Made by a program: the position numbers and the translations under genes
In this document: positions 1 to 64,000 of the stretch, piece after piece
How the letters are laid out: each line of letters begins with the position of its first letter
How positions within the stretch are numbered: the first letter of the stretch is position 1
The notes under the pieces: model-generated
Databases searched by the model: none
What the model saw: only the letters and a program-made list of their open reading frames with translations
Told to the model about the DNA's origin: nothing
Source: an uncultured Roseicyclus sp.
Lineage (GTDB): Bacteria; Pseudomonadota; Alphaproteobacteria; Rhodobacterales; Rhodobacteraceae
Assembly (NCBI GenBank): GCA_947500415.1
Contig: CANMRT010000003.1
Location: 558,001 to 622,000 of the forward strand
Length of the DNA: 64,000 bases
Direction of reading: 5' to 3'

Positions 1-368
1 TCCTCGAGACTTTTTTCCTGAACCTGTTCCACGGTGGAAAACTGGCGACAATGCCGCCGAAACTGGTCAACGACGAAGGTGACCTAATGGTCCTTCGTCC
101 GTTGGCCCATGTGGCCGAAGCGGATTGCGAACGCTTCGCGCAGGCGATGAACTATCCCATCATCCCATGCGATCTCTGCGGGTCCCAGGACGGCCTGCAA
201 CGCCAACAAATCAAGGGAATGCTGGATGAATGGGAGGCTCGTAGTCCCGGACGGCGCGGCAAGATGTTCTCGGCCCTGATGAGCGCGAGACCCTCGCATC
301 TGTTGGATCCCGCACTTTTCGACTTTGCCCGGATTTTTCCTAAAGGTTTAGACGATAGCGCCCTGTGA
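1..368 (+). CDS. ttcA: tRNA 2-thiocytidine biosynthesis protein TtcA, C-terminal part
   Basis: The 5' end lies outside the window; the reading frame is open from base 3. TtcA is an ATP- and Fe-S-dependent enzyme that thiolates cytidine 32 of certain tRNAs in the cytoplasm. The visible ~121 residues begin with [20 protein letters not shown], a stretch characteristic of the TtcA family, and contain the second CxxC motif (PCDLCGSQ) that helps hold the iron-sulphur cluster. The ending, with a [10 protein letters not shown] helix and a short tail, fits the normal C-terminus, so only the start is missing because of the window edge. A 76-nt gap separates it from the next gene on the same strand. Confidence 0.95.
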
Positions 369-444
369 GCCTGTTCTGCTTAACGCCCCATAAACGATAG
401 TTGCGCTAGCTTTTCAGCGCGCACGTTGAAGGGGACAGGTAGCA

Positions 445-1974
445 ATGGCGGACTCAGGTAATGGGGCGGTGGAGCGGATCGGGTACCGTGCCCGATCCAC
501 ATTGGGCCGGATCGAACTCCTCGCGCTTTACCCGCTTCTCGTGCTGGCAGCCGATTGGTTCGGCTTCGACAATATCGCCTTAGTCACAGCTCTCGGGCTT
601 TCGCTTCTGCTAGCCTTGGCTTTGGTCCTACCGGATCGACGCTATGCGTCAACCGGGTCAGAACAACCACTTTCAGGGAAAGCAGGTCTTATAGACGCCC
701 TGGCAAGAATTTGCAGTGACGATAGCAAAGATACCGTGTGCTTGTTGATCCAGGTGGATGCGTGGGCCGACGTGGCAGATACTTGGGGACACGATTCTGC
801 ACAAGGCATCGCTGCGCGCATTAAAGATAGGTTAAAGACCGCCCTGCGCGCAGGGGATCAAATTTTCCAGCTGGGAGACGCGCGGTTTGGTGTTGTTTTG
901 GCCGGGATGTCAGCCGCCCGATTGGGTCTACGCGACATGATCGCATCGCGCCTGTCCGACGCGATCAAGGAACCGCTAGCACTGAATGGGACAGTTGTTC
1001 GATTGACCGGATCCATTGGCCACTCCTCAATCCGGCGGCGAGCTTCGAACATGGCAGAGGCAACCTTCAAGGCTGCTGAGGCTGCCTTGTCAGAGGCAAC
1101 ATTGCAGGGGCGGGGATCGATCCGCGCTTTCAGCAGCGGAATGGGTCGCGCACGACATACGACCTCTATGCTTTCCGGGGAGGTCGAAGAAGCCATCCAA
1201 AGCAATGCAATCGACACTTGGTTCCAACCGCAGGTTTGCGCAAGGACCGGTTGCGTATCGGGCATTGAAACCTTTGCGCGCTGGCAGCATCCGCAACATG
1301 GTTTGTTGGGCCCGGCCGAGCTTTTGCCGGCTGTTCAGGCGTCGGGTCAGATGAGGATGCTGAACACGACCTTCATTCACCGGGCGCTCAAGGCTTTGTC
1401 CGATTGGGATGCCGCGGACGCCCATGTGCCCACTGTTTCACTGAATATGTCTGTGACCGAGCTGCAAGATACAAAGCTGGCCGAAACTCTTGTGTCAGAA
1501 ACGCAGCGCTATTCCCTTACGCCGGAGCGGATTGCCATCGAGATCTCGGGTCGCGTTTTGGAAGAGCAATTGGACGATGCTTTGATCTCAAACCTCACGG
1601 CCCTGAAGGTTAACGGGCATCTAATCTATCTTGATAGCGCAGGTCTTGGCTCAGTTCCCTTGCTTTTGCTCCAACGTTTCGGAGTTTCCCGAATGAAGAT
1701 TGATCGAAGCTTCGTTTTGGGGGTGGAGACTGACACGCATAAAGATCAAGCCATTCGCGCAATGGTGGCCCTCGCATCCGAAATGGACATGGAGACGATC
1801 GCCAAGGGTGTCGAAACCCGGCAGGAGATCGAGCATCTTGCCAAATTGGGGTGCAACCATCTGCAGGGTTTTGGCATCGCGCGTCCCATGAAGGCAGACA
1901 AAGTGGCCGACTGGGTGCGTGCACGCGCCGCTTCAGGGAAAACAATCCGCTTGGAAAGCAAACGCGCCAGCTAG
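445..1974 (+). CDS. Membrane-anchored GGDEF-EAL protein with degenerate active sites
   Basis: A 509-residue protein with two predicted membrane segments at about residues 24-70, a GGDEF-like domain (about 90-235) and an EAL-like domain (about 245-500). Such domains normally make or break cyclic di-GMP. Here the GGDEF signature reads LGDARF. The EAL motif reads ETF (in ETFARWQHP). The DDFGTG metal-binding loop reads LDSAGLG, and the EGVET glutamate is replaced by lysine (KGVET). Residues needed for both reactions are therefore missing, so it is most likely a catalytically dead sensor, scaffold or effector; this is inference. A GGACAGG ribosome-binding site precedes the ATG. No partner gene is obvious nearby. 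Confidence 0.9.
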   Translation: MADSGNGAVERIGYRARSTLGRIELLALYPLLVLAADWFGFDNIALVTALGLSLLLALALVLPDRRYASTGSEQPLSGKAGLIDALARICSDDSKDTVCLLIQVDAWADVADTWGHDSAQGIAARIKDRLKTALRAGDQIFQLGDARFGVVLAGMSAARLGLRDMIASRLSDAIKEPLALNGTVVRLTGSIGHSSIRRRASNMAEATFKAAEAALSEATLQGRGSIRAFSSGMGRARHTTSMLSGEVEEAIQSNAIDTWFQPQVCARTGCVSGIETFARWQHPQHGLLGPAELLPAVQASGQMRMLNTTFIHRALKALSDWDAADAHVPTVSLNMSVTELQDTKLAETLVSETQRYSLTPERIAIEISGRVLEEQLDDALISNLTALKVNGHLIYLDSAGLGSVPLLLLQRFGVSRMKIDRSFVLGVETDTHKDQAIRAMVALASEMDMETIAKGVETRQEIEHLAKLGCNHLQGFGIARPMKADKVADWVRARAASGKTIRLESKRAS

Positions 1975-2162
1975 CCCAAATCGCCAGGTTATTTGCGTGA
2001 AATCAGGCAAATCCGCGTCGAAATCAAAGGCTCCCGCGCCTATTTCGCCCCTTGACCTTCCGTCGCCCGTTCTGTTGAACCGCGTTGGATTGGCCCCTCC
2101 CCCCTTGGATGGGCCCAAAAGCCTTTTATGTAAGGGCAGACGCGCGGAGAGGTATCACCGAA

Positions 2163-4052
2163 ATGGACGATCAGAACAGAAACCTGATCCTCGCCACGGG
2201 CTTGAGCTTTGTGGTCATTCTTGTGTGGTTCCTTCTTTTCCCACCGCCAGAGCCTGTGGAAGACCCCAACGCGCTGCCGCCTTCGGCTGAAACGGGCGCA
2301 GGTCCGGCCACTGGCGACACCGACATCGCGTTGATCCCGCCAGTTGAGGAAGCTGGCACGGAAGTTGCCGCCGGCGACGAAGGTACGCCCGTTGAAGTCG
2401 CGCTCGCCGAGGCTGCACGTATTCCGATCGAAACTCCCTCAGTCGAAGGTTCCATCTCGCTTCTTGGCGGCCGCATCGACGATCTTTCGCTCCGCAACTA
2501 TTTCACTGAAGTCGGCGGCGACGAAATTGTGCGCCTGCTTGCGCCAGTAGGCAGCGACGATCCCTACTACGCCCTCTACGGCTGGCGTCCGTCGTCGGGC
2601 ATGACCTACGACGACGTTCCAACTTCCAACACGCCATGGGAACTTGAGAGTGGCGAGACACTGACCCCAGATAGCCCAGTAACATTGAGCTGGGACAATG
2701 GCAGCGGCCTGATCTTCCGCCGCACCATCGCGATTGACGAGAACTACATGTTCGAAATCACGCAATCCGTGGAAAACACCACTGGCGAGGCGGTCAATCT
2801 GGCCCCCTACGGCATTGTCGCGCGCCACGGTCTGCCCTCGGACCTGCAGAACTTTTTCATCCTGCACGAAGGCGTTGTGCGAAAGGTTGACGGAACTCTG
2901 GATGAGATCGGCTATGACGACCTGCCTGATCTCGACCAGATCGCACGCGAAGGGGCCCCGGCAGAGTTGGTCGACGTAGAAGCGAACGGCTGGATCGGCT
3001 TCACAGACAAATACTGGATGACGACCCTGATCCCGGAAGATGGGCAAGCCTTCACGACTGTCATCAAATACGTCCCTTCCGCCGATATTTACCAAACCGA
3101 GGCGCGCTTGCCATTCATGGCGATCGAACCGGGGACCACGGCCGAAGTCACGACACAACTCTTCGCCGGCGCCAAGGAAGCCGAAGTCATTCGCTTCTAT
3201 GAAAACGCCGAACCGGGCTTTATTGCCTCCCTCTTCGGCGCGGAACAAGACCCGAACCGCCCCGAAGTCGCGCGCTTCATCGACTCGATTGATTGGGGCT
3301 GGTTCTACTTCCTGACCAAGCCGATTTTCTGGTTGCTGCACTGGCTCAATGGCCTGATCGGCAACATGGGCATCTCGATCATAGCGCTCACACTTATCAT
3401 CAAGGCAATCCTGTTCCCGCTGGCCTACCGCTCCTACGTGTCGATGGCGAAGATGAAAGAGCTTCAGCCAGAGATTGAGAAGCTGAAGGAATCCGCCGGA
3501 GACGACCGCGAGAAACTGCAGCGCGGCATGATGGAGCTATACAAGAAAAATAAGGTGAACCCAGCTGGCGGTTGTCTACCAATCCTGCTGCAAATCCCAA
3601 TCTTCTTCTCGCTCTACAAGGTGATCTTCGTCACGCTGGAACTGCGCCACGCGCCGTTCTTCGGATGGCTCAACGACCTGAGCGCACCAGACAGCTCGTC
3701 TATCATTAACCTGTTCGGCTTGCTTCCCAATGCGGCTCCTGAGCCCGAAAGCATCATGGCGCTGATCTTCATCGGCATTCTGCCCATTCTGCTCGGCATT
3801 ACGATGTGGCTGCAGCAAAAGCTGAATCCGGCGCCCACCGACGCCACGCAAGCAATGATCTTCGCATGGCTCCCATGGGTCTTCATGTTCATGTTGGGCA
3901 GCTTCGCATCGGGCTTGCTGGTCTACTGGATCGCCAACAACACGCTGACCTTTAGCCAGCAGTACCTGATCATGCGCAGCCAAGGTTATAAACCGGACGT
4001 CTTCGGGAACATCCGCAAAAGCTTCGCCCGAAATCCAAAGGGTGAGGGATGA
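2163..4052 (+). CDS. yidC: Membrane protein insertase YidC
   Basis: YidC inserts and folds inner-membrane proteins, alone or with SecYEG. The 629-residue product has the Gram-negative layout: an N-terminal membrane segment (about residues 7-25), a large periplasmic domain (about 30-370), and a C-terminal bundle of about five membrane helices holding the conserved 60KD_IMP insertase domain (about 375-600). The ATG at 2163 starts MDDQNRNLI, follows a GAGAGG ribosome-binding site, and matches the usual YidC N-terminus; the frame is open 26 codons further upstream, but that part looks non-coding. The stop overlaps the next gene by ATGA. Confidence 0.98.
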   Translation: MDDQNRNLILATGLSFVVILVWFLLFPPPEPVEDPNALPPSAETGAGPATGDTDIALIPPVEEAGTEVAAGDEGTPVEVALAEAARIPIETPSVEGSISLLGGRIDDLSLRNYFTEVGGDEIVRLLAPVGSDDPYYALYGWRPSSGMTYDDVPTSNTPWELESGETLTPDSPVTLSWDNGSGLIFRRTIAIDENYMFEITQSVENTTGEAVNLAPYGIVARHGLPSDLQNFFILHEGVVRKVDGTLDEIGYDDLPDLDQIAREGAPAELVDVEANGWIGFTDKYWMTTLIPEDGQAFTTVIKYVPSADIYQTEARLPFMAIEPGTTAEVTTQLFAGAKEAEVIRFYENAEPGFIASLFGAEQDPNRPEVARFIDSIDWGWFYFLTKPIFWLLHWLNGLIGNMGISIIALTLIIKAILFPLAYRSYVSMAKMKELQPEIEKLKESAGDDREKLQRGMMELYKKNKVNPAGGCLPILLQIPIFFSLYKVIFVTLELRHAPFFGWLNDLSAPDSSSIINLFGLLPNAAPEPESIMALIFIGILPILLGITMWLQQKLNPAPTDATQAMIFAWLPWVFMFMLGSFASGLLVYWIANNTLTFSQQYLIMRSQGYKPDVFGNIRKSFARNPKGEG

Positions 4053-4786
4053 GCTGGACGCTCGACCAGATCTGGCGGTATCCGATCAAAGGAATCGGCG
4101 CTGAACCGCTGGAAACGGTTGAGCTTTCCGCAGACTTCCCTCTCCCACTGGATCGCGCGTGGGCCGTGTTGGAAGCAGGGGGCGACGCGACCGATGGTTG
4201 GCGCTCCTGTCGCAATTTCCTACGTGGTGCAAAGGGGCCGTCGCTCATGGCCGTCACAGCGGGCATAAACGGCGACGTCCTGCATCTGTCGCACCCTGAC
4301 AGACCCGATCTCACAATCGATCCGGTAAAGGATCAGGCGCGTCTTTTCGAATGGCTCGCTCCAATTTACCCGGAAAACCGCCCCGCCCCTGCTGCCGTGG
4401 TAAAGTCACCGCCGGAAGGCATGAGCGATGCACCCTTCGCGTCGATCTCAATCCTGAATCCTTCTTCCCTCCGCGCACTAGGCGAGAAGCTCGGCCAAAC
4501 CCTCGACCCTCGCCGGTTTCGCGGCAACCTGATTGTGGACGGCTTGGCGACTTGGGAAGAGTTCGATCTGATCGGCAAAACCCTCGCCATCGGCGACGTG
4601 CGCTTAGAGGTCGTCGAACGCATCACCAGATGCCGCGCGACTGAGGCAAACCCAGCAACAGGCAAGCGCGATGCAAACACATTGCGGGCGCTCGAAGACG
4701 GCTGGGGGCATCAGGATTTCGGCGTCTATGCGATGGTTCGTACCGGCGGCGCGCTCAGCAATGGCGACACGGTCACGCTCGCATGA
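4049..4786 (+). CDS. MOSC domain-containing protein
   Basis: A 245-residue protein with an N-terminal MOSC beta-barrel domain (WRYPIKGIGAEPLE) followed by a MOSC domain. The conserved MOSC cysteine lies in the motif TRCRATEANPATGKRD, where related proteins bind sulphur or the molybdenum cofactor. The family includes YcbX- and mARC-like proteins that handle N-hydroxylated compounds; the substrate here cannot be told. It overlaps yidC and engB by 4 nt each (ATGA at both ends), so translation of the three is probably coupled. Linking it to membrane insertion would be guesswork. Confidence 0.9.
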   Translation: MSWTLDQIWRYPIKGIGAEPLETVELSADFPLPLDRAWAVLEAGGDATDGWRSCRNFLRGAKGPSLMAVTAGINGDVLHLSHPDRPDLTIDPVKDQARLFEWLAPIYPENRPAPAAVVKSPPEGMSDAPFASISILNPSSLRALGEKLGQTLDPRRFRGNLIVDGLATWEEFDLIGKTLAIGDVRLEVVERITRCRATEANPATGKRDANTLRALEDGWGHQDFGVYAMVRTGGALSNGDTVTLA

Positions 4787-5433
4787 ATACGCTTCCCTTT
4801 CCTCTCGCCGAAGAACCCGATGACGCCACCAAAGAGCGTGGACGCAAGCTTTTCGCTTCTGGTGCCGAGTTCCTGAAGGGCGTGGTGGCAATGGACGGCC
4901 TCCCCCCTGCTGACCGGACAGAGGTCTGCTTTGCAGGCCGCTCCAACGTCGGGAAATCCACACTCATCAACGCCTTGACGAACCGCAAGGGCCTGGCACG
5001 CGCATCCAACACCCCGGGGCGTACGCAAGAGATCAACTACTTCACACTCACCGACAGCCACTACCTCGTTGACCTGCCGGGTTACGGTTACGCCGAAGCC
5101 CCGCTTCCGGTGGTCCAACAATGGCAGGCGCTTTTGAAAGCATACCTACAAGGCCGCGCCACCCTGCGCCGCGCCTTCGTGCTGATCGACGCGCGCCATG
5201 GCGCGAAGCAAGTCGATGATGAGATCATGTCACTGCTCGACGTGGCTGCGGTGCCGTTCCAGGTGGTTCTGACGAAGGCCGACAAGGTGAAGGGCAAGGA
5301 CCGCGAAACGTCGCTCAAACGCACGCGTGAGGCACTAGCCAAGCACCCTGCGGCTTTCCCTGAGATGATCCTGACCTCTTCGGAAAAAGCCGACGGCATC
5401 CCCACGCTCCGCGCCACGATCGCTACGCTTTAG
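4783..5433 (+). CDS. engB: Ribosome biogenesis GTP-binding protein EngB (YihA/YsxC)
   Basis: An essential small GTPase of the TrmE-Era-EngA family that assists assembly of the large ribosomal subunit. G1 is GRSNVGKST (residues 52-60), G3 is DLPGYGYA (about 97-104) and G4 is TKADK (164-168). The 216-residue length is normal and all nucleotide-binding motifs are intact. It starts inside the end of the MOSC gene (ATGA). Position after yidC is a common alphaproteobacterial arrangement. The 116-nt gap before argB contains only a short GGGGC/GCCCC hairpin and an imperfect AGGATC/GATCCT inverted repeat, with no clear T-run. Confidence 0.97.
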
Positions 5434-5549
5434 CGGCACCTCAATCGCTCCTTGGGGCACCGCCCCTCCTCGCAGCATGGCAAATCCGCTTCACACCCGG
5501 GCTCCACCCGCCTATTCAGGATCAATCGATCCTGTCAGGCCCCTGTTCC

Positions 5550-6407
5550 ATGAGAAAACAGATGACCCGCGACTACCTTGCCACGGCCCGCACGCTCAGC
5601 GAGGCGCTGCCCTACCTGCAACGTTTCAATGACGCAGTCATTGTCGTCAAATTCGGCGGCAACGCCATGGGCGACGATGCCGAGATGGCGAGTTTCGCGC
5701 GTGACATCGTGCTTCTGCGTCAGGTGGGGGTAAACCCCGTGGTGGTGCATGGCGGTGGCCCGATGATCAACGACATGCTCGCCAAGCTCGGCATTGAAAG
5801 CACCTTCAAGGACGGCAAGCGCGTCACTGATGCCGCCACGGTCGAGATTGTCGAAATGGTGCTGTCGGGCCGCGTGAACAAGCGGATTGTACAAGCGATC
5901 AATGCCGAAGGGGGCCGCGCGGTTGGCCTCTCGGGGAAGGATGCGAACCTGATGACCTGCGACGCAGCGGACCCTGATCTGGGCTTCGTTGGTGAGCCCA
6001 CGGTCGTTGATCCAGCAGTGCTGAATAATCTTTTCGAGGATGACATGATCCCCGTCGTGGCACCCCTTGGCCTCGGTCACAATGGAGAGACCTTCAACAT
6101 CAACGGCGACACAGCCGCGGGCGCAATTGCCGCCGCCCTTCAGGCGGATCGCCTTTTGCTGCTAACCAACGTGGCGGGCGTCAAGAATGCAGCGGGTGAG
6201 GTCGTGACGGAACTGACCGCCGATGACGTGGACGCGATGACGGCCGATGGCACCATCGCCGGCGGGATGATCCCGAAGACGGAAACCGCGCTCAAAGCCG
6301 TGCGCGCTGGCGTCCGGGCCTGCACGATTGTCGATGGCCGCGTCCCAAACGCTGTTTTGCTTGAGCTGTTCACCGAACACGGTGCTGGCTCTATGATCCG
6401 GGCGTAA
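5550..6407 (+). CDS. argB: Acetylglutamate kinase
   Basis: Phosphorylates N-acetyl-L-glutamate, the second step of arginine biosynthesis. The 285-residue amino-acid-kinase fold shows the N-terminal [12 protein letters not shown] phosphate-binding lysine/glycine motif, the [11 protein letters not shown] substrate loop, and a C-terminal [13 protein letters not shown] segment. The N-terminal helix ahead of the kinase core, together with overall length, resembles the arginine-inhibited hexameric class, so feedback inhibition by arginine is plausible but inferred. A second ATG at 5562 would give 281 residues and cannot be excluded. Only 4 nt separate it from the next gene. Confidence 0.97.
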
Positions 6408-6411
6408 CGCG

Positions 6412-7059
6412 ATGGATTATGAAGCCATCGCCCAAGCCGCCGCCACCCATCACCTTTGCATTGTGGGCGCCTTCCACCCCGAGCCTGAGGATGGTTTGCC
6501 CGAAAGCACGGGAACGCTGGTTCTTCTGGCACCCGCTGAACCGGGCTTCTGGTCGTATTTTCAAACGCAGCCAGAGGCGCGCGATGGCCAACCCGACATG
6601 ATGAACCGCTGGTCGACCCGAGTTATCGATCAAATCGCGGACGAACTCGATGCAGCCACCCTTTACCCATTCGGCGGCCCACCCTGGCATCCGTTCATCG
6701 ACTGGGCGCGAAAATCCGGCAGCATCCATTCCAGCCCGGTCTCGCTTCTGGTGCATAATGACCAAGGTCTAATGATTTCATTCCGGGGCGCGCTCGCGCT
6801 GCGCGAAAAGATCGAGCTGACGCCGCCGCGTCTCACACCTTGCCTATTGTGTTCAGCCCCTTGCGAAACCGCCTGCCCCGTCGATGCCTTGTCAGAGGAC
6901 GGCTATGACACCGCAGCCTGCCACGCCTTCCTTGACACGGCCGCAGGGGTCGACTGCATGGAAAACGGCTGTAAGGCCCGTCGCGCCTGCCCCGTCAGCC
7001 AGGAATACCCCCGGGACCCAGCGCAATCAGCTTACCACATGCAGCAGTTCCACAAATGA
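6412..7059 (+). CDS. Ferredoxin-like [4Fe-4S] cysteine-motif protein of unknown role
   Basis: A 215-residue protein without signal peptide or membrane segments. The C-terminal part holds a CX2CX3CX3CP motif (C144, C147, C151, C155) and a second group C182, C187 and C193-Pro, the spacing expected for one or two [4Fe-4S] clusters of ferredoxin type. The N-terminal ~135 residues match nothing I can name; they include tryptophan/proline-rich segments such as FGGPPWHPF. It lies 4 nt after argB and overlaps the following gene by ATGA, so it is in the argB transcription unit. A redox or electron-transfer role is inferred from the cysteines only. Confidence 0.85.
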   Translation: MDYEAIAQAAATHHLCIVGAFHPEPEDGLPESTGTLVLLAPAEPGFWSYFQTQPEARDGQPDMMNRWSTRVIDQIADELDAATLYPFGGPPWHPFIDWARKSGSIHSSPVSLLVHNDQGLMISFRGALALREKIELTPPRLTPCLLCSAPCETACPVDALSEDGYDTAACHAFLDTAAGVDCMENGCKARRACPVSQEYPRDPAQSAYHMQQFHK

Positions 7060-7556
7060 GCCGCACGCTGATCCTGATCCGCCATTGCAAGTCGGACTGG
7101 TCCGCAAATCAATCCGACCACGCCCGTCCGCTGAACCCACGCGGGCGCCGCGCCGCGCCGCGACTTGGCGCTTTCCTCATGGGCGAGGCACTAATCCCGG
7201 ATCAGGTCTTCTGCTCAGACGCTTTGCGCACGCGAGAAACTTGGGCTGGCATCGCAGCTGAGCTTCCGGGCAATCCACCCACAACCGTCGACCGCGCCCT
7301 CTACCTTGCGGAACCTGCTGCGATCCTCTCGACGCTGCGCACCTCAACTGGAGAGATTGTTGCTGTCATTGGTCATAACCCGGGCATCGGCGAACTCGCC
7401 TCGCAACTGGCAGAAACACCTGCCCATGATGAACGCTTTGGCATGTATCCGACTGGCGCTACGACCGTATTGCGCGTCTCCCAGCCATGGGCAGAGCTAT
7501 CAACCGGCATCCTGACCCACTTCACAACGCCGCGCGACCTACCTGATCCAGCCTAA
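7056..7556 (+). CDS. SixA-like histidine phosphatase family protein
   Basis: A 166-residue member of the histidine phosphatase superfamily. The catalytic RH signature is in LILIRHCKSDW (R9, H10), a second arginine is in ALRTRETW (about R60), and the second active-site histidine is in VIGHNPG (H107). The size and the RHxKSDW form match SixA, which dephosphorylates phosphohistidine proteins in E. coli; the substrate here is unknown. It overlaps the ferredoxin-like gene by ATGA and is the last gene of the plus-strand block, followed by a bidirectional terminator. Confidence 0.92.
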   Translation: MSRTLILIRHCKSDWSANQSDHARPLNPRGRRAAPRLGAFLMGEALIPDQVFCSDALRTRETWAGIAAELPGNPPTTVDRALYLAEPAAILSTLRTSTGEIVAVIGHNPGIGELASQLAETPAHDERFGMYPTGATTVLRVSQPWAELSTGILTHFTTPRDLPDPA

Positions 7557-7584
7557 CCTGCCCATCTTTGTTCCATGAAAATGC

Positions 7585-7628
7585 AAAAGAAAACGCCCGC
7601 CTCCTTTCGGAAACGGGCGCGGTTTTTT
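7585..7628. terminator. Bidirectional Rho-independent terminator between sixA-like gene and aapP
   Basis: The inverted repeat CGCCCG (7594-7599)/CGGGCG (7614-7619) is followed by TTTTTT on the plus strand. On the minus strand it is followed by TTTTCTTTT. It lies between two convergent genes, so it can end both transcripts. Confidence 0.85.
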
Positions 7629-7644
7629 GGTCTGCTTGCCCCGG

Positions 7645-8442
7645 TCAGTGCCCGAGGATCTGGCTCAGGAACAGCTGGGTCCGCTCGGATTGCGGGTTCG
7701 TAAAGAACTCTTCCGGCTCGTTCTGTTCCACGATCTGGCCCGCGTCCATGAAGATCACGCGGTTCGCAACCTGACGGGCAAAGCCCATCTCGTGGGTCAC
7801 GCAGAGCATGGTCATGCCCTCTTCCGCGAGTGCGATCATGGTGTCGAGCACCTCCTTGATCATCTCCGGGTCAAGGGCCGAGGTCGGCTCGTCGAACAGC
7901 ATGATGCGCGGGCGCATGCACAGAGAACGTGCAATAGCCACACGCTGCTGCTGACCACCGGAAAGCTGGCCGGGGTACTTATCAGCCTGCTCGGGGATCT
8001 TCACCTTCTCAAGGAAATACATCGCCGTTTCTTCGGCTTCCTTCTTGGGCGTTTTACGTACCCAGATCGGGGCCAGCGTGCAGTTCTCCAGGATCGTCAG
8101 ATGCGGGAACAGGTTGAAGTGCTGGAAGCACATGCCAACCTCCGACCGGATCTTGTCGATATTCTTCAGGTCATTCGACAGAAGCGTGCCATCGACCGTG
8201 ATCGAGCCCTGCTGATGCTCTTCCAGCGCGTTGATGCACCGGATCAGCGTCGACTTGCCCGAGCCTGAGGGGCCGCAGATCACGATCCGCTCCCCCCGCT
8301 GGACAGTCAGGTTGATGTCGCGCAGCACGTGAAAGTTCCCGTACCACTTGTTCATCCCCGTGATGTCGATGGCCACCTCGTCGGAGACCTTCATTTGCGA
8401 GCGGTCGATTGCGCGCTCTTCTGCCATGTTTGTATCAGCCAT
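7645..8442 (-). CDS. aapP: Amino-acid ABC transporter ATP-binding protein AapP (BztD)
   Basis: The ATPase of a polar amino-acid importer on the cytoplasmic face of the inner membrane. Its 265 residues carry Walker A (GPSGSGKST), the signature [15 protein letters not shown], Walker B ([13 protein letters not shown]) and the H-loop (VTHEMGFA). The sequence is closest to the polar amino-acid family (GlnQ, AapP, BztD). A ribosome-binding site AAGGAGG precedes the ATG at 8442. It is the last gene of aapJQMP, 13 nt after aapM. Family members take up glutamate, glutamine, aspartate, asparagine and other L-amino acids; exact specificity here is inferred. Confidence 0.97.
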
Positions 8443-8455
8443 GGGTCAGGCCTCC

Positions 8456-9790
8456 TTAACGATGATCGGTTGCGAGCTTGCGCTCGAGCCATTGCGAATA
8501 ACGGGACATGCCGAAGCAACAGATGAAGAAGCACAGCCCGATGAAGATGAAGAGTTCCCAGTAAATCCCGTTCCAGTCCGTATCGGCCCGAATCGCGTTG
8601 GAGAACCCGATTGGGTCGAAGAGGCCGATGAAGACCACCAGCACGGTATCCTTGAACAGGCCAATGAACGACGACACGATCCCGGGGATCGAAATCTTCA
8701 GAGCCTGCGGCAGGATAATCAGCTGCATGGACTGCCAGTAATTGAGGCCCAAACTGTCGGCTCCTTCATACTGCCCCCTTGGCAACGCCGCGAGGCCGCC
8801 TCGGATGACCTCCGCGATGTAGGCGGCCGAGAACAGCGTAACCATGATGATAACCCGCACCATCAGGTCGAAGTTCGACCCTGGTGGCAGGAAATACCCA
8901 AGCAGCAACTGCGCCGTGAAGAGCCACACGATCAGCGGAACGCCCCGGATCACCTCAATGAAGATCACTGAGAACTTGTTGATGATGAACAGATCCGATT
9001 GACGGCCAAGGGCCAGGATGACGCCCAGAGGCATCGACAGGATGATGCCCGATGCGCCAATCACGAAGGCCAGCAGGAAGCCGCCAAACTCACGTGACGC
9101 GACCGCTTGGATGCCAATAGGCGCAACACTGTTGAACACATCAAGAAGTGGCCCAAGGGCGAACAACCAATAGAAGATCGGAAGGACGATGGCCAAGATT
9201 GTGCCCGTCATCGCTCCAACCGTGGGGCCCGCGAACTTCATCACAGCCCAACCCAGAACAAAGCCCAAGGCCACCAGGGTCGGTGCCCAGATCGAGCCGC
9301 CCCAAAGCAGCCAGAAGCAGATGAACGGCATCGCGGCCGTCAGGATCAGCAACTTCCGGGGAAGGTTGTCATAAAGAACCGGCAGGATCGCCGCGAGGAA
9401 CAAGGTGAATGCCAGGATCGGGCGCCAATACAGCTCGCTCGGGTAGAAGCCGAACATCAACTGGTCCCAGCGATCCACCAACACAGCCCAACAGGCCACA
9501 TCGTGCCCGTGTTCACCGCTTCCACCCCGCGCGTCGCGTATTTCCCGACATTCGGCGAGGCTGCCCGCATCCCAGATGCCATTCAGCATCCAAGGCAAGA
9601 TTGCAGCCAGAACCACGTAGATGAAGTACACCGATACTATCGTCATGACGGCGTTCGGGATCGACGAGAACAAGTTCTCGCGAACCCATTTAATCGGACC
9701 AGATACCGTCACAGGCGGCGCCTGCTCGGCAAGCATCTCGGTGCGGACATAAGCCGTCTGCAAGGCGGTTTCAGAGTGTATTTCGCTCAT
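8456..9790 (-). CDS. aapM: Amino-acid ABC transporter permease AapM (BztC)
   Basis: A 444-residue inner-membrane permease. It is longer than typical HisM-type permeases because Aap/Bzt permeases carry an N-terminal extension with extra membrane helices. The C-terminal half holds the permease domain, including the EAA-like loop around EGADSLGLNYWQS and a conserved RGVPLIVWLF region. It pairs with AapQ to form the channel. It begins 1 nt after the aapQ stop, which implies co-translation. Confidence 0.96.
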   Translation of the reverse strand: MSEIHSETALQTAYVRTEMLAEQAPPVTVSGPIKWVRENLFSSIPNAVMTIVSVYFIYVVLAAILPWMLNGIWDAGSLAECREIRDARGGSGEHGHDVACWAVLVDRWDQLMFGFYPSELYWRPILAFTLFLAAILPVLYDNLPRKLLILTAAMPFICFWLLWGGSIWAPTLVALGFVLGWAVMKFAGPTVGAMTGTILAIVLPIFYWLFALGPLLDVFNSVAPIGIQAVASREFGGFLLAFVIGASGIILSMPLGVILALGRQSDLFIINKFSVIFIEVIRGVPLIVWLFTAQLLLGYFLPPGSNFDLMVRVIIMVTLFSAAYIAEVIRGGLAALPRGQYEGADSLGLNYWQSMQLIILPQALKISIPGIVSSFIGLFKDTVLVVFIGLFDPIGFSNAIRADTDWNGIYWELFIFIGLCFFICCFGMSRYSQWLERKLATDHR

Positions 9791-9791
9791 A

Positions 9792-11081
9792 TCACCGCTC
9801 CTTCAATTTGACGGAATTGTTGTAGACGTTCATCACCGCCGAAATGATCAGCGATGTGGCAAGGTAGAAGACACCCAATAGAAGCATCCCCTCAAGCTCT
9901 CGTCCCGTCTGGTTGATGGTGATGCCACCCAGGGTCGAACGAACGTCCATGTACCCCACAGCCAGGGCCAGCGAAGAGTTCTTCGTCAGGTTCAAGAACT
10001 GAGAGATCAGCGGCGGAATGATAACCCGCAGCGCCTGCGGCAGGATCACCAGGTTCATCGTCCAAGAGGCCCGCATGCCCAAGGCACTGGAGGCCTCGGT
10101 CTGGCCCTTGCTGACCGACATGATGCCAGCGCGCACAATCTCTGCGATGAAAGCACCGGTATAGAGGGATAGGGCGAACCACAAAGCAATCAGCGCGTTG
10201 CGAAGGTGAATGCCACCGGAGAAGTTGAAACCGGTCAGTTCCGGGTAGTCAAGTGTCGCGCCCAATGCGATCAGCACAATGATTGCCGGCACTAGGATGC
10301 TGGCCGCTCGCATCCAGAAGACGCCAGGCGGTCTTACCCCCGTGGCCTCCTGTTTTGCTTTGGCCCATCGTCCGATTGCACCAGACCCAAGCACGCCGGC
10401 GATCAATACCGCCAGAAACAGCGCCCAATCTCCGAAGCTCGCGGCGGGGATGACTGCGGCAGGCACGCCATCGGCGGCTTCACTCATCTCGTTGCCACCA
10501 AGAGAGCGTGTGAACAGAACGTTTGGAATGTAGATACCGCGATTGGTCACGGCGACCGAGCCGAAGACACTCATCGTTGCTTCAGGTTCATCGCCGCGGA
10601 AATCGCGCGGTTGCGGCATTCCCTCGGTCATGACCGCGAAGATCACAATGATCCACAAAAGCAGGGGAACGTTCCGGAAGCCCTCAACATAGACCGTCAT
10701 CAAGCGGCCCACGATCCAGTTCTTCGACAAGCGCAGAACGCCCGCGATAACACCAAGGATGGTGGCCGTGATACAGCCCAGAACCGCGACAAGCAGCGTG
10801 TTCAGGATGCCGACAATGGCCGCCCGGCCATGGGTCGAATTGTTTGTGTACTCAATCAAGCGTTGGTTGATGTCGTAACCCGCGCGATTTCCCAAGAACC
10901 CGAAGTCAAAATCCTTGCCCAGTGCAGCAAGGTTCTGGACCGCGTTGTTCACCAACCAAATCAGGCCAGCCATGATCAAAATGAACGCAACCACCTGGAT
11001 GGTCATCGATCTATAGCGCGTGTCGTAGATAAGTTGGCTTAGCCGGAACCCCTCAGCCGGTGGGTCGGTGATCGTTGCCAT
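9792..11081 (-). CDS. aapQ: Amino-acid ABC transporter permease AapQ (BztB)
   Basis: A 429-residue inner-membrane permease partner of AapM. It has an N-terminal membrane segment (about residues 28-47), a long periplasmic region, a split permease domain with FRNVPLLLWI near the middle, and the EAA-like loop TEASSALGMRASWTMNLVILPQ towards the end. The size and split layout are those of AapQ/BztB rather than of short HisQ-type permeases. It lies 137 nt after aapJ; that gap holds a strong hairpin. Confidence 0.96.
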   Translation of the reverse strand: MATITDPPAEGFRLSQLIYDTRYRSMTIQVVAFILIMAGLIWLVNNAVQNLAALGKDFDFGFLGNRAGYDINQRLIEYTNNSTHGRAAIVGILNTLLVAVLGCITATILGVIAGVLRLSKNWIVGRLMTVYVEGFRNVPLLLWIIVIFAVMTEGMPQPRDFRGDEPEATMSVFGSVAVTNRGIYIPNVLFTRSLGGNEMSEAADGVPAAVIPAASFGDWALFLAVLIAGVLGSGAIGRWAKAKQEATGVRPPGVFWMRAASILVPAIIVLIALGATLDYPELTGFNFSGGIHLRNALIALWFALSLYTGAFIAEIVRAGIMSVSKGQTEASSALGMRASWTMNLVILPQALRVIIPPLISQFLNLTKNSSLALAVGYMDVRSTLGGITINQTGRELEGMLLLGVFYLATSLIISAVMNVYNNSVKLKER

Positions 11082-11177
11082 CAGCGTGGCCCCCTGTCGT
11101 TATGTGCGTCTGCTGCCGTCGGGCCGTCTTTTGCGGTCCCTTTTTCGTCTGCAACGTGCGTCGGTCTGGATATGAGA

Positions 11178-11204
11178 AGGGCGCGAACTTTATGTTCGCG
11201 CCCT
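11178..11204 (-). terminator. Intercistronic hairpin between aapJ and aapQ
   Basis: An 11-bp inverted repeat (left arm 11178-11188, right arm 11194-11204, loop of five bases) with a GGGCGCGAAC core. In the minus-strand transcript it lies just after the aapJ stop and is followed by TTCTCAT, not a good T-run. It therefore looks more like an RNA-stabilising or partially terminating hairpin than a full stop. Such elements commonly raise binding-protein levels over the permeases. Confidence 0.75.
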
Positions 11205-11218
11205 CTCGTTTTTGGGTC

Positions 11219-12250
11219 TTACCGGAACGGCGGGCTGTAGAGCAGGCCGCCATCGGTCCACTGAGCGTTCAGGCCACGGGCCAGACCGATCGGTGTGGAC
11301 TCGCCAATGTTGCCCTCAAAGATCTCACCGTAGTTGCCGACTGCTGCCAGAACGTTGGCTGCCCAGTCTGCTTCCAGGCCAAGCATGGAGCCCAGCTCAC
11401 CCTCGGTGCCGAGGATACGGTTGATTTCGGGGTTCTCAGTGCCGCCAAGCAGTTCGCCGACGTTTGCCGAGGTGATGCCCAGCTCTTCCGCCGAGATCAG
11501 AGCGTTCAGCGTCCAGCGGACGATATCGCCCCACTCATGGTCGCCATGGCGAACAAGCGGGCCGAGCGGCTCTTTGGAGATGATCTCAGGCAGAACGACG
11601 TGTGCCGACGGATCTTCGAACGTAGCGCGCGTTGCGGCCAGACCCGAGGCGTCCGTGGTGTAAACGTCACATGCACCGGCAAGGTACTGCTGCTGTGCTT
11701 CTGCGTTGGTCTCGATTGGCACGGGCTCATAGCTCATGTTGTTCGAGGAGAAGAAGTCAGCGAGGTTCAGTTCGGTCGTGGTGCCGGTCTGGATGCAGAC
11801 GGTAGCGCCGTCCAGTTCCAGGGCGGACGAAACGCCAAGATCACGGGGGACCATGAAGCCCTGACCATCATAGTAGTTCACACCGATGAATTCGAACGCA
11901 AGGTCGACGTCGCGCGAGAAAGTCCAAGTGGTGTTACGAGCAAGCACGTCGACTTCGCCGGAAGCCAGCGCGGTGAAGCGTGTCTGACCGGTGGTCGGAA
12001 CGAACTCAACAGCGCTTGCATCGCCGAGAACGGCAACAGCAACGGCGCGGCATACTGCAACGTCAAAGCCTTCCCACTCGCCTTCGGCGTTGGGGGCTGC
12101 GAAACCGGTCAGGCCGGTCGAAACGCCACAATTCAGCGTGCCGCGTTCCTGAACTTCAGCCAACGTGCCGCTTGAGTGGCCGTCAGCGTATGCTGCGCCC
12201 GATGCCAGACCGGCCACGGCAATCGTGCCGAGAAGTACGGATTTTTTCAT
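11219..12250 (-). CDS. aapJ: Periplasmic amino-acid-binding protein AapJ (BztA)
   Basis: The substrate-binding protein of the Aap/Bzt importer, 343 residues, with an N-terminal signal peptide (MKKSVLLGTIAVAGLASGAAYA) cut after AYA. The mature protein begins the solute-binding fold with a GTLNCGVSTGLTGFA strand and continues with FDVAVCRAVAVAVLGD, typical of family 3 binding proteins of the AapJ type. It captures L-amino acids in the periplasm for AapQMP. A ribosome-binding site GGAAGAGG lies just upstream. It is the first gene of the unit, and the following hairpin probably gives it excess expression. Confidence 0.97.
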   Translation of the reverse strand: MKKSVLLGTIAVAGLASGAAYADGHSSGTLAEVQERGTLNCGVSTGLTGFAAPNAEGEWEGFDVAVCRAVAVAVLGDASAVEFVPTTGQTRFTALASGEVDVLARNTTWTFSRDVDLAFEFIGVNYYDGQGFMVPRDLGVSSALELDGATVCIQTGTTTELNLADFFSSNNMSYEPVPIETNAEAQQQYLAGACDVYTTDASGLAATRATFEDPSAHVVLPEIISKEPLGPLVRHGDHEWGDIVRWTLNALISAEELGITSANVGELLGGTENPEINRILGTEGELGSMLGLEADWAANVLAAVGNYGEIFEGNIGESTPIGLARGLNAQWTDGGLLYSPPFR

Positions 12251-12484
12251 TGTTTACCTCTTCCTGTGGAGCGCTCATCAGGATCATTTCTTCGTCCTTT
12301 TGAGCTTTGGCATATGCCACGAGGGCCTTATCCGCCCTCGCTGCCCCCAAAATGGGCAAATCCTGTGCATAAGGTCAAGGGTAAGGCAGGGCGAAATCGA
12401 GCTGGAAACACTTCGTTTGCAGGGCTTCCAAACATTTTCGCCCGCAATTAGTGCAACAAGCACTGGCCTGTGCACAGGTTGGCG
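12251..12484 (-). promoter_or_regulatory. aapJ upstream region with two short perfect palindromes
   Basis: This 234-nt gap must hold the aapJ promoter. I see two perfect 12-bp palindromes, TGGCATATGCCA (12308-12319) and CCTGTGCACAGG (12467-12478), and a GAGGGC/GCCCTC hairpin between them. No confident -35/-10 pair was found. The palindromes could bind a nitrogen or amino-acid regulator, but short palindromes are common at this GC content. Confidence 0.3.
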
Positions 12485-13198
12485 TCACTTGTCGAAACAC
12501 AAAGTCCAAAATGTCTCCGCGTGAAGCAATTGGGCCCGCTTGGCCTCTGCCATCCGCTCAGCTTCGTCATCTTTGCCCCATTGGGCAATCTGCCAGTCCT
12601 CATCGATTCGGCTCAAATCCCAACCTTCATTGGCCGAAATACGCCCCTCAGAGATCGCGAGCCCTAGAACAAGCGACCCCGTCAGCGTGATAAGATCATG
12701 CAGCGCCGTCAGGGGGAAAGCGTCGGTCTGGGCTACTGCACCGGCCAGGGCTGCCAGCGCGCCCGGCTCCTGATCCACCGGCAGAACGCCAGCAACCGTC
12801 ACCAGCCGCGCGCCGTATCGGTCTGCGGCCCAATCCAGCATCGGATCCCAAGCCTCGGCCTGACGTTGCGTCAATTCATCGGGGCTGTGGGCGCGGTAGC
12901 ACAACAAATCAGTCTCACCATAGGCCGACAGCATGGCGGCCACTTCCGCGTGCTGTGTCGCAACCCGTTCTACAGCCGAATTTGCAGACCGTGTGTGCGG
13001 CATGGTCAGTGGCTGGATGTTTCCTTCTTGGGCACGCCACTCGGCGGCAACGGCATCGGCAAGGGCACGGGTCGGCAATATCAAAGGAAGCTTGCCCGGC
13101 GTGTTCAACGCGCGCGCATCAAGCAACACCCGATACTCACTATCGACAGCTTCGACATGCACTTCATCCCAGAAGCGTTTGGCTTTCCATTCACTCAT
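12485..13198 (-). CDS. ATP12 family F1-ATPase assembly chaperone
   Basis: A 237-residue homologue of mitochondrial Atp12p, which binds the F1 alpha subunit during ATP synthase assembly and occurs in alphaproteobacteria. Recognisable parts are the N-terminal KRFWDEVHVE segment, LDARALNTPGKLPL, the AAEWRAQEGNIQPLTMPHTR stretch, and the C-terminal LRRIDE-like SRIDEDWQIAQWGKDDEAE, where the family's conserved glutamate/tryptophan region lies. The ATG at 13198 overlaps the stop of the upstream HAD gene by ATGA, which fixes the start; the open frame extends four codons further. It is the last gene of the luxR-led string. Confidence 0.93.
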   Translation of the reverse strand: MSEWKAKRFWDEVHVEAVDSEYRVLLDARALNTPGKLPLILPTRALADAVAAEWRAQEGNIQPLTMPHTRSANSAVERVATQHAEVAAMLSAYGETDLLCYRAHSPDELTQRQAEAWDPMLDWAADRYGARLVTVAGVLPVDQEPGALAALAGAVAQTDAFPLTALHDLITLTGSLVLGLAISEGRISANEGWDLSRIDEDWQIAQWGKDDEAERMAEAKRAQLLHAETFWTLCFDK

Positions 13199-13872
13199 GC
13201 GGTGGCCCAAATCTCATCTAGCAAAGGGTCAAGCGCTGCCCATTCCTGCAGCATGTGATCCGCATGAGACCTCAGCAGATCCGGTGCGTGATTGCCCCAT
13301 GCGACACCGATCCCTTGGATGCCAGCAGCACGGGCCAATTGCATGTCGTGGGTCGTATCGCCAATCAGAACAGTCTGATTGGCATCTACGCCCGCCTCAT
13401 TCATGGCTACCATCGCCATCGAGGGATGGGGCTTCGACGGGTGATCGTCAGCGACCTGCCGCGTCACAAAAAAGCGCTCCAAATCGAATTCCGACAGAAC
13501 ACGCTCCAACCCGCGCCGCGACTTGCCCGTTGCTATTCCAAGCAAGAGATCATCTTGCTCTGCAAGCCGTTCAAGCATCTCGCGCGTTCCGGGAAACAGG
13601 GGAGACGTCTCTGCACCACCCTCACGCGTTGCTGATTGCAGGAATATGCGTTTGTACGTCTCGACCAAATCCCACAACGCCGCCTCGTCCAGGTCGGGGC
13701 GCAACGCCGCCATCAATTCAGGCAATGATATGCCAACAAGGTCGCGCACTGCGCCGGGTGCAGGTGCCTCAAATCCCCGCGCCGCGAAGGCGCGCTCCAT
13801 CACAACTTCGATGTGCGCAAGGCTATCGACGAGCGTGCCGTCCACATCGAAAATCACCAGCCTCAACGTCAA
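13195..13872 (-). CDS. HAD-superfamily hydrolase, phosphoglycolate phosphatase-like
   Basis: A 225-residue HAD phosphatase with motif I VIFDVDGTLVDS, motif II around LLGIATGKSRRG, and motif III/IV VLIGDTTHDMQLARAAG. The layout with a helical cap after motif I matches the Gph/PGMB subfamily; the substrate is not evident. The only credible start is a TTG at 13872 that overlaps the rluC-like stop (TTGA), and its own stop overlaps the ATP12 start (ATGA). A gene of this type after the pseudouridine synthase is common in related genomes. Confidence 0.92.
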   Translation of the reverse strand: MTLRLVIFDVDGTLVDSLAHIEVVMERAFAARGFEAPAPGAVRDLVGISLPELMAALRPDLDEAALWDLVETYKRIFLQSATREGGAETSPLFPGTREMLERLAEQDDLLLGIATGKSRRGLERVLSEFDLERFFVTRQVADDHPSKPHPSMAMVAMNEAGVDANQTVLIGDTTHDMQLARAAGIQGIGVAWGNHAPDLLRSHADHMLQEWAALDPLLDEIWATA

Positions 13873-14915
13873 AACAGCTCATCCTCGAACGGATCGGCAG
13901 GCACATCCGATGCTACCCACCCCAGCGTTTCCCATGTCCGCGCCATGTGCTCGGACAGTGGTGCAACAAGGTTCAAGGTCGCGCCAGAGAACGGGTGCTT
14001 CAACGTTAGGGACCGGGCATGCAGGTGCAGCTTGCGGCTGATCTCACCCCCCAGTTGCGCGCCCCAACCATCGCCGAGGTTTTCCTGCCCACTGCCGCCA
14101 TATTTTCCGTCGCCAATGATCGGATGCCCGATCTCGGCCATATGCGCCCGAAGCTGGTGCGTGCGACCGGTGATCGGCACCAAGGCACACCAGCTGACCC
14201 GGCCACCAAGGTTCGACATCACGGCATAGTCGGTTTCCGCCCTCTTGGCGCCTTCAACATCCCGCATCTCGTTCGGATGCACGGCGCGCATCTTCTCGTT
14301 CTCGCCACCACGCCCATGGCCCGGCGCTTTCACAAGGCCGTATTTGATCGTGCCCATCTTTGGCAAAGGCGTGCCCGCCACAGCGGCCCAATAGATCTTT
14401 CGTGTCTCCCGCGCGCGGAACGCATCGGTCAACGCCTTGGCCGACGCCCGCGTGCGCGCCATCAGCAACACGCCTGACGTATCCTTATCGAGCCGGTGCA
14501 CAAGACGCGGCTTGTCCTCCAACCCAAAGCGCAGTTCCTCAGCCAGTCCGTCGACGTGTTTCGTCTGGCCGCTGCCTCCCTGGCTCGGCAACCCGGCCGG
14601 CTTGTTTAGCGCAATGATGTGATCGTCCCGATAAATCACCGCGCCGCGGATCATCTCCGCGTCCGCTTCATTGACCTTCGGCGCACGATGCACGGCAGGG
14701 GCCGCCTGATCCGGCAAGGGCGGAACGCGTACCTGCTGGCCAGCCTCCACCCGGGTCGCGGATTTGACCCGCCCGCCATCGACACGGATTTCGCCCTTCC
14801 GGCACATCTTCTCGATCCGGCCCTGCGGCACATGCGGAAACCGCCTGCGAAACCACCGGTCAAGCCGTTGATCGCCCTCATCCGGGGCAACCTCAACCGT
14901 CTGCACGCCACTCAT
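13869..14915 (-). CDS. rluC: RluC/RluD-type 23S rRNA pseudouridine synthase
   Basis: A 348-residue enzyme with an N-terminal S4 RNA-binding domain (RLDRWFRRRFPHVPQGRIEK, about residues 12-70) and a RluA-family catalytic domain. The catalytic aspartate lies in HRLDKDTSGVLLMAR, and a conserved GRTHQLRAHMAEIGHPI motif follows. It isomerises uridines in 23S rRNA. The ATG at 14915 overlaps the crcB stop (ATGA), so this start is preferred over one eight codons upstream. Assignment to RluC rather than RluD is by overall resemblance only. Confidence 0.94.
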   Translation of the reverse strand: MSGVQTVEVAPDEGDQRLDRWFRRRFPHVPQGRIEKMCRKGEIRVDGGRVKSATRVEAGQQVRVPPLPDQAAPAVHRAPKVNEADAEMIRGAVIYRDDHIIALNKPAGLPSQGGSGQTKHVDGLAEELRFGLEDKPRLVHRLDKDTSGVLLMARTRASAKALTDAFRARETRKIYWAAVAGTPLPKMGTIKYGLVKAPGHGRGGENEKMRAVHPNEMRDVEGAKRAETDYAVMSNLGGRVSWCALVPITGRTHQLRAHMAEIGHPIIGDGKYGGSGQENLGDGWGAQLGGEISRKLHLHARSLTLKHPFSGATLNLVAPLSEHMARTWETLGWVASDVPADPFEDELF

Positions 14916-15289
14916 GCGATGATCCCCCGCGCGACCCAAAGACCCGCCATCAAACCGCCAATCGACAAGACGACCGAGGCCGCAACATAAAGCGCCGCCT
15001 GCCCCAGATCGCCGCGTTCATAAAGCGTCACCGCCTCAAGCGAAAAGGCCGAGAATGTCGTGAAGCCACCAAGAAACCCGGTCATCACCAACGGCGACAA
15101 ATGCGTCAGCCCACGATGCGCGGCCACTACGACAAACACCCCCATCAGGAATGAGCCGACAATATTCACTGTCAGGATCGGCAACGGGAATGCCCCATGT
15201 CCGAACACGCGGAGCATGCTGATACCGGTCAGGTATCGTAGCACGGCGCCAACGGCGCCCCCTAGGGCAACTTGCAGGACAGCAATCAT
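14912..15289 (-). CDS. crcB: Fluoride channel CrcB/Fluc
   Basis: A 125-residue protein with four predicted membrane helices that exports fluoride as a dual-topology dimer. Family hallmarks are GGAVGAVLRYL near the N-terminus, the NIVGSFLMG segment, and the GFLGGFTTFSAFSLE motif holding the phenylalanine and serine/threonine residues of the ion path. The ATG at 15289 has CAGGTG upstream; a GTG three codons earlier is the alternative. I saw no fluoride riboswitch motif upstream, which fits constitutive expression from the preceding rarA unit. Confidence 0.95.
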   Translation of the reverse strand: MIAVLQVALGGAVGAVLRYLTGISMLRVFGHGAFPLPILTVNIVGSFLMGVFVVVAAHRGLTHLSPLVMTGFLGGFTTFSAFSLEAVTLYERGDLGQAALYVAASVVLSIGGLMAGLWVARGIIA

Positions 15290-15320
15290 GCGCGGCACCT
15301 GCGCCTATGGCCTAGAATTG

Positions 15321-16631
15321 TCAACGATTGCGCTTCTTTCTGAGGCTATCGAACCACTCGACCCGCTTTTTCAGGTCGCGCTCGAACCCTCGCTCTTTCG
15401 GCTCGTAAAACCGCGCGCGCGACATCGTATCAGGGAAGTAGTTCGCGCCCGAGAAGCCATCCTCATGGTCGTGATCGTAGGCATAATCCTTGCCGTAGCC
15501 CTGCTCTTTCATCATCGCCGTGGGCGCGTTCAGGATATGCTTGGGCGGCATGGCCGAGCCTGTCGACTTCGCCGAGTTCCTTGCCGCCTTATAGGCCACA
15601 TAATTCGCATTCGATTTTGGGGCGAGCGCCAAGTAGATCAACGCCTGTGACAGCGCCAACTCCCCCTCGGGTGATCCCAGCCGCTCATAGGTTTCCCAGG
15701 CATCCAGGCACACACGCTGTGCCTGTGGATCGGCGAGACCCACATCCTCCACCGCCATACGCACCATACGCCGGGCAAGGTAACGGGGGTCCTCGCCGCC
15801 CTCCAACATCCGTGCAAACCAATACAGGCATGCATCGGGATCGCTGCCGCGCATGGATTTATGGAGCGCCGAGATCAGGTTGTAATGCGCATCACCCGAT
15901 TTGTCGTATTGCGCCGCGCGCCGTTGCAACCGGGCTGACAGCGCCTTGGTGTCCAGCGGATCTACCTTCCAAGCGGCCACCTGTTCCACAAGGTTCAACA
16001 GCGCCCGCCCGTCCCCGTCGGCCATCTCGCGCAAGGAAACCCGCGCATCCGGCAGCAATGGTAGCTTGCGATCAAGCTCCGCCTCGGCCCGCGCCAAAAG
16101 CGCCTCAAGGTCATCATCCGAAAGGCGCTCCAACACCATGACCTGAGACCGCGACATGACGGCGGCGTTCAATTCAAACGAAGGGTTCTCGGTTGTCGCC
16201 CCCACCAACAGGATCGTCCCGTCTTCCATGTAGGGCAGGAACCCATCCTGCTGCGCCTTGTTGAAACGGTGGATCTCGTCGACGAACAGCAACGTGCCCT
16301 TGCCATTGGAATGGCGCAGCTTCGCCGCCTCGAACACCTTCCGTAGGTCTGGCATGCCTGTGAAAATCGCGCTGATCTGAACGAAATGCAGATCGCTCTC
16401 GTCTGCCAGAAGCCGCGCGATTGTGGTCTTACCCACGCCAGGCGGTCCCCAGAAAATCAGGCTCGACAGCGCGCCACTGTCCAGCATCACGCGCAGGCTC
16501 CCTTCCGGGCCAAGCACATGCTGCTGTCCAATGACCTCAGCCAGCGAAGCAGGGCGCAGCCGGTCGGCCAAGGGGCGTGGGCCCTTTGGCGCGTCGGCTT
16601 GCGCGGCTGATGTGTCGAACAAGTCGGCCAT
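15321..16631 (-). CDS. rarA: Replication-associated recombination protein RarA (MgsA)
   Basis: A 436-residue AAA+ ATPase of the RarA/Mgs1/WRNIP1 family that acts at stalled replication forks. The N-terminus [21 protein letters not shown] is the family's signature, followed by Walker A ([11 protein letters not shown]), Walker B ([16 protein letters not shown]), sensor 1 ([11 protein letters not shown]) and the MgsA C-terminal tetramerisation domain. The ATG at 16631 starts MADLFDTS, matching relatives; the open frame continues upstream through luxI in another frame and is ignored. It starts only 16 nt after luxI and 31 nt before crcB, so it is probably transcribed from the luxR promoter. Confidence 0.96.
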
Positions 16632-16647
16632 AAGGCCGATGTAGCAT

Positions 16648-17235
16648 TCAGTGCATCTTGGACGCCATAGAGACAAAGTAGCACCGATGCGCCACGCCCC
16701 CGATCCGCATGGTCGGACCGCCCGCCTCCATATCGATGCCCAAGCGGCGACCGAGGCGCGGGATGCCAATGGGCAGCAATCCAAGCAACGTCGTGGCCCC
16801 CAGTTCCCGAGCCGACCGCACCATGTGCCCCATCAGCGACAGTTGGACCTCGCGGCGGATTTCCGTTTCGACGCCTTCCGCCACGAAAAGACGGTTCGCG
16901 TCCCAGATGTGTTCAGCAATTGGCGCCGCCTCGTCCAGAAGGTTTGCGGGGATCGAATCCAGCAACCCCCTCTGCGCATCTCGCACCATATAACTGTAGA
17001 TGCCGCACGAGGCCGTTGTTGGCGTCAACCGCACACCGGCCAGCACGCGCAATCCATCATGGACGCAAACCCAACGGCTTTGTGCGGTGTCGTATTGGTC
17101 GAATTCCATCCCGCCTTCCGAGGGGATTTCCCATCCCATCTCCTCGATGAAGGTACGGTGCCGAGCCTTGAGCATGTTGGTAAACAACGGCCCGTGCTGG
17201 TGGAAGTTTTCGAATGAAAGAGTGGTCATTTGCAT
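16648..17235 (-). CDS. luxI: LuxI-family acyl-homoserine-lactone synthase
   Basis: A 195-residue autoinducer synthase that would join an acyl chain from acyl-ACP or acyl-CoA to S-adenosylmethionine. The conserved N-terminal residues are present: R25, F29, W35 (RHRTFIEEMGW), D46, D49 (EFDQYDT) and R69 (AGVRLTPT). The usual W-E-x-x-R-F motif reads WDANRLFV, so the glutamate position carries aspartate (D112) while R115 is kept. It is therefore a divergent member, and the acyl specificity is unknown. A strong AGGAGG precedes the ATG by 5 nt. It follows luxR by 79 nt and precedes rarA by 16 nt. Confidence 0.88.
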   Translation of the reverse strand: MQMTTLSFENFHQHGPLFTNMLKARHRTFIEEMGWEIPSEGGMEFDQYDTAQSRWVCVHDGLRVLAGVRLTPTTASCGIYSYMVRDAQRGLLDSIPANLLDEAAPIAEHIWDANRLFVAEGVETEIRREVQLSLMGHMVRSARELGATTLLGLLPIGIPRLGRRLGIDMEAGGPTMRIGGVAHRCYFVSMASKMH

Positions 17236-17314
17236 ATGAGCCTCCTGTGAGGTGAATCGTGGTTAACGACGCACCGCCAAGTTGGCTCTCATGCAGGGCT
17301 GCGACCCCAGAGGC

Positions 17315-17926
17315 TCAAATCAACCCGTACTCCTTGGCCCTTTGCACGGCTTCCGCCGTCGTTCGGGCCATCAGTTTTTGACGTGCAGACGTCAGACGTG
17401 CCTTGAAGGCACTTTCGGATATGCCGAGCTTTGCGGCAGCAGCTGCATGGCGGTCCCCCTCCGCGATGCATTTCAGTGCGTCGGCTTGCGCCTTAGACAG
17501 GCGGGCCGGCGGTTCGGACAGATCATGCATGCGGTGCACGATCCGATAGACAAGTTCCATTTCATCTTCGGTGAATTCGCGGTCCGATCGGCTCGCCCCC
17601 GCGATGGTGCGCGAAGACATAGGGCCAATGGATGCGATCATCCCGTATTTCAGACCGTAGTCGGCAGATTCCTTGAGAATCCCGAACGGATCCGGCAAGC
17701 CAATCTGGCTCCAGCGGCGAGTACCCGTATGGCTCAACCCCCAAGCCAGTGTCGGGTCACGCAAACCGTACAACTTCGAAGTGTACACCTCCTGCCAAGT
17801 GTCCGGATACGTGTTCACCATGATAAGCGGGGAGACATAGCGGATGTGCAGACCCACAGCGAAGCCCGCCGGGGCCGCCAACGAAAGTTCGTGCAGCAAA
17901 AGGTCTAAAACCGGAGCTTTTGTCAT
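17315..17926 (-). CDS. luxR: LuxR-family autoinducer-binding transcriptional regulator
   Basis: A 203-residue quorum-sensing regulator. The autoinducer-binding domain (about residues 1-135) keeps W44, Y48, D57, P58 and W72 in the pattern expected for acyl-homoserine-lactone contact (DTWQEVYTSKLYGLRDP). The C-terminal helix-turn-helix (about 143-200) contains LSKAQADALKCIAEG and KLGISESAFKARLTSARQKL. It is slightly shorter than the ~230-250 residues usual for the family. Its ATG lies 10 nt from a perfect 18-bp palindrome that probably is its own operator. It heads the string luxR-luxI-rarA-crcB-rluC-HAD-ATP12. Confidence 0.93.
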   Translation of the reverse strand: MTKAPVLDLLLHELSLAAPAGFAVGLHIRYVSPLIMVNTYPDTWQEVYTSKLYGLRDPTLAWGLSHTGTRRWSQIGLPDPFGILKESADYGLKYGMIASIGPMSSRTIAGASRSDREFTEDEMELVYRIVHRMHDLSEPPARLSKAQADALKCIAEGDRHAAAAAKLGISESAFKARLTSARQKLMARTTAEAVQRAKEYGLI

Positions 17927-17936
17927 CTAACCCACC

Positions 17937-17954
17937 AAATGGACATGTCCATTT
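17937..17954. promoter_or_regulatory. Perfect 18-bp palindrome, candidate lux box
   Basis: AAATGGACATGTCCATTT is a perfect 18-bp inverted repeat, the size and symmetry of LuxR-type operators. It lies between the luxR start (17926, minus strand) and a divergent 55-codon gene (18015, plus strand). It overlaps the predicted luxR -10 region, so bound LuxR could block or reshape luxR transcription and act on the divergent gene from about 60 nt upstream of its start. I found no second copy in front of luxI. Confidence 0.75.
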
Positions 17955-17980
17955 AGATAGGTTGCCCAGAACAGGGTCAA
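17952..17980 (-). promoter_or_regulatory. Predicted luxR promoter
   Basis: In the minus-strand direction, TTGACC (17975-17980) is followed after 17 nt by TCTAAA (17952-17957); TATCTA at 15 nt is an alternative -10. The -10 merges with the outer arm of the 18-bp palindrome. Confidence 0.4.
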
Positions 17981-18014
17981 CCCGGATCATAAGGTCCTTC
18001 ACAAGGTGAGACGT

Positions 18015-18182
18015 ATGACCAAAGGGATCGATCCAGATCTTTTCGCGCGTCTTATGAAGCTATCTTCAGAAACGCGCCGCGACCTTCTTGAATTCCTCGG
18101 GCAATCGCCCGTGGATGCAGACTTTGTCGTGTCCAATCTGGACAAGGCTCCGACCGCCAAGCCTCGCAGCGCCACAAGCTGA
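18015..18182 (+). CDS. Small 55-residue protein divergent from luxR
   Basis: An open frame of 55 codons that starts MTKGIDPDLF and ends at TGA 18180. A good ribosome-binding site (AAGGTGAG, 18003-18010) lies 5 nt before the ATG, which supports real translation. The product is hydrophilic and probably helical in its first half (FARLMKLSSETRRDLLEFLG), with a loose Pro/Ala/Lys-rich tail. It has no cysteine, signal peptide or membrane segment. It matches nothing I can name. Its only upstream regulatory space is the 88 nt shared with luxR, which contains the palindrome, so a link to quorum sensing (for example a LuxR-binding modulator) is an inference. It converges on rplQ. Confidence 0.65.
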   Translation: MTKGIDPDLFARLMKLSSETRRDLLEFLGQSPVDADFVVSNLDKAPTAKPRSATS

Positions 18183-18200
18183 TTTCCGCTTCCCGGAACG

Positions 18201-18228
18201 AAAAAACCCTCCGACAAGGCCGGAGGGT
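18201..18228 (-). terminator. Rho-independent terminator after rplQ
   Basis: Stem ACCCTCCG (18206-18213)/CGGAGGGT (18221-18228) with a 7-nt loop. On the minus strand it runs directly into TTTTTT. It closes the rpoA-rplQ unit. Confidence 0.92.
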
Positions 18229-18253
18229 CAAGCATCGGCTTTGGGGTTAAGGA

Positions 18254-18673
18254 TTAGTCCTCAGCCACCTCTTCGGCCTCAACACGGGCACGGTCGCCTG
18301 CGCCTTTGGCATCGACGTCGCGGTCTACGAATTCGATGATCGCCATTGGCGCCATGTCGCCATAGCGGAAGCCCGCCTTCATCACGCGGATGTAACCGCC
18401 GGAGCGCTCTGCATAACGGGGGCCAAGCACGTCGAACAGTTTGGTAACAAACTGGTCCTGCTTCAGCTGCGATGCGGCCTGACGGCGGGCGTGCAGATCG
18501 CCACGTTTCGCAAGCGTGATCAGCTTTTCAACGATCGGACGCAGTTCCTTTGCCTTGGGCAAGGTCGTCTTGATCTGTTCATGTTCAATCAACGAGCCGG
18601 CCATGTTCGAGAACATCGCTTTGCGGTGTTCGTGGGTCCGGTTCAGGCGGCGGTATCCGCGGGCGTGACGCAT
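18254..18673 (-). CDS. rplQ: 50S ribosomal protein L17
   Basis: The 139-residue large-subunit protein lies at the exit tunnel region. The N-terminal [20 protein letters not shown] motif is diagnostic. The last ~20 residues form an acidic alphaproteobacterial tail (EAEEVAED). It is the final gene of the alpha operon, 145 nt after rpoA, and is followed by a strong terminator. Confidence 0.98.
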
Positions 18674-18818
18674 GTGTCTTCTCCAATCAGGTGCCCTCTA
18701 CGGGCGTTTTTGCTTTGTCTGGGGCCCCATGCGTGCGGGGCCCTCTCCTTGGGGTCAGCGACACTTCAGTGCGCGAACCCGAATAATCCCCGGCGCGACC
18801 GGGCATTTGTCACGTAGC

Positions 18819-19835
18819 TTAAAAGTTGTCTTCGTACTTCTTCGCCAGTTCTTCGATGTTGTCGGGCGGCCAATCCACGATATCCATACCGAGGTGCAGG
18901 CCCATGCCGGACAGCACTTCCTTGATCTCGTTGAGCGACTTGCGGCCGAAGTTCGGCGTGCGCAGCATCTCTGCCTCGGTCTTCTGGATCAGATCACCAA
19001 TGTACACGATGTTGTCGTTCTTCAGGCAGTTCGCGGAACGCACCGAAAGCTCCAGCTCATCAACCTTCTTCAGCAGAAGCGGGTTGAATTCCAGATCGTC
19101 TTCGTCGTCCTGACGGGTCGCGCTTTCCGGCTCGTCGAAGTTCACGAAGATCGACAGCTGGTCCTGGATGATCCGCGCGGCATAGGCCACGGCATCGTCC
19201 GGGGTCACGGAGCCGTCTGTTTCCAGCTTCAGCGTCAGCTTGTCGTAATCCAGCACCTGACCTTCCCGGGTCGGCTGTACGTCATAGCTGACTTTCTTAA
19301 CCGGCGAATAGATCGCATCGATCGGCATCAGGCCGATAGGCGCATCTTCCGGGCGGTTCTTGTCGGCCGCGACATAGCCCTTGCCGGTGTTAACCGTCAG
19401 CTCAATGTACAGATCGGCGCCATCGTCGAGGTGACAGATCACGTGATCCTTGTTCAGGATCTCGATGCCTGCGCTTTCGCTGATATCGCCAGCCGTCACA
19501 ACGCGTGGGCCTTTGGCCGAAATTGAAACCCGCTTCGGGCCTTCGGCATCCATACGGATGGCGACGCCTTTCAGGTTCAGGACGATGTCGGTCACGTCTT
19601 CACGTACGCCAGCCACGCTGGAGAACTCGTGCAGAACGCCGTCGATCTGGACGGAGGTGATGGCCGCGCCTTGCAGCGACGACATCAGAACACGCCGCAG
19701 CGCGTTACCAAGCGTCAGGCCGAAACCCCGCTCAAGCGGTTCCGCAACTACAGTTGCTTTCCGCGCAGGGTCATTGCCCGGCTGGACTACCAGCTGGGTG
19801 GGCTTGATCAGCTCTTGCCAATTTTTGTGGATCAT
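18819..19835 (-). CDS. rpoA: RNA polymerase subunit alpha
   Basis: The 338-residue assembly subunit of RNA polymerase. The N-terminal dimerisation domain (about residues 1-230) includes [17 protein letters not shown]. The C-terminal domain (about 250-320) includes [18 protein letters not shown], with the arginine that contacts UP elements and activators, and [16 protein letters not shown]. The start [10 protein letters not shown] follows GGAGG; the frame is open 15 codons further upstream without a ribosome-binding site. The 108-nt gap after rpsK contains GC-rich inverted repeats and no T-run. Confidence 0.98.
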
Positions 19836-19943
19836 GCGTCGCCTCCATGCTCGTGTCGGGGGGATCCATCCCGGACACACTCGAGGTAAAAATGACGATC
19901 CCGGGACGCGCGAAAACGCACCCCGGGGAAGAAAAGCCTAGCC

Positions 19944-20333
19944 TTAAACGCGACGGCGCTTGGGCGGACGGCAGCCGTTGTGGGCCATTGGGGTCACGTC
20001 GCGGATCGACGTGATCTGGAAGCCAAGGGCTGCCAGCGCACGAAGCGCGCTCTCACGACCCGAACCGGGGCCCTGAACTTCGACCTCAAGCGTTTTCACG
20101 CCATGGTCCTGTGCCTTCTTGCCCGCGTCTTCTGCAGCCATCTGGGCGGCAAACGGCGTGGACTTGCGGCTACCCTTGAAGCCCATCGTGCCAGCAGACG
20201 ACCAAGCGATCGCATTGCCCTGCACGTCGGAGATCAGGATTTTTGTGTTGTTGAAAGACGAGTTCACATGCGCAACGCCAGTGGCGATGTTCTTGGAAAC
20301 CTTCTTCTTTGCGGGACGGCGATCACGAGCCAT
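19944..20333 (-). CDS. rpsK: 30S ribosomal protein S11
   Basis: The 129-residue platform protein of the small subunit. Conserved motifs are [36 protein letters not shown] and the basic C-terminus [11 protein letters not shown]. It sits 15 nt after rpsM. No rpsD (S4) gene follows, in contrast to the gamma-proteobacterial alpha operon. Confidence 0.98.
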
Positions 20334-20348
20334 TGTTCAAACCCTCCC

Positions 20349-20717
20349 TTATTTCTTCTTACCGGCAATGGCCTTTGCAGGGCCTTTGCGGGTACGTGCG
20401 TTGGTGTGCGTGCGCTGACCGCGAACGGGCAGGTTACGGCGATGGCGAAGACCGCGGTAGCAGCCCAGGTCCATCAAACGCTTGATGTTCATCTGCGTCT
20501 CGCGGCGCAGGTCACCTTCAACGCTGTAGTTGGCGTCGATGTGCTCACGGATTTGCAGAACCTCTGCGTCCGACAATTCGTTCACGCGGCGCGTGACGTC
20601 GATGCCAACGGCTTCGCAGATGGCTGCGGCGGAGGTATGACCAATTCCGGTGATGTAAGTCAGCGCGATCGGAACGCGCTTTGCGGTGGGGATGTTCACC
20701 CCTGCAATACGTGCCAT
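20349..20717 (-). CDS. rpsM: 30S ribosomal protein S13
   Basis: The 122-residue head protein that contacts P-site tRNA and the L5 bridge. [10 protein letters not shown] at the start and the basic tail [21 protein letters not shown] are typical. The start at 20717 is fixed by this N-terminus. The upstream 161-nt gap after adk contains a possible promoter and a strong hairpin. Confidence 0.98.
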
Positions 20718-20773
20718 GTAGGCTCTATCCTTCGGTTGCGAGCCCGTAACCCCAGGCCCTTTTTTCACAACGT

Positions 20774-20799
20774 AAGCCCGGGCGGTTTGTCCCGGGCTT
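20774..20799 (-). promoter_or_regulatory. Hairpin in the rpsM leader
   Basis: Stem AAGCCCGGG (20774-20782)/CCCGGGCTT (20791-20799), 8-nt loop, upstream of rpsM in the minus-strand transcript. No T-run follows, so it is not a standard terminator. It may be a leader structure or RNA-processing site. Confidence 0.5.
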
Positions 20800-20839
20800 G
20801 CATTCCCTCCTGACAGGGTGATTCCTGCGGAGATGGCGG

Positions 20840-20868
20840 TAACTATGTCTTGATGACCAAAAGGTCAA
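20840..20868 (-). promoter_or_regulatory. Candidate promoter for rpsM-rpsK-rpoA-rplQ
   Basis: In the minus direction TTGACC (20863-20868), a 17-nt spacer and TAGTTA (20840-20845), just past the adk stop. Confidence 0.4.
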
Positions 20869-20878
20869 TAGGTGCGGA

Positions 20879-21520
20879 TCAGCTATCCAGAACGGCTGCA
20901 ATCCCGCCGGAAACCTCGTCGATTTCGCCCAGGCCCGGAACCCAACGAAGCTGCCCTTTCGCGTGGTAATATCCAAGCAACGGCGACGTCTTCTTATAGT
21001 ATTCCATCAGCCGCGTGCGCAGGCTTTCTTCGTTGTCATCCGCGCGGCGTTTGAAGTCAGATGCACCGCAGTTGGAGCATTTCTCATCCGCCGGGATCGG
21101 TTTGGTGATGTCGTTATAAACTTCACCGCAGTTCCCGCAGGTCGAACGTGCTGTGATCCGCTGAACAAGCGCATCATCATTCACTTCCATGGCGATGACG
21201 TGATCGAGCGATTGACCGACTTCGGCCAACAAATCGCCCAACGCATCCGCCTGCGCCAGCGTGCGCGGGAAACCGTCAAAGATGAACCCGGTGCCGCCCG
21301 CTTCCAGCTTTTCGCGGATCAGGCCGATAACGATCTCATCGGTGACAAGCTCGCCTTTGGCCATAACATCGGCCACAACCTTGCCCATCTCGGTTCCGCT
21401 GTCTTTCGCCTCACGCAGCATGTCGCCGGTCGAAAGCTGCGTCATGCCCCGGCCGTCCACTAGGATACGAGCCTGAGTTCCCTTTCCCGCACCAGGCGGG
21501 CCCAAAAGAATGATGTTCAT
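20879..21520 (-). CDS. adk: Adenylate kinase, zinc-type lid
   Basis: Interconverts ATP, ADP and AMP in the cytoplasm. The 213-residue long-form enzyme has the P-loop [10 protein letters not shown], an AMP-binding region and [16 protein letters not shown]. The LID domain carries two CxxC pairs (CGNCG and CSNCG), the tetracysteine zinc site of Gram-positive-like adenylate kinases instead of the hydrogen-bond network of E. coli Adk. Its ATG overlaps the secY stop (ATGA), so it is translationally coupled to SecY, an arrangement known from many bacteria. Confidence 0.97.
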
Positions 21521-22887
21521 CTACGCGCCGGTCCCTTCCGCGGTTTCTTGGCGCCACTCTTGCGCCCGCGGAGTTGGGACTTTTCGAGCAGGCCTTCGTA
21601 TTGGTGTGCCAACAGATGTGACTGGATCTGTTGCACCGTGTCCATCCCCACCGAAACGATGATGAGGATCGAAGTGCCGCCAAAATAAGCAGTAATCGCC
21701 AGGTTTGTCCGCACAATTTCCGGCATGAGACAAACAAGCGCAAGGTAGGCCGAGCCCAGAACAAGAATGCGGCGTACCACATATTCCAGATAATCAGCGG
21801 TTCGCGCGCCCGGACGGATGCCCGGGATGAAGCCGTTCTGGTTCTTCAGGTTGTCGGCCACATCCTCGGTCTTGAAGGAAACGTTCAGCGTATAGAAATA
21901 CGTGAAAAAGATGATCATCGACGCGAAGAACAGCAAGTAGAGCGGCTGGCCAGGCCCAAAGTTCGCAAGGATCCAACCCATCACCGGGCCATTCCCCTCA
22001 GCACCGCCGAACGTCGTCAGCGTAGTCGGCAGCAGCAACAGGGACGAGGCAAAGATCGCCGGGATCACGCCTGCCGGGTTCACCTTCACAGGCAAGTGGC
22101 TGGAGCCACCGTCATAAACCTTCATCCCCACCTGACGGCGCGGATACTGGATGTGGATCTTCCGCAAGCTGCGTTCCATGAACACGACGAAAAACAGCGT
22201 GCCAATCAGCATCACGATCACACCAAGGATCGCAGGGGTCGACAGCGCGCCCTGACGGCCAGATTCGAAGAACTGTGCAAGGGCTGCAGGGATTTCCGCG
22301 ATAATGCCGACAAAGATGATCAGCGAAATACCGTTACCGATGCCGCGCTGCGTGATCTGCTCACCCAGCCACATCAGGAACATCGTGCCGCCCACAAGCG
22401 TAATCACGCAAGCGGCGCGGAAGAACCAACCGGGCTCAACGGCAAGACCGCCGGATTCCATCGAAACGGCAAGCCCGTAAGCCTGTGCCGTTGCCAGAAC
22501 CACCGTGCCATAGCGGGTCCATTGATTCAGCTTCTTGCGGCCTTGTTCACCCTCTTTCTTCAACTGCTCCATCGCCGGCACCATGGCCGACATAAGCTGC
22601 ACGATGATCGAGGCCGAGATGTAGGGCATGATCCCAAGCGCGAAGACACCCATCCGGCTTAGCGCGCCACCGGTGAACATGTTCAACACGCCACCCAGAC
22701 CGGCTGCGGCCTGATCGAAGAAGGCCTGCAACTCGACTGGGTCGATACCAGGCACCGGGATGTAAGTACCAATCCGGTAGATGATCAGTAGGCCAAGCGT
22801 GAACCAGATACGCTGACGAAGCTCGGTGGCTTTGCCAAACGCGCTCCAGCTCATGTTGGAGGCCATTTGCTCCGCTGCTGATGCCAT
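21517..22887 (-). CDS. secY: Preprotein translocase subunit SecY
   Basis: The 456-residue channel of the Sec translocon, with ten predicted membrane helices. Recognisable segments are the plug/TM2 region [21 protein letters not shown], the cytosolic loop RRQVGMKVY-like, [16 protein letters not shown] and the late loop [13 protein letters not shown]. The C-terminus is basic. The 134-nt gap after rplO holds a GGCCCC/GGGGCC hairpin but no terminator T-run, so secY is most likely co-transcribed with rplO. Confidence 0.98.
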
Positions 22888-23021
22888 GCCGTCTCTCTTA
22901 TGCGCTAAAGCCGCCGGCCCCGTGCACAGGGGCCCTGCGGCGCTGGAATTCCTTAGGGAAGGATGTAGGCGGAGAGGTCCCCGCCCACAAGCGTTACGGG
23001 CTCACAAAGACCCCGAACGAG

Positions 23022-23495
23022 TTACTCCGCCGCAGCAGGGGCTGCTGTCGTCAGCGATCCGCCGGCCTTTTCAACGGCCTCAACAGCCGCTTTCGAGGCG
23101 CCCGTGACGCTGATGTTCAGCTTGGCCGAGACTTCGCCCTTCGCCAGAACACGCACACCATCACGCTTGCGACGGACCAGACCCGACGCGATCAGCGCGT
23201 CTTCGGTGATCTCTGCCTTGGCATCGATCTTGCCTGCGTCGACGAATTTCTGGATCAGACCCAGGTTCACAACAGCGAATTCCTTGCGGTTCGGCTTGTT
23301 GAAGCCACGCTTTGGAAGACGTTGGTAAAGGGGCATCTGGCCACCTTCATAGGCGTTGATTGCCACACCCGAACGGGATTTCTGACCCTTGATACCACGG
23401 CCAGCCGTCTTACCGGTGCCGGAACCCGGGCCACGGCCCACGCGCTTACGGCGTTTGGTTGCACCAGGATTGTCCCGCAATTCATGCAGTTTCAT
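23022..23495 (-). CDS. rplO: 50S ribosomal protein L15
   Basis: The 157-residue large-subunit protein. [26 protein letters not shown] and GQKSRSG are the diagnostic basic N-terminal motifs. It normally follows rpmD directly; here 1.6 kb with two foreign genes lies between them, and a promoter is predicted just upstream. Its C-terminus is alanine-rich. Confidence 0.98.
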
Positions 23496-23623
23496 GTCGC
23501 TTCTCCTTAAAGCCGGACGTGCCCCCGGAAGCGAAATGGGACAGCCACGGCGTTTCTTGATTTCCGGTCACACCCATTGATGGATGAACCGCCTTGTTCG
23601 CAGCCGATTCCGGCCACCGGAGG

Positions 23624-23652
23624 CGTATATGGGCTAAGCCTGCTTCAGGCAA
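23624..23652 (-). promoter_or_regulatory. Predicted promoter for rplO-secY-adk
   Basis: In the minus direction TTGCCT (23647-23652), a 17-nt spacer and TATACG (23624-23629). It sits between the metallo-hydrolase stop and rplO. The same -10 and spacer occur ahead of rpmC and rpsJ. Confidence 0.65.
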
Positions 23653-23674
23653 GGCCTCAGTAGGCGATCAAAGA

Positions 23675-24445
23675 TCAGCCGTACCAATCGCCGAACCGGA
23701 CCTCGATTTCCGGCACGTCTGCCAACATCTCCGAAAACTCGCCGGGATCTTGCGTGCCGTCCGGGCCACGGCCCCTGTAGTGGTACGGGTAGACGAACCG
23801 CGGTCCGAATTCGCGCACAGCGTCTTGGGCGGCAACCGCATCCATAGTCCACGGCAGGTTCATGCACACGAAAGCCAGGTCGATCCCCTCCAGCGCCCGC
23901 ATCTCAGGGATGTCTTCAGTGTCGCCGGAGATGTAGATGCGGAACCCCTCCAGACTGATGACATAGCCATTGTCGCGCCCCTGCGGATGAAATTGCAGCC
24001 GGTCTTCGGTCGTGTTGTAGGCCGGAATGGCCGCTATCCCGGCACCGTTCCATTCCGTTGCATCGCCATTGGCCAGAACCTCGGCCCCTTCACGGTTCAT
24101 GCGCCCATGGACCACCGGGTTCGCAATCACATGTACGTCGTCCGTCAGAAGGGCATTCAGCGTTGGTTGGTCGTAGTGGTCCCCATGTTCATGGGTAATC
24201 AGGATCAGGTCCGGTTCGGGAAGGCCCTCGTAACTTGCCGCCCCATCAACCGGATCAACGTAGATCACACCCACCGGCGTCTCGATCACAATGGAGGAGT
24301 GGGCAATCGGGTGCACCGTCACCGGACCGCCCGGCGTGTCAAAGACATCCCCACCATGGCCATCCGCGCGCAAGCGGAACGGCATGACCAACGGCACCGC
24401 GGTGGCGGCAGCAAGCGTTTTTAGGGTGTGGCGGCGTGTCGGCAT
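23675..24445 (-). CDS. TAT-exported MBL-fold metallo-hydrolase
   Basis: A 256-residue metallo-beta-lactamase-fold hydrolase with the zinc-binding motif THEHGDHYD (about residues 84-92) and a later YISGDTED aspartate motif. The N-terminus TRRHTLKTLAAATAVPL matches a twin-arginine signal, so export to the periplasm folded with metal is expected. It resembles UlaG/UPF0173-like hydrolases; the substrate is unknown. It lies inside the ribosomal cluster between rpmD and rplO, in the same direction, 59 nt after the small gene at 24505. Confidence 0.88.
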   Translation of the reverse strand: MPTRRHTLKTLAAATAVPLVMPFRLRADGHGGDVFDTPGGPVTVHPIAHSSIVIETPVGVIYVDPVDGAASYEGLPEPDLILITHEHGDHYDQPTLNALLTDDVHVIANPVVHGRMNREGAEVLANGDATEWNGAGIAAIPAYNTTEDRLQFHPQGRDNGYVISLEGFRIYISGDTEDIPEMRALEGIDLAFVCMNLPWTMDAVAAQDAVREFGPRFVYPYHYRGRGPDGTQDPGEFSEMLADVPEIEVRFGDWYG

Positions 24446-24504
24446 GGAAGACTCCCGTGGCTATGTTTCGTCGATGCTAACACAGGCTCAAGCCTTGTCG
24501 CATC

Positions 24505-24951
24505 TCAACCGGCCCGAGGAGTCGGCGGCAGGAAAGTTTCCGCCGCTAGCAGCTGTTCAATACTGGAATGCGGCAGCTCCAGCGCATCCAGCGCCTCTCG
24601 CTCGGTCTGGTACACCTCAACCTGAATACCGTCGGCCATGTCGGCCAGCGTTTGATACATTCGTCCGATGCCATAAACGGTTTCATTCGGAGAATAGAGG
24701 ACCGTACGGGTTTTCACGAGCGTTCCCGGCGCCTGTTCGTTTACCTGCCGCAAGATCGATTTCACGTAGTTCAGATTGATGTCCATCTCCGTGATTCCGG
24801 AATGGTCGATCAACTCAGGCCGTCCTGGGCGGTAGTGGGCGTCACCCAGGTAGCGCACGAAATTCTGTTCGAACTGCTCAAAATCAACGCGTCCGTGCCA
24901 CCGGGCAAAGAGCAGGTCCAATTCCAAAGATGTCGAAAACTCGATCGGCAC
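24505..24951 (-). CDS. 148-residue protein, possibly SpoIIAA/STAS-like
   Basis: A soluble protein with no signal peptide and no recognised catalytic motif. The N-terminal pattern (a beta strand, FARWHGRVDFEQFEQNF, then PELIDHSGITEMDI) resembles SpoIIAA/STAS-like folds, but the match is weak. The start is a GTG at 24951 with AGGA about 8 nt upstream. It lies between the rpmD terminator and the TAT-exported hydrolase and may share a transcript with the latter. An imperfect GTTAC/GTAAC repeat upstream (25005-25016) is the only regulatory hint. Confidence 0.7.
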   Translation of the reverse strand: MPIEFSTSLELDLLFARWHGRVDFEQFEQNFVRYLGDAHYRPGRPELIDHSGITEMDINLNYVKSILRQVNEQAPGTLVKTRTVLYSPNETVYGIGRMYQTLADMADGIQVEVYQTEREALDALELPHSSIEQLLAAETFLPPTPRAG

Positions 24952-25032
24952 GAAGGCTGTCCTGAATGTGCCACCATACGGATCGGTGGATTGGATACGT
25001 TACTCGTAACTTGATGCCGTCGCTCACAAAAG

Positions 25033-25063
25033 AAAGGGCCCCGACGGGGTGCCGGGGCCCTTT
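25033..25063. terminator. Bidirectional terminator after rpmD
   Basis: Stem GGGCCCCG (25036-25043)/CGGGGCCC (25053-25060), flanked by A-rich and T-rich ends on both strands (TTTCTTTT on the minus strand). It separates the spc block from the inserted genes downstream. Confidence 0.88.
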
Positions 25064-25088
25064 TCTTACCAAAGGTGGAAAGGAGCGT

Positions 25089-25277
25089 TTAGCCGCGCTC
25101 TTCCACGATTTCGACCAGATGCGGGATCTTGTTGATCATGCCACGCACTGAAGGGGTGTCTTCCAGCTCGCGGGTTTTGTGCATCTTGTTCAGGCCCAGA
25201 CCGATCAGCGTTGCGCGCTGTTCCTGGGGGCGACGGATGGGCGAGCCCACCTGTTTGACGACAATGGTTTTAGCCAT
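25089..25277 (-). CDS. rpmD: 50S ribosomal protein L30
   Basis: A 62-residue large-subunit protein with the typical [21 protein letters not shown] core. It starts 5 nt after rpsE. It is followed by a strong terminator, so it is the last gene of its transcription unit in this genome, whereas the ancestral order continues directly into rplO. Confidence 0.97.
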
Positions 25278-25282
25278 GTGCT

Positions 25283-25858
25283 TCAGGCCTCCTCGGTCTC
25301 AGCCGCAGGCGCGTCGTCGCGCTTGGGCAGAATGTCAGCCACTTTCTTGCCACGGCGCGAAGCGACCTGGCGGGGTGAGCTTTCCTTGCGTAGGCCGTCC
25401 AATGTGGCACGGATCATGTTGTAGGGGTTCTGCGAGCCGGTCGACTTCGACACAACGTCTTTCACACCCAACATCTCGAACACGGCACGCATCGGACCAC
25501 CGGCGATGATCCCGGTACCTTCAGGTGCGGTGCGCATCACAACTTTGCCTGCGCCATGACGGCCCAGAATGTCGTGGTGCAGCGTGCGGCCTTCTTTCAG
25601 CGGCACGCGGATCAGGTTGCGCTTGGCCTGCTCGGTTGCCTTGCGGATCGCCTCGGGCACTTCTTTGGCCTTACCTTTGCCAAAACCCACACGACCGCGC
25701 TGATCGCCGACCACGACGAGGGCTGCGAAGCCGAAACGCTTACCACCCTTAACGGTCTTGGAAACGCGGTTGATCGCGACCAGACGGTCTGCAAATTCCG
25801 GCGTTTCCTCTTCACGGTTGCGACCGCGGCCGCGCCCTCTGTTTTCACGTTCTGCCAT
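25283..25858 (-). CDS. rpsE: 30S ribosomal protein S5
   Basis: The 191-residue decoding-fidelity protein. [21 protein letters not shown] and GHGAGKV-like [11 protein letters not shown] are conserved. The N-terminus has an Arg/Gly-rich extension ([13 protein letters not shown]) and the C-terminus an acidic tail, both common in alphaproteobacteria. The 124-nt gap to rplR shows no clear signal. Confidence 0.98.
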
Positions 25859-25982
25859 TCGGCAATTCCTTCAATTCGAAAGCGCGTCTCAGCGCCGGAG
25901 TTGTCTCGATCCAAGTCAAACGCGTCCTCAGACGCACAAGCCGGATCATCGAGGCGGCCCCACCGGAGCCGCCTTCAAGTCT

Positions 25983-26342
25983 TCAGAACTTCAGACCACC
26001 TTCACGCGCGGCGTCGGCCAAGGCCTTCACACGCCCGTGGAACAGGAAGCCGCCACGGTCGAAATAGCATTCTTCGACGCCAGCCTTCTTCGCCCGCTCG
26101 GCAATCGCGGCGCCCACCTTTGCGGCGGCCTCCACGTTGTTCTTGCCGACCACACCGAGCGACGATTCTAGGGAAGACGCGGACGCGAGTGTGCGGCCTT
26201 CCACATCGTCGATCAGCTGGACGCTGATGTTCTTGTTCGAACGATGAACCGAAAGGCGCGCACGCCCTGCAGCCATCTTCTTCATTTTGTTCCGGTTGCG
26301 CAGGCGGCGCTTCTGGAACAGATCGCGTTTGCTCATAGCCAT
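25983..26342 (-). CDS. rplR: 50S ribosomal protein L18
   Basis: The 119-residue 5S rRNA-binding protein. The basic N-terminus and [18 protein letters not shown], plus the C-terminal [20 protein letters not shown], are diagnostic. It lies 11 nt after rplF. Confidence 0.98.
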
Positions 26343-26353
26343 AGTGCCAGCCC

Positions 26354-26887
26354 TTACTTCTTCTTGCCTTCCTTACGGAAGATGTACTCACCCTTGTAGC
26401 GAATGCCTTTGCCTTTGTAGGGCTCGGGCGCGCGCCACTCACGAATGTTCGCAGCCACCTGACCAACAAGCTGTTGGTCGTTGCCTTCGATGATCACTTC
26501 CGTGTTCTTCGGGCAGGTGACGGTCACACCGGCGGGCACTTCGAAATCGACGTCGTGGGAGTAACCGAGCGACAGCTTCAGGGTGTTGCCCTGCATCTGC
26601 GCACGATAACCAACACCGCTGATCTCAAGCTCTTTCTTGAAACCGTCAGTGACGCCGGTGACGAGGTTCTGCACCATGGTGCGGGACATGCCCCACTGCT
26701 GACGGGCGCGCTTGGACTTGCCACGCGGCTCTACAGTGACGGCGTTGTCCGCAACAGAAAGCGTAACATCGTCGGTTGCGGTGAAGTTGCGGGCGCCCTT
26801 GGGGCCTTTCACTTCGATGGTCTGACCCGACACGGAGGCTTCGACACCTCCGGGCAGCTCGACCGGTCTTTTACCAATACGAGACAT
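26354..26887 (-). CDS. rplF: 50S ribosomal protein L6
   Basis: The 177-residue protein near the sarcin-ricin loop, with [17 protein letters not shown] at the start and the C-terminal [16 protein letters not shown] motif. It lies 12 nt after rpsH. Confidence 0.98.
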
Positions 26888-26899
26888 AGCCGGATCTCC

Positions 26900-27292
26900 T
26901 TAGAAGATTGTGCAAAGCACTTCGCCGCCAACATTCTGGCTGCGAGCGTTTGCATCGGACATCACGCCCTTCGAGGTGGATACGATCGACACACCCAGAC
27001 CCTGACGGACCTGCGGGATGTCACCCACGCTCATGTAGACGCGGCGGCCGGGTTTCGACACGCGCTTGAGTTCACGGATAACCGGAGTGCCCTCGTAGTA
27101 CTTCAGGCTGATCTCGAAGGCCGGGTGGCCGTCTTTGCCGGTCGTGGACTCGTAACCGCGGATGTAGCCTTCGTCCGCCAGCACATCCAGAACGCGTGCG
27201 CGCTGCTTGGAGGCCGGGGTCTCGACCGTGGACTTGCCGCGCATCTGGTTGTTGCGGATGCGGGTCAGCATATCGCCGATAGGATCATTCAT
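26900..27292 (-). CDS. rpsH: 30S ribosomal protein S8
   Basis: The 130-residue primary 16S rRNA-binding protein. It starts [19 protein letters not shown] and ends with the [20 protein letters not shown] motif and a final hydrophobic CTIF. In E. coli S8 represses spc translation through the rplE start region; no equivalent structure could be judged here by eye. Confidence 0.98.
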
Positions 27293-27304
27293 CGGTCTCT
27301 CTCC

Positions 27305-27610
27305 TCACCAGCTCGACTTGACCATGCCGGGGATCTGACCGTTGGAGGCCAGATCACGCAGCTTGATCCGCGACATTTTCAGCTTGCGGTAGTACGCACG
27401 GGGGCGACCGGTCAGCTGGCAACGATTGTTAAGGCGGGTGGCCGAGCTGTTGCGCGGCAGTTTTGCCAGCTTCAGCTGCGCCTTGAACCGCTCTTCCATC
27501 GGACGCGACTCATCGCGCGCGATTTCCTTCAGTTCCGCCCGCTTGGTGGCGTATTTCTCAACCAGACGCTCGCGCTTTTTCTGGCGTTCGATCATCGCTT
27601 CTTTAGCCAT
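27305..27610 (-). CDS. rpsN: 30S ribosomal protein S14
   Basis: The 101-residue long (zinc-free) form of S14: the zinc CxxC pairs are absent. [20 protein letters not shown] and the terminal GMVKSSW are conserved. It is 12 nt from rpsH and 18 nt from rplE. Confidence 0.98.
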
Positions 27611-27628
27611 GTCTTAATTCCTCTCGCG

Positions 27629-28189
27629 TCAGGCGTTGAAGGGCATGTTGAAGTGCTTCAACAGCGACTTCGCCTCGGCGTCATTGTCCGCCGTCGTGAC
27701 GATGATCACATCAATGCCCCAAACCTCATCGACCTTGTCGAAGTTGATTTCAGGGAAAACGATGTGCTCCTTGATGCCCATGGCAAAGTTGCCACGACCG
27801 TCGAATGACGGCTTCACACCACGGAAGTCGCGGATGCGGGGCATCGCGATTGTGGTGAGGCGATCGAGGAAATCATACATACGGTCGCCACGCAGTGTGA
27901 CCTTGGCGCCCAGCGGCATGTCTTCACGAACCCGGAAGCCCGCGATGGACTTCTTTGCCTTGGTGATGACGGCGTGCTGGCCGGCGATGGCTGTCAGGTC
28001 TTCTTGGGCCGACTTGGCCTTCTTGGAATCACGGACCGCTTCCGCACCACATCCGATGTTGAGAATGATCTTCTCAAGCGCCGGGATCTGCATGTCGTTT
28101 TTGTAGCCGAATTCCTCTTTCATCGCGGCCTTGATGGCTTCGCGATAAGCGGTCTTCAGACGTGGGGTATAGTTTGCTGTGTCCAACAT
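27629..28189 (-). CDS. rplE: 50S ribosomal protein L5
   Basis: The 186-residue 5S rRNA-binding protein. [31 protein letters not shown] and [18 protein letters not shown] are diagnostic. Its ATG shares one base with the rplX stop (TAATG), so translation is coupled. Confidence 0.98.
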
Positions 28190-28494
28190 TAGATCACGTC
28201 CCCCGTGGTCTTGGCGAAACGCACCTTCTTGCCGTCTTCCTCGCGGAAGCCAACGCGGGTGGCTTTGCCATTGCTATCCAGCAGGGCCAGGTTCGAAAGC
28301 TGAATGGGCATCGCTTGCGGGATGCGGCCACCCTGGCTCGACTGGCTTTGCTTGGTGTGACGGATGGCGACGTTGATGCCATCGACGATTGCCTTGCCGG
28401 CCTTGGGGTTCACGGAAGAGATTTCGCCTTCCTTGCCCTTGTCCTTACCGGCGAGCACGACGACCTTGTCGCCCTTCTTGAGCTTGGCAGCCAT
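28189..28494 (-). CDS. rplX: 50S ribosomal protein L24
   Basis: The 101-residue assembly-initiating protein with a KOW motif ([20 protein letters not shown]). It overlaps both neighbours by one base (TAATG). Confidence 0.98.
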
Positions 28495-28862
28495 TACAGC
28501 ACCTCCGGCGCAAGCGAGATGATCTTCATGAAGTTCTTCGCGCGCAGCTCACGAACAACCGGCCCAAAGATACGGGTGCCGATCGGCTCGTTGTTGTTGT
28601 TGAGGATGACAGCGGCGTTGCGATCAAAGCGGATCGCTGTACCGTCGTCGCGGCGGACTTCCTTGGCGGTGCGAACGACGACGGCCTTGCGGACATCACC
28701 TTTCTTCACACGACCACGCGGAATAGCCTCCTTGACCGACACCACAATGACGTCGCCCACAGAGGCATACTTGCGTTTGGAACCACCCAGAACCTTGATG
28801 CACTGAACACGGCGAGCGCCGCTGTTGTCAGCAACATCCAGATTGGTCTGCATCTGGATCAT
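28494..28862 (-). CDS. rplN: 50S ribosomal protein L14
   Basis: The 122-residue subunit-interface protein. [20 protein letters not shown] and the C-terminal [18 protein letters not shown] are typical. Overlaps rplX by one base; 77 nt after rpsQ. Confidence 0.98.
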
Positions 28863-28939
28863 ATTGGTTTCTCCCGACGTCCCGGACCGGCTGTTCGCAC
28901 ATAGGCCCGGGGGTTTCGTTCAAACCGAGATGTGAACGC

Positions 28940-29170
28940 TTAGGACGCGATCACCTCCCAGCGCTTGGATTTCGAGACTGGGGCACATTCCTGAATGCGG
29001 ACTTGGTCCCCAACCTTGAAAGTGTTCTCCGGATCATGCGCCCGATACTTCTTGGACTTCCGGATGGTCTTTTGCATGACCGGGTGCTTGAAGCGACGCT
29101 CCACGGATACGGTCACGGTCTGTTCGTTGGCGTCGCTGGTCACGGTGCCGGTCAAAATACGCTTGGGCAT
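28940..29170 (-). CDS. rpsQ: 30S ribosomal protein S17
   Basis: A 76-residue protein with [13 protein letters not shown] and [22 protein letters not shown], of the OB-fold S17 family. It lies 3 nt after rpmC. Confidence 0.98.
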
Positions 29171-29173
29171 AGA

Positions 29174-29380
29174 TCAGGCCTCCGCTGCGGCAGCGGCCGC
29201 TTTTTCGTTCAGAATGGTCTTAACGCGCGCGGCGTCACGGCGAACCTGACGCATACGAGCGGTGTTTTCGAGTTGGCCGGTGGCCTGCTGGAATCGGAGG
29301 TTGAAGGCCTCTTTTTTCAGCTGGGTCAGCTCATCACGGAGCTCATCCGGCGTCTTGTCACGCAGTTCCTGGGCGTTCAT
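29174..29380 (-). CDS. rpmC: 50S ribosomal protein L29
   Basis: A 68-residue protein at the tunnel exit. [20 protein letters not shown] and [16 protein letters not shown] are diagnostic. It usually follows rplP directly; here it is the first gene of a new unit, with a promoter at 29461-29489 and 5.4 kb of inserted genes upstream. AAAGGAAC serves as its ribosome-binding site. Confidence 0.98.
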
Positions 29381-29460
29381 CGCCTTGTTCCTTTCAACAT
29401 CACGGGGGCGCCCCTTACAGGGTCACGCTGATTCCCGTGGAGTTCGGTGAATGAGGGGGC

Positions 29461-29489
29461 CGTATAGGGGCTAGTTGCCTATCGTGCAA
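29461..29489 (-). promoter_or_regulatory. Predicted promoter for rpmC and the spc block
   Basis: In the minus direction TTGCAC (29484-29489), a 17-nt spacer ending CCCC, and TATACG (29461-29466). It stands about 80 nt before the rpmC start and downstream of the inserted block. Confidence 0.7.
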
Positions 29490-29512
29490 CACCTGAGTTG
29501 CCAGCATGCAGA

Positions 29513-29860
29513 CTACTCCTGCGCTGTGTCTGTCTTTCGGCGCGCGTTCCGATGCCGAATTGCGGCGAAAAGGAAAAATAGCGAGGCCAAGACGCAAACC
29601 GATGCCAAAGCAAGCCACGCAAAAGAATAAAGAAACAAGAAACCGATCTCGAACCGGCCAGACATCTCTTCGAAGTAGTTGGAAAGCGGTCCGAGCCTGC
29701 AAGTAATCCCACTTCCCAATGCGCCGTCGCACAACCCCGTCCATTGAAGAAGATAGACCTGTATCGGCACGCCAACCGGAGAAAGGCTAAGCGTGCCGAA
29801 CAAAGCGCACAGGGCAGAGTAGATCTTGCCTTGGCTCCACAAACTGCCTTGGCTTTTCAT
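29513..29860 (-). CDS. Small membrane protein of unknown function
   Basis: A 115-residue protein with a hydrophobic N-terminal segment (IYSALCALFGTLSL), a middle loop with three cysteines, and a C-terminal membrane helix (SFAWLALASVCVLASLFFLF) ending in a basic tail (RHRNARRK). The loop probably faces the periplasm, where cysteines could pair. It resembles nothing I can name. The ATG at 29860 lacks a clear ribosome-binding site; a TTG at 29878 is the alternative. It lies directly upstream of the rpmC promoter. Base composition looks less GC-rich than the flanking ribosomal genes. Confidence 0.6.
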   Translation of the reverse strand: MKSQGSLWSQGKIYSALCALFGTLSLSPVGVPIQVYLLQWTGLCDGALGSGITCRLGPLSNYFEEMSGRFEIGFLFLYSFAWLALASVCVLASLFFLFAAIRHRNARRKTDTAQE

Positions 29861-29976
29861 CGCAACTGGACTTTGCAAGCAATCAACGACACTTCCCTAT
29901 CAGTACAACACAACGCTCCAGGAATGGCACGACCAAACCGAAGACGACCAAGCCGCATACAACCGACGCCACCCCT

Positions 29977-30162
29977 ATGCCCAACCTCTCCACCCTCCCC
30001 CTCGCCTCTCACACCCTCGACGAGGCCGCCCGCCCCTCGGCGCCACCCGTCCCCGAGGCGACCGACCAGCACCGCAGCCAAGGCAAGCAACTCGCCCTCA
30101 TCCACCGGCACTAACCGATGGAGATGGCCCGCATCACCGCTATTCTAACGCACATCCCCCAC
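29977..30162 (+). pseudogene. Remnant of a hemerythrin-like protein N-terminus
   Basis: From ATG 29977 the frame reads MPNLSTLPLASHTLDEAARP and continues to QGKQLALIHRH before a TAA at 30112. Beyond the stop, the same frame continues with PMEMARITAILTHIPH and then loses sense. From memory of family members, QGxxLxxIHRHYLxEMARI is how some Rhodobacteraceae hemerythrin-domain proteins begin, so the TAA looks like a TAC-to-TAA mutation and the rest of the gene is gone. It abuts the end of the gene at 30164. A short real peptide of 45 residues cannot be excluded. Confidence 0.4.
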
Positions 30163-30163
30163 T

Positions 30164-30595
30164 TCACCGACAAGACGCAATCCGAAACACATCCGTATAA
30201 ACCCCATCCTGCAACGCATCCGTCAGCTCCGCGTCCAGGAACCCCGACGTCGTCACCGTCAACTGCTCTTCCGCCCGCTCCAGAACCGTCAGCCAATAGG
30301 TCCGCTCTTCGCCTGGATTAATCCCCTCCACCACCAGCGAGCGGCAGACATTCGGGTTGCCCTCCTCGCAGGCGGCGGGCGCTACGGCAATCAGCGTGGC
30401 CCCATCGGAATACTCGTGAAAACTGGTCAGCACCGCTTGCAGGATATCGGTGTCCTGATGGTACTCCAAAACCGCCCGCACGGCATCCAGCGAAGAGATC
30501 ACCTGCAACTCGCACCTCTGCGCCTGCGCGGCACTTGGGACGACTGCGCAAAGCGCGAGGCTCAGAAGGGTTCGGTGAAATCCGCGACGCGCCAT
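30164..30595 (-). CDS. Secreted 143-residue protein of unknown function
   Basis: Starts MARRGFHRTLLSLALCAVVPSAAQA, a clear Sec signal peptide with an AQA cleavage site; the mature part begins QRCELQVI. It has four cysteines after cleavage (one near each end and a pair in ACEEGNPNVC), enough for two disulphides in the periplasm. No known domain is recognised. AAAGGA precedes the ATG at 30595. It stands divergent to the membrane protein gene at 30766 and is part of the block inserted between rplP and rpmC. Confidence 0.75.
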   Translation of the reverse strand: MARRGFHRTLLSLALCAVVPSAAQAQRCELQVISSLDAVRAVLEYHQDTDILQAVLTSFHEYSDGATLIAVAPAACEEGNPNVCRSLVVEGINPGEERTYWLTVLERAEEQLTVTTSGFLDAELTDALQDGVYTDVFRIASCR

Positions 30596-30765
30596 GGCAT
30601 GTATCCTTTCAAGGCAAGACCCAATCAATGCGCCAAACTTGCCAGACCCACAGCCCATCGCCAACCGCCAAAGTAAGGCTTCCCGCCATACCGCCACGCC
30701 CACACCGCCTGCTATGCCTGCCGGGTATTTCAACCCCGCCAACCTTTCGCTTTTCAGGCAGTCCG

Positions 30766-31377
30766 ATGGCTCTCGACCCCACCCTTCTCGCATGGCTCGG
30801 CCTCACCTCCGCCGCGCTCAGCACCGTGGGCTACCTCCCCTACCTGCGCGACATCATCATGGGCCGCACACACCCCCAACGCGCGTGCTGGTTGATCTGG
30901 TCGATCCTCGGCTCCATCGCCGTGGCCTCGCAGATCAGCGAAGGCGCCATGGCCTCCCTCGGATTCGCCGTGGTGCAGGTCGGTGGCACGATCCTTGTTT
31001 TCGTCCTGTCGATAGCCTGCGGCGTGGGCCGCTTCCTGCGCGGCCGGGATTGGGTCGTTCTGGCATTGGCCGCCCTTGGTCTAGTGCTGTGGTTCACCAC
31101 CTCCAACGCAGCCTACGCGCTGGCGATCACGATCTCGATCAGCCTTCTCGGCGGCGCCCTGACCGTGGCAAAGGCTTACCGCGACCCCGGGTCTGAAACG
31201 CTCTCCACATGGGTCACCTTCTGGATCGCCTCGGCCCTCGCCACGCTATCCGTGGGCGCGTGGGAGCCTGTGCTGCTGGCATATCCACTTTACCTGCTGA
31301 CACTCTACACCGCGATTATTGGGGCCATCACTTTGGGCCGCCTCCGCGCACCCGAAGTGATCATCCCCGCCGAATAG
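30766..31377 (+). CDS. Polytopic membrane protein, PQ-loop-like
   Basis: A 203-residue protein with about seven predicted membrane segments. The N-terminal LSTVGYLPYLRDIIMGRTHPQRACWLIW carries a Pro-Gln pair after the first helix in the manner of PQ-loop (SWEET/SemiSWEET/cystinosin) proteins, and a second half repeats the pattern weakly (AYRDPGSETLSTWVTFW). A transporter function is possible but the substrate is unknown. The ATG at 30766 is chosen because the upstream open frame is proline-rich non-coding sequence. It converges on the methyltransferase gene, 3 nt away. Confidence 0.8.
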   Translation: MALDPTLLAWLGLTSAALSTVGYLPYLRDIIMGRTHPQRACWLIWSILGSIAVASQISEGAMASLGFAVVQVGGTILVFVLSIACGVGRFLRGRDWVVLALAALGLVLWFTTSNAAYALAITISISLLGGALTVAKAYRDPGSETLSTWVTFWIASALATLSVGAWEPVLLAYPLYLLTLYTAIIGAITLGRLRAPEVIIPAE

Positions 31378-31380
31378 CCC

Positions 31381-32040
31381 TCACTTTGGCTTGCGCAATA
31401 TCTCAATCGCAACGCTCTCAACCGAGAAGCTGATGTATTGGTAGTCCCCCTCCTTCAGCACCTCGGTCAAGGCTTTGTATTCGTGGTGCTTCCAGCCAGG
31501 ATATCCATATAGCTCGTCAAACAGGATCACCGTCCCCTTCACCAAGCGCTTCTTGATCGCCTGCAGCGAATAGGCGGTCGGCGTGTAGGTATCCATATCG
31601 AGGTGCACGAATGCGAAGGGCCTGGTGCCGTTGTCCTTGAGGTAGCTCGGCAGCGTGTCCTGCACCCAGCCTTTCACCAACGTCACGTTCCCCGGCACTT
31701 TCGGCAGTTTGCCCCCTTGGGTGAATGCGCCCGCCTCTCGGCCCGTCTGAATGCCGGTCCAGTCCTCTTCCAACCCTTCGAAACTGTCGAAACCGGTAAG
31801 CGTCAGCCCATGGGGCTTCAGCGCTTCCCCGAACCGGCGCGATCCGTCACCGCCTGCAACGCCGAACTCAACATATAGACCATCCTCGATCCCGTTCTTG
31901 ATCGCACGGTTGACCGCATAGTCGCGGTTTCTGTCCTGGTTCCGGAACAGCATGGATTGCTCCATGTGCTCCTTGAAGAACTCAAAGCTCTCGCGCCGCG
32001 ATGCCTCTGTGAGGTATGTGATTGGGTTTCCGCTCGCCAT
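31381..32040 (-). CDS. SAM-dependent methyltransferase, TylF/macrocin O-methyltransferase-like
   Basis: A 219-residue class I methyltransferase. The SAM-binding motif is GLYVEFGVAGGDGSRRF, followed by GFDSFEGLEEDWTG and the metal/catalytic region FVHLDMDTYTPT and ILFDELYGYPGW, as in TylF/MycF sugar O-methyltransferases. Substrate unknown; a sugar hydroxyl is the family expectation. The ATG at 32040 begins MASGNPITYL. It is 71 nt after the 2OG-oxygenase-like gene in the same direction, so the two may work together on a surface or secreted molecule (inference). Confidence 0.85.
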   Translation of the reverse strand: MASGNPITYLTEASRRESFEFFKEHMEQSMLFRNQDRNRDYAVNRAIKNGIEDGLYVEFGVAGGDGSRRFGEALKPHGLTLTGFDSFEGLEEDWTGIQTGREAGAFTQGGKLPKVPGNVTLVKGWVQDTLPSYLKDNGTRPFAFVHLDMDTYTPTAYSLQAIKKRLVKGTVILFDELYGYPGWKHHEYKALTEVLKEGDYQYISFSVESVAIEILRKPK

Positions 32041-32111
32041 GTGCCTGCTCCGCCTGCTTTTTTGTTGGGCGCACCAGAACACGAGGCGCACGCTTGGCGC
32101 AAGAAAAGGCT

Positions 32112-32732
32112 TCAGGCCCAGCTGTAATTGAAGCTGATACTGATGCGGTCGTCTTCGTCCATGTTCATGGGCACCTCGTGGCGCAGCCAGCTTTCCCACA
32201 GCAACACGTCGCCCGCCTGCGGATTGGGGTAGATGAATGCCCGCAGCTCCTCCCGAGCGTCCGCCTTGCGCCCCGGTGCGGCCATCATCATCGCGTGGCG
32301 CGGGTCTTCCAGCTTGATCGACCGCGCTTCCGGTGGCACCGCCACATAGGTCGTGCCCGAGATCACAGAATGCGGATGGATGTGGGAGGTGTGGATGCCC
32401 CCCTCCGGCAACAGGTTGATCCAGATATCTTCCAGCTTGAGCGCGCGATCCTCCAGATCAAACTCCAGATCCTCCGCAAACGCCGCCACATGCTTATCCA
32501 AAGCCTCGACCACTTGCCCGAAAATCGGAAACCGCCAAGGCAGGTCGGTCAGCGACGCATAGGAGGTGTAGCCCGGAAACCCGTTCTCTTCACACCACGC
32601 CTGCCCCGCCTCGTCATCGTCGGCGATGGAAAAGCACGACGCCATCAACTCATCCCCATCCACAGACGGTCCAAGCTCTGCCAATTTGGCGTGATACAAA
32701 CGGGTCACGAAGAGGGATTTGATAGAGGCCAT
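32112..32732 (-). CDS. TIGR02466-type putative 2-oxoglutarate/Fe(II) oxygenase
   Basis: A 206-residue protein with the double-stranded beta-helix features of the TIGR02466 family: IHTSHIHPHSVISGTTYV supplies the first iron-binding histidines, and LRHEVPMNMDEDDRISISFNY supplies the distal histidine and the arginine that would bind 2-oxoglutarate. Family members are often found with phage or surface-modification genes; the reaction is unproven. It lies upstream of and co-directional with the TylF-like methyltransferase. Confidence 0.85.
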   Translation of the reverse strand: MASIKSLFVTRLYHAKLAELGPSVDGDELMASCFSIADDDEAGQAWCEENGFPGYTSYASLTDLPWRFPIFGQVVEALDKHVAAFAEDLEFDLEDRALKLEDIWINLLPEGGIHTSHIHPHSVISGTTYVAVPPEARSIKLEDPRHAMMMAAPGRKADAREELRAFIYPNPQAGDVLLWESWLRHEVPMNMDEDDRISISFNYSWA

Positions 32733-32819
32733 GGGCCAGGTTTAGGCGCGCTGAAACGGTTTGGAAAGATATTGCGCCGATGATGGGACCCGAGAGTATC
32801 CAAACGGGGCTTGGCCAGA

Positions 32820-33545
32820 ATGGCGAACCGCATCTACGGGGTCTTGTTTCTGCCCCTGACCATCATCTTCGTTTTCGCAGGCCTCGCCCGGGCGGATGTG
32901 GCGCCGCTTGTCACCCAATCCGCAGCACCCCTCTTCGGCGGTACCTCCGGCGCGAGGACCTCCGGCACCGGGTCACTTTTCGCCGACCGCGCCGATGGCA
33001 GCCTCTTTGCCCCATTCCCCGTTCGCGCCCCCATCCGAGGCGACGCCGCACCATCCGCGATCCGGGGCGCAACGGGCCATCTGCTCAGCCTCATCGCACA
33101 GGCAGAGGCCGGGCGCGCCGGATATGACGCTGTCCAACACGGCGCGCGCATCCCCACACCACGCCCGCCGACGCAACTCACGCTGGGGGAAATCTACGCC
33201 TGGATCGCCGCCACCCCCGGCCAACCCCACGCCATAGGGCGCTACCAGTTCATCCCCGACACGCTCCGCCGCGTCGCCCGCATCCGTGGCTACGGTCCCG
33301 AAGTGCGCTTCACGGCTGAGGTGCAAGACAGCCTCGCCGCCGTCCTGCTGGATGAGGCGGGCTTGCAAGCCTTTGAGGATGGCTCCCTCGGCCGCCGCAC
33401 CTTCATGCACAACCTCGCCCGCATCTGGGCCGGCTTGCCGCTCCCTAATGGACAGTCCTACTACCAAGGCTACGCAGGCAACCGCGCGACGATGTCATGG
33501 GATGATTTCAGCGGCGGGATGGAAGCGATCTGGCCCTCCAGCTAG
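32820..33545 (+). CDS. Exported lysozyme-like (muramidase) protein
   Basis: A 241-residue protein with an N-terminal signal/anchor (IYGVLFLPLTIIFVFAGLARA), a Pro/Ser/Gly-rich linker, and a lysozyme-like domain from about residue 85. The motif LIAQAEAGRAGYDAVQ places a glutamate where GH24/lysozyme-like enzymes have the catalytic acid, and AIGRYQFIPDTLRRVA is the typical second motif. It probably cuts or binds peptidoglycan in the periplasm. A TTG at 32811 is an alternative start. It reads away from the oxygenase gene and precedes the DUF1569 gene by 40 nt. Confidence 0.78.
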   Translation: MANRIYGVLFLPLTIIFVFAGLARADVAPLVTQSAAPLFGGTSGARTSGTGSLFADRADGSLFAPFPVRAPIRGDAAPSAIRGATGHLLSLIAQAEAGRAGYDAVQHGARIPTPRPPTQLTLGEIYAWIAATPGQPHAIGRYQFIPDTLRRVARIRGYGPEVRFTAEVQDSLAAVLLDEAGLQAFEDGSLGRRTFMHNLARIWAGLPLPNGQSYYQGYAGNRATMSWDDFSGGMEAIWPSS

Positions 33546-33585
33546 GGCTGGACAGAATGCCGCCCGATGCCGTTTCCTGTGTCGC

Positions 33586-34017
33586 ATGACCCAAGCCCTC
33601 GACACCGCCTTCCGCCGCCTCGACGCCCTCGACCTCTCCGCGATCCGATCCACGGGTGACTGGGACTTGGGGCGCACCTTCAGCCACCTCGCGCAGGGCG
33701 TGGAGTTTTCAATGTCCGGCTACCCGGAGGAAAAGCCGAAGCTGTTCCAGATGACCGCCGGAAAACTCGCCTTCACCGTCTTCAAGATGCGGGGCCGGAT
33801 GAGCCACGGGTTGGATGAGCCGATCCCCGGTGAGGTTATCGGCGACGTCTCCGCCGACGCAGGCCTACACCGCCTTGTCACTTCGCTAGAGCAGTTCCGC
33901 GATTTCAACGGCTCGCTGAGACCCCACTTTGCCTACGGCGCACTCGGCAAGGATCAGTTCGCCTTCGCGCACCTGATGCATATCGAGAACCATCTTGAAG
34001 AGGTCCATCTGGGCTAA
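33586..34017 (+). CDS. DUF1569 family protein (DinB-like fold)
   Basis: A 143-residue protein matching the DUF1569 pattern: an early TFSHLAQGVEFSMSG helix and a final FAHLMHIENHLEEVHL with the histidines expected of a DinB-like four-helix metal-binding bundle. No function is established for this family. It follows the lysozyme-like gene in the same direction and converges on the DUF998-like gene. Confidence 0.8.
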   Translation: MTQALDTAFRRLDALDLSAIRSTGDWDLGRTFSHLAQGVEFSMSGYPEEKPKLFQMTAGKLAFTVFKMRGRMSHGLDEPIPGEVIGDVSADAGLHRLVTSLEQFRDFNGSLRPHFAYGALGKDQFAFAHLMHIENHLEEVHLG

Positions 34018-34046
34018 GGCCTGGCGCGCTTCCACCCCGTACGGGC

Positions 34047-34682
34047 TCACAACGCGCGCCTGCCTCGCGCGACAAACATCCATGACAGTGACGCGATGAT
34101 GGCGCAGGCGATCAAACCAAGGGCCCGTTCGTAAAGGCCGTCGAGTCCAGTTGGCAGAAAGAAAAAGACCGGCGCGGCCAATCCCCACAGCACAGCTAGG
34201 GAAATCATCCACCTGTGGGACAACGTAGAATCTCGCTTGATCCCTCCGGCCAAAAGCAACGGGGCGGCCAGAAACCCCGCACCGAGGGCATAGACCACGT
34301 AGATGTGCACAACGATCCCGTCGCTGTCGCCGTCGCCATATTCATTGCGCGCTCCGATCACCACGACCGCAGCGGCCAGCAGTGCCAGAACGAGAACGCC
34401 ACCAGACCACGCAACGCCCCCAAGATGGGCGTGCGCACTGCAGAGCGCCACGGCGAAGATCCCCGCGGCAAAGGCGTAGAGGGCAAGGTCCATGATGATT
34501 TCATTTTCTCCGGCGCCCAGATCGCTGATCGTGTCCGCCACCCAATCGTGGCCTGGCACCATGATCTGCGCGGCGATGACACCCAAAATGCCCACCGCGC
34601 AGCCGATCAACCCAAGAAGGCCCAACCCGATCAACAGGTATGGACGTTCCGCATCGATCGCATGTCCTGAAATGTCGTCCAT
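34047..34682 (-). CDS. DUF998-like polytopic membrane protein
   Basis: A 211-residue protein with six or so predicted membrane helices. The first loop contains HDWVADTISDLGAGEN, the type of DSISDLG motif seen in DUF998 proteins, and the helices end in a basic RGRRAL tail. Function unknown. GGGAG precedes the ATG at 34682; the open frame further upstream crosses the rplP terminator and is not coding. Confidence 0.8.
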   Translation of the reverse strand: MDDISGHAIDAERPYLLIGLGLLGLIGCAVGILGVIAAQIMVPGHDWVADTISDLGAGENEIIMDLALYAFAAGIFAVALCSAHAHLGGVAWSGGVLVLALLAAAVVVIGARNEYGDGDSDGIVVHIYVVYALGAGFLAAPLLLAGGIKRDSTLSHRWMISLAVLWGLAAPVFFFLPTGLDGLYERALGLIACAIIASLSWMFVARGRRAL

Positions 34683-34756
34683 TGAGCTCCCCGGCGACGT
34701 GCAACACATTGTGAACGCGGACGCAGGCAACATGGTTCCTTGTTCGCTCCAATTGA

Positions 34757-34796
34757 GAAAGCCCCCGCCGATCTCTCGGCAGGGGCCTTTTTCTTT
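34757..34796. terminator. Terminator after rplP
   Basis: Stem GCCCCCGCCGA (34761-34771)/TCGGCAGGGGC (34776-34786) with one C/A mismatch and a 4-nt loop. The minus-strand tail is TTTCTC (the plus-strand tail CTTTTTCTTT is stronger). It ends the S10 block ahead of the inserted genes. Confidence 0.75.
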
Positions 34797-34830
34797 CGAC
34801 ACGTCAGAAACGCGTTCGCGTTTTCGACGA

Positions 34831-35244
34831 TTACCAGTCTTCGCGAACCACGGTGCGGGTCTTCACCGGAAGCTTCATCGCAGCAAGGCGCAGCGCCTCG
34901 CGGGCGACAGGTTCGGACACACCGTCGATCTCGAACATGATGCGGCCAGGCTTGACCTTGCATGCCCAGAAATCGACTGAACCTTTACCCTTACCCATAC
35001 GCACTTCGACGGGCTTGGAGGTCACCGGGGTATCCGGGAAAATCCGGATCCATACGCGACCCTGACGCTTCATGTGACGCGTCATGGCCCGACGGGCGGC
35101 TTCGATCTGGCGCGCAGTGACGCGCTCAGGCTGCAGGGCTTTCAGACCATAGGTGCCGAAGTTCAGGTCAGACCCGCCCTTCGCTTCGCCTTTGATCCGG
35201 CCTTTGTGCATCTTGCGGAACTTTGTCCGTTTGGGTTGCAACAT
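34831..35244 (-). CDS. rplP: 50S ribosomal protein L16
   Basis: The 137-residue A-site/peptidyl-transferase-associated protein. [19 protein letters not shown] and [20 protein letters not shown] are diagnostic. It is followed by a terminator rather than by rpmC, so it is the last gene of the S10 block here. Confidence 0.98.
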
Positions 35245-35257
35245 TGATCAGACCTCC

Positions 35258-36001
35258 TCAGCGGTCACGGCGCGGGCGCGAGGCCCCACCGCTTTCCTGG
35301 ATTTCCTGATTGCGACGATCACGGGCCGACGGGTCGTGCTCCATGATCTCGCCTTTGAAGATCCAGGTTTTGATGCCGATGATGCCATAAGGCGTCTTCG
35401 CCTCGGCATGTGCATAGTCGATGTCCGCACGCAGGGTGTGAAGCGGCACGCGGCCCTCACGATACCATTCGGTCCGGGCAATCTCGGCACCGCCAAGGCG
35501 GCCCGCGACGTTCACCCGAATGCCGAGCGATCCCATACGCATGGCGTTTTGCACGGCACGCTTCATGGCACGGCGGAAAGACACACGACGCTCCAGCTGC
35601 TGAGCAATGCTCTCAGCGACCAGTTGCGCGTCCAGCTCGGGCTTGCGGATCTCAACGATGTTGAGGTGCAGTTCCGAGTCGGTGATCTTCGCCAATTCCT
35701 TGCGCAGACCCTCGATGTCCGCACCCTTTTTGCCGATGATGACACCCGGACGCGCCGAGTGGATCGTCACACGACACTTCTTGTGCGGGCGCTCGATGAT
35801 GATCTTCGCGATCCCGGCATCCCCGGGGCTGCGACGGTCACGCTTTGCAACAAATTCCCACCAGCCATGCTTGATGAACTCGCGGATCTTGATGTCTTCC
35901 AGCAGCAGATCACCGTATTCCTTGGTGTTTGCGTACCAGCGGCTGTCCCAGGTCCGGTTGACCTGCAGACGCATGCCGATGGGGTTTACCTTATGTCCCA
36001 T
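35258..36001 (-). CDS. rpsC: 30S ribosomal protein S3
   Basis: A 247-residue mRNA-entry-tunnel protein with a KH domain ([20 protein letters not shown]). The N-terminal [12 protein letters not shown] and the C-terminal [17 protein letters not shown] are typical. It shares one base with rplV (TAATG). Confidence 0.98.
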
Positions 36002-36381
36002 TAGGCGGTCTCCTCAACCTGGCGGACCGTGATGGTCAGTTCTGCGAACGGCTTGTGAATGCGACCAAACCGGCCACGGGCACGCGGACGACCGCGCTTC
36101 ATCACAAGGTTCTTGCCCACATAGGCCTCGGTGACGACAAGCTCGTCGACATCCAGACCGTGGTTATTTTCCGCATTGGCGATGGCCGACTGAAGGCACT
36201 TCTTCACGTCGATCGCGATACGCTTTTTCGAGAAGGTCAGGTCCGTCAGGGCCTTTTCAACCTTCTTGCCGCGAATGAGGCCGGCAACGAGGTTCAGCTT
36301 CTGCGGGCTGGTCTTCAGCATCCGCAGCTTGGCACGCGCCTCATTGTCCGCCACGCGGCGGGGATTTTTATCCTTGCCCAT
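36001..36381 (-). CDS. rplV: 50S ribosomal protein L22
   Basis: The 126-residue exit-tunnel protein. [20 protein letters not shown] and the beta-hairpin [17 protein letters not shown] motif are conserved. A macrolide-resistance-type deletion in the hairpin is not evident. Confidence 0.98.
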
Positions 36382-36384
36382 GGC

Positions 36385-36663
36385 TTACTTCCTCTTGGCT
36401 TTCTTATCCGCCGCGTGCCCGTAATAGGTGCGCGTGGGCGAATATTCCCCGAACTTCTGACCGATCATGTCTTCGGTGACGTTCACGGGCACATGCTTGT
36501 GGCCGTTGTAGACACCGAACGTCAGACCGACGAACTGGGGCAGGATGGTGGAGCGGCGCGACCAGATCTTGATGACCTCGTTGCGACCCGATTCCTTGGA
36601 GGCTTCGGCCTTTTTGAGGACGTAAGAGTCGACAAAAGGACCTTTCCATACGGAGCGGCTCAT
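36385..36663 (-). CDS. rpsS: 30S ribosomal protein S19
   Basis: The 92-residue head protein with [20 protein letters not shown] and [20 protein letters not shown]. It lies 3 nt from both rplB and rplV. Confidence 0.98.
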
Positions 36664-36666
36664 ACC

Positions 36667-37509
36667 TTAGCGCCCTTTCTTCTTGGCGTGACGCGAGCGG
36701 ATGATCAGCTTCTGCGACGCCTTGTTCTTGTTGCGGGTACGCTTGCCCTTGGTATCAACACCCCAAGGCGTCACCGGCGTACGGCCACCCGAGGTCCGAC
36801 CCTCACCACCACCATGCGGGTGATCGATTGGGTTCATGGCGACACCGCGAACGCTTGGGCGCTTGCCCATGTGACGCACACGACCGGCCTTACCGAGGTT
36901 CTGGTTTGAGTTGTCGGGGTTCGACACCGCGCCAACCGTTGCCATGCACTCCTGACGGACGAGGCGAAGCTCACCCGAAGACAGGCGGATCTGAGCGTAA
37001 CCACCGTCACGACCGACGAACTGGGCATAGGTGCCCGCGGCGCGTGCGATCTGGCCACCCTTGCCGGGCTTCAGCTCGATGTTGTGCACGATGGTACCAA
37101 TCGGCAGACCCGAGAAAGGCATCGCATTGCCCGGCTTGATGTCGGCCTTGGAGGAGGAAACCACCTTGTCGCCAACAGCCAGACGCTGCGGGGCAAGGAT
37201 ATAGGCCTGCTCACCATCGGTGTATTGCACCAGTGCGATGAACGCGGTCCGGTTCGGGTCATATTCGATCCGAACAACGGTTGCTTCAACGTCCAGCTTG
37301 GTGCGCTTGAAATCTACGATACGGTAAAGGCGTTTTGCCCCACCACCACGACGACGCGCCGTGATCCGTCCGGTGTTGTTCCGGCCGCCCTTCTTCGTCA
37401 AACCCTCAGTCAGGGCTTTGACAGGACGTCCTTTCCACAGCTCCGAACGGTCGATCAGTACCAGCCCACGCTGGCCCGGCGTCGTCGGCTTATACGACTT
37501 GAGTGCCAT
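36667..37509 (-). CDS. rplB: 50S ribosomal protein L2
   Basis: The 280-residue protein essential for subunit joining and peptidyl transfer. [22 protein letters not shown] and the C-terminal [18 protein letters not shown], holding the catalytic-region histidine, are intact. In the classical order it follows rplW directly. Here 3.1 kb separates them and a promoter with a leader hairpin is predicted immediately upstream. Confidence 0.98.
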
Positions 37510-37600
37510 GTTAACTGTCTTCCGTTTGCTTGAAGGAACCGCATGTGGCGGCCCCCGATGTTAAAGGCCCCCGTAGGTGCCCGTAGAGATGGTCACAGAC

Positions 37601-37630
37601 CAAAAACACAGCCCCGGACGAATCCGGGGC
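37601..37630 (-). terminator. Leader hairpin with T-run upstream of rplB
   Basis: Stem GCCCCGGA (37611-37618 on the plus strand)/TCCGGGGC (37623-37630) with a tetraloop. In the minus-strand transcript it is followed after TGTG by TTTTT (37602-37606). It lies just downstream of the predicted rplB promoter, so it could be an attenuator, or a terminator for transcripts arriving from further upstream. Confidence 0.6.
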
Positions 37631-37644
37631 CATGCCGATGCGTG

Positions 37645-37673
37645 CGTTTAGGAGGTTGAAGGATGGGGGTCAA
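37645..37673 (-). promoter_or_regulatory. Predicted promoter for rplB-rplP
   Basis: In the minus direction TTGACC (37668-37673), a 17-nt spacer and TAAACG (37645-37650). Confidence 0.55.
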
Positions 37674-37761
37674 CCCTTCAGGTTGTGACCTCATTGTTTG
37701 CTACGGTCATCGGAAAACTGTCGACAAGACGGCGCCAAGACCACAATGGACTAAATCGAAA

Positions 37762-38496
37762 ATGCCCCAAGCAAAGACTATCTCACCTGACGAACTGCTA
37801 GCGTTGCTCGCCGCTGCAATCAAAGACGCTCCCAGGCTCAACTACGGATATCCATTGTCTGATGACGATCTCAGCTGGCTTGGGCGAGCAGAAGCACTGA
37901 TCGAAGCTGCCGGTTATATGCCGAGTCTAGTCGACTTTCGTTTCGCGAGAGATGACTTGGGCACCTATACTCACGACCGGTCTTCTGTATTGGCTCCACT
38001 GCATGCTGCCTATGGCCGTGTTGAGTTACAAGCATCTCGCTTGTCGAAAGGCACCTTTATTCCACCAGGGGAAACCTGGAATGGCTATTCTGCGATCGTA
38101 AAAATCCTACAAGAAGCCAAGAAAGACATTTTGGTTGTCGATCCATACTTGGATGCGAGCTTCTTTCTAGACTTCGCGCCAATCTGCCCACACGGCTCGC
38201 TCGTGCGTTGCCTGTCGACAAAAAGGTCAGAGTTTCATGGCGGGCTAGTCGCCGCATCGAACAGATGGGAAAAGGATCGAAGCTCCGATGGCGCGAGAAT
38301 TGAAGTCCGGTATGTATCCCATTCAGCATTGCATGATCGCGCAATAATTCTCGAGACACGTGTATGGCTGGTATCCCAGTCGATCAAAGACATCGCGAAA
38401 AAGTCGCCGGCTTCAGTCTCATTGGCAGACGATGAACTGGGCCGGATGAAAGCATCACATTACGACCAGCTTTGGTCACAAGGCCAATCGACTTAA
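37762..38496 (+). CDS. Phospholipase D-like domain protein of unknown role
   Basis: A 244-residue protein whose C-terminal half contains KKDILVVDPYLDASFFLDF and HSALHDRAIILE, the strand and HxxxxD arrangement of PLD-superfamily folds (one HKD-type motif, the lysine position being arginine). Only one such motif is visible, so the active site would need a dimer. Similar single-motif proteins occur in accessory and defence loci. Base composition and codon use look more AT-rich than the ribosomal neighbours, which suggests recent arrival. The start is uncertain (ATG 37663 or 37762, neither with a good ribosome-binding site). Confidence 0.65.
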   Translation: MPQAKTISPDELLALLAAAIKDAPRLNYGYPLSDDDLSWLGRAEALIEAAGYMPSLVDFRFARDDLGTYTHDRSSVLAPLHAAYGRVELQASRLSKGTFIPPGETWNGYSAIVKILQEAKKDILVVDPYLDASFFLDFAPICPHGSLVRCLSTKRSEFHGGLVAASNRWEKDRSSDGARIEVRYVSHSALHDRAIILETRVWLVSQSIKDIAKKSPASVSLADDELGRMKASHYDQLWSQGQST

Positions 38497-38611
38497 CGGT
38501 AGACCGCTGACACCGATAGGTCTCAAATCGAACCTGGCCTAATAAGCAGCTTGGATTTCCGCTTTCTGAATCAAAATCAGCTTTTCGTAAGGAGCATTTA
38601 CTGCGCCCCCT

Positions 38612-40495
38612 CTAAAACACCACCCCCATCACCCCCAGCGACACCACCAAAAACAGCACCGTCATGATGCCGCCGGACTTCATGAAGTCCGTCACCTTGT
38701 AGCCCGCAGGTCCCATGATCAACGCGTTCACCTGATGGGTCGGAATCAGGAAGCTGTTTGACGTCGAGATTGCCACCGTCAAAGCAAAGATCGCCGGGTT
38801 CCCACCCGCCGCCACCGCAATCGACACCGCCAGCGGCACCAGCAACACCGTGGCCCCCACATTCGACATGACCAGCGTGAAGATCGTGGCCAGCACCGCG
38901 ACGCCTGCCTGCAGCGCCCAGATCGGCCAACCGTCCAGCAGCATCAGGATGCGGTCCGCAATCCACTCTGCCGCGCCGGTGCTCTGCACGGCCAACCCCA
39001 GCGGGATCAGGCTCGCTAACAAGAAAACCGTGCTCCAACTGACCGCGCGGTAGGCCTCGTCGATGGAAAGCACCCGGGTCAGGATCATGCCCACAGCACC
39101 CGTCAACAAGCACAGCGACAGAAGCACGTCGGTGAACAGGATCATGGCCAAGGCGACAGCAAAGAATGTCAGCGCCCATCCCACTTTGGTGGGGCGCAGC
39201 TCTTCCTGCGGGAAATCGGTCGTCACGACCACGAAGTCGCGGTTCTTGGTCAGACGTGTCAGCGCCTCCCACGTCGAATGGATGACCAGCGTGTCACCCG
39301 CCTTGAAGGGCACTTCTGCAATGGCCGTCGGCGCGTGATCTTCGGTCTCGACATAGCTCAGTGTGTCTTCATCGCGGTGGATCGCCAAAAGGCTCGCGCT
39401 GTAGGTTTTGCGGAACACCAGATCATGCGCGCATTTCCCGATGATGGATGACCCTGGCGGGATCACCACCTCCGCCACCCCGGACTTCGTTGAAGCGTAA
39501 TCTTCGGCAAAGACGTCGAGGCCCGAATGCATCGTAAGACCCCGGTCCAGCACCATCTCATTGACGTCGCGGCCGCGTCCCAAAACGGCGATCCGGCACG
39601 GTGTCGTAATCTCGGTCGTGATCACCGGCGCGAACCAACGCTGCCCCCGATAGGCGCTGCCGATGATATAGACGTGATACTCCTGCATCAGATCATCAAA
39701 GGTCATCCCTTCGCACGGATGACCCACCGGGATGCTGACCTCAAAAATGTCCGCGTGTAGCCCGTAGATCTTCTGCAAATACTCCCGCAGCGACTGACCA
39801 CTAGTCGCATCTTCTCCGTCGGGCTTACCCGGCAAGACCCAGCGCCCAAGCAGCACGAAATAGAGAATACCCGTCAGGATCAGCGCCACCCCGATGGGTG
39901 TGACATCAAACAATCCAAACGGCTCCATCTGCTGATCCGCAGGCAGGCTGTCGTTTGCGTTCACGATAAGATCGTTCAGCAGGATCAAGGGCGAGGACCC
40001 CACCATCGTCATCGTCCCGCCGAGGATCGCGCAGAACCCCATCGGCATAAGCAAGCGGCTCAGCGGGATTTCCGTGCGCACCGAAATACGGCTGACCACC
40101 GGCAAAAATAGCGCCGCCGCACCCACGTTCTGCATGAAGGACGAAATGACCGCGACAGTGCCCGAGATGATCGGCACAATCCGCGCTTCGGTTCGCCCCC
40201 CACGTTTCAGGATGAAGGCGGCCACCTTCGACATAAGCCCCGTCTTATCAAGACCCGCACCGATGATCATGACCGCGATGATCGACACCACAGCATTTGA
40301 CGCGAGGCCTGAGAATAATTCGCGTGGATCGGCCAGCTGGTCTAGCCCAGGAACCTGGCTCAGCAGTCCCAACAGCACCATCACAAGAAGGGCTGCCAAA
40401 TCGATGCGCACAACCTCGGTCACAAACAAGCCGACCGTAAACGCCAGCAGTCCCAAGACCACTGCCATTTCCAGTGTCAATCCAAGTGCTTCCAA
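38612..40495 (-). CDS. SLC13 (DASS) family transporter with two TrkA-C domains
   Basis: A ~627-residue inner-membrane protein. About five helices at the N-terminal side are followed by a large cytoplasmic region (about residues 190-420) holding two TrkA-C/RCK_C domains (FEVSIPVGHPCEGMTF and AEVVIPPGSSIIGKCA begin them), then about six more helices. This is the CitT/SLC13 layout for sodium-coupled uptake of sulphate, dicarboxylates or similar anions; the substrate is not evident. A TTG at 40495 has the best ribosome-binding site (AGGGAGG, 5 nt away); the first ATG is at 40468. It lies between rplW and rplB in the ribosomal direction. Confidence 0.9.
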   Translation of the reverse strand: MEALGLTLEMAVVLGLLAFTVGLFVTEVVRIDLAALLVMVLLGLLSQVPGLDQLADPRELFSGLASNAVVSIIAVMIIGAGLDKTGLMSKVAAFILKRGGRTEARIVPIISGTVAVISSFMQNVGAAALFLPVVSRISVRTEIPLSRLLMPMGFCAILGGTMTMVGSSPLILLNDLIVNANDSLPADQQMEPFGLFDVTPIGVALILTGILYFVLLGRWVLPGKPDGEDATSGQSLREYLQKIYGLHADIFEVSIPVGHPCEGMTFDDLMQEYHVYIIGSAYRGQRWFAPVITTEITTPCRIAVLGRGRDVNEMVLDRGLTMHSGLDVFAEDYASTKSGVAEVVIPPGSSIIGKCAHDLVFRKTYSASLLAIHRDEDTLSYVETEDHAPTAIAEVPFKAGDTLVIHSTWEALTRLTKNRDFVVVTTDFPQEELRPTKVGWALTFFAVALAMILFTDVLLSLCLLTGAVGMILTRVLSIDEAYRAVSWSTVFLLASLIPLGLAVQSTGAAEWIADRILMLLDGWPIWALQAGVAVLATIFTLVMSNVGATVLLVPLAVSIAVAAGGNPAIFALTVAISTSNSFLIPTHQVNALIMGPAGYKVTDFMKSGGIMTVLFLVVSLGVMGVVF

Positions 40496-40604
40496 GTGCG
40501 CCTCCCTGTTTTCGCAGTTAACCCCAACGGGGCCGAAAAACGAAGGCTGCAATTCCCCTCACCGCGCGCACCCCTTTGAATGGGGCGGCTATGCCACACA
40601 ACGC

Positions 40605-40633
40605 AAAACCCCGCCGCAGATGCGACGGGGTTT
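40605..40633 (-). terminator. Rho-independent terminator after rplW
   Basis: Stem AAACCCCG (40606-40613)/CGGGGTTT (40626-40633) with an inner CGCA/TGCG extension. In the minus direction it is followed by a T-run (TTTTGCG overlapping the stem end). Confidence 0.8.
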
Positions 40634-40658
40634 GCAATTCTTCAGGTGATCCTTTGGA

Positions 40659-40955
40659 TCAGAGGCCGGTCGATACGTCGATCGTGTTGCCCTCTTCCAG
40701 AGTCACATAGGCCTTCTTGACGTCTTTGCGGGTGCCAAGCTGACCCCGGAAACGCTTGACCTTGCCTTTGGTGATGGTCGTGTTCACGGCCTTCACCTTC
40801 ACACCAAAGACGGCCTCAACGGCCTCTTTGATCTGCGGCTTGTTGCTGTCGATTGCCACTTCAAAGACCACCGCGCCATTCTCGGACGCCATCGTGGTTT
40901 TCTCGGTGATCAGCGGCTTGCGGATCACGTCGTAATGTTTTGCTTCAGCGCTCAT
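40659..40955 (-). CDS. rplW: 50S ribosomal protein L23
   Basis: The 98-residue exit-tunnel protein and docking site for trigger factor and [15 protein letters not shown] and [20 protein letters not shown] are typical. It overlaps rplD by 4 nt (ATGA) and is followed by a terminator. Confidence 0.98.
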
Positions 40956-41572
40956 TTCAGGCGAGCCTCCAATGCTTCGACACCCGCCTTCGTGATCACC
41001 AGCGTGTCACGCTTGAGGATGTCATAGACGTTTGCACCCATCGTCGGTAGCACATCGAGACCTTCGATGTTGCGTGCGGCCTGGGCGAAGTTTGCGTCCA
41101 CGTCCGCACCGTCGATGATCAGCGCACGCTTCCAGCCAAGCTCTTTGATCTGCTTGGCCAAGGCGCTTGTCTTGGGCGCGTCGAGCGCTGCGGTGTCGAT
41201 CACGACAAGGCTGCCCTCTGCCGCTTTGGCCGACAGCGCGTGGCGCAGACCCAGCTTGCGGAACTTCTTCGGCAGGTCGTGGCCATGCGAACGCGGGGTC
41301 GGACCCTTGTAGATGCCGCCGCCCCGGAAGATCGGAGCCGACCGCGCGCCGTGGCGTGCGCCGCCGGTGCCCTTCTGGCGATAGATCTTCTTGGTGGAGT
41401 AGCTGACCTCACGACGCGTCTTCACCTTGTGGGTACCGGCTTGCGCATTGTTGCGCTGCCAGCGGACGACACGGTGCAGGATATCGGCGCGTGGCTCCAG
41501 CCCGAACAGGGCCTCGTCCAGGTCGACCGAGCCGGCTTTCTTGCCGTCAAGTTTGATAACGTCGACTTTCAT
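40952..41572 (-). CDS. rplD: 50S ribosomal protein L4
   Basis: The 206-residue protein whose long loop reaches the exit tunnel ([24 protein letters not shown]). In E. coli L4 represses the S10 operon; whether that holds here is unknown. Its start shares one base with the rplC stop (TAATG). Confidence 0.98.
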
Positions 41573-42423
41573 TATTCACCGTCCTTCTGTTCAGCTTCGC
41601 CATCAGCAGGTGCTTCGTTGGCGGCTTCAGCTTCGGCTGCTTCCAGGGCTGCCTGCTCTGCCTCGGCGGCCGCTGCGGCTGCTGCGGCTTCCTCGGCGGC
41701 TGCGGCTGCGGCGGCTTCTTCCGCGGCTTTCGCGGCTTCAGCTGCGGCAGAGGCCAGGGCTGCGGGCAGAATGGCGTTTTCAGGGAACGGCTTCTTGACC
41801 GCATCCTTGACCGTCACCCAGCCACCTTTGGAGCCTGGAACAGCGCCTTTGATCATGATCAGACCACGGTCGGTATCGGTGCGCACAACCTGCAGGTTCT
41901 GCGTCGTCACCTTTGCGGCACCCATGTGACCTGCCATCTTCTTACCTTTGAAGACGCGGCCGGGGTCCTGACACTGACCGGTGGAGCCGTGCGAACGGTG
42001 CGAGATCGACACACCGTGCGAGGCGCGCAGACCACCAAAGTTCCAGCGCTTCATAGCACCCTGGAAACCTTTACCGATCGAGGTGCCGGTCACGTCAACG
42101 TACTGACCCTCAAAGTAATGGTCGGCGATGATTTCTTCGCCAACGTCGATCAGGTTCTCCGCATCGACGCGGAATTCCACCAGCTTGCGCTTGGGCTCAA
42201 CACTCGCCTTGGCGAAGTGGCCACGCATCGGCGCAGACGTCCGCTTGGCTTTGGCCGTACCGGCGCCAAGCTGAACAGCCGAATAGCCGTCGCTGTCAGA
42301 GGTCTTCTTGGCGACCACCTGAAGTTTATCCAATTGAAGAACGGTCACAGGGATCTGCTTGCCGTCTTCCATGAAAAGGCGGGTCATCCCAACCTTTTTC
42401 GCGATCACACCAGAGCGCAACAT
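41572..42423 (-). CDS. rplC: 50S ribosomal protein L3 with long Ala/Glu-rich C-terminal extension
   Basis: The 283-residue protein is about 70 residues longer than the E. coli form. The first ~220 residues are ordinary L3 ([52 protein letters not shown]). From about residue 222 to the end the sequence is almost only Ala and Glu ([19 protein letters not shown] and so on), ending in an acidic tail. The extension is predicted helical and would project from the subunit. Similar tails exist in other alphaproteobacterial L3 proteins from memory; function unknown. Confidence 0.97.
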
Positions 42424-42437
42424 GAACGTAACCCTCC

Positions 42438-42752
42438 TTAGACCGAGATCTGAACGTCAACGCCGGCAGCCAGGTCGAGCTTCATCAGCGCGTCCACGGT
42501 CTGCGGTGTTGGGTCAACGATGTCGAGCAGACGCTTGTGCGTCCGGATTTCCCACTGGTCGCGGGACTTCTTGTCGACGTGGGGGCCACGGAGAACCGTG
42601 AACTTCTCGATCTTGTTCGGCAGCGGGATCGGACCACGAACCGTCGCGCCTGTGCGTTTGGCTGTGTTTACGATTTCCTGCGTGGAAGCGTCGAGAACCC
42701 GATAATCAAACGCCTTGAGGCGGATACGGATATTTTGGCTGGCAATCGCCAT
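42438..42752 (-). CDS. rpsJ: 30S ribosomal protein S10
   Basis: The 104-residue head protein, also the NusE antitermination factor. [15 protein letters not shown] and [29 protein letters not shown] are diagnostic. It is the first gene of the S10 block, preceded by an ~115-nt leader with hairpins and by a clear promoter. Confidence 0.98.
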
Positions 42753-42793
42753 GCTGACACCCTTTTTGCTAGGGTCTTCACCGGATTGGACGA

Positions 42794-42860
42794 TGTGCGC
42801 TCATCGCACACCCTCATCGCGGGTTCTGGTCCAACGAAAAAAGGCACGCCATGGCGCACC
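42794..42860 (-). promoter_or_regulatory. Structured rpsJ leader
   Basis: Within the untranslated leader are an inverted repeat TGTGCG/CGCACA (42794-42810, 5-nt loop) and a self-complementary stretch at 42843-42860 that pairs fully in the minus-strand RNA if G-U pairs are allowed. A third weak hairpin (ACCCT/AGGGT) covers the ribosome-binding region. Possible autoregulatory leader; not comparable by eye with the E. coli S10 leader. Confidence 0.4.
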
Positions 42861-42875
42861 CCGTTGGATGAGCGG

Positions 42876-42904
42876 CGTATAGGGGGAATCGGAGGGTGGG
42901 GCAA
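42876..42904 (-). promoter_or_regulatory. Predicted promoter of the S10 block
   Basis: In the minus direction TTGCCC (42899-42904), a 17-nt spacer ending CCCCC, and TATACG (42876-42881). The same arrangement precedes rpmC, rplO and rpsL. Confidence 0.72.
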
Positions 42905-43096
42905 GGGGGATCTTGCACGCCTTTGCGACCTGCGCATCACAGACCAAAAATCTCAACGTAAGGCATTCCGCAGTACGGTTTCCCGCAATGGTTCAGGTCC
43001 TTGGACCCCGATACCTATTGGGCCATTCACGGCAATCGCCACTCCGATTTCACCGCTTCGGACAATAGGTCAACAACACTTCAGGGACGCATTGAA

Positions 43097-43684
43097 ATGG
43101 GCACCACATACACAGAAGAAACGACGAAACACTGGGATACACGGAAAGACGACGGATCCGGAACGTCCCAGACGTTTCACTCTGAGACCGACGCTGACGG
43201 CAACACCTCCACCACCAACATAATCAGTTACTACGGTGAGGGCGGAGAGTATCTGGGAACCTCCGCAGAAACCCGCAATACCGACGCCGATGGCGAACCG
43301 ACAGGCGGAAGCTATTTCACCTTCAATGAAGACGGAAAAACGTCAGAGACGCACACGGAAGAAGACGGGAGCAAAACAAAAACGATCATCAATGATGACG
43401 GCACCAAAACCGTCATCAAATACGATGCCGACGGAAAAGAAGTGTCGAGAGAAACCACTCCGGCCACGACTGAGGATGATGCGAAAGACCCCAAGCAAGG
43501 TGACGACGACTTCTGGGACCCTGACATCATCTACGGCGACGTCGAAGACGGGTACGCCGACTCGGGCGATTTCTCCACTTGGGGTAAGAATGGGGCAGGC
43601 AATGTCGACGGCGCAATGCTGGTCGAGGCCATGAGCCCAGAGGCCGCGGAAGCCATTGTCGATACCTTCGACTTCCTGATGTAA
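43097..43684 (+). CDS. Acidic Asp/Gly/Thr-rich protein of unknown function
   Basis: A 195-residue hydrophilic protein without signal peptide, membrane helix or cysteine. The first ~120 residues are built of short repeats in which a D-A-D-G or E-D-G turn is followed by Thr/Ser-rich strands (TDADGNTSTT, TDADGEPTGG, NEDGKTSETH, NDDGTKTVI, DADGKEVSRE), suggesting a stack of beta-hairpins of the RHS/YD or toast-rack kind. The C-terminal part is acidic and ends in an alanine-rich helix. The ATG at 43097 is preferred; an upstream TTG at 43001 is possible. It converges on the adenylyl cyclase gene. No family is recognised. Confidence 0.65.
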   Translation: MGTTYTEETTKHWDTRKDDGSGTSQTFHSETDADGNTSTTNIISYYGEGGEYLGTSAETRNTDADGEPTGGSYFTFNEDGKTSETHTEEDGSKTKTIINDDGTKTVIKYDADGKEVSRETTPATTEDDAKDPKQGDDDFWDPDIIYGDVEDGYADSGDFSTWGKNGAGNVDGAMLVEAMSPEAAEAIVDTFDFLM

Positions 43685-43793
43685 ACAACCAAAAATCGCC
43701 GCCCCGCACGCCCGTGGGGTGGCAGCACTACGCCGGCGCGTACCGTAGGGCTGGATTTATCCCGCCGTTTTGCCCCCGATCATGGTTAGGGAC

Positions 43794-43878
43794 AGGTTAA
43801 CAGAATTCGGCTTTTCGTTTTGGAACAGATGCTTAACCCCCCTTATCACGCGTGATAAGCAGGGGCTCCCAAGCAAAA
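43794..43878 (+). repeat. Intergenic repeat, copy 1
   Basis: A 47-nt conserved part (43794-43840, beginning AGGTTAACAG and ending GCTTAACCCC) is followed by a hairpin and a closing CCCAAGCAAAA (43868-43878). The hairpin here is a perfect 18-bp palindrome, CTTATCACGCGTGATAAG (43842-43859). The second copy is at 45268-45354 in the same orientation. The two conserved parts agree at 41 of 47 positions by my count. Confidence 0.85.
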
Positions 43879-43892
43879 AACCCCGGCACCCC

Positions 43893-45146
43893 TCACACCC
43901 GCCCTGTCAGCCACCATGTCTCCACCGGCCCGATCCCCTTCACCTCAATCTCGCCCCGCTTCTCGAAGCTGAAATCCTCCCCCAACTGCTCCCGCGCAGC
44001 AGGCGTCAGCAAAATCCGCCCGGGTTCACTGTAGCTCTCCATCCGGCTGGCGGTGTTCACCGTCTCACCCCAGACATCGTAGAACAGCTTCCGGTTGCCG
44101 ATCACACCGGCCACCACCGGGCCCACATGCATCCCGATCCTGATCTGCAACCCCTCCGGCACTATGGTCGCATGGGCCTCTGCGATCTCCAGCATATCCA
44201 GCGCCATCTGCGCGGCCCGATGCGCCGGGTCGCCAACCGAATTCGGCATCCCCGCCGCCACCATATAGGCGTCGCCGATTGTCTTGATCTTCTCCAACTC
44301 CAATCGGTCCGCCAGCGCGTCAAATTCCCGGAACACCTTGTTCAGGAATTGTACTACCTCCTGCGGGTCCAGCTTGGCCGAGATCGGGGTGAAGTTGGCA
44401 ATGTCAGCAAATACAATCGCCACATTGGGCAGGCTGTCGGCGATGGTCGTGTTCGGCTCCGCCTTCAACCGCTCCGCGATTTCCTGCGGCAGCAGCGAAT
44501 AAAGCAGGTCCTCCGATCGCGCATATTCAATCTCCAACGCCCGCTCCGCCCTATCGGCGTAGAGAAACCCGACAAATACCCCAAGCGCCACATAGACCGT
44601 CACCACGACAAAGGCGCTCACCTGCAAGAACCTCAGCAAGCCATCGTCCACCCGGATAAAGGCGGCAGGTTCCATCAGCATCGTCTCGGAATAGGTCAGC
44701 GCGCCCGCACAAACCGCCGTCAGCCCAATCAACAATCCCACCCGTTTCGTACCGAAACAGACCACTGCGATGGCCGGGATGCTGAGGAAGTATAGGTGCA
44801 GCCCGGACTCACGCCCCAGCATCCACACCAAAAGCGCCTGCACGATCACCGCGACAGCTGCCCCGAATATCCAAGCCGCCAGCTCGTTGCGTGACGCAAT
44901 AAACGGCCAGATCGCGAACAGGCAAAACAGCAACGCCGCAACTGCTGCAGGCCACAAGCCTCCGGCATCACGCGTGAGATAGAGGTTCGCGTAGGACAGT
45001 CCCGATATCGGGATAAGCGCGGAGAGCACGTTCAACGTCCGCCGTTGCCGCAACTCTGGCCCAGTGAGGTTTTCGGTCCCATAGTTAATGAACCAGGCCA
45101 GCCAACGCGGCGGCTGCCACGCGCGACGATTGGCACGCTCTCGCAT
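43893..45146 (-). CDS. Class III adenylyl cyclase with membrane-spanning N-terminus
   Basis: A 417-residue protein: about six membrane helices (residues ~40-200) and a cytoplasmic cyclase domain (~230-415). Metal-binding aspartates D248 (VFADIANFT) and D292 (GDAYMVA), the adenine-selecting pair K288 (EKIKTIGD) and D357 (DVWGETVN), and the transition-state residues N364 and R368 (NTASRME) are all present. This is therefore expected to be an active ATP-specific cyclase, not a guanylyl cyclase. The ATG at 45146 has GGAGG 9 nt upstream. The gene is flanked by two direct copies of an intergenic repeat. No CRP-type regulator is in the window. Confidence 0.94.
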   Translation of the reverse strand: MRERANRRAWQPPRWLAWFINYGTENLTGPELRQRRTLNVLSALIPISGLSYANLYLTRDAGGLWPAAVAALLFCLFAIWPFIASRNELAAWIFGAAVAVIVQALLVWMLGRESGLHLYFLSIPAIAVVCFGTKRVGLLIGLTAVCAGALTYSETMLMEPAAFIRVDDGLLRFLQVSAFVVVTVYVALGVFVGFLYADRAERALEIEYARSEDLLYSLLPQEIAERLKAEPNTTIADSLPNVAIVFADIANFTPISAKLDPQEVVQFLNKVFREFDALADRLELEKIKTIGDAYMVAAGMPNSVGDPAHRAAQMALDMLEIAEAHATIVPEGLQIRIGMHVGPVVAGVIGNRKLFYDVWGETVNTASRMESYSEPGRILLTPAAREQLGEDFSFEKRGEIEVKGIGPVETWWLTGRV

Positions 45147-45267
45147 CTCGAACACCCTCCAAAGGCGAAGCGTTCACCCCTTAGGCCAGCATATGCGCTG
45201 GATATGACGCGCCAAGGGATTTCTCAGGCATCGGAGGCGCCGGCGCCCCCCAAACGTGGTTATCAGG

Positions 45268-45354
45268 AGGTTAACAGTTTTGGGCTTTTCGTTTCGGAAC
45301 AGTAGCTTAACCCCGGGCTGCAACCTTGCAACCGGGGTTGCTGCCCAAGCAAAA
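45268..45354 (+). repeat. Intergenic repeat, copy 2
   Basis: The conserved part is 45268-45314. The central hairpin differs in sequence from copy 1: GGGCTGCAACC (45315-45325)/GGTTGCTGCCC (45336-45346). It ends with CCCAAGCAAAA (45344-45354). It lies between tuf and the cyclase gene. Confidence 0.85.
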
Positions 45355-45379
45355 GGCCCCGCCGGTGGGGCGGGGCCTT
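45352..45379. terminator. GC-rich hairpin downstream of tuf
   Basis: AAAGGCCCCGCC/GGCGGGGCCTTT, 12 bp with a short loop. In the minus direction it runs into TTTTGCTT. It is a second terminator-like hairpin after the one at 45428-45451. Confidence 0.65.
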
Positions 45380-45427
45380 TCGAGTTACTCAACCGGAGTG
45401 GTCGTTTCCTAAATCACCCTCTTATGA

Positions 45428-45451
45428 CAAAGGGGCCCGAGGGCCCCTTTG
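45428..45451 (-). terminator. Hairpin just after tuf
   Basis: CAAAGGGGCCC/GGGCCCCTTTG, an 11-bp stem with a 2-nt centre, 40 nt past the tuf stop. Only a weak T-run follows, so it may act together with the next hairpin. Confidence 0.65.
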
Positions 45452-45491
45452 CAGTGCCGGGATCGCGCATCGGCCTTTCAGGCCGCTACGC

Positions 45492-46667
45492 TTACTCGAT
45501 GATCTTGGAAACCACACCCGCACCAACAGTCCGGCCGCCTTCGCGGATGGCGAAGCGCAGGCCCTGCTCCATCGCGATCGGCGCGATCAGCTCGACGTTG
45601 AACTTCAGGTTGTCGCCCGGCATCACCATTTCCGTGCCCGACGGCAGCTCAACCGTGCCCGTCACATCCGTCGTGCGGAAGTAGAACTGCGGGCGGTAGT
45701 TGGCGAAGAACGGCGTGTGACGGCCACCCTCGTCCTTGGTCAGGATGTAGGCCTCGGCCTCGAACTTCGTGTGCGGCTTGACCGAACCCGGCTTGCAGAG
45801 AACCTGGCCACGCTCAACGCCTTCACGGTCCACACCACGCAAGAGCGCGCCGATGTTGTCGCCCGCTTCACCCGAGTCGAGCAGCTTGCGGAACATCTCA
45901 ACGCCCGTGCAGGTCGTCTTCGACGTGTCGCGGATGCCCACGATCTCGATCTCGTCGCCCACGTTGATCACGCCACGCTCCACACGGCCGGTCACAACCG
46001 TACCACGACCGGAGATCGAGAAGACGTCCTCGATTGGCATCAAGAACGGCTGGTCCACAGCGCGCGCAGGCGTCGGGATATACGCGTCCACAGCTGCCAT
46101 CAGCTCGGCAATCTTGTCTTTGCCGATTGCGTCGTCACGGTCTTCCAGCGCCGCAAGCGCCGAGCCTGCGATGATCGGAATGTCGTCGCCCGGATACTCG
46201 TAGGACGACAGCAGTTCGCGGATCTCCATCTCGACGAGCTCCAGAAGCTCCTCGTCGTCGACCTGGTCAACCTTGTTCATGAAGACAACCATGTACGGGA
46301 TGCCAACCTGACGGCCGAGCAGGATGTGCTCACGCGTCTGGGGCATCGGGCCGTCGGCTGCGTTCACAACCAGGATCGCGCCGTCCATCTGGGCGGCGCC
46401 GGTGATCATGTTCTTCACGTAGTCGGCGTGGCCGGGGCAATCGACGTGCGCGTAGTGGCGATCCGCCGTCTCATACTCCACGTGCGCCGTCGAGATCGTG
46501 ATCCCGCGCGCTTTCTCTTCCGGCGCACCGTCAATCTCGTCATACGCTTTGAAGTCGCCAAACTGCTTCGTAATCGCAGCCGTCAACGTCGTCTTGCCGT
46601 GGTCAACGTGACCAATCGTGCCGATGTTCACATGCGGCTTCGTGCGTTCAAACTTTTCCTTTGCCAT
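45492..46667 (-). CDS. tuf: Elongation factor Tu
   Basis: The 391-residue GTPase that delivers aminoacyl-tRNA. G1 [10 protein letters not shown]3 [11 protein letters not shown] and G4 NKVDQVDD are intact, and the length is normal. AGGAGG is followed by two adjacent ATGs (46670 and 46667); spacing favours the second, [14 protein letters not shown]. It is the last gene of the str block, 74 nt after fusA. A second tuf gene usually exists near nusG/rplK, just outside this window. Confidence 0.98.
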
Positions 46668-46741
46668 CATGGCCTCCTTAAAGTTCTCCGGCATCCGAAC
46701 GGATGCCTATGGGTGGGGCGGGCGGCGCAACCGCCCCGCCG

Positions 46742-48862
46742 TTATGCGTATTTCGCCTGGATCTCGTCCGAGATGTTGTTCGGAACGGGCTCGTAGTGAT
46801 CGAACTGCATCGTGAACTGCGCACGGCCCGAAGACATCGAACGCAGCGTGTTGATGTAGCCGAACATGTTCGCCAACGGCACGAATGCATCGATCGCGAT
46901 GGCGTTGCCGCGCGTATCCTGACCCTGCACCTGACCACGACGCGAAGTGAGGTCGCCGATGATGCCACCGGTGTATTCCTCGGGCGTCACGACCTCGACC
47001 TTCATGATCGGTTCCAGAAGCTTCGCGCCAGCTTTCTTCATGCCTTCGCGCATGCCCATCCGAGCTGCGATTTCGAAGGCCAGAACGCTGGAGTCCACGT
47101 CGTGGAACTTACCGTCGACCAGGGCCACCTTGAAGTCGATCACCGGGAAGCCAGCCAGCGGGCCGCTATCCATGACCGAGTTGATGCCCTTTTCCACACC
47201 GGGGATGTATTCCTTCGGAACGGCACCACCAACGATGCGGCTCTCGAACGAATAGCCTTCACCCGGCTCGGTCGGCGTGATCTCAAGCTTGACCTCGGCG
47301 TACTGACCAGAACCACCCGACTGCTTCTTGTGGGTGTAGGTGTGCTCAACCGCGTGAGAGATCGTCTCACGGTAAGCCACCTGAGGTGCACCGATGTTGG
47401 CCTCAACCTTGAACTCGCGCTTCAGACGATCGACGAGGATGTCGAGGTGAAGTTCGCCCATGCCTTTCATGATGGTCTGACCGGACTCGATGTCGGTCTC
47501 CACACGGAAGGATGGGTCTTCAGCCGCCAAACGCGCCAGACCCTGGCTCATCTTTTCCTGGTCGCCCTTCGTCTTGGGCTCAACAGCGATCTCGATCACC
47601 GGATCGGGGAACGTCATCGTTTCCAGGACCACCGGATCTTGCTTGTCGCAAAGCGTGTCACCGGTTGTGGTGTTCTTCAGGCCACCCAGCGCGATGATGT
47701 CGCCGGCAAATGCCTCTTCGATCTCTTCGCGGTTGTTGGAGTGCATCATCATCATGCGGCCCACACGCTCGTTGTTCTCCTTGGTGGAGTTGAGCATGCT
47801 GTCGCCTTTCTTCAGCTGACCGGAGTAGATCCGGACAAACGTCAGAGAGCCGACAAAGGGGTCGTTCATGATTTTGAACGCCAGGCCCGAGAAAGCCATG
47901 TTGTCGTCTGCACGACGGGCAATGTCACGGGTTTCCGTCTCATCGCCTGGCTTGAAGCCCATGTAATCAACCACGTCGAGCGGGCTCGGCAGATAGTCGA
48001 TCACAGCATTGAGCAGCGGCTGAACACCTTTGTTCTTGAACGCAGAGCCACCCAGAACTGGAACGAAGGCCATGTCCAGAGTGCCCTTGCGCAGCAGGGC
48101 GCGCAGGGTCGGCACGTCGGGCTCGGCCGCGTCCATCAGGTAGGCTTCCATCGCGTCGTCGTCTTGCTCGACGGCGGCTTCGATCATCTTGCCACGCCAT
48201 TCGACGGCCATGTCCTTGAGGCTGTCGCGGATCGGGGCCTTTACCCAGGACGCACCAAGGTCTTCACCCTGCCACAGCCATTCTTCCATGGTCACAAGGT
48301 CGATCAGGCCTTCCAGCTCGGTCTCGGCACCGATCGGAATACCGACAGGCACGGCACGGGCGCCGGTGCGATCTTCGATCATGTGGACGCAGTTGAAGAA
48401 GTCAGCGCCGATCTTGTCCATCTTGTTGACGAACACCATCCGCGGAACCTTGTAGCGGTCAGCCTGACGCCACACGGTTTCGGTCTGAGGCTCAACACCG
48501 GCGTTTGCGTCAAGAACGCAAACCGCGCCGTCGAGAACCGCCAACGAACGCTCAACTTCAATCGTGAAGTCCACGTGGCCGGGAGTGTCGATGATGTTCA
48601 GGCGGTGCTTTTCGGAGTCAGCGGATTTGCCATCCTCGGTGCGCTCCCAGAACGTGGTCGTCGCAGCGGAGGTAATGGTGATCCCGCGTTCCTGCTCCTG
48701 CTCCATCCAGTCCATGGTCGCCGCGCCATCGTGCACTTCGCCGATGTTGTGGGACTTGCCGGTGTAATACAGGATCCGCTCGGAACAGGTGGTCTTGCCC
48801 GCATCGATGTGGGCCATGATCCCGAAGTTCCGGTAACGGTCGAGGGGATAGTCGCGTGCCAT
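46742..48862 (-). CDS. fusA: Elongation factor G
   Basis: The 706-residue translocase GTPase. G1 [20 protein letters not shown]3 [16 protein letters not shown] and G4 [10 protein letters not shown] are intact; five domains of normal length follow, with [12 protein letters not shown] in domain IV/V. It lies 78 nt after rpsG. Confidence 0.98.
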
Positions 48863-48940
48863 GGGAATGTCCTCAGGCTTGAGTTTGAAACGAGCGGCCC
48901 CCGGACGGGGCCGCCAAATCGCTTTAACAGCGCCGGGTTC

Positions 48941-49411
48941 TTACCAACGATAGTGGCTGAACGCGCGGTTGGCGTCGGCCATCTTGTGGGTGTCTTCGCG
49001 CTTTTTCACAGCGGAACCACGCATGTTGACGGCGTCGATCAGCTCACCGGCCAGACGCTCTTCCATGGTGTTTTCGTTGCGGGCGCGGCTGGCGTTGATC
49101 AACCAGCGGATCGCAAGCGCTTCACGGCGCTCAGGGCGCACATCGACGGGCACCTGGTAGGTGGCACCACCCACGCGGCGCGAGCGAACCTCAACGGCGG
49201 GTTTGATGTTGTCGAGCGCTTCGTGGAACACTTCCACAGGCGCGCGCTTCAACTTGCCTTCAACACGATCAAACGCGTTGTAGACGATCTTTTCTGCAAC
49301 CGACTTCTTTCCGTCGATCATCAGGTTGTTCATGAACTTGGTCAGGACCATATCGCCAAACTTGGCGTCGGGCAGGACCTGGCGTTTTTCGGCGGCGTGA
49401 CGACGCGACAT
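48941..49411 (-). CDS. rpsG: 30S ribosomal protein S7
   Basis: The 156-residue assembly-initiating head protein. [20 protein letters not shown] and [19 protein letters not shown] at the C-terminus are diagnostic. It lies 15 nt after rpsL. Confidence 0.98.
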
Positions 49412-49426
49412 CGCTCAATCCTCTTC

Positions 49427-49798
49427 TTACTTGGGGCGCTTGGCGCCGTATTTCGAACGACGCTGGCGACGGTCTTTGACGCCCTGCGTATCAAGCACAC
49501 CGCGCAGGATGTGGTAGCGCACACCGGGAAGGTCTTTCACACGACCGCCACGGATCAGAACCACAGAGTGCTCCTGAAGGTTGTGGCTTTCACCGGGGAT
49601 GTAGCTGATGACCTCGTAGCCGTTGGTCAGGCGAACCTTCGCGACTTTCCGCATAGCGGAGTTCGGCTTCTTCGGTGTCGTCGTATACACACGGGTGCAC
49701 ACGCCGCGCTTCTGCGGGCAGCTCTCGAGGTGCTGCGACTTCGAGCGTTTTACTTTGGGCTGCCGCGGTTTGCGGATCAGCTGTTGAATAGTTGGCAT
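49427..49798 (-). CDS. rpsL: 30S ribosomal protein S12
   Basis: The 123-residue decoding-centre protein. [19 protein letters not shown] and [13 protein letters not shown] keep the lysines whose mutation gives streptomycin resistance, so the protein is of wild-type, sensitive form. The start [12 protein letters not shown] at 49798 is standard. It heads the str block, with a long leader (about 220 nt) to the predicted promoter. Confidence 0.98.
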
Positions 49799-50020
49799 TC
49801 GGGGTCCCCGTCTTGCTCTCTCACATGTCAGCGGTGCTTCCGCGCGCGCGGCCAGACCGCACAAAAAACACCAAAACCGCACGCATCCTTTCCCTACCTG
49901 GAGGACGCTGCGGTGGAATTTCCAGAGGATCGGGGCTGCAAAATCGCCCGGATCGTGGCCACTCAGAACTGTATTTCAGCCACGATGGACGCACACGGGC
50001 ATCCGGGCCAAGTGGCGCGG

Positions 50021-50049
50021 GGTATAGGGGGTTGCCGATGGGCTGTCAA
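50021..50049 (-). promoter_or_regulatory. Predicted strong promoter of the rpsL-rpsG-fusA-tuf block
   Basis: In the minus direction TTGACA (50044-50049, consensus), a 17-nt spacer ending CCCCC, and TATACC (50021-50026). About 220 nt upstream of rpsL. The leader between them (49799-50020) has no coding signal that I can support. Confidence 0.75.
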
Positions 50050-50059
50050 CAGCACCGGA

Positions 50060-50890
50060 TCACCCGCCGGTCAATGCCCGCCATTCGGCCTGAAACCCCG
50101 GCAAATCAATGGCGAAACGCCTTTGGATCATGGGGGCGATTTCATCGTCAGGGACCGGCACCGGCTGCGCCGCGCCAAAGGGTGTGCGCGCATCATTGTG
50201 GTCGTGATCACCGCGGATGAACATCACGGAATCGGTGAGGTTCACAAACGGCACCCGCGCCCAGATCTTGTGGTGCGGAAAATCCATCACGATGGCCTCG
50301 TCGTCGGGCTTTAGATAGATCGCCAAACCCGCCGACCAACAGTGTGTGTTGAGGACCTGGGGTTTGATCTGCCCGTCCTCTATGGCCTCCAACACCACGC
50401 CCTTGCCATGATCCAGCGCGACGCGACCCGCGAAATTGGCAAGACGCCCAACCTTGTTCCAACTGCGCCGCAATTGCTGCACGTAGTCGACCGCCACGGC
50501 GTCATCATCATCCAACCGGAACTCGGCGACCACGGACCGTGTCCCGTCGCGCCCGCCCCACATCACATCGCGGCAAATCGCACGATGATCCCCCGGTTCG
50601 CGCCAATGGGCCTGCACCTGCGGGCAATCGGCAATCGCCGCCTCAACCCGGTCACGCCACGGCTGGGGTAAATCCTCCCCCAACAGCAGATGCATGGTGA
50701 AATCACTGTCGGTTTGCGCCCTGAGCGGCGGCATGAAGATATGCTCGAACCACAGCGTCCGCTCATCCAGCCGTTTGGATGCATAAAGCGCCGCACGCCG
50801 CTCCTCCAGACTCTCGTGGTATTTCTTGAACCCGCCAGTGCAGGGGAATGAGAACCGACACAGGCCCTGAATTTGCACACCCTCAGCCAT
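50060..50890 (-). CDS. Putative rhamnosyltransferase-family glycosyltransferase
   Basis: A 276-residue protein of the 'putative rhamnosyl transferase' family (PF11316-like). It opens with CRFSFPCTGGFKKYH, has the FEHIFMPPLRAQTDSDF segment, and carries an aspartate cluster RLDDDDAV that would bind the metal and nucleotide sugar in a GT-A-like fold. The true donor sugar is unknown. It overlaps the EamA gene upstream by 8 nt and is a paralogue of the gene at 51746, with which it shares the motif order. It lies between rpoC and the str promoter. Confidence 0.85.
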   Translation of the reverse strand: MAEGVQIQGLCRFSFPCTGGFKKYHESLEERRAALYASKRLDERTLWFEHIFMPPLRAQTDSDFTMHLLLGEDLPQPWRDRVEAAIADCPQVQAHWREPGDHRAICRDVMWGGRDGTRSVVAEFRLDDDDAVAVDYVQQLRRSWNKVGRLANFAGRVALDHGKGVVLEAIEDGQIKPQVLNTHCWSAGLAIYLKPDDEAIVMDFPHHKIWARVPFVNLTDSVMFIRGDHDHNDARTPFGAAQPVPVPDDEIAPMIQRRFAIDLPGFQAEWRALTGG

Positions 50891-51749
50891 GCTTCACCTG
50901 TCTTTCGCGGATCAACGTGAACACGCCGGTTGCCACCACAATCGCTGCACCCACGAGGGCCAGTTTGTTTGGGAATTCAGCAAAGACAAACCACCCTGCA
51001 ACCAGTGCAAACACAAGCGACGTATAGCGGAACGGTGACGTGACCGCGACCTCGCCCACGCGCATCACAAGGATGGAGAAGACGTAGCCGCCGATGATGA
51101 ACAGCGATGCCATGCCAATCAGCGCATAATGCGTTGGCTTGGGCCTTACCCATTCTTCGGTCAGCGACATGATCCCACCGAACACACAAATCGCAGCGGC
51201 GGCAATGACCGCAACAGTCATGGTTGGCAGCTCAGGCGAAAAGCCACGGGTTGCGAGATCGCGCCCCGCCACCAGAACAACCGTCGCCAAAGCCAGAAGC
51301 GAGTAGATGTTGAACCCTTCCGCCCCCGGCTGCACGATCAAAATCACACCGAACGCCCCCACGCAGATAGCGCTCAACCGTCGCCAGCCGACCGCTTCAC
51401 GAAACAGGAACGCCGCGCCCAATGTCACGGCCAAAGGTAACGCCGACAGGATGGCAGTTGCATTGGCGATCTGCATATTGATCAGCGCGGTCAGGAAGGT
51501 CACAAGCGCCGCGATTTCGAACAACGTCCGCAACGCCAGCTTGCCCCTGTCCCCTCGTGGGATACGGAAGCTCAGCTGGCCAAAGGCCGCAACCGTGGCA
51601 GTCAGAAGAATCGTCGTCAGCACGCTGCGTAGAAAGACGATCTGAAATAGTGGCAGGTCGTCGGCCAATACCTTGATCGCCACGTCGTTCATCACGAACG
51701 ATGCCATCGATCCCATCATGAAAAGCGCGCCCTTGAGGTTCGGCGTCAT
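50883..51749 (-). CDS. EamA/DMT-family transporter
   Basis: A 288-residue inner-membrane protein with ten predicted helices formed by two EamA repeats (about residues 5-137 and 150-283). The drug/metabolite transporter superfamily exports small metabolites. It overlaps both flanking glycosyltransferase-like genes (ATGA with 51746, 8 nt with 50060), so a substrate connected to glycan synthesis is possible but not shown. Confidence 0.92.
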   Translation of the reverse strand: MTPNLKGALFMMGSMASFVMNDVAIKVLADDLPLFQIVFLRSVLTTILLTATVAAFGQLSFRIPRGDRGKLALRTLFEIAALVTFLTALINMQIANATAILSALPLAVTLGAAFLFREAVGWRRLSAICVGAFGVILIVQPGAEGFNIYSLLALATVVLVAGRDLATRGFSPELPTMTVAVIAAAAICVFGGIMSLTEEWVRPKPTHYALIGMASLFIIGGYVFSILVMRVGEVAVTSPFRYTSLVFALVAGWFVFAEFPNKLALVGAAIVVATGVFTLIRERQVKHG

Positions 51750-52642
51750 GCGTCGTCGCCGTCTGCCATATCCCTGCGCGCTTCATTTGCCAGCTTGCGC
51801 GCCATGCCAGAGCCTTCTTCCTGCAACTTGTCCATCATCGGCAAAAGCCGCTTCGGGTTCAGGCCAAACCGCTCCCGGAACAACTTGCGCGCCTGCCAGA
51901 GCGGCAAAGGCCGTGCGCCGGGCGGGATTGAGCGGTCACTGTCGTTGTGCCCATGCAAGGTACGCACAAACATATACTCATGCGGGTCAATCCAGCACCG
52001 GGCGTGACACGCGAGCTTACGGTGGTTCCAGCGGTAGATGTTATGCTGGCTGTCCGGGTGGTGGATCATGGCGGAGGCGAGGCCCAAGGGCTGCGGTTCC
52101 GAGTAGTCCCAGAACTGATCCTCATCACGCTTCATGTCCCAGTAGATGCCGCGGTGAAAGCAGACGGCGGCTGGCGTCTCAGCCGTCGCCCAATTCATCT
52201 TGATCAGGCTGTCCGAAATCTCACGCGTGCGCTCGATGTAGTCGATGCCAACTGCATCATCATCGTCCAGTCGGAACCCGGTAATGAAATCCGCCTCTTC
52301 ATCCAGACCCCGCCGAAACGCGCGGCGCGTGGAATTCAGCGGCCCCGCCGCCTCCAACGTGCAAATCCGCAAGTAGGGATGCTTCTCGGCCAACCGCTTC
52401 AGGCGCTTACGGAAATGGAAGGGCATCGTGTCGCCGATCAACGCAACCAATACGAAATCGGGGTCCGTCTGAGCATCCAGCGACGGCAGGCAAATGTTCT
52501 CGAAATAGGCAAACCGGCGCTGCATCCGGCCCGGCGCATACAGCTCACGAGCGGCCTCTTCCGGCCCGCCTTTCAACGTGCGAAAGCCAGCGTCCCCAAG
52601 GTAGGAGAAGCGGCACACGCCGATGATCTTGTTCACTGCCAT
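51746..52642 (-). CDS. Putative rhamnosyltransferase-family glycosyltransferase
   Basis: A 298-residue paralogue of the product at 50060. Shared features are CRFSYLGDAGFRTLKGG at the start, FENICLPSLDAQTDPDF, and the metal-binding RLDDDDAVGIDY. A basic/acidic C-terminal helix (KLANEARRDMADGDDA) is extra. It is the first gene of a three-gene overlapping set. Cytoplasmic, no signal peptide. Donor and acceptor are unknown. Confidence 0.86.
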   Translation of the reverse strand: MAVNKIIGVCRFSYLGDAGFRTLKGGPEEAARELYAPGRMQRRFAYFENICLPSLDAQTDPDFVLVALIGDTMPFHFRKRLKRLAEKHPYLRICTLEAAGPLNSTRRAFRRGLDEEADFITGFRLDDDDAVGIDYIERTREISDSLIKMNWATAETPAAVCFHRGIYWDMKRDEDQFWDYSEPQPLGLASAMIHHPDSQHNIYRWNHRKLACHARCWIDPHEYMFVRTLHGHNDSDRSIPPGARPLPLWQARKLFRERFGLNPKRLLPMMDKLQEEGSGMARKLANEARRDMADGDDA

Positions 52643-52714
52643 GGATAGGCCTTTACCCGTGCCGTTTGGCAGAAGTTAGGCGAATTGCGGCGACGTGGGA
52701 ATCCCCCTGGGTCG

Positions 52715-53032
52715 TTAGGCAAAGGCCTGACGCAAGAAATACTCCAGCGACTTGCCTTCAATCGCGGGCATCGCGCGCAGTTTCAGATGCCTGCGGGCCT
52801 TCCCCTTGCCCTCTAGATGATCGTCCGGGTCGTCAAACCCCGCCCCATTGGAAAACTCAACCGACACGTGATCTTTGTAGAGGAACAGACCGCCCACAAA
52901 CGTCTTAGGATCATCGGCTTCGGGCACCATGACCTCACCACCGTATTTGGGAACAAACACCACCTGCGGCGCGCAACGATTGGCGAGCTCTTTTGCGGCA
53001 TCAGCGATACCTCGCAGCTCCGCATCATCCAT
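52715..53032 (-). CDS. DUF1801-like small protein
   Basis: A 105-residue protein starting MDDAELRGIADAAKELANRC, with FLYKDHVSVEFSNGAGFDDP and HLKLRAM, the pattern of DUF1801/YdhG-like proteins. Function unknown. The ATG at 53032 overlaps the end of the VOC gene by 8 nt and has GGAG about 10 nt upstream, which decides the start over codons further upstream. Confidence 0.8.
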   Translation of the reverse strand: MDDAELRGIADAAKELANRCAPQVVFVPKYGGEVMVPEADDPKTFVGGLFLYKDHVSVEFSNGAGFDDPDDHLEGKGKARRHLKLRAMPAIEGKSLEYFLRQAFA

Positions 53033-53384
53033 GGTCGCCGTCTCCATCAACGGTCCAAACTGCCATTTCCGTGCCGCCTGGCTCGCGGAATTGGAACCTG
53101 CGTCCACCGGGGAAAGAGAAGATCTCCTTCGTAATCTCAGCCCCGGCGGCCTTTACGCGTTCCATCATCGCTTCCAAATCGTCGGCCTTCAGAACGGGCA
53201 AAGGCGCGCGCAACGCGCCCTGTTCAATACCGCCGCCAAGACCTGCACCTTGCACGTCTTTGTAGTCAGGACCGTAGTCGATGAAACTCCACCCAAATGC
53301 CTCGTCAAAGAAGCTTTGCGTCTTTTCCAACTCGGGTGACGTGAATTCGATGTAGTCCAGCGGCGGTCGGGCATCGTTTGACAT
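53025..53384 (-). CDS. VOC (glyoxalase/bleomycin-resistance) family protein
   Basis: A 119-residue protein with the paired beta-alpha-beta-beta-beta units of the VOC superfamily. It opens with PPLDYIEFTSPELEKTQSFFDEAFGW, contains a GGGIEQGAL loop and ends FQFREPGGTEMAVW, which supplies the usual C-terminal glutamate. Substrate unknown. The ATG at 53384 follows a strong GGAGG. It is co-directional with and overlapped by the DUF1801-like gene, and lies just beyond the rpoC terminator. Confidence 0.9.
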   Translation of the reverse strand: MSNDARPPLDYIEFTSPELEKTQSFFDEAFGWSFIDYGPDYKDVQGAGLGGGIEQGALRAPLPVLKADDLEAMMERVKAAGAEITKEIFSFPGGRRFQFREPGGTEMAVWTVDGDGDHG

Positions 53385-53436
53385 TGGGGCCTCCAAAATG
53401 ACTGAGAACATAACGTAAACAAATCCTGAGGAAGCG

Positions 53437-53471
53437 CAAAAGAAAACGCCCCGCCGTTTCCGGCAGGGCGT
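53437..53471 (-). terminator. Rho-independent terminator after rpoC
   Basis: Stem ACGCCCCGCCG (53446-53456)/CGGCAGGGCGT (53461-53471), one C/A mismatch, 4-nt loop. On the minus strand it is followed by TTTTCTTTT. It closes the rplJL-rpoBC unit. Confidence 0.92.
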
Positions 53472-53496
53472 CTAGCTCTTAACAGTCAGGCGCAGC

Positions 53497-56400
53497 TTAC
53501 TCCGCCGCGTCACCCTCTGCAGGCGTTTCGGCTTCCGCCTCCACCACCTCTGGTGCAGCCAGTGCTGCGGCTTGTGCCGCGGCAGCCTGCTGTTCTTCGA
53601 TCACAACCATGTCGCGAGTCTTTGCGATACGCTCCACGTGCTGGGTCGCACCACCGGTGCCCGCCGGGATCAGGCGGCCCACGATAACGTTTTCCTTAAG
53701 GCCGACCAGCTTGTCCCGCTTGCCCTGAACCGAAGCTTCGGTCAGCACGCGCGTGGTTTCCTGGAACGACGCCGCCGAGATGAACGACCGGGTCTGGAGC
53801 GAAGCCTTGGTGATGCCCAGAAGGATCGGCTCGCCCTGTGCCGGACGACGACCATCAGCGATGGCCTTCTCGTTGGCCGCATCGAATTCGGCCTTGTCGA
53901 CATGCTCGCCCTTCAGAAGCGTGGTTTCACCAGAATCCTGGATCTCCCACTTCTGAAGCATCTGACGGACGATGACCTCGATGTGCTTGTCGTTAATCTT
54001 CACACCCTGAAGGCGATAGACGTCCTGCACCTCGTCGATCATGTAATCGGCCAGCGCCTCGACACCCATAACCGCAAGAATATCGTGCGGGGCCGGGTTA
54101 CCGTCCATGATGTATTCACCCTTTTGGATGAAATCACCTTCGGCGACTGGGATGTGCTTGCCCTTGGGCACCATGTATTCCACGGGCTCTTGGCTTTCAT
54201 CCGCAGGCACAATTGCGATGCGACGCTTGTTTTTGAAGTCGCGACCGAATTTCACGTAACCATCTTTCTCAGCGATGATGGCGTGATCCTTTGGACGACG
54301 GGCTTCAAAGAGTTCGGCCACACGCGGCAGACCACCGGTGATGTCCTTCGTCTTCGCCCCTTCACGCGGGATACGCGCAATAACGTCACCGGCTTCGACC
54401 GTCTGGCTGTCTTCGATGGACAGAATGGCGTCGACCGACATCGTGTAGGTGACCGGGTTGCCCTGATCGTTGCGCATCGGTTCACCGTCTTCACCCGCGA
54501 TGATGATCTCGGGCTTCAGCTCATTGCCTTTGGGGGCCGTGCGCCAATCCGAGACGATCTTCTGGGTCATGCCGGTTGCATCATCGGTCTCATCCCGGAG
54601 CGAGATGCCCACGGTCAGATCAACGAATTTCGCGTTACCGGAGGCTTCGGCGATGATCGGCAGGGTGTAGGGGTCCCATTCGAACAGGCGATCGCCACGG
54701 GCGATGTCCTGCCCGTCGGTCACCAGAACGTTGGTGCCGTACCCAAGCTTGAACGAGGCACGCTCGGCGCCCTGCTCATCCACCACGGCCAACTGCATGT
54801 TGCGGCCCATAACAACCGTTTGGCCGTCACGGTTCTTCAGCAGGTTGGCGTTGCGGAATTCGATCTTGCCTTCAACGTTGGCTTCTTGGAACGACTGCTG
54901 GCCACCTTGGGCAACGCCGCCGATGTGGAACGTCCGCATCGTCAGCTGTGTGCCCGGCTCACCAATCGACTGCGCCGCGATGATGCCCACGGCTTCACCC
55001 GTGTTCACCTTCGTGCCGCGTGCCAGGTCACGACCGTAGCAAGTCGCGCAGACACCCTCTTCCGCCTCACAGGTGAGGGGAGAGCGCATCTGCATCGTGG
55101 TCACGCCAGCCTGTTCAACCGCGTCGGCCTTGCGTTCGTCGATCAGCTCACCTTTGGCGACAATCACTTCATCGGTGCCCGGAACCAGAACGTCTTCTCC
55201 GGCCGTACGGCCCAGAATGCGCTCTGCCAGCGAAGCCACGACTTCACCGTCGTTCACAGCGGCCTCGGCCTTGATCGTCAGCTCAGTTCCGCAATCGTCC
55301 ATACGAACGATGCAATCCTGTGCCACGTCCACAAGACGACGCGTCAGGTAGCCCGAGTTCGCCGTCTTCAACGCCGTATCCGACAGACCCTTACGGGCGC
55401 CGTGGGTAGAGTTGAAATACTCAAGAACAGTCAGACCTTCCTTGAAGTTCGAGATGATCGGCGTCTCGATGATTTCACCGTTCGGCTTGGCCATCAGGCC
55501 GCGCATACCACCCAGCTGCTTCATCTGAGTGACCGAGCCACGCGCACCGGAGTGGGCCATCATGTAGACCGAGTTCGGCTCCATCTCGGACCCATCCTCT
55601 GCACGCTTGGCAGCCGAGATTGTGCCCATCATGGCGTCGGTGACCTTGTCGTTGGCTTTCGACCAGGCATCGATGACCTTGTTGTACTTCTCACCCTGGG
55701 TGATCAGACCATCCATGTACTGCTGTTCGAATTCCTTCACCTGACCGCGCGTATCATCGACCAGTTCCCACTTGTCGTCCGGGATGACCATGTCATCCTT
55801 ACCGAACGAGATGCCAGCCTTGAACGCTTCGCGGAAGCCCATCGTCATGATCTGGTCGCAGAAGATGACCGACTCTTTCTGACCGCAATAGCGGTAGACG
55901 GTGTCGATGACCTGCTGCACCTCTTTCTTCCGCAGAAGACGGTTCACCAGATCAAACGGAGCCTTGGCGTTGAGTGGCAGAAGCGCGCCCAAAAGCACAC
56001 GGCCCGGCGTGGTTTCAAACCGCACCATGACCTCGTTGCCTTCCTCATCGATCTGGGGAAGACGCGCGTGGATTTTGGAGTGCAAGTGAACTTCGCCTGC
56101 ATCCAGCGCGTGACGCACCTCGTCGACATCCGCGAAGATCATACCTTCGCCGACCATGCCCTCACGCTGGAGGGTCACGTAGTAGAGGCCCAGGATCATG
56201 TCCTGCGACGGAACAATGATCGGCGCGCCGTTTGCAGGCGACAGAACGTTGTTCGTCGACATCATCAACACGCGGGCTTCCAACTGTGCTTCCAGCGACA
56301 GAGGTACGTGCACAGCCATCTGGTCGCCGTCGAAGTCAGCGTTGAACGCCGAACAGACCAGCGGGTGAAGCTGGATAGCTTTACCTTCGATCAGCACGGG

Positions 56401-57723
56401 CTCGAATGCCTGAATGCCAAGACGGTGCAGCGTGGGCGCACGGTTCAGCAGAACCGGATGCTCACGGATCACTTCGTCCAGAATATCCCAAACTTCGGGA
56501 CGCTCTTTTTCGACCAGCTTCTTGGCTTGCTTCACGGTCGAAGACAGACCTTTGGCCTCAAGCCGCGAATAGATGAACGGCTTGAACAGCTCCAACGCCA
56601 TCTTCTTCGGCAAGCCACACTGGTGCAGCTTCAGCTCAGGACCTGTCACAATCACCGAACGGCCTGAGAAGTCGACGCGCTTACCCAAAAGGTTCTGGCG
56701 GAAACGACCCTGCTTACCCTTCAGCATGTCCGACAGCGATTTCAGCGGGCGCTTGTTGGCACCTGTGATCACGCGGCCACGACGGCCATTGTCGAACAGA
56801 GCGTCGACGGATTCCTGCAACATCCGCTTTTCGTTACGGATGATGATGTCCGGCGCGCGCAGCTCAATCAGGCGCTTGAGGCGATTATTCCGGTTGATCA
56901 CGCGGCGATACAGATCGTTGAGGTCGGACGTCGCAAAACGGCCACCATCCAGCGGCACCAGCGGGCGCAGCTCTGGCGGGATGACCGGAACAACGGTCAG
57001 AACCATCCACTCGGGCCGGTTTCCGGACTCAAGGAACGACTCAACGATCTTCAGACGCTTGATGATCTTCTTCGGCTTCAGCTCACCCGTCGCTTCCTTG
57101 AGGTCTTCGCGCAGGTTCTGCGCCTCGGACTCAAGGTCAATCTGGGACAGCATCTCGCGGATGGCTTCCGCACCGATGTTCGCCTGGAAGGCATCGGCGC
57201 CATAGGCATCCTGCGCATCCATGAACTCTTCTTCCGACATCAACTGACCGTATTGCAGGTCGGTGAGGCCGGGCTCGATCACCACGTAGTTCTCGAAATA
57301 GAGGATCCGCTCCAGATCGCGCAGCGTCATGTCCAGCATCAGGCCGATGCGGGACGGCAGCGACTTGAGGAACCAGATGTGCGCGACGGGTGCTGCCAGC
57401 TCGATATGGCCCATCCGCTCACGACGGACCTTTTGCAGCGTGACTTCCACACCGCATTTCTCGCAGACAACGCCGCGATACTTCATCCGCTTATACTTGC
57501 CGCAAAGGCATTCGTAATCCTTGATCGGCCCGAAGATACGGGCACAGAACAGGCCATCACGCTCTGGCTTGAACGTCCGGTAGTTGATCGTCTCGGGCTT
57601 CTTGATCTCACCATAGGACCAGCTGAGGATACGCTCAGGGCTCGCCAGCGATACCTTGATCTCGTCAAACGCCTTGGGTGGCGTCAGCGGGTTGAACGGG
57701 TTGTTTGTCAGTTCCTGGTTCAT
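53497..57723 (-). CDS. rpoC: RNA polymerase subunit beta'
   Basis: The 1408-residue largest subunit of RNA polymerase. The N-terminal zinc ribbon ([20 protein letters not shown]), the catalytic [12 protein letters not shown] aspartate triad, the bridge helix/trigger loop region and the second zinc site ([13 protein letters not shown]) are all intact. The C-terminus is alanine/glutamate-rich. Its ATG overlaps the stop of the inserted glycosyltransferase-like gene by 4 nt (ATGA) instead of following rpoB. Confidence 0.99.
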
Positions 57724-58630
57724 TCGGAAACCTCCGTCGAAGTGGCTTGGGTGCCGGGCGTGACCCCAGGCCGAGATTTGAACCGCTTAGCAAGCGACCG
57801 ACCAAGTCTTTGGCCGGTATATTTAGCGCCCGCAGCGATGTAACTGTCGAAGCCGCAATACTGTCGACGCAATTGCGACAGCAGCGGCGAGTTAGGTAGA
57901 TGTTGACGCGTCACAAGCCTGCCGTTGATCTTGCCGCGCGCAGAGAAGCCATCTTTCCAAGTGGGCCAAATGCCTTCGAACATATAGTGGTCTTCGTCAT
58001 CGCCCTCTGCAGGGGTCTCAAATTCCCAAGGGTTTGAAATACCCTTGGCCCTTTTGTCAGCAATGACGTCTTCGAGATGCTGAATTTCCCACGTGGCGGA
58101 AACCAGGCTGTTCTTGAACTCGCAATGCTGCGGGAACTTGACCAACCGCACCGGGCCCTCTTTCAGAACCCCGTTTTCTTCCCATTCGCCGTAACGAAGC
58201 GGGCCGCCTTTTGGGCAGGGCCAGATCATCGCCATGAACTTCTTGTCATGGGACCGCAGCAAGTCTTGCGCCTGGGCCACAACGACCTCGTCAACCGGTG
58301 CGAGTGGGCACAAATCTTCCAGCATAAGGAACACATGACGCGCCGACGGCACGCGATGCCGGACCTCGGCCACCGCAGCTTCAAGCAACTCGACAAAGGA
58401 CAAGCCGGGTCGCCTGATGACCTCGGAATCGTCCCAGTCACCGTCCGTTACGACGATGGTCCGGGGGCGGCCCGGCCAGAACAGGTCGAGGTTGCGCAAG
58501 ACGTTGGGGATATACCCCTCCATCTGCTTCCACGTCAGAACGAGTAAGACAGTATCATCCGTCCAATCGCCCGACGCCGAAGCTGGCTGCGCATCCATCA
58601 ACACTGACTGGGGAATATACGCATCCGCGC

Positions 58631-58634
<4 letters not shown>
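57720..58634 (-). CDS. Glycosyltransferase-like protein encoded between rpoB and rpoC
   Basis: A 304-residue cytoplasmic protein without signal peptide or membrane helix. The first half reads like a GT-A-type sugar transferase: a start strand [37 protein letters not shown], and then the acidic motif [10 protein letters not shown] in the position where such enzymes carry a metal-binding acidic pair. The second half ([27 protein letters not shown]) is unfamiliar, and the tail is basic. The assignment is by motif only. The start is a GTG overlapping the rpoB stop (GTGA) and the stop overlaps the rpoC ATG (ATGA), so it is embedded in the polymerase operon and must be co-transcribed with both subunits. 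Confidence 0.8.
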
Positions 58635-62770
<4,136 letters not shown>

Positions 62771-62947
62771 GTTCGATCGCACCTTTCTTTATCGCGCGTC
62801 GCTCTCGCCGCCGGGGCCTCGGCGGAGCGCTCGCAAGATAATAGACGTAGCGGATCAATCTGTTTGCCGTCCCACCGACAAAGCCCGACCCTGTGCCACC
62901 GCCTAAGAAAATGCCCTTTCGCGTAGGGCGCTTTCTAAGACGACGAT

Positions 62948-62975
62948 AGCTGGACCCGGAATTTTCCGGATCCAG
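62948..62975 (-). promoter_or_regulatory. Hairpin in the rplL-rpoB gap
   Basis: A 12-pair inverted repeat with one mismatch (GCTGGAcCCGGAA/TTCCGGaTCCAGC), about 40 nt after rplL in the minus transcript, with no T-run after it. In position it resembles the attenuator/RNase III processing region known between rplL and rpoB in other bacteria. The rest of the 242-nt gap shows nothing clear. Confidence 0.55.
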
Positions 62976-63012
62976 CCATATTTCTTACGTCCCAAGGGAC
63001 ACTCTGGACCAA

Positions 63013-63387
63013 TCAGGCCAGTTCGACCTCGGCGCCAGCTGCTTCCAGCTTGCCTTTGATCTCTTCGGCTTCGGCTTTGTCGACGCCTTCTTTGATCTTG
63101 CCGCCGGCTTCGACCAGATCCTTGGCTTCTTTCAGGCCAAGACCGGTGATGCCGCGCACTTCTTTGATCACGTTGATCTTCTGTGCGCCGGCGTTCTTCA
63201 GAACGACGTCAAATTCAGTCTGCTCTTCAGCTGCGCCACCGGCGTCGCCAGCAGGACCAGCCATCATCACTGCGCCGCCAGCGGCGGGCTCGATGCCGTA
63301 TTCGTCTTTCAGGATGGTCTTCAGTTCCTGGGCTTCCAGGAGGGTCAGACCAACGATCTCTTCTGCGAGTTTCTTAAGATCAGCCAT
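63013..63387 (-). CDS. rplL: 50S ribosomal protein L7/L12
   Basis: The 124-residue stalk protein that recruits translation GTPases. It has an N-terminal dimerisation helix pair ([20 protein letters not shown]), an Ala/Gly hinge (about residues 35-55) and the C-terminal domain [24 protein letters not shown]. It lies 64 nt after rplJ. Confidence 0.98.
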
Positions 63388-63451
63388 TTTTCAGGTTCCG
63401 TATGTAAGTATGGGTTCCAACGCCGCAAGGGGCGGGTTCTCAACGGGTGCT

Positions 63452-63964
63452 TTACGCCGCCTTCTCTTCGATGGTCGAAATGATGGAAGCGATGTTCGAA
63501 GCAGGCGCGCCAATGGCACCGGCGATGTTGGATGCAGGCGCACCGATGCAGCCAGCGATCGAGCTGATAAGCTCTTCGCGGGACGGCAACTTTGCGACGG
63601 CCTTAACACCATCAGTGTCCAAAACGTTTCCGCCCATCGCGCCGCCGAGGATGACGTATTTATCATTCTCTTTGGCAAACTCGTCCGCGGCCTTAGCGGC
63701 TGCGACCGGGTCTTCGGAATAGGCAAGAACGGTCATGCCATCCATCAGGTCGGCGATGCCAGCGGCAGGCGTTCCATCAAGGGCAATCTTGGCGAGCTTG
63801 TTCTTGGCGACACGCACAGATCCGCCCGCGTCGCGAACGCGACCGCGCAGATCCTGCATCTCTGCAACCGTGAGGCCCTGGTAGTGTGCAACTACCACGA
63901 CGCCAGAGCTTTCAAAGATCTGGCCGAGTTCCTCGACCACTTTCTCTTTCTGGGCTCTATCCAC
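63452..63964 (-). CDS. rplJ: 50S ribosomal protein L10
   Basis: The 170-residue stalk base that anchors L7/L12 through its C-terminal helix. [18 protein letters not shown] and [13 protein letters not shown] are typical. The start is a GTG at 63964 with GGAGA upstream. The remaining 36 bases of the window are its leader, where L10 usually autoregulates; too little is visible to judge. rplA/rplK would be expected beyond the edge. Confidence 0.98.
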
Positions 63965-64000
63965 AGGTTTTCTCCAAATTGGCAGATTTCTCTGCCGGCT

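Follow-up and report, generated by a model that had tools for sequence, protein, structure and literature searches.

In bacteria, few gene pairs are considered as stable as rpoB-rpoC. Integron cassettes and tRNA islands are hot spots where one site holds changing cargo. A search of open-licence PMC papers returned nothing on genes placed between rpoB and rpoC, and the available part of PMC3305630 mentions neither gene. The closest described systems at the level of the individual junction are overlapping gene pairs, which couple their translation by termination-reinitiation, as set out in the available portions of PMC6728339 and PMC10666635.

Here we describe a gene, X, which separates rpoB from rpoC in a window of 64,000 nucleotides (the whole stretch of DNA that was analysed). 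X, its flanks and its sequence signals are as follows:

57720..58634, minus strand: X, a 304-aa probable glycan glycosyltransferase gene (open reading frame and homologue alignments)
58631..62782, minus strand: rpoB, whose stop overlaps the start codon of X (coordinates and Pfam RNA polymerase beta)
53497..57723, minus strand: rpoC, whose start overlaps the stop codon of X (coordinates and Pfam RNA polymerase beta')
58308..58322, minus strand: LEDLC, X codons 105-109, part of a conserved LEDL(C/A)PL.PVD stretch (alignments, counted from the start codon)
58639..58647, minus strand: Shine-Dalgarno-like stretch preceding the X GTG, within the 3' end of rpoB (-7.0 kcal/mol with the anti-SD)
57729..57737, minus strand: strong rpoC Shine-Dalgarno (SD) sequence, containing GGAGG, in the X 3' end (-10.2 kcal/mol)

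The minus-strand order is rplJ, rplL, rpoB, X, rpoC, with the genes for L10 and L7/L12 upstream (named by Pfam). The GTG of X (58634-58632) shares bases with the rpoB TGA (58633-58631), giving a 4-nt overlap, and its TGA runs into the rpoC ATG as ATGA, giving another, so X (304 codons plus stop) fills the rpoB-rpoC gap. Stop-start overlap on one strand, the criterion for translationally coupled pairs, is present at both ends of X. A preliminary description of the locus had both overlaps, the 304 codons and all coordinates correct, and the strand, which it left unstated, is minus. It also took X to be a real gene without space for its own promoter, which agrees with our finding 0 sigma-70-like promoters in 57500-58900 (a weak test, as shuffled sequences give 0.5). 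X has a single copy in its own genome (next match E 0.16), a normal G+C of 0.58 and an ordinary codon usage of 0.48; four nearby genes have 0.48-0.57, and rpoB and rpoC have 0.73-0.74, but both belong to the reference set.

The preliminary description proposed checking the rpoB-rpoC gap of relatives. X-like genes lie there in four other genomes with intact flanks, including that of a named isolate, Ruegeria meonggei CECT 8411. Chance or an assembly fault is an unlikely source of X because its homologues are 29-42% identical, invariant residues are common to the copies, the polymerase genes are intact and those four other genomes hold X-like genes in the same place. Assembly artefact was rejected on the strength of the intact flanks and independent genomes.

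At the family level, X comprises six loci: the window, L004/L139, L005/L138, L137 (R. meonggei), L142 and L003/L136 (XHP0102). The rpoB-rpoC gap houses the first five, while L003/L136 lies in a polysaccharide locus and adjoins gmd (GDP-mannose dehydratase). Only the window copy, among the five in the slot, has both overlaps. X starts in the rpoB stop in two of the five: the window and L005, the latter without reaching rpoC. In L137 there is a 1-nt overlap with rpoC, and L004 and L142 overlap neither flank. LEDL is conserved in six X copies, as is a TDG with D, Q, E or A as the next residue; either might serve as a metal-binding DxD-type motif, and the LEDL(C/A)PL.PVD stretch may have a catalytic role. 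Departures from LEDL occur in L137, L159 (LEDH) and L160 (QEDY). The R. meonggei slot gene (L137, 4264-6861) is an 865-aa frame of three fused X domains, the first two of which have lost LED.

X is rare: it occurs in 4/394 family genomes and 3/292 order genomes (own genome included in both, and the order sample overlaps with the family sample), and there was no match among 7 searched congeners. Searches beyond the family sample were pattern-limited. A scan of GTDB-220 contigs with X as a single query found no relative, and a second scan with a four-member alignment gave 4 matches, the new one being R. meonggei CECT 8411; the named relatives from this second scan are Rhodobacteraceae, and one MAG is labelled Alphaproteobacteria only, which suggests a Rhodobacteraceae-type genome for the window itself. 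A set of 385 class genomes added a further two matches of greater divergence: L159, which immediately follows gmd at the end of a contig, and L160, a weak relative (E 2.5e-4) near ffh-rpsP. The L160 gene (3-1341) is preceded by a partial copy of itself, and the adjacent ffh and rpsP-like ribosomal genes were named by eye.

Across the genome sequences surveyed, the rpoB-rpoC gap is recurrently occupied by cargo in Rhodobacteraceae, which is our main result and was invisible to the preliminary description. The survey drew 130 genomes from the family sample (30 initial loci plus 100 fetched; the rpoC 5' motif matched in 285/394) and counted a gap of 200 nt or more as cargo. The gap was 43-129 nt in 117 genomes and 205-877 nt in 13, so 13/130 carry an extra gene. 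In the window's genus, 4/13 genomes have cargo (window included) and 9/13 have a gap of 72-111 nt. Three kinds of cargo occur within this genus: the window has X, L144 and L153 have a small membrane-type protein, and L146 has another small protein, of exported type.

Joining at the rpoB stop is common among these genes. An ORF of at least 90 codons starts in the rpoB stop in 9/13 survey cargo genomes (ORFs starting there reach at most 77 codons in the other 117), and it also ends in the rpoC ATGA in five of the 13, as well as in the window and L146. The double 4-nt overlap is common to slot genes L006, L009, L045, L079, L135 and L146. No overlap ORF reaches 90 codons in four of the 13 survey cargo loci (L013, L101, L118, L129). 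TGA serves as the rpoB stop codon in 11/13 cargo genomes vs 46/117 others (Fisher p=0.0024).

The cargo beyond X includes sulfotransferases, a hexapeptide protein, coiled coils and small exported proteins. L106 matches Pfam Sulfotransfer_3 above the cut-off; the L101 fragment falls just below it and is 33% identical to L106. L112 matches Hexapep, and the small slot proteins gave no Pfam match above the cut-off. By eye, L004, L104 and L118 share a coiled-coil ORF, and L118 and L129 share one of a second kind. Using a crude export test (a 13-residue hydropathy of 1.8 or more close to the N-terminus), 10/21 cargo genes look exported or membrane-like (L006, L009, L013, L024, L045, L104, L135, L144, L146, L153); X fails this test. 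None of ten slot or X-family proteins had a PADLOC defence match, so we set aside X as a defence gene.

Homologous cargo recurs in distant genomes (BLAST) in four cases: X, L101 with L106, L006 with L146, and L135 with L144 and L153. Queried against 394 genomes, the L135/L144/L153 group gave two matches, G188 (which is L135) and G184 (new and also in the slot). The group counts as one independent case because its other members came via the slot. Families that may live mainly in the slot are represented by four of the five X loci found from the window copy and by the sole new locus (G184) of this second family. The G184 slot gene (L162, ~1499-1790) has a frameshift near its end relative to L153.

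The neighbouring junctions of the same operon provide a comparison. We examined the rplJ-rplL-rpoB region of 40 genomes, 3/40 of which had no recognisable rplL. There were no rplJ-rplL insertions in the 35 genomes measured besides the window, and the rplL-rpoB gap was 905-1450 nt in 3/37 genomes measured besides the window. Two of these gaps hold Pfam GT4 genes (L195 507-1550 on the reading strand, and L224 340-1464), and the third holds a 156-aa ORF without a Pfam match (L215 953-1423, reading strand). Insertions thus occur at rplL-rpoB as well, though not at every junction, which means that permissiveness is not limited to the rpoB end, and the idea of a slot unique to rpoB-rpoC was discarded. 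Elsewhere in the window, between rpoC and rpsG-fusA-tuf (50060-52642), are an EamA transporter gene and a pair of PF11316 (Rhamno_transf) genes, with overlaps of 8 and 4 nt between them; these are more sugar-related genes in the polymerase/ribosome cluster.

The SD sequence at the rpoB 3' end may account for the slot's tolerance of new genes. Its median strength is -9.5 kcal/mol in 17 cargo loci and the same in 126 loci with a gap <200 nt, compared with -3.2 kcal/mol for 500 random rpoB positions, 1.4% of which are equally strong. The signal is strong with or without cargo, and the start signal is therefore probably older than the cargo. The window's SD for X (-7.0) is weaker than the -9.5 median. 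A ready start codon is also frequent: rpoB ends in GTGA in 38/117 cargo-free survey genomes, where a GAG-TGA ending supplies the GTG. Downstream, the preliminary description suggested that rpoC translation may depend on ribosomes finishing X. This is possible, but coupling need not be obligatory because rpoC has its own strong SD inside X, so the dependence may be partial.

X is probably a glycosyltransferase, judging from the gmd neighbours of its relatives, a link to a Parabacteroides O-antigen locus, the LED motif and the GT4 genes in the rplL-rpoB gap. Its most likely role is to move a sugar onto a surface glycan, as two relatives adjoin the GDP-mannose dehydratase gene. The neighbours of L136 are gmd and an FkbM gene (Pfam), with fcl, GT2 and acyltransferase genes named by eye. 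A surface-glycan gene would be expected to have relatives in polysaccharide loci, and this is where L136 and L159 are found, with L160 near ffh-rpsP instead. The Parabacteroides O-antigen link takes two steps, both weak (E 2.5e-4 and 3e-4), via L160, whose best match is an unannotated phage record (E 2e-14).

The preliminary description was more specific, suggesting from motifs that X is a GT-A sugar transferase. Sugar transfer remains the best reading given the gmd neighbourhoods, but the GT-A assignment found no convincing family, profile or PDB match. X has no Pfam family above the cut-off and no NCBIfam match, none of L137, L142, L005, L136, L159 and L160 has a Pfam glycosyltransferase match, and a PDB sequence search with the X family gave chance-level matches only. 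With hhalign, X scored 25.7 against an untrimmed GT2 set (P 0.017; six non-GT sets scored 11-18), 17.1 against trimmed GT2 domains and 11-14 against the GT25 and PF11316 sets. Remote homology to GT2, GT25 or PF11316 was therefore rejected, as nothing held up with Pfam or hhalign.

Our preferred reading is that X is a working cargo gene in a recurrent Rhodobacteraceae slot within rplJL-rpoBC, and we give this proposal, including each of the following steps, a probability of about 0.55. First, the slot would be permissive, with the SD in the rpoB 3' end and the frequent GAG-TGA ending providing a ready GTG, such that an ORF joined at the rpoB stop would be translated at once. Second, the operon would tolerate X, which reaches the rpoC start and holds the rpoC SD in its 3' end. 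Third, homologous recombination within the conserved rpoB and rpoC sequence on either side would swap slot alleles (native spacer or cargo gene). Fourth, X would put sugar on a surface polysaccharide, with its synthesis in step with the polymerase and hence with growth. Gene transfer agents of the order Rhodobacterales could carry such slot pieces. Two points lower our confidence in the slot explanation, and in the broader reading of an exchangeable site given below: the double overlap is confined to the window copy among the X genes, and most of the second slot family came to light via the slot.

The third step competes with vertical descent, i.e., slot genes that are old and were lost many times, leaving scattered survivors. 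On a FastTree tree of 146 genomes, built without support values from ~1 kb of rpoB (654 nt in the case of L004), the 21 cargo genomes require at least 18 changes, which counts against descent, as does the presence of X in only 4/394 family genomes. No X genome is within the five nearest neighbours of another X genome on this tree. A similar spacer of 72-75 nt (by eye) is found in five of nine cargo-free congeners, an outcome hardly to be expected from independent deletions, and cargo genomes are interspersed among them. Allelic replacement in the flanks therefore appears to fit better than repeated clean deletion. Descent draws its strength from the X copies, which at 29-42% identity are too diverged for recent exchange, and from the L144-L153 pair, whose cargo dS of 0.32 is near the rpoB dS of 0.35 and so fits an old event or shared descent. 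We consider descent somewhat unlikely overall. L144 and L153 also have rpoB-tail and rpoC-start variants in common beside their same cargo. The native spacers of congeners L147, L149, L150, L152 and L154 contain a G+C-rich inverted repeat (by eye).

For allele swapping around X itself, the rpoB tail has a suggestive, sequence-level pattern that may be a recombination footprint. In the last 150 nt, the window is 77-78% identical to L144, L152, L147 and L153 (partly due to a tail indel), while the preceding rpoB intervals are 91-97% identical to L144 and L152, and the last interval is 95% identical to L143 and L150. The dip in rpoC 5' identity next to X is also present in some cargo-free pairs. 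Within one genus (L143-L155), the rpoB C-terminus takes the form EGGIAAE or AEGEE, and the window has the short form while its nearest congeners have the long form.

Alternatively, a slot gene could be a passenger, i.e., a self-preserving insertion of little benefit whose 3' end is now the rpoC translation start region, making clean loss hard. Cargo is varied, often small and without family matches; L137 has lost the LED motif in 2/3 of its X domains; and in G184 the frame from the overlap start terminates precisely in the rpoC ATGA despite its late frameshift. All of these would suit a passenger. We nevertheless judge it unlikely that this describes the slot: X keeps its invariant residues across deep divergence, the same families recur in the slot, and dN/dS was 0.27 for one 90-codon cargo pair.

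That the gap is where a mobile element inserts, with the rpoC 5' end duplicated in the manner of an attachment site, is distinctly improbable. It would explain the drifting, partial rpoC 5' copies (36-54 nt) next to inserted ORFs in L004 (2389-2442 and 2715-2768) and L118 (~544-579), whose best local scores of 94 and 56 exceed the maxima of 33 and 31 from 100 shuffles. However, no copy rose above shuffles in the other 19/21 cargo gaps, no recombinase was found among the gap ORFs scanned with Pfam (a scan that covered part of the small ORFs), and X has no match in phages, plasmids, PHROGs or viral contigs, which also led us to reject X as a phage or plasmid gene.

Lastly, the notion that X modifies or assembles RNA polymerase, hence its position between the subunit genes, is very improbable: the preliminary description had offered it and the position speaks for it, but it gained no support, as the other slot genes are unrelated proteins, 10/21 with an export-like hydrophobic N-terminus by the crude test, two X relatives outside the slot adjoin gmd and other glycan genes, and the 7 searched congeners have no X match.

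The working-cargo reading of X can be extended, tentatively, to the junction as a whole. The rpoB-rpoC junction would then be an exchangeable cargo site in an essential operon, combining a start signal at the rpoB end, allele swapping and resident gene families, and its surface-modifying or exported cargo would be made in proportion to RNA polymerase, perhaps altering contacts with phages or hosts. If about one in ten genomes of a large family place varied genes at this junction, rare genes can use an essential operon as their expression platform with no obvious machinery of mobile elements. The slot would also offer a testable case of growth-coupled expression of surface enzymes, and it draws attention to unnamed gene families overlooked by family-model annotation.

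Compared with known systems, X resembles the surface-polysaccharide glycosyltransferases (GT2, GT25 and PF11316 Rhamno_transf) in the genomic company of its two relatives outside the slot and in having an acidic motif after a hydrophobic stretch, but it differs in having no sequence relation to them detectable by Pfam or hhalign. Like integron cassettes and tRNA islands, the slot has one site and changing cargo, with border copies in two loci. Unlike those hot spots, it lies inside an essential operon, usually holds one gene, has no recombinase among the scanned ORFs and lacks the border copy in most loci (it is present in 2/21 gaps). The termination-reinitiation pairs, as far as the available portions of PMC6728339 and PMC10666635 describe them, are like X in their 4-nt ATGA/GTGA overlaps, shared direction and lack of an intergenic promoter. 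The X slot differs from them in that its middle gene varies between relatives while the host genes stay, and in that the window's downstream gene, rpoC, keeps a strong Shine-Dalgarno sequence of its own.
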